The position numbers and the translations under genes are program-made. A model generated the notes under the pieces. It searched no databases. It worked only from the letters and a program-made list of their open reading frames with translations, and was not told where the DNA came from. A stretch of DNA of 29,209 nt. Origin: a virus. Positions within the stretch are counted from its first letter, which is position 1, and each line of letters opens with the position of its first letter. Location of the stretch: positions 1-29,209 of IMG/VR virus record IMGVR_UViG_3300030329_000871; one strand, written 5' to 3'. Below are positions 1 to 29,209 of this stretch, in pieces.

Positions 1-11
1 TGAGGGCATCC

Positions 12-287
12 TCAACGAAGTTCGGTGCCGCAATGACCGCAGATTTGAACTCGCGGTGATTTATCAGCCTGTCCGTGTTGTTGAGTTTCGGACTCATGCA
101 ACTGCACGCCAGCAATGGCAGCATCAATGGCAGCATTTTTATCGCGCCACCTATCCCGTGCGCTGCTTTCTTTGTGTTGTGCTTCATATTCTTTTGCCAC
201 TTTAACCAAGGTTTCGCAAAGGTCTGCGATTTCTGGAACCGCATGGGCCATTGCATTGATTGTCCCAATTAGTTTAATTATCCCCAT
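12..287 (-). CDS. Unknown 91-aa protein, C-terminal CxxC
   Basis: I do not recognise this 91-residue protein. Residues 1-35 form a hydrophobic-to-amphipathic stretch that could be helical. The middle is charged and rich in K, E and A. The extreme C-terminus carries a single C-x2-C pair (Cys83, Cys86, in CGHCG), which looks like half of a zinc knuckle. It is the last complete gene of the tail operon in this window. Its start overlaps the end of the upstream cysteine-rich gene by 10 bases, so the two are probably translationally coupled. The two proteins might share a metal-binding role, but that is inference from adjacency and the shared Cys motifs only. Confidence 0.6.
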   Translation of the reverse strand: MGIIKLIGTINAMAHAVPEIADLCETLVKVAKEYEAQHKESSARDRWRDKNAAIDAAIAGVQLHESETQQHGQADKSPRVQICGHCGTELR

Positions 288-604
288 TTTTCAATCGGAC
301 ATTTTTCTGCGCGTAACGCAGTCTTGTATTGAAGCCAGCAACCGCACTTGCCGCATCGATTATTTGCCATGTATTCGCAACTGTCACAAATCCCCCTGCG
401 CTCAGCAATAACATCGGGGTTAGCATTTATCGGATTCCCCTCTGCAAGCGATTTTAAGTTCCGGGCAAATGAGCCAGCGGCATTCTTAATCATCTGCCCT
501 TTAGAGGGCATTTCTGGCTCATTACGGGCAGGCCAGACAAGCGGCGTGTTGTCAATGTCTACGCTGATGAAACCGTCAGAGGTAGTATTTCGCAAATCAC
601 CCAT
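278..604 (-). CDS. Cysteine-rich zinc-type protein at end of tail module
   Basis: This 108-residue protein has a compact C-terminal cysteine cluster: Cys73-x2-Cys76, Cys84-x2-Cys87, Cys89 and Cys102, the last in a KCPIEKW motif. The pattern C-x2-C...C-x2-CGC...K...CP...W resembles small phage proteins often found near the end of tail operons; their function is not known to me. The spacing suggests at least one structural zinc site. The N-terminal 60 residues are low in recognisable features. The chosen start overlaps the upstream gene by 46 bases; a later Met at residue 33 is possible, but the longer form has the same coding character. Function unknown; a tail assembly or accessory role is inferred from position. 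Confidence 0.65.
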   Translation of the reverse strand: MGDLRNTTSDGFISVDIDNTPLVWPARNEPEMPSKGQMIKNAAGSFARNLKSLAEGNPINANPDVIAERRGICDSCEYMANNRCGKCGCWLQYKTALRAEKCPIEKWG

Positions 605-1035
605 GATTCTTGGTCTAGGTTGGTGCTGCCTGTTGGCTTTGACTCAGCTTGGGCTAGGTAGGTATTACTGAAAGTTCCTGCGCTTGTAGCTGCCCCTAAT
701 ACCCCGCTGCTTTGGATTTCAGAATCCGTTACGGCAGCTATGGTCACGCCTGTTACTGTGCGGCTTGTGCCGGTTGACCAACCGGAGCCAAAAACATAAG
801 CCTTTACTCTGTATGCCCATGAAATTTGTGCGCCTGCTAAATTCCTTGGCCGGGGATGGTCTGTGTACGATGTTGTGTCTGTTTCCCCTAGTTCATAATA
901 AAATGAATCAGCTTGTGAGTTTTCTTTTCGGAAAATGCGGTACTTCCAAATTGATGCAGGCTTTGAGCCTCCCCCATCAATCGTTAAAACTGCATATTGC
1001 AGGTTTGTCGTGTTAACTGATAATGACGCAGACAT
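559..1035 (-). CDS. Putative fibronectin-III-like tail protein
   Basis: This 158-residue protein is rich in Ser, Thr, Gly and aromatic residues and has alternating polar/hydrophobic strands. Residues 25-95 include the pattern YRIFRKE...Y.ELGETDTTSYTD...WAYRVKAYV, typical of a fibronectin type III or similar Ig-like beta-sandwich domain. Such domains decorate phage tail tips and fibres and often help weak carbohydrate binding. No catalytic motif is visible. It starts one base into the stop codon of the 1490-residue tail protein (TAATG junction), so it is probably co-translated and part of the same tail-tip structure. The domain assignment is by eye and moderate; the exact tail role is inference. 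Confidence 0.6.
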   Translation of the reverse strand: MSASLSVNTTNLQYAVLTIDGGGSKPASIWKYRIFRKENSQADSFYYELGETDTTSYTDHPRPRNLAGAQISWAYRVKAYVFGSGWSTGTSRTVTGVTIAAVTDSEIQSSGVLGAATSAGTFSNTYLAQAESKPTGSTNLDQESWVICEILPLTVSSA

Positions 1036-4000
1036 TAGTAAGTGCTGGCGGGATAGCTTCGGGTTACTAAAGGAATGCGGATAAACTGCGACGCTGTTTC
1101 ATAGACTCGAAACGTGCTAGTGATGTGCGCTAAATTGGCACAATAAACTGCTACGCCGCTGTTATCTCTTTGCATATAATAAAAATCATTTGAGGCAGCA
1201 GAAAACTTTCCAAACAAAGGCGAGTCTTTGACATTTATAGTCATTTGCGTTTCTCCTTCAAGGATTACGCACTCGTAACGGGTTACATCGCTAGAAGCGT
1301 ACTTGTCTGCGGTAATTGGAGAAAGTATGCACGCTGGAACAGTTCCGCTGCTGTCTTTGTTCCAAAGCCTAACATCATATTCCAGATACCCAATAATCCC
1401 GGGGTTGTTCAAAAACTGGTCTCGTATTCCGACCGGCAACGCATACTTTGCATTTTCCTCTTTAACTCTGAATTGTACGTTCGTCCTGTTTGATTCAATT
1501 GTTACGTTGCTTGCCCCACTAATATATGCCCCGGTTAACGACCCTCCAGCAGAGCAATCAGAAGTCAATACCGCTATCTGTGTATTAGCTTCTGCCATTG
1601 GCGGGCTAGTTGAAGAATAGTCGCCCCACGTGCCGTCTGCCCCATCTGATACATTTGTTGGCTTTGTTGCTTCGGAATAAGCACCAGAAGCAAACCCATT
1701 TATGTGCCAACCTTCGTTGGGGGGGTCGCCGGGGTCATCCCCTCCAACTGGCGACGCTGTGCGGATTCCCCCTTCTGAGCAACCATTGTCAAATGGTGCA
1801 TCAATCGTAATTGCCCCTGAGCCTGTGTTGCTCTGAAATTGCACCCCAGCGTCAGTTACCCAGTATTGAATGCCTTTGTTTCTGGCTTGCAAAGTAGTTG
1901 GTATATCAATACGCGCTCTTGTTAATAAATTAACTGCGTTGCAGACGTTGTTGAAAATACGGGCATACAGGTTGGTGTTTGGCATTGGCCCAAATCCCTG
2001 CGCGTTGTCAGGCCTTAAGGTAGGCGGCAAAAATTCAAACCATCGTTTACGGCCATAAGCTATTGCTTCAACTCGGTATTCATCTTTAGGAAAGCCAACT
2101 GTTACCGGAGAAGAAACGTCATCAGCATTTGATTCTGATAACGACCAACTTGACCCTGTCCAATATGCCCACGGATTAGCGTTTGCGCTTGTAAGCGGAC
2201 TAGACTTCACTCTGCCAAGCAACCAATAACGCACATTAGTAGCGCGATCTTCAGTAAACGTAATTACATCATTGCTGCCAGAGGTCGTCAAAGTGTAATC
2301 AATTACAGTCCTGTCCCCTTCGTTGTTTGCATTCGCGTATGCACGGTATGACGTAAAGGTTGCGACCCCTGTTTGGGTATGCGGGGAAGTTGCTGAGTTT
2401 GCAATTACCGTTTCATTGCCAGAACCGTCAATGCCAACCAGAGTGTAGAGCGTGTTGGGGGCAGCATCCCATGTAAATGTATTGGTTGCCCTTGTAACCG
2501 ATTTGTACGCAAGGTCTGCTTTTGAAAGTTTTAAGGCTTGGTAACAAAGATTCGGAAACGTGTAATCGTAAAGCCTGTTGCCGTCGGTGCAACTTAACTG
2601 CAAGGAACTTTCTTTATCAATAAAGCCGGAGCTTATGGCTTGAAGCACAAACTCCATGTAGAGCATTTCATCAACTGTTGTCAGCGAATCAGCAGCGTCG
2701 TATGTAGCATTAGTATCATTCCAAACATGGCGTACTTGTTTGGAGAAATAAAAGCGAGGATAACAGTTGCCGTGGAAGTCATTGCCATAATATCCGCTTG
2801 CCGCATTTGCATCGTATGCAATGTCTCCAATTTTTTGAATGCAGTTGTAATCGCTAATTGAGCCGGAAGCGTAACTAGCAATGTGGTACAGATATTCAAG
2901 AACAGCATTCTCGTCGGTGCGCCGAGTAGGAACGTAGCTACCAGTAAATGAGGCATACCAACTTGTGCTTGTGTTACTGATGGTTGATGGGGCCGTTTCA
3001 TTGTCTAGTCTGCCGCTAAACTTAACGATAACATTGTAATCTGTATCTGTGTAATATGTTGAAGGGTCAATGTAAACGGCTTCAAGCTCATAGTCCGGCC
3101 TGTAAATTTGACAGCTTTTGTAATGGTCAATATCTCCACTCTCAGCACTCGCTTGGTTCTTGGTGTTAATCATGTCGTTGACCTGAGATGTTCCTGAGCT
3201 TGGCCCGTGGCTGTCCAATATGTAGCGGTAGCCTGTTGGGTTCTCTGGCCTTAATGACATTTTGCTCCCGTAATTCACATGAGCATTGACTTCGCTTTGA
3301 GCGGAAAACCCCGTGCAGCCACTCATCTTCGACCAAGCGCAGGAAAGCAGTCCGCATCGGTCAGTCAAAAACCCCATAATGTCAGCGTATGAATCTGGCT
3401 TGTAAATGCTGCTATCTGACAGTTTGTAAACTGCCGTAGTCATTTGTGACAGCCATTCATTTGTCTGACCGCGAAAACGATCTTCTCGGTTATCTTTTAT
3501 CGGGGAAGAACGAATCCCATTCCGTACCTTCAAAACAGCATCGCCAGACACGGTAAAAGTTTTAACGCCTGTCGCAGTAAAAAAGGTGCCTGCCTGTTCC
3601 CCTCCGCTATGCCCTCCGCTTGTAATGGGGTTGTATGTTGTGCCGTCGTAGGTAAGTGTTCCAGTTCCCAGCGTGCTCCATACTTGGTATTGCTCCCCCT
3701 CAATTAAATCGCCACTCGCAACATTGTCATCTGGCGGGGCTATTCCATCAAATACATCAAGGTCGCCAGAATACTGTCCACGGGCGAAACGCTTAAAATG
3801 CAAATAGCTCTTGCCTCCGATAACCTCGTAGCCAACAAGGCTTTGCCGTTCTGCCATACGAAGGTTGTTTTGGATTAACCTACGCGCTGATTCATAAACA
3901 GGGTTTTCATTTATTTCCCCGGTATTTGTTGGCACTCCGGCAACGCTCCGAATGATACAGCCGTAATCTAAAAGGTTGTCGCTTATCTGTTTGGGGTCGC

Positions 4001-5507
4001 TAAACGTGTACCCGCTTTTGTCATAGGTAGTTGTAAGAGGCCCATCTGTGCTGCCAAGCCTCAAGCAAACATACGAATCGTAAATGGTCGGCTTGTATTC
4101 TAACAGCATGGCGCATTCAATGTTTACGCCAATGCCGGAAGGCAAATTTTCCCTTAACTGAAAACGAATCTTTGCCTCGTTATATGCGCTTGGGAAATAT
4201 CGTAATTTTTTATCAGTACCGCCTGCTGTGATTGTAAATGAATCAATTACAACATCTGAGCCGCTTGAGGCATCAATAACATCAACCACCGCATCGCCTG
4301 TCCCTGCTCCTGTGATTTTTGCAAAGTAACCAGCAAACGTAAATTTTGCAGAAACCGTGTAGTAGGTGCCGCCAGAATAAGTGCCAGAAGTTGTGACCGG
4401 CAAATAAGCATTTGCAGATTGTGGCCCAGCAATATCAAACGTAGGATAAACTGCCGCAATGCTTCCCGTTGTGACCGTGCCGTATGCTGGGGCAAGTGCA
4501 TATTGGCGTGTAAGGAAATCTTGAAATTGAAAGCCTTTGCTGTACCGATTCATGTCGGCAGCTTCTCGCTCTGTTTCATTGGCGCGATATTCCATCGCAA
4601 ACCAATTCATCGCCTCGTTTAATTGCTGCCCCTTGTACCGGCGAAGGTAAGCATTATCCTCGTACGGGCCTTCAATGTAATCAGTCAATGGCAGGCTTTC
4701 AGTTGAGCCATTCCATTTGACAACCTTGTAAGAAGTGAATCCCTCAAAATAAAACATCACGCCTGTCGGGGGGCAAGTGTCGTATGTCTTGTCGCTGCCG
4801 CCGACTAGGTTGGTAAATTTAAGGTCGTAATTTGGCGTGTACCCATCCCCGCAAGTGGGGTTGCTGGAATCCAATTTAGGGGAAGGCAAAAAGCCTCCGT
4901 AATTTTTAAGAAAGAAATGTTGGTTGGGGTAATTGATTAACCCGTGTTCCTGCGAGGCTTTGATTGCGTTGCTCGCGGAATAATCTGATAAGTCAGAAGC
5001 AACTGCACCGCGCTGATACTTGGCCAGTTCCCAGTAATCAGTAATGTTCGCCGGAGCGCGTAATGTGCCTCCGTCATTGATAAACAACGGAACCCCTGTT
5101 GGGGCGATGCTTAATGTCGTCCCGGCAGGATCAAATTGGCCGGTGCCATTGATTCGGCCTTCTTCGTTGTCAACATCTGGCGCGAGACCATAAATAAAAG
5201 CACCGAGAGGATTAGCCACATTAACGCCTTCCGGTTCTCCTGCTGCCGCAGTAGGCCACTTAATGCCGGACGCTTCTTTAATGTGCGCGTAAACCTTCCA
5301 CCATTCATCTTCTGGCGCATAATTGAATCCGTTGGGGTTACGCATCCCCCGAACTAATGAATGTGCGTACCAAAGCAGCCTCCACGTTGGGTCGGCTACT
5401 CCGTTCTTGAGCCTGTCGTTAAATGCTAGGGCAAGCTTGTTGTAATCTGCTGAATAAACACCTTCATCAACATTTACAGTTTCTGCTGTTGTGTAATTTA
5501 CAGCCAT
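1035..5507 (-). CDS. Giant 1490-aa tail tip or fibre protein
   Basis: At 1490 residues this is the largest protein in the window. Composition is that of a phage tail or baseplate protein: many Tyr, Ser, Thr, Gly and Asn residues in beta-strand patterns, no signal peptide and no membrane segment. About residues 590-660 form a module (GDLIEGEQYQVW...LTYDGTTYNP...GTFF.A.G...F..SGDAVLKV) of a kind common in phage structural proteins. Around residues 1010-1070 is a fibronectin-III-like stretch. I cannot align the N-terminal 400 residues to a known tail hub. It begins 10 bases inside the end of the small upstream gene and lies behind the tape-measure candidate, so a tail-tip, hub or receptor-binding role is likely. 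The specific role is inference. Confidence 0.65.
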   Translation of the reverse strand: MAVNYTTAETVNVDEGVYSADYNKLALAFNDRLKNGVADPTWRLLWYAHSLVRGMRNPNGFNYAPEDEWWKVYAHIKEASGIKWPTAAAGEPEGVNVANPLGAFIYGLAPDVDNEEGRINGTGQFDPAGTTLSIAPTGVPLFINDGGTLRAPANITDYWELAKYQRGAVASDLSDYSASNAIKASQEHGLINYPNQHFFLKNYGGFLPSPKLDSSNPTCGDGYTPNYDLKFTNLVGGSDKTYDTCPPTGVMFYFEGFTSYKVVKWNGSTESLPLTDYIEGPYEDNAYLRRYKGQQLNEAMNWFAMEYRANETEREAADMNRYSKGFQFQDFLTRQYALAPAYGTVTTGSIAAVYPTFDIAGPQSANAYLPVTTSGTYSGGTYYTVSAKFTFAGYFAKITGAGTGDAVVDVIDASSGSDVVIDSFTITAGGTDKKLRYFPSAYNEAKIRFQLRENLPSGIGVNIECAMLLEYKPTIYDSYVCLRLGSTDGPLTTTYDKSGYTFSDPKQISDNLLDYGCIIRSVAGVPTNTGEINENPVYESARRLIQNNLRMAERQSLVGYEVIGGKSYLHFKRFARGQYSGDLDVFDGIAPPDDNVASGDLIEGEQYQVWSTLGTGTLTYDGTTYNPITSGGHSGGEQAGTFFTATGVKTFTVSGDAVLKVRNGIRSSPIKDNREDRFRGQTNEWLSQMTTAVYKLSDSSIYKPDSYADIMGFLTDRCGLLSCAWSKMSGCTGFSAQSEVNAHVNYGSKMSLRPENPTGYRYILDSHGPSSGTSQVNDMINTKNQASAESGDIDHYKSCQIYRPDYELEAVYIDPSTYYTDTDYNVIVKFSGRLDNETAPSTISNTSTSWYASFTGSYVPTRRTDENAVLEYLYHIASYASGSISDYNCIQKIGDIAYDANAASGYYGNDFHGNCYPRFYFSKQVRHVWNDTNATYDAADSLTTVDEMLYMEFVLQAISSGFIDKESSLQLSCTDGNRLYDYTFPNLCYQALKLSKADLAYKSVTRATNTFTWDAAPNTLYTLVGIDGSGNETVIANSATSPHTQTGVATFTSYRAYANANNEGDRTVIDYTLTTSGSNDVITFTEDRATNVRYWLLGRVKSSPLTSANANPWAYWTGSSWSLSESNADDVSSPVTVGFPKDEYRVEAIAYGRKRWFEFLPPTLRPDNAQGFGPMPNTNLYARIFNNVCNAVNLLTRARIDIPTTLQARNKGIQYWVTDAGVQFQSNTGSGAITIDAPFDNGCSEGGIRTASPVGGDDPGDPPNEGWHINGFASGAYSEATKPTNVSDGADGTWGDYSSTSPPMAEANTQIAVLTSDCSAGGSLTGAYISGASNVTIESNRTNVQFRVKEENAKYALPVGIRDQFLNNPGIIGYLEYDVRLWNKDSSGTVPACILSPITADKYASSDVTRYECVILEGETQMTINVKDSPLFGKFSAASNDFYYMQRDNSGVAVYCANLAHITSTFRVYETASQFIRIPLVTRSYPASTY

Positions 5508-5689
5508 CGCGACACAACTTGAGTTGCTGGCCCACTTGTTCCTGCGCCTTTCCTGCCTCTTATTTGTGTCCCGCGAGTTGTGACGTTTGCCCCTGACCTT
5601 GGTGTTATTTTTCTAACAGCGTTTTGCAACTCTCGTATTGCCTGAGATTTACGCCCTGTCCCGGTTTGAGGTGTAAAATGGTGTATCAT
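5498..5689 (-). CDS. Small basic hypothetical protein
   Basis: This 63-residue protein is strongly basic (many Arg and Lys, few acidic residues) and Gly/Thr rich, with no recognisable fold. It overlaps the stop of the upstream 350-residue tail protein by 4 bases (ATGA) and the start of the giant tail protein by 10 bases. The tight overlaps on both sides are the main reason to believe it is translated. A small tail-assembly factor is possible, but nothing in the residues proves it. Confidence 0.5.
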   Translation of the reverse strand: MIHHFTPQTGTGRKSQAIRELQNAVRKITPRSGANVTTRGTQIRGRKGAGTSGPATQVVSRWL

Positions 5690-6738
5690 GGCTTTTCAGT
5701 ATAAAGTACAGTTGAGAAATCTGTGGTTTCCCACCATTCCCTTGTAATCTGCCATTTGCCGTTGCCAAGTTGCTGAACATCGGGGGTTCTGTAAAGCCAT
5801 TTGGACGTTGAAAAAATTGTCCCAAGCACCCCCAGCAAAGGAAGCGTATTTGCTACGGTTGATGTCGGCGGGTCAATCGGGCGGGTTTGTGCTGCCATTG
5901 CCGTAGTAATATCTGAGGTACTCCAAATTTGGTTAACATTGCCATAATAAGGAACAAGCACTTGAGCAGCAACCTCTGATGTATATTGCGTCGTAATGGT
6001 ATTTCTGAGCACATATTGGCTTACCGTAAACGCCTCAACCCCTTTCAGCATTTCATCGCAAATCGTTTTTAACTTATCCTTGTTTGCCGTTGTTAAATCT
6101 GTCCACGGCGCAGCGGATGTATCAAAGTAATTTTCAATGTCGAAGGCAGTTTCAAAAGGATTTGAAAGAGCATTTCCATGCTTATCTTGCCTTGCCCTGT
6201 AAAGGTCAACAGCATCCTGCACCCTTCCAGCAAATCCTTTTTGTTGAGCGGTGCTTACGTCTGCAACAATTATAGCCATTTCGGGACATTCTAATATGTT
6301 CTTTTCTAAATCATTACCATCAAGAAACCACAAACTGCTTTCTTGGTATTGATCTCCGCTTGTTCCGGTTCTTCCTGCTGCGCCGGGGTTGCCTAATGCG
6401 CTCGTTATGCTTGACGTTACCCATGTTGCACTAAATGTACCTGTCTGCCCTCCTTCATCACGTTCAAGCTCTGTTGTAACGGCTCCATCCCTGCCTGCTC
6501 CCCCTAATAATATGCCACTTGTTCCGGTAAAATGTGTTCCAGCATAATCAGCATTAGATGCCCCGCCATCGCTAAAGTTTTTTAACGCATCAATCGGGCC
6601 GCGCCATCTGCGAGTAACGGTGTAGCCCCCATCCCTGTTCCAGCTTGTAAGGGGCTGTATTTCTTTAACAACATCGGCAGCATCTATGCCCGTATCGCCT
6701 TGCCCGTGTGGAAATCCTACAAAAGTATTGTTAGCCAT
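5686..6738 (-). CDS. Putative distal tail structural protein, 350 aa
   Basis: I do not recognise the family of this 350-residue protein. It is Thr/Ser/Gly/Ala rich with frequent Trp and Tyr, and has no signal peptide or membrane segment, as expected of a virion protein. The C-terminal 40 residues (YRTPDVQQLGNGKWQITREWWE) look like a beta-rich module ending on aromatic residues. It lies directly after the tape-measure candidate and before the giant tail protein, a position usually held by distal tail or tail-tip proteins. Start is the ATG beginning MANNTF, immediately behind the tape-measure stop. Calling it a distal tail protein is inference from order. Confidence 0.6.
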   Translation of the reverse strand: MANNTFVGFPHGQGDTGIDAADVVKEIQPLTSWNRDGGYTVTRRWRGPIDALKNFSDGGASNADYAGTHFTGTSGILLGGAGRDGAVTTELERDEGGQTGTFSATWVTSSITSALGNPGAAGRTGTSGDQYQESSLWFLDGNDLEKNILECPEMAIIVADVSTAQQKGFAGRVQDAVDLYRARQDKHGNALSNPFETAFDIENYFDTSAAPWTDLTTANKDKLKTICDEMLKGVEAFTVSQYVLRNTITTQYTSEVAAQVLVPYYGNVNQIWSTSDITTAMAAQTRPIDPPTSTVANTLPLLGVLGTIFSTSKWLYRTPDVQQLGNGKWQITREWWETTDFSTVLYTEKP

Positions 6739-6739
6739 T

Positions 6740-7858
6740 TTATGCGTCCCTAACTGTTTCTTTCAGCCCTCTGGTTTGTCTGTTAATTTGTTTTAACTCC
6801 CCCAAACTAGCCTTTTGAATTTGCCTTTGGCTATCTGCTCCCGATTTGAACAATCCAATTCTTGAGAGGCTGTCGGAAAAGATTCTCATTGCAGATGCCT
6901 GTTTACCTGCTGTTTCTGGCGCACCTAAAATTTCATTAACCCTTTCCTGCATTGCTGCACGATTCCTTGCAAACACATCCCAAAAGTTGTCTTCAGCATC
7001 CCACCCCGGATTTTTAGAATCTGCGATTTTCTTCAAAACCGCCCCCGGAAGGAAAAGCATTGGATTTGTTGCTGCTGCCGTGCCTGCTTGTTTTGCTGTT
7101 TTCCCTACCCCTTGCTGTGCAATAGTTTCAATAATAGCCCCAATGTCTATTGCAAACTCTCCAAGTTTTTCTGCAACCAATGTAAACATTGGAATCAGTT
7201 TGTTTTTTACAATAGTAGTGACAATTCGAAACTTATCGCCCGACTCTGTAAGTTTTCTGTTTAGGTCAGCATCAATAATAACCCCAAGCGAATCGAGTGC
7301 TTCGCCAATTTCTTTTGGGTCGCGCTTTATGCTTTTGGCAAATTGAGCAGTTTGAAATTGCTCAATGGTTTGCCCTGCTTGCAACGCCCCGCTTCTTCTG
7401 GCATCCGCTTCGCCTATTGCACTAATTGTGCCTTGTATTGCCGCAGCAGACCCCGCCGCTAACGCTCCAACGATTGTAGTTGCGGCTAATTTACCCAGCC
7501 CGACAAGCCCTGCTTTTCTCAACCCTGACGATCTCGCTTGCGATTTTGCCATGTCAACAAGCAGCCCTTGCCTTTGTTTTTGTGTTAAAGCCTCGTCAGA
7601 CAATTGCTTTGCTATTTTGAGCCGCTTGCCTTCTTCATCAGCTAGTTTTTTAGTGATGTCTTTAAGCGACCCCGCATTTTTTGCCGCCCCGTGATATTCT
7701 TCCTTTAGTAGCTTTTCGAGATTAACAGCCTGTTTTCTTACCCTGTTGGCCTCCTTGTCTACTTCCTTGGCTTTGTTTGCCTTTTTGATTACGTCATTAA
7801 CCGCTTTATCGTAATCGGCTGTATCGCCAACAAATACAAATTTAATTTCGTTTGCCAT
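6740..7858 (-). CDS. Tape measure-like protein (short)
   Basis: From the start chosen here the protein is 372 residues. Residues 15-110 are Lys/Glu/Ala rich with heptad-like spacing and should form long helices or coiled coil. Around residues 120-150 is a hydrophobic Gly/Ala-rich segment (GKLAATTIVGALAAGSAAAI), the membrane-active type seen in tape measure proteins. The rest is helical. Tape measure proteins set tail length and sit inside the tail tube. The start is taken at MANEIKF, with AGGA just upstream; a further upstream start would add 12 residues and overlap the chaperone-like gene more. It is short for a tape measure, so the predicted tail is short. Position between tube and tail-tip genes supports the call. 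Confidence 0.65.
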   Translation of the reverse strand: MANEIKFVFVGDTADYDKAVNDVIKKANKAKEVDKEANRVRKQAVNLEKLLKEEYHGAAKNAGSLKDITKKLADEEGKRLKIAKQLSDEALTQKQRQGLLVDMAKSQARSSGLRKAGLVGLGKLAATTIVGALAAGSAAAIQGTISAIGEADARRSGALQAGQTIEQFQTAQFAKSIKRDPKEIGEALDSLGVIIDADLNRKLTESGDKFRIVTTIVKNKLIPMFTLVAEKLGEFAIDIGAIIETIAQQGVGKTAKQAGTAAATNPMLFLPGAVLKKIADSKNPGWDAEDNFWDVFARNRAAMQERVNEILGAPETAGKQASAMRIFSDSLSRIGLFKSGADSQRQIQKASLGELKQINRQTRGLKETVRDA

Positions 7859-8435
7859 TTTCCTGCTGTCGCCTTTCGTGCTGCCTGCGCGCAACCTCTC
7901 CCGCTAATATGTCGGCATCTGTGGTAAACCCGCAAGCCCCTTCCCCTTCCCCTAACGCTGCAATATCAAAAACCGCTTCCCCAAAAGGGGTATCCATTGC
8001 CTGCTCTTTTGTCTTAAAAAGTTTACTCATCAACACGATTTTCATATAGTGCAAATTAGTCATTGAGGTTGGCTTTGCTCCGTCAACTTTATTGAAAAAC
8101 AAGTTAGGTTGTTTTAATGCTTGCCCCATATAATCCACAAAAACGATTATGCCCTTGCGCCAATTTTTTAACCTTCCAACAAGCCCAAGAAATCGCACCT
8201 CTCTCTTGAAAGATGAATTGCGAAGCCCATCCATTAGCTCTGCCCAATTCCTTTTGCAAACCCATATCGCAAAACATAAATCCCCGAACTGCGGTTGCCT
8301 GTCTCCGGTGACAAATGGGCTGTCATACCGCGACAGCACCATAATGTGTCCAACCGTCAAAGGCCTCAACCGCTGTCCGAGGATTCGGGCTTGGTGAGGT
8401 ATTACTGCTTTTAGGTAATCACTCTCTTGGGACAC
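7842..8435 (-). CDS. Putative tail assembly chaperone
   Basis: With the GTG start used here the protein is 197 residues. Near the N-terminus is a pattern like LRPLTVGH...L.RY.SPF..G....FGDL.FAIWVC, which I associate with phage proteins encoded between the tail tube and the tape measure, the usual place of tail assembly chaperones. The end of the protein is charged (RRQHERRQQENGKRN) and overlaps the tape-measure start by 17 bases. No slippery heptamer was identified with certainty. The start is ambiguous: a TTG at 8465 would add ten residues but overlaps the tube gene, and neither candidate has a clear ribosome binding site. The family call is moderate; the role comes mainly from gene order. 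Confidence 0.55.
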   Translation of the reverse strand: MSQESDYLKAVIPHQARILGQRLRPLTVGHIMVLSRYDSPFVTGDRQPQFGDLCFAIWVCKRNWAELMDGLRNSSFKREVRFLGLVGRLKNWRKGIIVFVDYMGQALKQPNLFFNKVDGAKPTSMTNLHYMKIVLMSKLFKTKEQAMDTPFGEAVFDIAALGEGEGACGFTTDADILAGEVARRQHERRQQENGKRN

Positions 8436-8439
8436 GCGA

Positions 8440-8910
8440 TTAGTGCGTGAATGTTTGCAGGGCAATCTGGTTGCCAGCGGAATCAGCGTTATACTGACTG
8501 CACGGCAATGTCATCCGTATCAAGTCAGTATTACTGCCTGCAATGGTGCCGCCTCCGATATAGTTCCATGTTCCAACTAATACCGCAGGCAAGTTGTCTC
8601 CCGATTCCGAATCTTGAGCGATTGTTATGATCGCGCCGGGAACCGGCAAAATGCACTTGCTTGCTGCTGTTGCTTCAACTGACGCGTGGTAGAAGATTAT
8701 TTCAAAAGTTGCTGTCCTGCGAAAATTATAGAGATTGTAGCCGAACACGTTTCCTTTCATGTCACGCGCTTCGACTGTATCCATGTCGTCGCTCAGATTT
8801 ACGCTTTGAAGATAATTGTCTCCTGCAACCCATACGGAGCCATTCTGCACCGTGCCGTCTACGCCATATATTGTAGCGTTGCCTACTATTGTTGAATTTG
8901 CTGTACTCAT
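8440..8910 (-). CDS. Putative major tail tube protein
   Basis: This 156-residue protein is beta-rich with few Lys and no membrane segment. Segments such as SVNLSDDMDTVEARDMKGNV and the following RRTATFEIIFYH alternate polar and hydrophobic residues as in tail tube proteins, which form stacked hexameric rings around the DNA channel. Length fits the lower end of siphovirus tube proteins. It lies between a connector-type gene and the chaperone and tape-measure candidates, the classic position for the tube gene. No sheath-like gene is next to it, arguing against a contractile tail. I see no diagnostic signature, so the call rests on fold-like composition and position. Confidence 0.55.
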   Translation of the reverse strand: MSTANSTIVGNATIYGVDGTVQNGSVWVAGDNYLQSVNLSDDMDTVEARDMKGNVFGYNLYNFRRTATFEIIFYHASVEATAASKCILPVPGAIITIAQDSESGDNLPAVLVGTWNYIGGGTIAGSNTDLIRMTLPCSQYNADSAGNQIALQTFTH

Positions 8911-8911
8911 T

Positions 8912-9592
8912 TTAAGTTATGTTTTCGTTTAATTTGCTCCGCACAAAGCCATTGACCTTGTACCTCACCAAGCTACCAACCGGTTCCTCCCTGCCCATTC
9001 GGGTAATTCCTACTGAGCGGGAACTATTTGTTCCTGTTAAAGTCGAAACCGGAATTTGGTAATTGTTTAGCAGCACAAACACCGACTCGGCTACCGCCTC
9101 TGCGGTAAAATAAGTGCCGCTTGTTGGGCGATTGACTGCTGGGTTTTCAATGCAATCAACCTCCCAAAGATAATCAACAACCGTGCGCTCAAGCACCCGA
9201 TTCATGCCGGGAGAACGAAGCACGATTGCCATGACGCGCACACGGTTAAGCATTTCCTCCATCTTGCTCTGTACGTCATCATCCTCTTTTACTAATCCTG
9301 CTGAATAGGCAACCGTGGCAGTTTCATTATCTGCTACTGCATCGCTTAACCCTCCCGTCCCTGTCAGGGTTGTTGCCTCCGCTGATGCTGCTGAGGTAAG
9401 CGTAAATGTTGCCCCGCCTGAGAAAGTTAAAATTGTGCCGTTATCTATATCTGCCGGTAAGGAATCAACGGTTAATGAAGTTGCCCCGCCAGAATAGCCT
9501 CCCCCATTATTTACCACCGCAGCAACAAACGGGGATTGCCCAGCTAATCTGGTATGCAATGCCGCTTGTATGCCTGTGAGATAAACCGCCAT
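8912..9592 (-). CDS. Putative tail terminator or gp37-like protein
   Basis: This 226-residue protein has two parts. The outer parts (residues 1-26 and about 100-226) look like a small alpha/beta head-tail joining or tail terminator domain, with RVRVMAIVLRSPG and EVDCIENPAVNRP as notable motifs. Residues 27-98 hold an inserted Gly/Thr/Ser-rich beta module (GGATSLTVDSLPADI...TILTFSGGATFTLTSA) of a type seen inserted in various phage structural proteins. In Mu-like genomes the gene after gp36 is gp37, so that or a tail terminator is the most likely equivalent. Its ATG overlaps the stop of the gp36-like gene by one base. The insertion could be exposed on the virion neck; that is inference. Confidence 0.45.
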   Translation of the reverse strand: MAVYLTGIQAALHTRLAGQSPFVAAVVNNGGGYSGGATSLTVDSLPADIDNGTILTFSGGATFTLTSAASAEATTLTGTGGLSDAVADNETATVAYSAGLVKEDDDVQSKMEEMLNRVRVMAIVLRSPGMNRVLERTVVDYLWEVDCIENPAVNRPTSGTYFTAEAVAESVFVLLNNYQIPVSTLTGTNSSRSVGITRMGREEPVGSLVRYKVNGFVRSKLNENIT

Positions 9593-10086
9593 CAGAGTTC
9601 TGTGTATTTATCCTGCGCCGTGCCATCCACTATTTCCTTGCCGGTCGCTATGGCGATTTGTTGATCGTACCCGTATCCCCCCTTGTCATCAAAATAGGCT
9701 TCAGTTGCCTCTGTTGTTGGTTTTGGAATCCCAAATCTGCAATCCGAAACCTTCTCCATGAATTGCATTGCCGAGTTGTAGGCTGCAATTCTTACGTCAG
9801 AAACATCTGTGACAGCCCCGCCTACGCGCTTCATGACCTCAACAATTATTATGTCGAGGGCCGGGGAGTGAAGCACAGTAGGCAGGGTGCCAGCAACAGA
9901 ATCAATACCATTGCGCGGACAGCCCTTAATATAACCGCGAACTAATTCGGTCACATCAGAAATAACAGAAGTGAGAACGCCGGATGCTGTTTGACCACTA
10001 GCTAGGCCAATGGAGTTGTACTTTGCCAACTCCGTATCCGTCATACGAGTCTGCACATCCGCTTCTGCTATTGCCGTCCAACCCAT
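9592..10086 (-). CDS. gp36-like head-tail connector (DUF1320)
   Basis: This 164-residue mostly helical protein matches the pattern of the Mu gp36 / DUF1320 family: an N-terminal WTAIAEADVQTRMTDTEL segment, a helical core with a VTELVRGYI motif, and a C-terminal part in FGIPKP. Proteins of this family are connector or adaptor proteins that sit under the portal and join head and tail. It follows the small membrane-protein cluster rather than the capsid gene directly, so the head module is interrupted by the fibre and lysis-type genes. The start is the ATG of MGWTAI, a few bases after the holin-like stop. I am fairly confident of the family. Confidence 0.75.
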   Translation of the reverse strand: MGWTAIAEADVQTRMTDTELAKYNSIGLASGQTASGVLTSVISDVTELVRGYIKGCPRNGIDSVAGTLPTVLHSPALDIIIVEVMKRVGGAVTDVSDVRIAAYNSAMQFMEKVSDCRFGIPKPTTEATEAYFDDKGGYGYDQQIAIATGKEIVDGTAQDKYTEL

Positions 10087-10091
10087 AACCC

Positions 10092-10262
10092 TTAACCTTT
10101 AGAGTTTTCCGCTTTCTTGATTCCGTGCCTCAAGAACAAGGCGAGTAACGAAGTTATGACCACATTCGCAGCAGCACCTAGTTCTAATTCGCCAGTAAAA
10201 TACCCCGCAATCCCAGCGATTGCGCCAGTAATGGCTGTCCATGTTGTTTTTGATTTAAGCAT
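10092..10262 (-). CDS. Holin-like small membrane protein, 56 aa
   Basis: I translated this short gene by hand: 56 residues beginning MLKSKTTWTAI. It has two hydrophobic Gly/Ala/Ile-rich segments (about residues 8-22 and 30-45), then LFLRHGIKKAEN, a basic tail. Short phage proteins ending FLR(D/H)GIKK are common next to lysis genes and are usually annotated as holin-like or hypothetical. The ATG lies within the last codons of the preceding 50-aa gene (shared bases at GATGCTTAA), so the two are translationally coupled. A holin forms lesions in the inner membrane to trigger lysis. The role is inferred from topology and neighbours; the reading frame itself is convincing. Confidence 0.6.
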   Translation of the reverse strand: MLKSKTTWTAITGAIAGIAGYFTGELELGAAANVVITSLLALFLRHGIKKAENSKG

Positions 10263-10407
10263 CTTTTATTAGTTGTTTTATTTTTAGTATAATGTAAATA
10301 AGTGACGCTGCACTTAATACGATTTTAAGAACCAAATCTATGTCTACCAACCAGTTGCCAAGGCCCGTAATGCTCGCAAAAGCTACTTTCAAGTCGTCTA
10401 AATTCAT
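10255..10407 (-). CDS. Single-membrane-segment protein, 50 aa
   Basis: Hand translation gives a 50-residue protein, MNLDDLKVAF... to ...KQLIKDA. The first 25 residues are acidic to neutral; residues 24-41 (DLVLKIVLSAASLIYIIL) form one clear membrane helix followed by a short basic end (KIKQLIKDA). This predicts an N-out or N-in single-span protein like small holins, antiholins or spanin-like partners. Its ATG overlaps the stop of the lipoprotein gene (ATGA), and its own end overlaps the start of the holin-like gene. No family recognised. Lysis-cassette membership is inferred from the chain of overlapping small membrane genes. Confidence 0.55.
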   Translation of the reverse strand: MNLDDLKVAFASITGLGNWLVDIDLVLKIVLSAASLIYIILKIKQLIKDA

Positions 10408-10556
10408 TCTGCTTTTGCGCCTTCATATTCAATGTCGAAGAAAGGGGTGTCGATTTCAAGATTGCCGGGTAGCGACTTGCAACCGCTGGCCAAAAAAGCA
10501 ATCAGCAGCATTGCCCCAACAAATATCGCAAGGGTTATTTTGTCTGTCCTGCTCAT
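10404..10556 (-). CDS. Small lipoprotein, possible outer spanin
   Basis: Hand translation gives 50 residues. The N-terminus has a basic start (MSRTDK), a hydrophobic core of about 18 residues and a lipobox LASGC with Cys30, so signal peptidase II cleavage and lipidation at that Cys are expected. The mature part is only about 21 residues (CKSLPGNLEIDTPFF...), short but within the range of small outer-membrane spanins. Spanins link inner and outer membranes and fuse them in the last lysis step in Gram-negative hosts. Its ATG overlaps the stop of the MscS-like gene (ATGA), and its stop overlaps the next ATG. The lipoprotein nature is clear; the spanin role is inference. Confidence 0.65.
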   Translation of the reverse strand: MSRTDKITLAIFVGAMLLIAFLASGCKSLPGNLEIDTPFFDIEYEGAKAE

Positions 10557-10942
10557 TTCTTGTTAATCACTTCAACTTTCACCGCGCCTTTTTCGTCGCC
10601 TTTAGGCAAATACTCATCGCCACCATTAGCGGGTAATTTTTTCTCAACGACTAACGATTTCAACTGTTCGTTTGGGACGATCATTTTGGTCTGCCTGTCG
10701 GTCATGAAAAACGTGGTCGATGTAATCCCAAGCCTAATGACTCGCGCCTGCCTTCCGCTGATATACAAGATTTCATCGTTCTCAAAGCTGCTGCCCCAAT
10801 AAACGATAACGCCTTGTGCGAAGTTGAATAACACATCCTTGAACAGCAACACCACAAACGCACCCAGCACAATCCAGCCATAATGGCCGATTGCCTGCTG
10901 CGCTACGCCTTCAAGTGCCGCGTGGTCAAGGACATTGGTCAT
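10553..10942 (-). CDS. Minimal MscS-like mechanosensitive channel protein
   Basis: This 129-residue protein aligns by eye with the core of the small-conductance mechanosensitive channel MscS: a single hydrophobic helix (about residues 20-45) corresponding to the pore helix TM3, with a NFAQGVIVYW segment like the MscS N-x2-x-GV region, then the beta domain with DEILYISGRQARVIRL, STTFFMTDRQ and the signature IVPNEQL (IPN in MscS). The MscS helices TM1 and TM2 and the large C-terminal alpha/beta vestibule are absent. Residues 105-129 are a charged tail. It heads the four-gene cluster of small membrane proteins and overlaps the lipoprotein gene by ATGA. A pore-forming or holin-like role, or an osmotic role in the infected cell, are possible. 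Confidence 0.75.
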   Translation of the reverse strand: MTNVLDHAALEGVAQQAIGHYGWIVLGAFVVLLFKDVLFNFAQGVIVYWGSSFENDEILYISGRQARVIRLGITSTTFFMTDRQTKMIVPNEQLKSLVVEKKLPANGGDEYLPKGDEKGAVKVEVINKK

Positions 10943-11253
10943 TCAGCTTCTTCTTCAGCCGGTGCTTCCTCAACTGGCGCACGTTCCAGCCCAAGCTGGG
11001 CCAACGCTAGGTCGCCAACATAGGTCGCATCGTCTTTGTCGCTACCCCAAGCGTCCCAAGTTGGCCCAGTTACATTTAGCAGAGTCGAAACGAGAGGGTT
11101 CTGCCCCCATGTTTCATTGCCCTCGGCATCGGTGTATTTGCCGAAACCATTTACGCTAAATTGCATCCCGAACTCCTGAGCGGAATTAAGGGCAACAACT
11201 ACCTTGCTGACGTTAAGCGTCTGCGCGTTTGGTACTGTGTTTATTTCTATCAT
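10939..11253 (-). CDS. Unknown protein with acidic tail, 104 aa
   Basis: This 104-residue protein has an N-terminal beta-like part (VSKVVVALNSAQEFGMQFSV) and a Trp-containing middle, ending in a strongly acidic, Pro/Ala/Glu-rich tail (APVEEAPAEEEAE in pattern). The upstream 90-residue gene ends in a similar tail. I know no family. Its stop overlaps the MscS-like start by 4 bases and it begins 2 bases after the upstream stop. It sits between the fibre gene and the membrane cluster; a small accessory virion or chaperone protein is possible. The acidic tail may be an interaction segment; this is inference. Confidence 0.55.
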   Translation of the reverse strand: MIEINTVPNAQTLNVSKVVVALNSAQEFGMQFSVNGFGKYTDAEGNETWGQNPLVSTLLNVTGPTWDAWGSDKDDATYVGDLALAQLGLERAPVEEAPAEEEAE

Positions 11254-11254
11254 C

Positions 11255-11527
11255 TTATTCCTCGCTAGATTCTTCTGCCGCCGGTTCTTCTGCCGGTAGA
11301 CTTGCTTGGTACTGCGCCTTCACCTCGTCTGTCCAAAGACTGTTTGCAACGGCTTGCACCCGCGCATCTTCGCCGCTTACATCATCAGTCGGCACAACAA
11401 CGTGCCGGTGAAAACTGCGGCTTATTTCGTTGCCATCGTCTTGGATGACGGTATCTGTGCGAACCGAAATGACGGAGTTCGCACCCACTTGCATTTCGCC
11501 GATTTCTGTTATTTTTTCTAATGCCAT
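11255..11527 (-). CDS. Unknown protein with acidic tail, 90 aa
   Basis: This 90-residue protein begins MALEKITEIGEMQV and contains a probable beta hairpin region (SVISVRTDTVIQDDGNEISRSF) followed by a helical part (AVANSLWTDEVKAQYQASLP) and an acidic tail of Pro, Ala, Glu and Ser. Beta-then-helix small proteins like this are common between fibre and lysis genes of phages, with no known function to me. No ribosome binding site is evident, only A-rich sequence. It follows the fibre gene by three bases. The tail resembles that of the next gene, so the two may have related roles. Confidence 0.55.
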   Translation of the reverse strand: MALEKITEIGEMQVGANSVISVRTDTVIQDDGNEISRSFHRHVVVPTDDVSGEDARVQAVANSLWTDEVKAQYQASLPAEEPAAEESSEE

Positions 11528-11530
11528 TTT

Positions 11531-14086
11531 TTATACAAAGTAAGTAAGTGAGAAACTCAAGTCGCTTGAACCGCTCGATAATCCGCTAATGTCTAAACCA
11601 GCGTCTGCTGACCCGCTAACGTATTGGCTAAATTGAACAACAGTAGAATTATTGCCTACATAAGTTAAAACCGAATTACCGCTTGAGGTGTAAGAGCGCA
11701 AACGAACAGAACCTGTGCCCAATGCTTGAGCGGACAAGTTTTGAGAAGTGAACGGCAACCCCGTAACATAAACATTTCCTGCCCCAGCACTTGATTCGCT
11801 GATGTTAATCAACGAACACAAAACCGTAACCAAGTTGCCAATTCTCGTGTATTTAGCAATTGTTGTCCCAACAGTATAAGTTCCTGCCGTTGATGAACCC
11901 TTAAAAACCGGCGTCCAAGTGCCTTCCTCGTATTTATCTAGCGTATACCCCGTGCCGGTTCCGCTGCCAGTTGTTGCTGATTGGAACGCTATTCCTGCGC
12001 TGAACGTGGCCAAACCATCTGCCTGTAAAGCACCAGCGTCACTTATAGATAGCCCAGTAGAACCGTAACCGCCGCCCACATTGAGATACGGGCCAGAGAC
12101 GTTGACTGAGCCGGTGCTTGCTATACTCAATCGCGCAGTACCAGTTCCATCGTCTGCGGTATAAAAGTTAATTGATTTACCGGAGTCTTCGGCAATTATT
12201 TTTAAGTTTCCATCGGTATGCAAATAACCGTGAGCCGACCCTCCGGTGTTGCGGATAAAAATACCTCGCGTGGTGTTGCTAGAGCCGTCGAGTTTTAGCG
12301 CAATTCCGTCCGATTCAGTTGTTATGTTGCCGGTGCTGGATATGGTGAGACGCGCAGCCGGTTCACTAAATCCACCACTCGCTGACGAAGTCCCAATAGT
12401 TAACGTGCCGGTGTTCGTCGCTTTAATCGCGGCGGTGTAACCCTCTGTGCCGCTTGCTTTGCCGCCAAAAGTTAACAACGAAGCCGCGCCACCGCCTTGT
12501 GCCGGATTGTGCAGCAACATCTCTGGCCCGACATCTGTGCTGGCCGAGCCTTCAAGCTGCATCTTCTTTGCGCCGACGTTGGCATCAAGTGCGGCCGCGC
12601 CAACCAAAACGTGGCCGCTGGAGTCTATGGTGAGACGATTCGCTCCGGCTGTGTAATCAAAGAAACCTAAATTGCCGCTTGTGCTAGTCCACAAACCATA
12701 CTCTCTGCCTCCGGTTCCGGTTGACTTCATCAGCACACGCGCCGTGCCGGAATTGACCGCCTCAATTGTTGAGGTCGATGCTGTGGTGTTTGGTGAACCA
12801 CCAACGCCAATATCGCCAGAAGTTAATATTTGACCATCCGCAGGAGTCGCCGCGCTTGTGCCGATTCGTGCGCTTGTGCTGTTCAACTGAACCACCGGCT
12901 GAACTTGCGTCACGCCGCTTGCGCTTGCCGTGCCATCCGCTGCGCCAGCGCGGTCTTGAACGGTGAGTGATTGCGTTGGATTTGCGGAGAGTTCGTAGTC
13001 GGAGACGCAACCAACGGCAACGATGCTGACGTTATCCAGCCAAAAACTTTCAGCGGCATCCAATCCAGCAAGCAGAAATTTAGGTGCGCTGCCGAAGTCG
13101 CCTTCAAGCACAACACTATAACTGGCGAAACTTGTTGTCAGCGTTACCGACTCATTGAGCGCGGTGTTCGTAGTGTCGTCGTTGTTCTGAAAATTAAAAT
13201 ACAGTTTACTGCCGCCAGTTACTGCCTTCGCGTCAAAACTCAAACGATACCGTTTGTTGTTTTCAGTTGCGCCTCCTGTGTTGAAGTAGTCTTTGCCTAG
13301 GAATGACCTTTGAGCGAAACTTGCGAGGTTGTTTGTTCCACCACCAAACGCTGCCGTCTGTGGGATTTTCAGCGCACCAGAATCGTTTGCGGCTGTAATT
13401 GCAACCGCGCCCCAGTTGCCAACTCCGCTCGCGAACGTGCGGTTTGCGGCATCGCCAATCTTCTCGGTCTGACTTCCATACTGGTCAGCAAAATCAACGT
13501 CAGCGCGTTCGAAAAGTGCCTTGGCATCGACAAGTTTGTTCCACGTTCTAAAGCGGTAAAAAGTTCCCAGTACACCGTAGGTTGATGAGGAACCAAATCT
13601 CGATGTGGTTGTGTTGCCGTCACCAAGGTCAATTCCGCTTTCTGCGCTTATGTCTATGCTACCAACGCTGTTGCCGTTTTTGTAAAGAGTTGCGTCTCCG
13701 TCTCGGTCGAACGTCAAAACGTAATGAGTCGGCGTGTTGTAATCCGCCGTCATATCATACGCTATACTTCGCGTTGTTGCCGTCCCGCTTGAGTTGGTAA
13801 ATATCAAAGCCACATTGTTTGCCGTAATGTGGTTGCGAACGTATAAACGGTTATTGCCTCCCGTGTGCGTGAAATACAGAAAATTACCATAAGCGGTTTC
13901 TCCGGTTTGGTTTAAAATAAATTCAACCGAGAAATCACTTGTGCCAAACTCTGCGGCGGCATTGTTCGCGCCATCGACGTAGCCGCCATCTTCAAAATGC
14001 AGACCCGCGCCGTCTGAGGCGTTGACTAGCTCGCGGATTATCTCCCCGCCGCTAGTGGTTTTTGGTGTCGTTAATGTTGCGCTCAT
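11531..14086 (-). CDS. LamG-domain fibre or adhesin, 851 aa
   Basis: The protein has a clear modular plan. Residues about 25-200 look like a LamG / concanavalin-type lectin domain (SDFSVEFILN, THYVLTFDRDGDATLYKNG, FYRFRTWNK). Residues 215-358 resemble a carbohydrate-binding beta-sandwich (RYRLSFDAKA...LYFNF...FWLDNVSIV). Residues 400-700 contain four fibre-like repeats of the form RL(T/S)I.S(S/T)G (near 484, 580, 652 and 678). The C-terminus starts with EEGTWTPV (720-727) and is a beta-rich tip of a kind I know from phage tail fibres. It probably binds host surface glycans. It is encoded between the capsid gene and the connector gene, which could mean a head or neck fibre; this is inference. 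Confidence 0.7.
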   Translation of the reverse strand: MSATLTTPKTTSGGEIIRELVNASDGAGLHFEDGGYVDGANNAAAEFGTSDFSVEFILNQTGETAYGNFLYFTHTGGNNRLYVRNHITANNVALIFTNSSGTATTRSIAYDMTADYNTPTHYVLTFDRDGDATLYKNGNSVGSIDISAESGIDLGDGNTTTSRFGSSSTYGVLGTFYRFRTWNKLVDAKALFERADVDFADQYGSQTEKIGDAANRTFASGVGNWGAVAITAANDSGALKIPQTAAFGGGTNNLASFAQRSFLGKDYFNTGGATENNKRYRLSFDAKAVTGGSKLYFNFQNNDDTTNTALNESVTLTTSFASYSVVLEGDFGSAPKFLLAGLDAAESFWLDNVSIVAVGCVSDYELSANPTQSLTVQDRAGAADGTASASGVTQVQPVVQLNSTSARIGTSAATPADGQILTSGDIGVGGSPNTTASTSTIEAVNSGTARVLMKSTGTGGREYGLWTSTSGNLGFFDYTAGANRLTIDSSGHVLVGAAALDANVGAKKMQLEGSASTDVGPEMLLHNPAQGGGAASLLTFGGKASGTEGYTAAIKATNTGTLTIGTSSASGGFSEPAARLTISSTGNITTESDGIALKLDGSSNTTRGIFIRNTGGSAHGYLHTDGNLKIIAEDSGKSINFYTADDGTGTARLSIASTGSVNVSGPYLNVGGGYGSTGLSISDAGALQADGLATFSAGIAFQSATTGSGTGTGYTLDKYEEGTWTPVFKGSSTAGTYTVGTTIAKYTRIGNLVTVLCSLINISESSAGAGNVYVTGLPFTSQNLSAQALGTGSVRLRSYTSSGNSVLTYVGNNSTVVQFSQYVSGSADAGLDISGLSSGSSDLSFSLTYFV

Positions 14087-14409
14087 TGCTGCACGTATTC
14101 CATTATTTGCGCTTTATAGCTTGCCCCTGCTGCGCCTATCTTCATTGCCTTTACAACCCCATCAACTTTCAAAAAGCCTCCATCGCCACCTTGGTCTGTG
14201 GTGGGAGCGGAAAGGATGTAATGTGCATTTGCGGCAGTCGGGGCGGTGCTGTCCTCACGGTAATAAATATCTACCGTGCCAACATTCTGAAAAGTAATTG
14301 AGGTGCGGTTTCCGTTTTCAGCGATTGCTTGATCTCCTGTCCCGCTAACCCTTGCTGTGGCTGCGCCTGACGCAGCGGCTACATTGTTTGCCCAAAGTGG
14401 ATTTGCCAT
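14083..14409 (-). CDS. Small beta-rich virion protein, 108 aa
   Basis: This 108-residue protein begins MANPLWANN and is Ala/Gly/Thr rich with strands such as TSITFQNVGTVDIYYRED, a pattern typical of small phage head-associated or fibre-base proteins in which a non-covalent beta-sandwich forms around the FQN.G.VDIYY segment. It lies behind the capsid gene hairpin and overlaps the start of the fibre gene by 4 bases. A Shine-Dalgarno-like AGGAA lies about 10 bases before the ATG. A capsid accessory or fibre-anchoring protein is the best guess. No exact family was recognised. Confidence 0.55.
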   Translation of the reverse strand: MANPLWANNVAAASGAATARVSGTGDQAIAENGNRTSITFQNVGTVDIYYREDSTAPTAANAHYILSAPTTDQGGDGGFLKVDGVVKAMKIGAAGASYKAQIMEYVQQ

Positions 14410-14445
14410 CGTTCTAATTCCTGTCGTTTGTAAGTTTAATTAAAT

Positions 14446-14489
14446 GGGGAGCAGAGGGGATAACTTACGATAAAAACCCTCTGCCCCCC
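14446..14489 (-). terminator. Strong hairpin after capsid gene
   Basis: On the minus strand, just past the capsid stop codon, GGGGGGCAGAGGG (14489-14477) can pair over all 13 positions with CCCTCTGCTCCCC (14458-14446), with one G-U wobble. The loop is 18 bases, A/T rich. After the hairpin comes an A/T-rich stretch but no long T run. It could be a partial terminator that lowers readthrough into the fibre genes, or a stabiliser of the capsid mRNA 3' end. The pairing is visible directly; the function is inference. Confidence 0.7.
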
Positions 14490-14495
14490 TAGTTG

Positions 14496-15416
14496 TTATG
14501 ATGTGGTGATTCTTTTCACGCTGATTGCAGATGTGAGTTTTACGTCACGGCTCCAATCAACAGCATAAACATCCGAGCGGCTAGACTCGTCACGATATTC
14601 CCGAACAGCAGTTACGCCGCCTCGCCCACCGACAAACGTCTTAAAGGCAGAGGGATCGTAAATGGTTGGGGTTGCGCTACGGTTGAAGATGTAAACGTCA
14701 TCGCCATTCACGAATGAATTGCTGCGAGTTTTACCTTCTTTCGTAGTGTCGTATGCCATAGTGGCCAAGCGAATGTCTACTGCCGGATTAACCAGCATTG
14801 CAGAGGCTTGGCCTGAGTTCAGCCCAATAAGGGCTGCGCCGGGCTGCTTTGCAACGACTTTGGCATTACCACGGAAACGCCTCCAAGCAGTCATGCCCAT
14901 AAGGATTGCGTTTGGCAACTGGCCGGTGTCTTTTGCGATGGCTTCAATCTGCGCGTCCAGTTCATCAACCGGGTCGTTTGCATCATTGCTCCAAACACCA
15001 ACACCGCCGACTGCGGATACGTCATCAGCAACAGAGTAAACGTGCTTCTCATGCGAGAGAACGCTGCTCTGTACCAATGTCTTGACCTTGGCTTGCTCCA
15101 AGTCCAACGGGTTAATCGTACCGGCAGCATCGCGCTCGGAATCATCAATTGTGATTTCCAATGCTTGCGGCAAGCAGTTGTAGGTTGGCTCGGATACGTC
15201 CATAAAAATGCGTCGAGCAGGCCCACCAACACCGCGAGAGGTGTCATAGGTCTGAAAGGCATTCTTATCGTCGTAAGCCTTGTATTGTCCGATTGTCGCT
15301 GGCACCTGTACTTGAGGCGCAAGGAAATCAGCCGTTGCGGATTGCAAGTCATTCAGAACCCCGCTCGCATAATTGGTGAGGGTCGGATTGACTGATGCTT
15401 CTGATCTTAGTCCCAT
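14496..15416 (-). CDS. Major capsid protein (HK97-fold type)
   Basis: This 306-residue protein has the hallmarks of a phage major capsid protein of the type found with gpI-like proteases: N-terminal LTNYASGVLNDLQSATADFL, a middle ALEITIDDSERDA and a long EIEAIAKDTGQLPNAILMG-like helix-turn region that resembles the capsid P domain, and a C-terminal DVYAVDWSRDVKLTSA segment. It forms the icosahedral shell. It follows the decoration-type gene, and a good ribosome binding site (AGGAG) lies about 11 bases before the ATG, consistent with high expression. A strong hairpin lies behind it. No delta-domain is obvious; the protease/scaffold is encoded upstream. Identification as the major capsid protein is confident by motif and order. 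Confidence 0.85.
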   Translation of the reverse strand: MGLRSEASVNPTLTNYASGVLNDLQSATADFLAPQVQVPATIGQYKAYDDKNAFQTYDTSRGVGGPARRIFMDVSEPTYNCLPQALEITIDDSERDAAGTINPLDLEQAKVKTLVQSSVLSHEKHVYSVADDVSAVGGVGVWSNDANDPVDELDAQIEAIAKDTGQLPNAILMGMTAWRRFRGNAKVVAKQPGAALIGLNSGQASAMLVNPAVDIRLATMAYDTTKEGKTRSNSFVNGDDVYIFNRSATPTIYDPSAFKTFVGGRGGVTAVREYRDESSRSDVYAVDWSRDVKLTSAISVKRITTS

Positions 15417-15438
15417 AATATTCTAGTCTCCTATAAGA

Positions 15439-15819
15439 TTAAATGGCGGTGAAGGAATTGACCAAAGCGGCTTCAATAAGCTCGTCTGCAACTCCTGCTT
15501 CCATTGCTACTGCTGCAACTATTTTAGTGCTTGAGTGAGCCTTAAAAGTTCCGTCCGTGTGTACCATTAGATTTCCACCAAGGGCGACTGTGCCACTCAG
15601 CTTAACCTTTACCGTTCCGCTTGCCCCCGCAAAGGAGGCAATCGTGCTTTTACCCGATGTTGTTTCTCCATCGAGAATTACACCGAAGTTTCCGTTGTGT
15701 GCTGTTGCGATAGCAGCTTCCCCCGTAGCTATCTTGACAGCATAACCTTCCTTACCAGTTTGGTCTGCTGCCGGAGTTAGCGCGAAAATCGCTGTATCTC
15801 TTGTTAATGCTCCTGCCAT
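15439..15819 (-). CDS. Capsid decoration protein (DUF2190-like)
   Basis: This 126-residue, Ala/Gly/Thr-rich beta protein begins MAGALTRDTAIFALTPAAD and contains GNFGVILDGET, VKVKLSGTVALGGNL and VHTDGTFKA motifs, in the style of DUF2190 and other capsid cement proteins. Such proteins bind the outer capsid surface at threefold sites and stabilise the shell. It lies between the protease/scaffold and the capsid gene, the usual place for a decoration gene. No clear ribosome binding site is seen; the leader is A/T rich. The role is fairly well supported by composition and order, though no assay exists here. Confidence 0.7.
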   Translation of the reverse strand: MAGALTRDTAIFALTPAADQTGKEGYAVKIATGEAAIATAHNGNFGVILDGETTSGKSTIASFAGASGTVKVKLSGTVALGGNLMVHTDGTFKAHSSTKIVAAVAMEAGVADELIEAALVNSFTAI

Positions 15820-15842
15820 TTTATTACTTTATTTGATGTGTT

Positions 15843-16970
15843 TTAGTTAAACAGTTGCGGTCTCTCGTAACGAGCCTGCGCCCAAGCGTCATCAAAGGTC
15901 ATGCCGTTCTTGGCTTGAATCTCTTTGGTGGCGCGAACTTGTGCTTCGTGGTTCGTTTCGATTGAACCTCCTTCATCACGCTTGGCTTGCACCACGCGCT
16001 GAAAGGCGGGGTTTACGGGAAGTGCATTTAACGCCATGACTGCATCGGGATCATGCTCCAAGATGGATACCCACTTGGCTTTCACCTTCTCGTCCTTTGG
16101 CGGGATGCGCCCGTCCTCTACGGCTTTGTCGACGGCAGATTGAGCAGCAACTTCTTGCTCCTTTTTCTTATCCTCCTCCATCGCCTTGATCTTGGCCTTT
16201 AGGGATTTAATTTCTTCGTCCTTTTCGGCCAGCTTATCCTGCGCGGAAGTTTCCTCCTTTTTGGGTTCTTCTTCCTGCGAGGCTATCGGTTTCTTGTCTT
16301 TTTCTTCGTCAATCATTTGACTGTCAGTTTTGTAATTATCGCCTTCCGAGGCAACAATCGGTGTTATGTCTTTGAACGCTGGCCGATTTACAAGACCACC
16401 CGCATTCAAAGTCGTTCCGTCAATCTCCCCCTTGCTGTTCAAGGTAAAGGTTGGCGAAAATTTACGGTAATTCCTTCCCTCCAAGGCTTCCTCGCCTTTG
16501 CTTGTCCATTGCACTTTTGCACGAACACCTCCGGCTTCGGGGTCATCCCCTGCCCAATAAAATTCAGTTACCCATGCACTTGCCTCTTTATCGTCATGAT
16601 TAAAGTCGATAAAGATTTGTTCCCTGTCTCCTGCGGTAATCTTGTCGAAAGACTTTTGCAGCAAATCAGCGGTGCGAGCAGTTACAGTCAGGGTTAGCTC
16701 TGCCGGTTTCCCATTCTTGGTTGCCGTAATGTCATGCTGCCCCGGCGGGAGGTATTGAATATCCTCTGGCAATCCATCCCCAGTTATCTGCGAACTGATT
16801 GCGTGGATAATCCCGTCTGTTGCGTATATTCTATTCTTTGCCATGTATTGATTATTGCAAACAGCATAACGCTGCTTTTCGTTTGGAAATTCATTTTTCA
16901 TTGCCTCGTTTCCCATGCAGCTAGAAATAAAGGCATCCTTTGGTTCTCCGTTTGGCGTTGGCAATGGCAT
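15843..16970 (-). CDS. Mu gpI-like head protease/scaffold with extra N-terminal part
   Basis: The protein has 375 residues. The part from about 43 to 210 matches the Mu gpI protease family: YATDGIIHA, IDFNHDD (His125), FSPTF (Ser172) and GGLVNRPAF are the recognisable motifs. Residues about 240-280 are a Lys/Glu-rich coiled coil, as expected for the scaffold portion that fills the procapsid and is cleaved. The first 42 residues are an added segment with CMGNEAMKNEFPNEKQRYAVC, a Cys-containing motif often seen near phage protease genes. A second start at Met43 (MAKNRIYA) would give the plain gpI form, as in Mu, where protease and scaffold forms come from one gene. Start overlaps the upstream stop by one base. 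Confidence 0.75.
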   Translation of the reverse strand: MPLPTPNGEPKDAFISSCMGNEAMKNEFPNEKQRYAVCNNQYMAKNRIYATDGIIHAISSQITGDGLPEDIQYLPPGQHDITATKNGKPAELTLTVTARTADLLQKSFDKITAGDREQIFIDFNHDDKEASAWVTEFYWAGDDPEAGGVRAKVQWTSKGEEALEGRNYRKFSPTFTLNSKGEIDGTTLNAGGLVNRPAFKDITPIVASEGDNYKTDSQMIDEEKDKKPIASQEEEPKKEETSAQDKLAEKDEEIKSLKAKIKAMEEDKKKEQEVAAQSAVDKAVEDGRIPPKDEKVKAKWVSILEHDPDAVMALNALPVNPAFQRVVQAKRDEGGSIETNHEAQVRATKEIQAKNGMTFDDAWAQARYERPQLFN

Positions 16971-17686
16971 TAAGCGGACTTCCTTTCAATCAATGTGTCT
17001 GCATAAAAAGTTGCTTCATCAACGAATACGTCAGTTACCTCTTGTTCAGTTGGGATGCTATTTGGCCAAGGCTTTTGCGTGACTGATTTCTTCAGCAAAT
17101 AGTAAGGCGTAAAACCGGATTCCTCCTGCATCGTTGGGGTTTCGCGCTCTGGAACCTTTAACCCTAAAGGCTTGTTCTCCCTGCGTGGCCTAGTGGTATT
17201 TGGCAGCTTACGCTTTGCTTCCTTCTTTGCGTTGAATTTTCTTTGTGGAGGGTTACCGCTCGGCTTGTCTGGCTTAACAAGAAGCAGATTGCCTTTCTTT
17301 GATTTAATAACGAAAAGGTCATCAAACCTTCTTGCACTTCTATCGTATGCCTCTGGATGTACCGGAATCGTAAGGTACTGCACCCGCTTCGCAGAGATTG
17401 TCCCGCCCTTAACTTTGTGCGGAAGAATTGGGCTGCTTATTGCCACAACCACTCTGCCCCGCCCCTCTGTTTTTGGATTATTAACAGTATTGCCAACCTT
17501 ATTCCAAAAGTTTGTCCTTCTGCTTGGGTTTAGCTTGTTAGGCTCGTTGGCGTTTTTCTCACGATAGAACTTTCTGAGGTAATTGGAAACGCCCCTAGCA
17601 CCAACAGTCAGAACATCATTTAGTTCCTTTTCGGTAAGCTGCATCTGGTTAATGCCAGAGGGAAGTTCTACACGGGTTTGCATCAT
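16970..17686 (-). CDS. Putative virion morphogenesis protein (gpG-like)
   Basis: This 238-residue basic protein lies between the portal and protease genes, where Mu-like phages have gpF and gpG. The N-terminal part (LTEKELNDVLTVGARGVSNYLRKFYRE) and a strand-rich middle (GRVVVAISSPILPHKVKGGTI, VQYLTIPVHPEAYDR) fit the phage virion morphogenesis (gpG / tail completion) type, although the long basic insert of residues 130-185 is unusual. It overlaps the portal stop by four bases (ATGA) and the next start by one. Such proteins finish the head-tail joint. The family assignment is moderate. Confidence 0.5.
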   Translation of the reverse strand: MMQTRVELPSGINQMQLTEKELNDVLTVGARGVSNYLRKFYREKNANEPNKLNPSRRTNFWNKVGNTVNNPKTEGRGRVVVAISSPILPHKVKGGTISAKRVQYLTIPVHPEAYDRSARRFDDLFVIKSKKGNLLLVKPDKPSGNPPQRKFNAKKEAKRKLPNTTRPRRENKPLGLKVPERETPTMQEESGFTPYYLLKKSVTQKPWPNSIPTEQEVTDVFVDEATFYADTLIERKSA

Positions 17687-19356
17687 ACCGGCGATTCCTC
17701 CAGTTTAGCATCCGGCGAGGCCTCAAAGCGTTTTACCGCACCGTTAACCATTGCTGCGCCCATGTTGCGCTCCATTGCATCCTGCAACACCCTTGTGTCC
17801 AATTTATCAAACAGTTCCGGCATTGTACTTGCCGCCTTGTTTACTGCCCTTTCAAAATCAGCATCCGAAACCTTGTCATCCATTGCTTTGCTCACCAGTT
17901 GAACAAAGGCGGGTTTTACTGGGGCAAGCCACGCCTCGCTTACTCCCGTAATATCCTCAATGACATTGTTAAGCAGTTTGTCCCTTGGCCCCGGTTCTGC
18001 GCGTTCAGCTTCCACAACTCCCTCTTTGGCAAACATGGGGGGCTGCATTGGCGCAGGCTCCGGCGGGGTAATGATTTCCTCGCCTGTTTGGGGCATTGGA
18101 ACATCGTGCCTGTCGTAGAACCATTCGCGAGGCATATCAATTCCACTACCCAAAAGGATTTGGTCACGCTGCGCTTCCAGCACAGGGTCACTTGGCCCCG
18201 CTAGGTCAGGCACTAAGGTTGGCATTTCATAATGATCGCCATAATTCAATTCGCAAATGGAGCGGATTAACTGCTCGTTAAGCACATCAGCCGCCCATTC
18301 ACAAACATCCTGCAACCTTGTCCTGCGAACATCTTCGTGAACATCGCCCAATGCTCTGCTGCCAGAATCTCCAACATCTGTTGTTAAGGTTTGCCCAAGA
18401 ATGGTGATGTCACAAAGTTTGTCCGCTAGGTTGATAAAATAGCTTTGAGGGTTGTCCTGCCCCGACTTGCCTGCCTCCTTGAACTCAACCTGTGTTCCTG
18501 CCGGGAAGGCTCCCCACGCTGCTGCTCCCATATTTTCCAACATGTCAGCAATGTCGTTCTTTATGTTTGCCGCTGCACCGGGGTCATAGGTTGCCCAACG
18601 CAAAGGCTGTCCGAAAACCTGTGCGAAGTTCAACAGCCAATCCCGGCAGTAATTTTGACCGCTCCACCAATAGGCTAACTGGCGCAAAAGGCCATACCCC
18701 ATTGAGTTGCCGGAACGGTTCTTGTAAATCCCAATCAGAAACTTGTTAGCTGGAAATTCCTCGTAAACCCCATCCCCTTGCGGCGACAGCATTAAGTCAG
18801 GACTGTCATACGGGAATGAGTAATAACGAGGGTGACAAAAGTAAGTTGAGGCGGGGCAGATACCTTCCGGCTTTACCTCCCAAAGTATTTCCTGCACGGA
18901 AAAGCCTTTGCCAACCCCATCGCATAAATCGTAAATGGCATTACGGAAGCCATTCGTGCCTTCAATCGGATTGCCTACCCAGTTATCAATCGCATACTGA
19001 ACAAAGTCGGCTTTCTCCTGCGCGGAATCTGTTGGCCTTTCTCCCCGCTCAGTAAAGGGCATAACGGTGTATGTTGCCCCTGCTGCTGCGCTTTTAAGCT
19101 CATGCAGATTCTTTGCTAACCTCGACCATGAGTCCTCCATTAACTCGTAGACTTGGTATTGTTGGCGAATATCCCCGCTTAAGGCGGCACGGAGTATGGC
19201 AATTACATTGGCTGGGCTTTGTTTGCTGCCCAGCGAATTGCTGTCCATGCGGTCACGGGTACTCGGCGCAACCACTCGTTTACCGATGCTTGTCCCGTTC
19301 GGTTCCTTCTTGGCACTAAACCAGTTGCCCAAGCGGTTACTTAATCCTGCAATCAT
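17683..19356 (-). CDS. Portal protein (Mu gp29-like, DUF935)
   Basis: At 557 residues this matches the Mu gp29 / DUF935 portal family: LMEDSWSRLAKNLHELKSA near residue 72, GKGFSVQEILWE at 149-160, RYYSFPYDSPDL at 177-188, and GQTLTTD..GSRALGDVH at 321-340 are its recognisable segments. Portals form the dodecameric ring at one capsid vertex through which DNA enters and leaves. Its ATG overlaps the terminase stop (ATGA), and its own end overlaps the gpG-like gene. The C-terminal 100 residues are helical and acidic/basic, as in other portals of the family. Confidence in the family is high. Confidence 0.88.
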   Translation of the reverse strand: MIAGLSNRLGNWFSAKKEPNGTSIGKRVVAPSTRDRMDSNSLGSKQSPANVIAILRAALSGDIRQQYQVYELMEDSWSRLAKNLHELKSAAAGATYTVMPFTERGERPTDSAQEKADFVQYAIDNWVGNPIEGTNGFRNAIYDLCDGVGKGFSVQEILWEVKPEGICPASTYFCHPRYYSFPYDSPDLMLSPQGDGVYEEFPANKFLIGIYKNRSGNSMGYGLLRQLAYWWSGQNYCRDWLLNFAQVFGQPLRWATYDPGAAANIKNDIADMLENMGAAAWGAFPAGTQVEFKEAGKSGQDNPQSYFINLADKLCDITILGQTLTTDVGDSGSRALGDVHEDVRRTRLQDVCEWAADVLNEQLIRSICELNYGDHYEMPTLVPDLAGPSDPVLEAQRDQILLGSGIDMPREWFYDRHDVPMPQTGEEIITPPEPAPMQPPMFAKEGVVEAERAEPGPRDKLLNNVIEDITGVSEAWLAPVKPAFVQLVSKAMDDKVSDADFERAVNKAASTMPELFDKLDTRVLQDAMERNMGAAMVNGAVKRFEASPDAKLEESPV

Positions 19357-20672
19357 ACCAAGGTCGGCCTTAATCCTGCCAATTTAGCTCGGCCAAGGAT
19401 TATGTTGTCTGTCTCCTGTATCGCCCCTGTCCCTTGATTAAGCACCGATGCGTAGTTAGCCAAAGCCAAGGCGGTGCATCTGTCTGCATGGCCGTCAGCC
19501 CTTCGTAAAGCACGGTATTGCTTATTGCCCCCCGGCGTTGTCATTTCATTAACTGAATGCAAATCCTCGCGTATCGCACTATCCCTTGGCACTCGTAGGG
19601 TTCTTTCTTGGAAAGCCCTGCGTAAACCGGGGAATATCTTGGCCTTAAAGCCTTGCGTGAATGTGCATTGTTCCAGTTTATACTCAAAGCGATTGGCCAA
19701 GGATTCACTCACGGCGTTGCCAATGCCCGTTGAATCAATGGCTGCAAAGGATGCTTTGTTAATTCTGTCGGCAAGCAGTTCCTCCTGCAAATGGTAGGGA
19801 GTGTTTCGCAAAGCCAAAACCTCGCGTGTCCAAAAAACATCGCCCACCTTTTCAAGCGTCCAGCAAACAGTTAAGTCATGCTTTCGGCCAATATCAATTC
19901 CGACATAACGAACAGAACGCCCTGCTTCTTCATCGCACTCCACCGTAGCCTCGTCACTTACACAATCGTCAATGAGAGAGTAAGGCAGCAAAACATTGGC
20001 AGCGTCCACAAACTCGCATTCGTATTCCTGCTCCCAAGCATCTGAATCATCCAAGCCACGCTTTAATTCTTCAGCGTTCATTGGCAGGCCTTCCTCAATA
20101 GCTGAGTGAATGGTTGTTTTGTGGCGAACAAAGTTAAGCTCATCAGCTTTGTCCCATATCTCAAAGAATTTGGAATTACGCCCCGCTGGCGTGCTAATGA
20201 TTCTTATTTTTAACTCCCCGCGCAAAGGGTTGGAAATAGCGGGGTAAATAGCCTCATAAATACGGTCAGGCCTTTCGTGGAAAGCAAACTCGTCCAGCAC
20301 TAGGTTGGCTGAATATCCCCGCACGGTGTCAGGGTTAGCAGGAAGGGCAAGAATACGGGAACCATTAGAAAACCTCACCTCGCTTGTGCGACAGTCAGGC
20401 TTGTCCATTCCAAGAGCATCAGAAACAACCCTTGCAACCCTGTTCCCCTTCACCATCCATTCCTCGGACTGCCTCTGGCCTGCTGATAATACAACCCAAT
20501 CTGTGTTAGGCTTATCAGCACAACTGGCAACCGCTTCAAAAGCTGAACCCAATGAACCGCCAATTTGCCTTGATTTAAGCCAAATCTTAAAACGCGAATT
20601 ATCAGAAACCCATCGCTGTTGATACGGTAGCATCAACTTAAACAAGGCTTCTGCGCGTTTTTCTTTGTCCAT
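19353..20672 (-). CDS. Terminase large subunit (Mu gp28-like)
   Basis: This 439-residue protein is a packaging motor. The ATPase half shows a deviant Walker A (KSRQIGGS, 33-40), Walker B with catalytic Glu (LVLDEF, near 124-129) and coupling motif STPAGRNS (160-167). The nuclease half has an RNase H-type acidic set: Asp260 in GIDIGRKHD, Asp313 in AIDSTGIG, and Asp393/Asp397 in DGHADR. This order is that of Mu gp28-like terminases, which package headful DNA into the procapsid. Its ATG overlaps the terminase small-subunit stop and the portal follows with ATGA overlap, so packaging genes are one translational unit. Length is typical for the family. Confidence 0.92.
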   Translation of the reverse strand: MDKEKRAEALFKLMLPYQQRWVSDNSRFKIWLKSRQIGGSLGSAFEAVASCADKPNTDWVVLSAGQRQSEEWMVKGNRVARVVSDALGMDKPDCRTSEVRFSNGSRILALPANPDTVRGYSANLVLDEFAFHERPDRIYEAIYPAISNPLRGELKIRIISTPAGRNSKFFEIWDKADELNFVRHKTTIHSAIEEGLPMNAEELKRGLDDSDAWEQEYECEFVDAANVLLPYSLIDDCVSDEATVECDEEAGRSVRYVGIDIGRKHDLTVCWTLEKVGDVFWTREVLALRNTPYHLQEELLADRINKASFAAIDSTGIGNAVSESLANRFEYKLEQCTFTQGFKAKIFPGLRRAFQERTLRVPRDSAIREDLHSVNEMTTPGGNKQYRALRRADGHADRCTALALANYASVLNQGTGAIQETDNIILGRAKLAGLRPTLV

Positions 20673-21121
20673 CAGTTGTTTTCAACATTGGGCGCACCCA
20701 GCATTTCCCGCCAAGTACCCATCAAAGTCTTTTCATCAGTTATCAGATGGCCAGAATGCTCGACGTTCACCTCAGCTTTGTCACTAAATCCGCAGACGTT
20801 CTTTAGGGCAAAAATTAAAGAAACAACATTGTCTTTTTCTAAAGCCTGCTGAACCAACTTACGTTTAAGAGAAGTTCCCAGCTTGGCCCTGCCCTTTTGA
20901 TAGGCCACGCTAAACTCGCTTTCCTTGTCGCGCATTTGGCGATCAATAACATCATGGGAGCAACCAAGCAAAGTACCCATTTCAGCCTTGGTGGCATTCA
21001 AACCGCCCAGCCTTTCAACTAGGTCTAGGTCGAAAACTATCCTTGGCCTGCCGCCGGGATGTTTGCCGTTATCTGCTGGGGTAGGGGATGTGAGTCGCTT
21101 GCCTGTTGTCGCTCCTGCCAT
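20672..21121 (-). CDS. Terminase small subunit-like protein
   Basis: The chosen start (MAGATTGKR) gives 149 residues. After a Lys/Gly-rich lead with GGRPR, a helix-turn-helix stretch (ERLGGLNATKAEMGTLLGCS then DVIDRQM) is followed by KESEFSVAYQKGRAKLGTSLKRKLVQQALE, a pattern seen in small terminase subunits, which recognise the packaging site on phage DNA. It is directly upstream of and overlaps the large subunit by one base. A TTG start at 21163 would add fourteen hydrophobic residues and is less likely. No clear ribosome binding site is seen for either start. Role is well supported by position and the helix-turn-helix. Confidence 0.8.
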   Translation of the reverse strand: MAGATTGKRLTSPTPADNGKHPGGRPRIVFDLDLVERLGGLNATKAEMGTLLGCSHDVIDRQMRDKESEFSVAYQKGRAKLGTSLKRKLVQQALEKDNVVSLIFALKNVCGFSDKAEVNVEHSGHLITDEKTLMGTWREMLGAPNVENN

Positions 21122-21180
21122 TTGCAAAAGGAATGATTGCAAGCAAAGAAGGGCAGTAATCAAATACTAATTTAAGTCAA

Positions 21181-21444
21181 TTAAGTATGATTCTGCAAAT
21201 TTGAAGAAGTATTTTTGGTTTTGAAGTAATTATTTAGGTCATCGCGCAGGATTATTTTCTGTCTGCCTGCTAAAAGGGCATCAATTTGGCCCAGTTTAAT
21301 CATCATTTGAACACGGTAGGGAGTGATTCCAATAAGTTTTGCAACCTCTGGAACGGAGTAGGAAGGTTTTGTTAAATTAGTGTGCAACTTATCTCTTTTT
21401 GCGGTGTTAGTGGATTCTTTTATATTACGATTAAACTCCTGCAA
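21181..21444 (-). CDS. Helix-turn-helix protein (excisionase or MerR-like fold)
   Basis: An 87-residue protein with a central winged helix-turn-helix: YSVPEVAKLIGITPYRVQMM with a following IKLGQIDALLAGRQKIILRDDLNNYF, the layout of phage excisionase/MerR-like DNA-binding domains (about residues 29-75). Such proteins are DNA-binding regulators or recombination directionality factors. No integrase is in the window, so an excisionase role cannot be assumed. The start used is a TTG overlapping the glycosyltransferase end by 14 bases; the first 20 residues may be missing if translation begins at a later TTG (Leu20). It lies upstream of terminase small subunit. Confidence 0.6.
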   Translation of the reverse strand: MQEFNRNIKESTNTAKRDKLHTNLTKPSYSVPEVAKLIGITPYRVQMMIKLGQIDALLAGRQKIILRDDLNNYFKTKNTSSNLQNHT

Positions 21445-22192
21445 TCGGCACCTTGATTATTGGATTTATGTCGTAACTGGCCTGTTTATCGGCTCCAGCC
21501 TTGCTTCCATTGTCGCGTTTAACTATTTTGCCGCCCCACTTCTTTTGCAAGGCATCAAACTGGTCTTTCTCTCTCTGAATGGTGCGATAATCTGCACAAC
21601 CTCCTTTGTTGGTGTGCTGTTTAACAAAATAAAACAAGAAGTTGATTCTTAATACTTTGCGATATTCATTAGCTGCTTGAAGAGTAAGGTCATAATCCTC
21701 TTTGAGCGGTAATTCTTCATCATACCGCAATTTGCATTGATCTGCTAAAAAGGCTTGGAAAGGGCCACCTATGTAATTGTTAAATGAAAATGGCGTATAT
21801 TCTCGGTAAGCACCTTTATCTGGTATGCAATTAACTCCCCAAAAAGGAGTTTTGCATTGTTCTGCTAATAAGAAACCAAGTTCGACAGCTTCAGTTGCTT
21901 CATCTTCATTCAGTTTTTTCTGTTGGTTCCCGTTCCATCTGCCAAGTGCGGAAAGGTCATCGTCAACAATTAGCAGCCATTTGGTTGGGCAGTTATCAAG
22001 TATCCAATTTCTCACCCTGCAAAGGTTTCCCTGAGCAGAGTCTGGGCATTCCCAAACTGGTAAATCGTTGCTTCGGTAATCATCTGCTTGGCTTTTACAA
22101 ACAACATATTGCACATTGCTAAAGTATTTGTGCGTAAATGCGCTGTCTGCGCGCTTCCAACTAGGTGCAGCAATGGTAAGTCCCTTTTTCAT
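21431..22192 (-). CDS. Phage glycosyltransferase, TET-associated type
   Basis: This 253-residue protein has a GT-A-like layout: N-terminal MKKGLTIAAPSWKRAD, then NLCRVRNWIL, a metal/sugar-nucleotide DDD at 77-79 (LLIVDDDLS), GGPFQA (142-147), KEDYDL (164-169) and a late His (QHTNKGG). This resembles the TET-associated glycosyltransferase group found in phages with modified DNA bases. The enzyme would use an activated sugar to modify a base, or a host glycan. It begins directly after the ParB-like gene and precedes the helix-turn-helix protein. No hydroxymethylase or TET-like gene is in this window, so the base target is unknown. The GT family is likely; DNA as substrate is inference. Confidence 0.65.
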   Translation of the reverse strand: MKKGLTIAAPSWKRADSAFTHKYFSNVQYVVCKSQADDYRSNDLPVWECPDSAQGNLCRVRNWILDNCPTKWLLIVDDDLSALGRWNGNQQKKLNEDEATEAVELGFLLAEQCKTPFWGVNCIPDKGAYREYTPFSFNNYIGGPFQAFLADQCKLRYDEELPLKEDYDLTLQAANEYRKVLRINFLFYFVKQHTNKGGCADYRTIQREKDQFDALQKKWGGKIVKRDNGSKAGADKQASYDINPIIKVPIAGV

Positions 22193-22195
22193 CGC

Positions 22196-22843
22196 CTAGC
22201 CTTTGCCTAAACTGTTTATGTAACTAGCCCCATCAACCACCCTGCCAACCCCTTGCGACCACGGCTTGCCGTTCTGGCGCTTCGCAGTAACCGTTTCCAG
22301 ATTAAAATGAGTCTGTGCAGCTAGCCAATCAATGTCATTGTCAAATTTAAGCACAATGTAGTTGTTAGATTCACTTATCGCTTCGGAAAACTTAACTTCA
22401 CCTTCTACATCCTCCTGCTTTAGCTCCAGCAACTTGGAAACCTCATCGTCTCCAAATCCGGTTAGCTCCATGTCATAACCTTGATCGCTCAGGCCAGATA
22501 ATAATTCAGACAATTTGTCATCGCTTAAGCCAGAAAGCTCTGCAATACGGTTATCCGCTACTAGGTGAGCATATTCATCAGCGTCGCTTGCAAACTCCTG
22601 CACATCAACCGGAACATTTTGCACATTCAACAGCTTGGCTGCCTCCAGCCTTCCATGTCCCGAAACAATAAACCCGGTTTTTTTGCTGACAACAATTGGG
22701 CTGCGCCATCCTGAGTTTCTGATGATTTTAGCCAACAAAGCAATCTGCTTGTCAGGGTGTTTGTTTGGGTTTTGGGGATGTGGGACAAGATTAACCACAT
22801 CTTCCATTTTTGTGTGTTTGCAATGGACTGCTATGTCACTCAT
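22196..22843 (-). CDS. ParB-like nuclease-domain protein
   Basis: A 215-residue protein with a ParB/sulfiredoxin-type N-terminal domain: V.HPQNPNKHPDKQI (22-34), GWRSPIVVSKKTGFIVSGHG (45-63), then RLEAAKLLNV and DNRIAELS (97-104). These are the conserved boxes of the phage ParB-like family. The C-terminal part (residues about 160-215, YIVLKFDNDIDWLAA...GKPWSQGVGRVVDG) is a small extra domain. Phage ParB-like proteins often sit next to a DNA methylase; here the neighbour is a glycosyltransferase. There is no ParA, so partition is unlikely. It may guide or license base modification, but that is inference. Confidence 0.75.
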   Translation of the reverse strand: MSDIAVHCKHTKMEDVVNLVPHPQNPNKHPDKQIALLAKIIRNSGWRSPIVVSKKTGFIVSGHGRLEAAKLLNVQNVPVDVQEFASDADEYAHLVADNRIAELSGLSDDKLSELLSGLSDQGYDMELTGFGDDEVSKLLELKQEDVEGEVKFSEAISESNNYIVLKFDNDIDWLAAQTHFNLETVTAKRQNGKPWSQGVGRVVDGASYINSLGKG

Positions 22844-22848
22844 TTTTG

Positions 22849-23112
22849 TTAGTTAGTTTGTTTATTAACCGGAAATTGCGCTTCGTCTGGGATTGGTATT
22901 TCCAAAAGCTGCTCAAGTGTGGGGTGGGGAGCCGTTAATTCCTCCCAATAGCCACGGGCCAAAATTGACTGCAAATTAAAAACAGGCCACCTAATCTTGT
23001 CATCCCAATCAACCACTTGCCCCAATTCTTCATCTGTTTGAATCAAATATGCTTCTTGGTCTTGCTGTGCAATTATCTTCGGAAATTCACTTCCTACTTG
23101 TCTTGTTGCCAT
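22849..23112 (-). CDS. Unknown 87-aa protein after MuF gene
   Basis: This 87-residue acidic protein starts MATRQVGSEFPKIIAQQDQ and has no family known to me. It has Trp/Asp-rich parts (GQVVDWDDKIRWPVFNLQSI) and ends in a Pro/Glu-rich stretch. Its start overlaps the end of the MuF gene by 19 bases, so the two are translationally coupled. Because the MuF gene has a toxin-like C-terminal domain, a partner or immunity role is a possible guess but there is no motif for it. It precedes the ParB-like gene by a few bases. Confidence 0.5.
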   Translation of the reverse strand: MATRQVGSEFPKIIAQQDQEAYLIQTDEELGQVVDWDDKIRWPVFNLQSILARGYWEELTAPHPTLEQLLEIPIPDEAQFPVNKQTN

Positions 23113-24878
23113 TTTATTCCTTTCTTTTTTAATTGTTCTTTAAGTTCTGGCGTAACATCAAAATCAGCAGGGAAAAACACCTTGCTAATATCATCAGTTG
23201 TAACGCCACCATGCACTTGCATTTCTACATACCTAGAATTGTCTACATCTTGCGTTTCTAGGGAGTCCATCATTCCAGAAATGTCCTTTGTTAAAAACAA
23301 TGACTTTTGTGAAGCATTGTTCATTGGGCTTGGCAACAAGTAGTCGATTGAACCTAGTGAATCATCAAAGGTGATTGTTGCCCTGTTTCTGGCTCGATCT
23401 TTAAGCCTTATCCGAATACGTCCATACATCGAAACTGGGTCAAACGTGCTTTTTGGGTCTCTTGGGTTTTTGTAAACGCCTTCCTTTGTCGGACTTGCAT
23501 ACCCATAAATTGGCCTATCTTTTGGGTTTAAGTTCTCATTATACTTAAACGCTTTGGTTTCGTAATCTGCTCTGATTCTTGGGCTATATGTCCCCCCGCT
23601 GCTTTCAGTTTCAAACTGAGATTTAAAGCGACCATCCTTTAGGATTTTTGTAAGTGTTCCCTTTTTAACCCTAACAAAAGGAGTGGCATCATCAGCCCAT
23701 TTTTTTGCTCTTTTAGACAGTTCGGCCTTAATTTGCTCAACTGTAACTGGCCTTGGCCCAAATATCCCAACCTGTTTTTTTATCCAATTTGGAGCCTTTG
23801 TAAGTTGCTTTTCTTTTACGATAGCATCAAGCCGGTAGTTATAGCCAGAAACGTAAGCGTCATATTGTTCTTGAACCCTTACTTCTCTTTTTTGCGAAAC
23901 CCAACTTTGCGGCTCCGGTGTTTCAAACTTCTCTGGCTCAGGCAATCCCTTAATGACCATCTGCTCAACTTTGGGAATTGGCTTGGCCGGTTTAGGCGCA
24001 GGGACATCGCTCATTTTTTGAGCTAATTCCACCGTCTCGCCATAATTGATGGCATCAGTCCCCAGCTTATCCATGAACTTTTCAAGAAATTCAGCCTCAA
24101 CGTCTGCTGCCGCTTTTAGCCCCTTGTTAAACGTATCGTCAGGAGGCAGCACTTGTTCATTTTTCTCAATTAAGCCAAGGCGAATAGCTTCGTCGCGCCT
24201 TACATCCTCCACATCCATGCCGCTATTAAAGCCCCAAGGGCCAAACGGAACGCCAAAGCCTCCGATGCTTTGGTTATTCATTCGCAACCAAAACTCCATG
24301 TCATCCTTTCGGCGCACTTCATTCCGGTTTTGCTCATGCAACGGGCGAGGAACTTTTCTCTGCTCTGCTCTGATAAAACGCTGGGCCGGATAAGCGTCGA
24401 GGATAGCAGGGTCTTGCCCCTGCTTGTAATATCCGTATGCCTGCGCCTGCTGCGTTTGAGTGTCAAAGATTAGTTTCAGCCTTGATTCACTAGCCACATC
24501 CTTCATGCGGGTAATTAAGTCGCGGCTCATATCGGTGCCGGGGGGCAGGATATTTCCAAGGCCTGTCTCCTTGGCCAGCTTTTGCATCTTGTAAATGAAA
24601 TCGGCCCGTGATGCTTTTTTTAAGGCTGTGACCTTCCTGCCGTCTGGCGTTGTGACTGTTTCCCTTGCCCCCGAAAGGTAATCCTCCAGCATCTTTTTGG
24701 ATTTGTTAAGGAACTTCATGCTTTCAACATTGCTGGTAAAATAAGCCCTTTCTCTGATTGCCGTGGGCATTGCTGCCCATTGCTTACTGCTTAATTTCTT
24801 AGCGATTGGTTTCTTTTTGCCAAGTCGCCTTACCGCATCCAAAAACTTAAGCGGTTTTATTAAAATCTCTAACGCCAT
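23094..24878 (-). CDS. MuF-like head protein with C-terminal ART-like (DUF3626-type) domain
   Basis: At 594 residues this is much longer than a plain MuF head protein. Residues about 35-240 resemble the MuF / SPP1 gp7 head morphogenesis domain (MPTAIRERAYFTSNV, SRLKLIFDTQTQQAQAYGYY, FIRAEQRKVPRPLH). Residues 290-330 are a Pro/Lys linker. Residues about 400-570 look like the DUF3626 / ADP-ribosyltransferase-like domain: LKDGRFKSQFETESSGG (Arg417), PIYGYAS (456-462), ARNRATITFDDSLG (496-509) and YVEMQVHGGVT (Glu552, Gln554, His556). MuF proteins fused to toxin domains are a described phage family. The head gene is far from its usual place behind the portal. MuF part confident; catalytic activity unproven. 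Confidence 0.65.
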   Translation of the reverse strand: MALEILIKPLKFLDAVRRLGKKKPIAKKLSSKQWAAMPTAIRERAYFTSNVESMKFLNKSKKMLEDYLSGARETVTTPDGRKVTALKKASRADFIYKMQKLAKETGLGNILPPGTDMSRDLITRMKDVASESRLKLIFDTQTQQAQAYGYYKQGQDPAILDAYPAQRFIRAEQRKVPRPLHEQNRNEVRRKDDMEFWLRMNNQSIGGFGVPFGPWGFNSGMDVEDVRRDEAIRLGLIEKNEQVLPPDDTFNKGLKAAADVEAEFLEKFMDKLGTDAINYGETVELAQKMSDVPAPKPAKPIPKVEQMVIKGLPEPEKFETPEPQSWVSQKREVRVQEQYDAYVSGYNYRLDAIVKEKQLTKAPNWIKKQVGIFGPRPVTVEQIKAELSKRAKKWADDATPFVRVKKGTLTKILKDGRFKSQFETESSGGTYSPRIRADYETKAFKYNENLNPKDRPIYGYASPTKEGVYKNPRDPKSTFDPVSMYGRIRIRLKDRARNRATITFDDSLGSIDYLLPSPMNNASQKSLFLTKDISGMMDSLETQDVDNSRYVEMQVHGGVTTDDISKVFFPADFDVTPELKEQLKKKGIKWQQDK

Positions 24879-24879
24879 T

Positions 24880-25104
24880 TTAGTTGTTCATTCCCCGGCG
24901 TTTTAAAAATTGTGCAAATGCTTGTTTGTATTCGGCCTCTGGACTGCACCTGCGGTCTAATTCTTCCATCATCAGTTTGATGTATTGTTTTGTTGGAATA
25001 CCAAGTTTTGCAGCAGCCCGTATGATTTTATTTACGTCATTCTCCCAAACATTTAACTCGAATGGGTTCCCGCCAGTTTTTAACTCTAAAAAAATTTGAC
25101 CCAT
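24880..25104 (-). CDS. Unknown 74-aa protein
   Basis: This 74-residue protein is helix-rich and charged: the middle (NVWENDVNKIIRAAAKLGIPTKQYIKLMMEELDRRC) suggests two helices, and the end is basic (FLKRRGMNN). No family is recognised. It overlaps the upstream thermonuclease gene by one base and the MuF gene begins two bases after its stop. The small size and tight packing support it as a real gene in the morphogenesis operon. A helix-rich accessory protein is all I can say. Confidence 0.55.
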   Translation of the reverse strand: MGQIFLELKTGGNPFELNVWENDVNKIIRAAAKLGIPTKQYIKLMMEELDRRCSPEAEYKQAFAQFLKRRGMNN

Positions 25105-25445
25105 TAAAATATCATCCTAACAGCATGGCCTTCTTTAAGTAGGGTTCGGTTGTAGTTTTCGCGAGTTTCGGGGTGCAAGAGCTTGCCCAAAATCCTGCCA
25201 TACTTGCCACGCTTGAGTGTTTGTAAAATTATTTGACGGTTACCGCTATTGATTAGTTCAAGCAACCGCGCCTTGCTGGCTTTGCCTCGCTTCTTTTCCT
25301 CTAAATCGCGGGTGCGTGTTTCGGGGGTGTTTATGCCATACAGCCGGATACGCTGCTTTGTGGTCATTTCAAAACCCAAGTCAATGGTTACATCAACCGT
25401 ATCCCCGTCAATGATGCGGTGAACCGTAGCTTTGTATTCGTACAT
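25104..25445 (-). CDS. Thermonuclease-like (SNase family) protein
   Basis: A 113-residue protein of the staphylococcal nuclease fold, with the main motifs present: IIDGDTVDV (11-19; Asp13 and Asp15), RIRLYGINTPE (32-42; Arg34, Glu42), and KYGRILG (81-87; Arg84). The Ca-ligand Asp of the classic GIDTPE is Asn39 here, as in many phage and bacterial relatives. It would be a cytosolic phosphodiesterase acting on DNA or RNA; no signal peptide is seen. It overlaps both neighbours by one base. Its place between small unknown genes and the MuF gene is unusual for a nuclease; a role in host DNA breakdown is possible. Confidence 0.8.
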   Translation of the reverse strand: MYEYKATVHRIIDGDTVDVTIDLGFEMTTKQRIRLYGINTPETRTRDLEEKKRGKASKARLLELINSGNRQIILQTLKRGKYGRILGKLLHPETRENYNRTLLKEGHAVRMIF

Positions 25446-25663
25446 TATTTGTTAAAAAGCCTTTGAAAAAAAGTCTGTTTAGTTAAGGGGGGAATATCTT
25501 CTGGCTGATCTGTTGCTCTTTTAACTGCTTCGTTAATTTGGTTTTGGGTTAGCAGCAAAACAACATGAAGGCCGTTTTCCTCACAATGCAGAGCAAAATA
25601 ATGCTCGTTGCTGTTTCGCTTCCGCTTTGTGTTCTTAACTTTTACGATTTCACCTTTTTTCAT
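25445..25663 (-). CDS. Unknown 72-aa protein
   Basis: This 72-residue protein has a basic start (MKKGEIVKVKNTKRKRNSNEHYF) and a short beta/helix core (VVLLLTQNQINEAVKRAT), ending in FFQRLFNK. No family recognised. It begins within the last four bases of the upstream basic gene and ends one base before the thermonuclease gene starts. The basic character suggests nucleic acid contact, but no motif supports that. Confidence 0.5.
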   Translation of the reverse strand: MKKGEIVKVKNTKRKRNSNEHYFALHCEENGLHVVLLLTQNQINEAVKRATDQPEDIPPLTKQTFFQRLFNK

Positions 25664-25854
25664 TTTTCTTCAATTATTCGCAAATTGCTCCCCCTTGCAC
25701 ATCCTATGCCTTTTTGCAGTTTTTCCAGTTCTGTAAGCGGTTTGCGTTTTTTGTGTTTTTTACGCTTACGCGACAAACGTGCATCAGCCCAAGTCACAGG
25801 GCCACCTTTTTTTTGCTTGGTAATAACTTTTCTTCCCCTTCGTTTCCAACTCAT
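25660..25854 (-). CDS. Very basic 64-aa protein, first gene of morphogenesis operon
   Basis: This 64-residue protein is extremely rich in Lys and Arg (MSWKRRGRKVITKQKK, then RLSRKRKKHKKRKP), with Trp and Gly. It would bind DNA or RNA non-specifically, or act as a condensation or regulatory factor. It is the first gene after the repeat-rich control region, so it would be the first product of the morphogenesis operon. No family recognised, no ribosome binding site seen before the ATG, and no signal peptide. Confidence 0.5.
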   Translation of the reverse strand: MSWKRRGRKVITKQKKGGPVTWADARLSRKRKKHKKRKPLTELEKLQKGIGCARGSNLRIIEEK

Positions 25855-25873
25855 GTATCTGAATAAGTGTCTG
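25855..25873. repeat. Direct repeat copy A1 (GTRTCTGAATAAGTGTCTG)
   Basis: First of two 19-base copies; the second is at 25933-25951, 78 bases away, differing at one base. Each copy itself contains two near copies of GTGTCTG spaced 12 bases apart (one imperfect here). Placed just before the first morphogenesis gene, this is a likely operator or iteron-type binding site. The identity is read directly; the function is inference. Confidence 0.7.
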
Positions 25874-25886
25874 ATTTCTTTTTGTG

Positions 25887-25918
25887 AAAGGCAATTTAAG
25901 CCTGTGTTTATTGCCTTT
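25887..25918. repeat. Inverted repeat AAAGGCAAT / ATTGCCTTT
   Basis: Left arm 25887-25895 and right arm 25910-25918 are perfect 9-base inverted repeats with a 14-base spacer. It lies between the two 19-base direct repeats. It may be a dimeric repressor or activator site, or a 5' leader hairpin. No T run follows, so a terminator is unlikely. Confidence 0.65.
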
Positions 25919-25932
25919 TGTGAATGTTTTTA

Positions 25933-25951
25933 GTGTCTGAATAAGTGTCTG
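25933..25951. repeat. Direct repeat copy A2 (GTGTCTGAATAAGTGTCTG)
   Basis: Second copy of the repeat described at 25855-25873; this one holds two perfect GTGTCTG units 12 bases apart. It lies just downstream of the candidate -35/-10 region, in a position where a bound protein would block transcription start. Confidence 0.7.
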
Positions 25952-25953
25952 GC

Positions 25954-25982
25954 TTTTGGGCCAATTTTCAAAACCTTGTCAA
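25954..25982 (-). promoter_or_regulatory. Possible promoter with consensus -35 TTGACA
   Basis: On the minus strand a perfect TTGACA lies at 25982-25977. With a 17-base spacer the -10 position reads CCAAAA, a poor match, so recognition would need an activator. Direct repeats end just upstream of the -35 box and a second repeat pair lies just downstream. This would drive the morphogenesis operon from 25854 onward. Promoter use is inference. Confidence 0.35.
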
Positions 25983-25987
25983 GACGT

Positions 25988-26007
25988 TTAACAGTTCAAA
26001 GTGATAA
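25988..26007. repeat. Direct repeat copy B1
   Basis: TTAACAGTTCAAAGTGATAA is repeated at 26019-26039 with one substitution and one extra base. The copies are 31 bases apart start to start, about three helical turns, and the near copy ends five bases from the TTGACA box on the minus strand. This layout fits an activator binding two sites on the same DNA face; the function is inference. Confidence 0.7.
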
Positions 26008-26018
26008 ACGTAAATTGA

Positions 26019-26039
26019 TTAACAGTTGAAAAGTGATAA
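26019..26039. repeat. Direct repeat copy B2
   Basis: TTAACAGTTGAAAAGTGATAA, partner of the copy at 25988-26007. It abuts the T tract of the terminator hairpin at 26042. Confidence 0.7.
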
Positions 26040-26041
26040 TT

Positions 26042-26114
26042 AAAAAAATGCCCCGCTCGGCACCATTTAATAGACGGACTAGCCAAAGCAATAGCTAGCG
26101 GCACCGAACGGGGC
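26042..26114 (-). terminator. Strong terminator hairpin after DUF1376 gene
   Basis: On the minus strand GCCCCGTTCGG (26114-26104) pairs with CCGAGCGGGGC (26060-26050) over 11 positions with one G-U pair, followed by A and seven T residues (26048-26042). Inside the long loop CTAGC and GCTAG can form an inner stem. It ends the replication operon. The large loop is unusual for a plain terminator. The segment GGCTAGTCCGT at 26084-26074 is shared with the S. pyogenes tracrRNA, which is probably chance. Confidence 0.75.
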
Positions 26115-26233
26115 TAGATTCACTTGCAAGCGACTTTTATTTGCTTGGCATCAAATCACCCAGCCTCGCAATAAAAACGCGCTACACGCCCCATAGCCTT
26201 GCGCTATTAGCGTTAAACGGTCTTTTATGTCGC
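26115..26233. other. Non-coding stretch between DUF1376 stop and terminator
   Basis: These 119 bases hold no convincing gene. There is a perfect palindrome CGCTATTAGCG near 26201-26211 and a possible 12-codon frame (26194-26156, minus) with no ribosome binding site. With the terminator and repeats it completes a 379-base intergenic region (25855-26233). It may be a long 3' untranslated RNA or part of a structured RNA; nothing recognisable beyond that. Confidence 0.5.
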
Positions 26234-27106
26234 TCAAGATAATGCATTCTGCTTTTCTTCATCTTTTAATTCTCTGAGCTTAATCTTTAACTGCTTAAAC
26301 TCGGCCCTTGCCTTTTTGTCCCCTGACACGCAATAAGTTGATTCAGGGTTGCCGGGGTGCTTATCAAGCTCCGAAGTCAAAACTTCAATTCGCTTCCATA
26401 ACGGCATAGCAGCAGCAGTTTTAACCGCGCTGCCATTTGCTTTTCTTTCCATTGGCCTGCCATCAGATTCCCACCATGTTTTGACTCTGGTCAGAAACGC
26501 TTTCCAATTTACAACTACGTCGCCTTTGTAAATCCACCCTTTTGCCTCCATATCGAGCCACCAATCCTCTGCACGCCATTCTACCAAGCCAATCTGCCCA
26601 GCGTAATCAATCACCTCCTGCCTTGCAGGAATCTCTCCAGAGTGAGTGAGTCTATTAGAAGTAGGAGTAGAAGTAGAAGTGTTGCCATTTGGTTGCAAGC
26701 AATCCTCAACCGGCTCGCTTGAACCACCGTTAGTACCACCCTTGGAACCACCGTTGCCATCAATTTGGGATTTCTTTAACAATTTTCTCTTTTCTGCTGA
26801 TTTGCGTCCTCCCTCTCTTGACTTCTCAACCCATCTGTTTCTTTCAGCGCGAATGGCCTCTAGCCGATCATGCACTAGCACATCCCCCTTTGGCTGAAAC
26901 ATGGTTGACACTTTGGTTGCAAGGGTGGTTGAAGCACCCTTACCAATGAGCCTCGCAATTTGTTCTGGGTCTTTTGGGATGCTCCCAGACAGCCAACAAT
27001 GGCAAAGCAGGCGAACGTATGCCCCTTCTTCCTCAAGAGTCATCAACGTAACTCTTGAACTTGAAAGGTAGTCCCCTGCATAGAATTGAAACGCCGGAGC
27101 TTTCAT
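26234..27106 (-). CDS. DUF1376 replication protein with DnaT-like C-terminal part
   Basis: From the start chosen here the protein has 290 residues. Residues 1-95 are a full DUF1376 domain (FQFYAGDYLSS, LTLEEEGAYVRLLCHCW-type core, LI.K and FQPKGDVLVHDRLEA). A Gly/Ser/Thr/Asn-rich linker (about 115-150) leads to a C-terminal part (EVIDYAGQIGLVEWRAEDWWLDME, VVVNWKAFLTRVKTWW) like phage replication organisers and DnaT-type primosome proteins. It probably binds the phage origin or helps load helicase. The start is fixed by AAGGAGGTG six bases upstream and an ATGA overlap with the upstream DUF1376-like gene; a start seven codons earlier is less likely. Confidence 0.75.
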   Translation of the reverse strand: MKAPAFQFYAGDYLSSSRVTLMTLEEEGAYVRLLCHCWLSGSIPKDPEQIARLIGKGASTTLATKVSTMFQPKGDVLVHDRLEAIRAERNRWVEKSREGGRKSAEKRKLLKKSQIDGNGGSKGGTNGGSSEPVEDCLQPNGNTSTSTPTSNRLTHSGEIPARQEVIDYAGQIGLVEWRAEDWWLDMEAKGWIYKGDVVVNWKAFLTRVKTWWESDGRPMERKANGSAVKTAAAMPLWKRIEVLTSELDKHPGNPESTYCVSGDKKARAEFKQLKIKLRELKDEEKQNALS

Positions 27107-27432
27107 GTCTTCACCTCCTTGTTCCATCTTGCATTAGCTACTTTGCGCATCTGTTCGCTTTTGTCTTCCGCCTTTTTGCGGGCTTCATCCAGCACAGGGC
27201 AAAACAGCTTACCGTCCTCTGTCTTTTCAAAATGCTGACTAACTTTTGGCCAAACACTTTGCAATTCTCCGACTGAACACCCCGCCAATCTGGCGAGGCT
27301 TAATGTGTCAGATGGCAATTTGCCTGCCTGCCAGCAATGGCATTGAAGGCGCACATAACAACCAAGCTCTGACAGCGTGAATAGCACCATATTCGTATCT
27401 GTAATCATTTTATTTGGGTCTATTTTAATCAT
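27103..27432 (-). CDS. Short DUF1376-like paralogue
   Basis: This 109-residue protein aligns with the DUF1376 part of its downstream neighbour: LFTLSELGCYVRLQCHCWQAGKLPSD, LARLAG and a C-terminal KVANARWNKEV that fits the usual end of the domain. It lacks the N-terminal FYxxDY part and any C-terminal domain. Two adjacent DUF1376 genes suggest duplication and divergence. It overlaps the upstream winged-helix gene by eight bases and the downstream gene by four, and has GGAGA before the ATG. It may dimerise with, or regulate, the longer protein; that is inference. Confidence 0.65.
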   Translation of the reverse strand: MIKIDPNKMITDTNMVLFTLSELGCYVRLQCHCWQAGKLPSDTLSLARLAGCSVGELQSVWPKVSQHFEKTEDGKLFCPVLDEARKKAEDKSEQMRKVANARWNKEVKT

Positions 27433-27787
27433 TTTTCATTCTCCATACTGTTGCCATTTTACCGCTGCTGTTATTCCTGCGCTTGCCGGAATCCTCTACT
27501 TTGCCCAATTTAACCAGTTCAGTTATTCTTGGCCTAATTGACCAAATTGGTTTTTCCAGAGAATCAGCAACCTCGTCTGCCGTCATTGGCACTTGTTCAA
27601 TTCGCGCAAGGCATTGCTCTCGCAATGTTGGTGCCCTTGTAATCATTGACAATGCTGCCTGTCTACTTGGGCCATCCTTATCTTTGTTTTTGTAACCGGG
27701 CGTGCTGGGATACTGATAAGGAAAGGCACTTGTGTTATTCAGCGGCAAATCAAACTGTTCCGCTTCGTGTCTCTTTGGCTTACTCAT
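27425..27787 (-). CDS. Winged-helix phage protein
   Basis: In this 120-residue protein, residues about 53-118 form a winged helix (TLREQCLARIEQVPMTADEV, SIRPRITELVKLGKVEDSG, TVWRM), a pattern common in small phage DNA-binding proteins in replication regions. The first 50 residues are Pro/Tyr-rich and probably disordered. A strong AAAGGAGGG precedes the ATG, and the start overlaps the end of the resolvase gene by four bases. It may be a regulator or an origin-binding accessory protein; its target is unknown. Confidence 0.65.
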   Translation of the reverse strand: MSKPKRHEAEQFDLPLNNTSAFPYQYPSTPGYKNKDKDGPSRQAALSMITRAPTLREQCLARIEQVPMTADEVADSLEKPIWSIRPRITELVKLGKVEDSGKRRNNSSGKMATVWRMKND

Positions 27788-28242
27788 GTTCGCACCCTCC
27801 TTTGATACTCCAATATCAGCAAAGCATCTGCTGTTTTAAGGGTGACCTTTTGAGATGGGAACAACCGCTGCGCCTCCGCTTTAAGTTTGTTTTTCCAAAC
27901 TGTTGCGGTGGAGCCATTTCTTTTGCCAAGGCCAAGAGCCTTAATCCATTCTTGAGGCCGGACAAGGTGCAGCTTGATTCCCAATGCCTGCACCACTCCC
28001 TCAATGAAGCCGTAGTTCCTGCCATATACAATAGCCGCACTACCGCTCTGTTCCTTCCCAGCATACTTAACGCAGGCTTCCATGTAGCACTCAATGTCTC
28101 CTGCATTGATGGCCTTTATGGTACGCAATAAATCAAGTATGTCGCCGGGAGTTTGGGGCATCGGAACGCTATGCACTTCGTTTCCTTTTAAGGCATAGGC
28201 GATGCCTCCCGATTTACCGGGGTCGATTGCTATGACGGTCAA
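27784..28242 (-). CDS. RuvC-like Holliday junction resolvase
   Basis: This 152-residue protein has an RNase H-like RuvC fold: Asp7 in IDPGKSGG, Glu55 in CYMEAC and Asp139 in TADALLI give the acidic catalytic set. A NYGFIEGVVQALGI stretch and VRPQEWIKALGLG are typical of phage RuvC-like resolvases. It would cut branched DNA during recombination or packaging of phage DNA. The start is a TTG that overlaps the SSB-like gene's stop (TTGA), with GGGGAGGAT about ten bases upstream. Strongly supported by motifs. Confidence 0.85.
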   Translation of the reverse strand: MTVIAIDPGKSGGIAYALKGNEVHSVPMPQTPGDILDLLRTIKAINAGDIECYMEACVKYAGKEQSGSAAIVYGRNYGFIEGVVQALGIKLHLVRPQEWIKALGLGKRNGSTATVWKNKLKAEAQRLFPSQKVTLKTADALLILEYQRRVRT

Positions 28243-28577
28243 AACGGTACATCCTCCCCTTCGTCACTACTAGGGGGAAGGTCATCCGTTGACGCGATTG
28301 ATTCAACATCGCCGCCAGTTACTTCCCCGATTGCATCTGTGGCAGTTTCTTGTTTCTCAACCTCTTTAGGCTCGGCTTGGAGCGAAAAGAACTTATCGCC
28401 GGTTTTACTGGATTCTCTAATCCAACCGGATAGCTTGTATTCTTTACCCTCAATATTTATTTCGCCCCGCACATCTGGCTGCTTTGCTTTTGATTTGTAG
28501 CTATTATTAAATAAAGCCCCTTTGTTTGTATTGTCATACTGGGGCTTGTCTCCGCTTGTTTTATCTGTCCAACTCAT
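28239..28577 (-). CDS. SSB-like protein with acidic DVPF tail
   Basis: This 112-residue protein has a core (NKGALFNN...PDVRGEINIEGKEYKLSGWI, then KTGDKFFSLQAEPKE) that looks like a small OB-type beta barrel related to DUF736-like phage proteins. The C-terminal 30 residues are acidic and end EDVPF, similar to the DDDIPF tip of single-stranded DNA-binding proteins that recruits partner enzymes. It follows the DUF2800 operon start and precedes the resolvase. AAGGAAAC lies before the ATG. It may be a minimal SSB for phage replication/recombination; this is inference from the tail and core. Confidence 0.6.
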   Translation of the reverse strand: MSWTDKTSGDKPQYDNTNKGALFNNSYKSKAKQPDVRGEINIEGKEYKLSGWIRESSKTGDKFFSLQAEPKEVEKQETATDAIGEVTGGDVESIASTDDLPPSSDEGEDVPF

Positions 28578-28822
28578 TTGTTTCCTTTCTTTTGTTTTTT
28601 AGTTTCTTTTTCCTCCATGACGCAATAATCCTTGCCGCTTTCAATGGGTTTTTTTAATTCATCGGGATTGTAGATGGCAAAGTTTACACGCTTATCTCCT
28701 TTTGTATTTATAATTGAGCCAACTATCTTTCGGCCTATAACTTCCTCGCCTAAAAAATTATTTATAGTTTCAGCCGAGTTATCAAAAAAATACGCACCAA
28801 GTTCCATTTCTAGTACGTCCAT
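28574..28822 (-). CDS. Unknown 82-aa protein
   Basis: I do not recognise this 82-residue protein. It starts MDVLEMELGAYFFDNSAETINNF, has a beta-rich middle (VIGRKIVGSIINTKGDKRVNFAIY) and a Lys-rich C-terminus (KETKKQKKGNK). AGGA lies just before the ATG. It is packed between the DUF2800 gene (2 bases away) and the SSB-like gene (4-base overlap), so a replication or recombination accessory role is suggested by position only. Confidence 0.5.
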   Translation of the reverse strand: MDVLEMELGAYFFDNSAETINNFLGEEVIGRKIVGSIINTKGDKRVNFAIYNPDELKKPIESGKDYCVMEEKETKKQKKGNK

Positions 28823-28823
28823 T

Positions 28824-29209
28824 TTATCCTTTCTTTTGTTTGAGCGATGCTCTGGTTGTTGTGGTTTTTGTGCAGCCTTCGGTCAGGTTAAACACCGTAT
28901 CCTTTGCCTGCTTGCCAACATGGCCCAATTCCTCACGCACTAGGTTTTCCAAATCCTTTTTGGAGATGGTCACTTGCTTGGAAAAGGTTTCTCCATCAAT
29001 GCCAAGGATAGCTGCCCTGCGATAGACCTCCTGCGTGTCGGTGATCTTGCTCCGCTCTGCTCCGGCTTTAAGTTCCCAGCCATCCAGCGTGCCGCCATTT
29101 TCAAGCACGGTTCTGGCCTGTTCCTCAATGTCCTTAATTAAACCTTTTGCCACGCCTGCAATAGCCAACAGCCTTGGCAAGTCGGCAGGAGCAATGGCTG
29201 TCTTGGGCG
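28824..29209 (-). CDS. DUF2800 protein, partial (C-terminal part)
   Basis: The frame is open to the window edge, so the N-terminus is missing. The visible 128 or so residues fit the C-terminal part of DUF2800 phage proteins: LPRLLAIAGVAKGLIKDIEEQA, LDGWELKAG (the W.L..G element) and then a Lys-rich end. The family is common in phage replication/recombination regions, with a predicted nuclease-like N-terminal part not visible here. It is first in the visible operon and ends one base before the next gene. An apparent TTG start at 29180 is internal. Confidence 0.65.
   Translation of the reverse strand, partial: PKTAIAPADLPRLLAIAGVAKGLIKDIEEQARTVLENGGTLDGWELKAGAERSKITDTQEVYRRAAILGIDGETFSKQVTISKKDLENLVREELGHVGKQAKDTVFNLTEGCTKTTTTRASLKQKKG

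Follow-up and report, generated by a model that had tools for sequence, protein, structure and literature searches.

A terminase-linked ParB-like protein and a TAGT-family glycosyltransferase as a probable DNA-hypermodification cassette of phages

The sequence studied here, hereafter the window, is the whole 29,209-nt stretch of a virus record (29.2 kb, possibly a fragment), with the genes described below on its minus strand. In transcription order, it encodes a ParB-like protein (22196-22843 (-), 215 aa), a glycosyltransferase (GT; 21431-22192 (-), 253 aa), a small HTH protein (21181-21444 (-)), the terminase small subunit TerS (20672-21163 (-); PHROG 309, E = 7e-7), the terminase large subunit TerL (19353-20672 (-); Pfam Terminase_6N/6C), and the portal (17683-19356 (-)). 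The GT gene starts 3 nt past the ParB stop codon. A previous sequence-only reading had identified the first two genes by their motifs as an adjacent pair beside the terminase, and both ORFs were indeed found with all six motifs (NPNKHP, SGHG, and DNRIAELS in ParB; VDDD, GGPFQA, and KEDYDL in the GT), directly upstream of TerS and TerL, the two downstream neighbours conserved in relatives. Megablast of the region against phages gave no match.

The GT had been proposed to be of the TET-associated type (TAGT), and it matches the corresponding Pfam family (PF20691) with 39.8 bits, above the curated cut-off of 27.5 (E = 6e-10), as well as PHROG 842, annotated as ‘beta-glucosyl-HMC-alpha-glucosyltransferase’ (E = 2e-15). 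NCBIfam had no match for this protein and the GT profile found no relative among PDB sequences. Its AlphaFold2 model (pLDDT 89.8) has a GT-A fold, and the best viral structural matches include TAGT-annotated phage proteins and a Klebsiella phage beta-glucosyl-HMC-alpha-glucosyltransferase; the enzyme sides with phage TAGTs and not with capsule or glycan enzymes. The DDD motif (D77-D79, 21956-21964 (-)), invariant in 53 aligned relatives, corresponds to the metal/nucleotide-sugar DxD site of GT-A enzymes. A profile built on window-type loci also retrieved the T6 ggt protein (61.6 bits), a TAGT known to put glucose on DNA bases (PMC13216743). Both enzymes share the Pfam family, the GT-A fold, and the DDD motif, but T6 ggt adjoins a dCMP hydroxymethylase among replication genes and acts on hydroxymethyl-C DNA, whereas the window GT, without hydroxymethylase or TET, is tied to a ParB with a special C-terminal module and lies by the terminase. 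TAGTs of known chemistry act on hydroxymethylated or previously glucosylated bases (PMC13216743).

The window ParB scores just below the cut-off of Pfam ParB_N (24.4 against 26.3 bits) and has only sub-threshold ParB matches in NCBIfam, but PHROG ParB families match it with E = 6e-37 and its family profile matches Spo0J, Noc, and ParB in the PDB (E = 4e-11). The predicted fold of its N-domain and helical HTH-like part (aa 9-147, 22403-22819 (-)) resembles Noc (7ng0: Z 13.9, rmsd 2.5, 132 residues aligned) and CTP-analogue-bound ParB (7bnr: Z 13.5, rmsd 3.2, 135 aligned). By N-domain sequence and fold, this ORF therefore belongs to the ParB/Srx superfamily, and the HMM searches and structure predictions suggested for both proteins have yielded a TAGT of GT-A fold and a ParB/Noc fold. 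Canonical partition ParB proteins are marked by a GERR-type CTP motif; the window-type group has GHGRL, GGNMR, or GGHQR instead, and no ParA partner was noticed among those window genes that were searched. The C-terminal ~60 aa make up a conserved unit of their own, the C-module (~aa 152-212, FSEAISESNNYIVLKFDNDIDWLAAQTHF...KRQNGKPWSQGVGRVVDG, 22208-22390 (-)), with residues invariant in 56 relatives, no match in Pfam, and low confidence in the structure model. PADLOC, run on the pair, matched the ParB part alone and labelled it MTase_II.

Both genes are coupled in relatives. In a ParB-seeded scan of viral contigs (56 loci), the GT follows except in two loci that end at the contig edge. Conversely, all 66 loci with upstream DNA recovered by GT-seeded scans of viral contigs and bacterial genomes carry a ParB with the C-module, the genes abutting or overlapping in 48 and being separated in the other 18, mostly by one inserted gene. 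A seed made of the C-module only led to 78 new loci (some of their contigs overlap the earlier sets), and all 78 have the GT downstream. These counts, which apply to relatives with at least ~36% identity to the window GT, place the pairing beyond chance, so that we rejected a fortuitous adjacency. Genomic copies were found in hosts that include Planctomycetota, Verrucomicrobiota, Bacteroidota, Spirochaetes, and Bacillota, and the complete Streptococcus prophage Javan291 is an annotated isolate with the pair. When neighbouring ORFs of 150 loci were clustered, ParB-GT-TerS-TerL was the sole broadly conserved neighbourhood. Other TAGTs (T6, Brevibacterium LuckyBarnes, and Vibrio pv27) lack a ParB neighbour, and their genomes carry thymidylate-synthase-like genes. 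The sequence-only reading had called for such a survey, and as the GT groups with phage TAGTs and the pair is conserved, two of the three outcomes that it had named as contrary, a grouping with capsule or glycan enzymes and a pair restricted to this phage, are absent.

Pairwise identities in 40 non-redundant loci (Spearman correlation, 1000 permutations) reveal a mosaic structure within ParB. The N-domain co-varies with TerS and TerL (rho 0.69 and 0.70, reached by 0/1000 permutations) but not with the GT (0.08), whereas the C-module co-varies with the GT (0.40, 0/1000 permutations), which itself does not follow the two terminase subunits (0.04 and 0.08). The N-domain and C-module, although equally adjacent, correlate less with each other (0.25) than the C-module does with the GT, and a sliding comparison along ParB places the change of co-variation partner at the domain junction. 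The N-domain is therefore part of the phage backbone, and the C-module and GT form one mobile cassette. The C-module-GT correlation could reflect a docking module, adjacency accounting for part of it; on this basis, we infer that the C-module docks physically to the GT.

Comparison with a related phage record (L014) delimits this cassette at the DNA level. Both share the same phage backbone, with ~77% identity over 6.9 kb downstream of the cassette and 67-79% upstream, start of parB included. The similarity ends at position 22532 of the window and returns at 21409, so that the exchanged segment (21410-22531 (-)) consists of the C-terminal half of ParB and the GT. In its place, L014 has a distant TAGT and a TET dioxygenase (Tet_JBP protein), and its ParB ends in another tail. 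TAGT-TET contexts were reportedly first described by Iyer et al. in 2013. Such TET/JBP clusters (ParB-TAGT-TET in L014, ParB-TET-radical SAM-x-TAGT in the record L142) share ParB and TAGT with the window but include TET and a different ParB tail, both absent from the window cassette.

A second kind of exchange involves DNA methylases. ParB-DNA methyltransferase fusions (PHROG 498), found in Streptococcus vb_Spy_7 and Javan117, Psychrobacter pOW20-A, and Faecalibacterium FP_Lagaffe, have an N-domain homologous to that of the window ParB (46% identity with FP_Lagaffe), and those of Spy_7, pOW20-A, and Javan117 lie upstream of the terminase, in the same slot. They carry a fused N6/N4 methylase, in contrast with the separate GT and the ParB C-module of the window, where no such methylase (PF01555) was found and the slot holds the GT; N6/N4 methylases were detected in 3 of 48 records searched. 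The Javan291 ParB, partner of a GT, is 66% identical over its first 128 aa to that of Javan117, fused to a PF01555 methylase just upstream of the terminase, and diverges afterwards. L014 and four ParB-methylase fusions share a clade with the N-domain of the window ParB (support 97/100), which, together with the Javan exchange, bears out the proposal that a GT has replaced the methylase. On a tree of 33 ParB N-domains, the effector types show no clustering: 14 effector changes are required, versus 15.4 on average after shuffling, and 42/200 shuffles gave as low a value.

Other relatives have genes inserted between ParB and the GT, encoding FkbM-type and class-I methyltransferases, radical SAM/SPASM proteins, or a second TAGT-like enzyme. 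One locus (L058:9494-10873) encodes a single protein made of a ParB C-module and an FkbM-type methyltransferase, with a degenerate ParB N-domain. In L142 (1253-5356), L141, and L144, ParB, a TET/JBP oxygenase, a radical SAM/SPASM protein, a 300-aa protein without Pfam match (FATMRRSGSHFCMHR), and a TAGT follow each other in what is apparently an operon for multi-step base hypermodification. The cultured cyanophage P-HS2 of Prochlorococcus has, shortly before its likely terminase genes, a row of three genes, all annotated as hypothetical (L166:3432-5556), for ParB, an FkbM methyltransferase, and a weak TET/JBP-like protein, the last scoring 26.8 bits against Tet_JBP, below the cut-off. In a Microbacterium Quhwahvirus (L061:6984-9379), ParB, a small ORF, and a TAGT-like GT are followed by a UDP-glucose dehydrogenase-type protein, hinting at a dedicated sugar donor.

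Sister ParB-TAGT pairs occur in E. coli 666R9 and Rac-type prophages, Lactobacillus phi jlb1, Haloarcula HHTV-2, Nocardia NTR1, and Porphyromonas 005b. Like the window pair, they lie upstream of the terminase large subunit; unlike it, they have a ParB tail of the type RHxVFDF..IAEYYAHA..ALVIIDYD and a longer, distant TAGT (12-13% identity). No TET, thymidylate synthase (TS), or C5-methylase was found in the complete genomes of 666R9 and the four other named phages, the synthase search being positive in T6 and pv27. Of 5,426 complete E. coli genomes, 885 (~16%) contain the 666R9 pair with a coverage of 80% or more, located in a Rac-like prophage in which the GT is annotated as ‘hypothetical protein’. 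In such prophages (L174:12001-13717, NZ_CP023820.1), the pair, with ParB as ynaK and a TAGT matching PF20691 with E = 1e-34, lies beside trkG. In the prophage of MG1655, a shortened ynaK (87 aa) precedes ydaY, and no TAGT gene comes after it. Haloarcula hispanica tailed virus 2 provides an archaeal pair (L170:3196-4858), whose ParB tail is the same as in the E. coli and Lactobacillus phages.

We consider that the window pair is probably a phage DNA-hypermodification cassette, in which a terminase-linked ParB platform works with interchangeable DNA-modifying effectors, here a GT. The ParB-like N-domain, inherited with the terminase genes, would bind or load on phage DNA, and the C-module would recruit the GT. 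This enzyme would glycosylate DNA at a late stage of infection, close to packaging, and thereby shield it from host nucleases. The platform would, in relatives, bear fused N6/N4 methylases, a TET oxidase plus a GT, or extra decorating enzymes such as a second GT, an FkbM-type or other methyltransferase, or a radical SAM enzyme. The GT family, the phage context, and the fact that the cassette is exchanged for DNA methylases and TET suggest that DNA is the acceptor; an anti-restriction role of the cassette is likewise something that we infer.

The GT might instead modify a protein (ParB itself, TerS, the portal, or the capsid), the ParB-terminase linkage then representing a packaging-regulation complex. 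Such an acceptor would fit with the lack of an encoded base hydroxylase and with the constant presence of the C-module and the terminase genes as neighbours, and polypeptide GalNAc-transferases rank high among the fold matches of the GT (Z 14.3, rmsd 4.1, 222 residues), a resemblance at the GT-A level only. Nevertheless, we judge it improbable: N6/N4 DNA methylases and TET oxidases, whose substrate is DNA, also occupy this slot, DNA is the known target of one TAGT member, and the GT shows no co-variation with the terminase (rho 0.04-0.08), in contrast to what is expected of an enzyme whose substrate is conserved. The idea of a capsule-type or surface-glycan (lysogenic conversion) GT located by chance beside a partition ParB finds some echo in the cell-wall polymer GT-A enzymes TarS and TarP, which are among the best Foldseek matches in the PDB. 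It is disfavoured as highly implausible, given that phage TAGTs match far better (E 8.5e-19 versus 5e-07 for the cell-wall enzymes, values obtained with different libraries) and that ParB coupling extends to every locus of both reciprocal scans, with genes mostly abutting or overlapping; family, fold, and this obligate coupling led us to reject a capsule or surface-glycan enzyme.

Within the preferred reading, that of a DNA-hypermodification cassette, the GT could act on a pyrimidine of a familiar kind, hydroxymethylated or hydroxylated by some enzyme of the phage or its host that escapes the profiles used, with no new chemistry involved, which we find rather doubtful. The sequence-only reading saw no hydroxymethylase or TET in the window, and profile searches of this 29.2-kb, possibly fragmentary record agree: TET, thymidylate-synthase-like hydroxymethylases, and C5-methylases gave no match. 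An enzyme may have been missed because most window-type records are fragmentary, and distant oxygenases can escape Pfam models, as the P-HS2 score illustrates. However, among 50 records, Tet_JBP (PF12851) was found in 7/7 of L014 type and in none of window type, so that the search detects TET where it is present. Thymidylate-synthase homologues were limited to LuckyBarnes among the same records; C5-methylases occurred in three records, one of them of window type. 2OG-FeII_Oxy_6 had no match in any record, controls included, so that its absence carries no weight here. Moreover, the complete genomes of Javan291, 666R9, jlb1, HHTV-2, and NTR1 have no TET, thymidylate-synthase, or C5-methylase match, and only the terminases recur in most loci besides the pair, which argues against an undetected hydroxylase consistently nearby. 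A hidden hydroxymethylating gene was sought by profile searches of whole records and clustering of neighbouring ORFs, with nothing consistent emerging. With no known hydroxymethylating enzyme in window-type phages, the acceptor, a base or another group, would either stem from an undetected hydroxylating activity or be an unconventional one. It is conceivable, although we advance it only tentatively, that window-type phages glycosylate DNA without hydroxymethylation, ParB and its C-module positioning the TAGT enzyme on a canonical base or another unconventional acceptor. We know of no earlier description of a sugar placed on such acceptors without prior hydroxymethylation. If true, this hydroxymethylation-free glycosylation would extend to the TET-less ParB-TAGT pair of about one sixth of complete E. 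coli genomes.

Phage DNA hypermodification is well known, and the window would represent a variant with an unexplained chemical step; a ParB near TAGT or TET genes may already have been mentioned elsewhere. Our results suggest a standard ParB-like socket maintained beside the terminase by phages whose hosts comprise many bacteria and at least one haloarchaeon; recombination within parB would insert different DNA-modifying enzymes into it. They also provide a candidate partner and targeting subunit for the solitary TAGTs, regarded as potentially novel transferases by a 2026 survey that counted them in 288 of 753 phage genomes (PMC13216743). The chemical question that they raise, namely what a TAGT uses as substrate where no hydroxymethyl base is made, is directly testable because isolated phages and common E. 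coli prophages carry the pair.

Two other regions of the window deserve mention. A 594-aa protein (23094-24878), kept in the closest relatives, has a weak match to DUF3626 (28.1 versus 27 bits) and matches to PHROG 8314/220. At 26234-27432, two neighbouring ORFs with related, primosomal-protein-like N-termini fall in one sequence cluster, an arrangement resembling a duplication.
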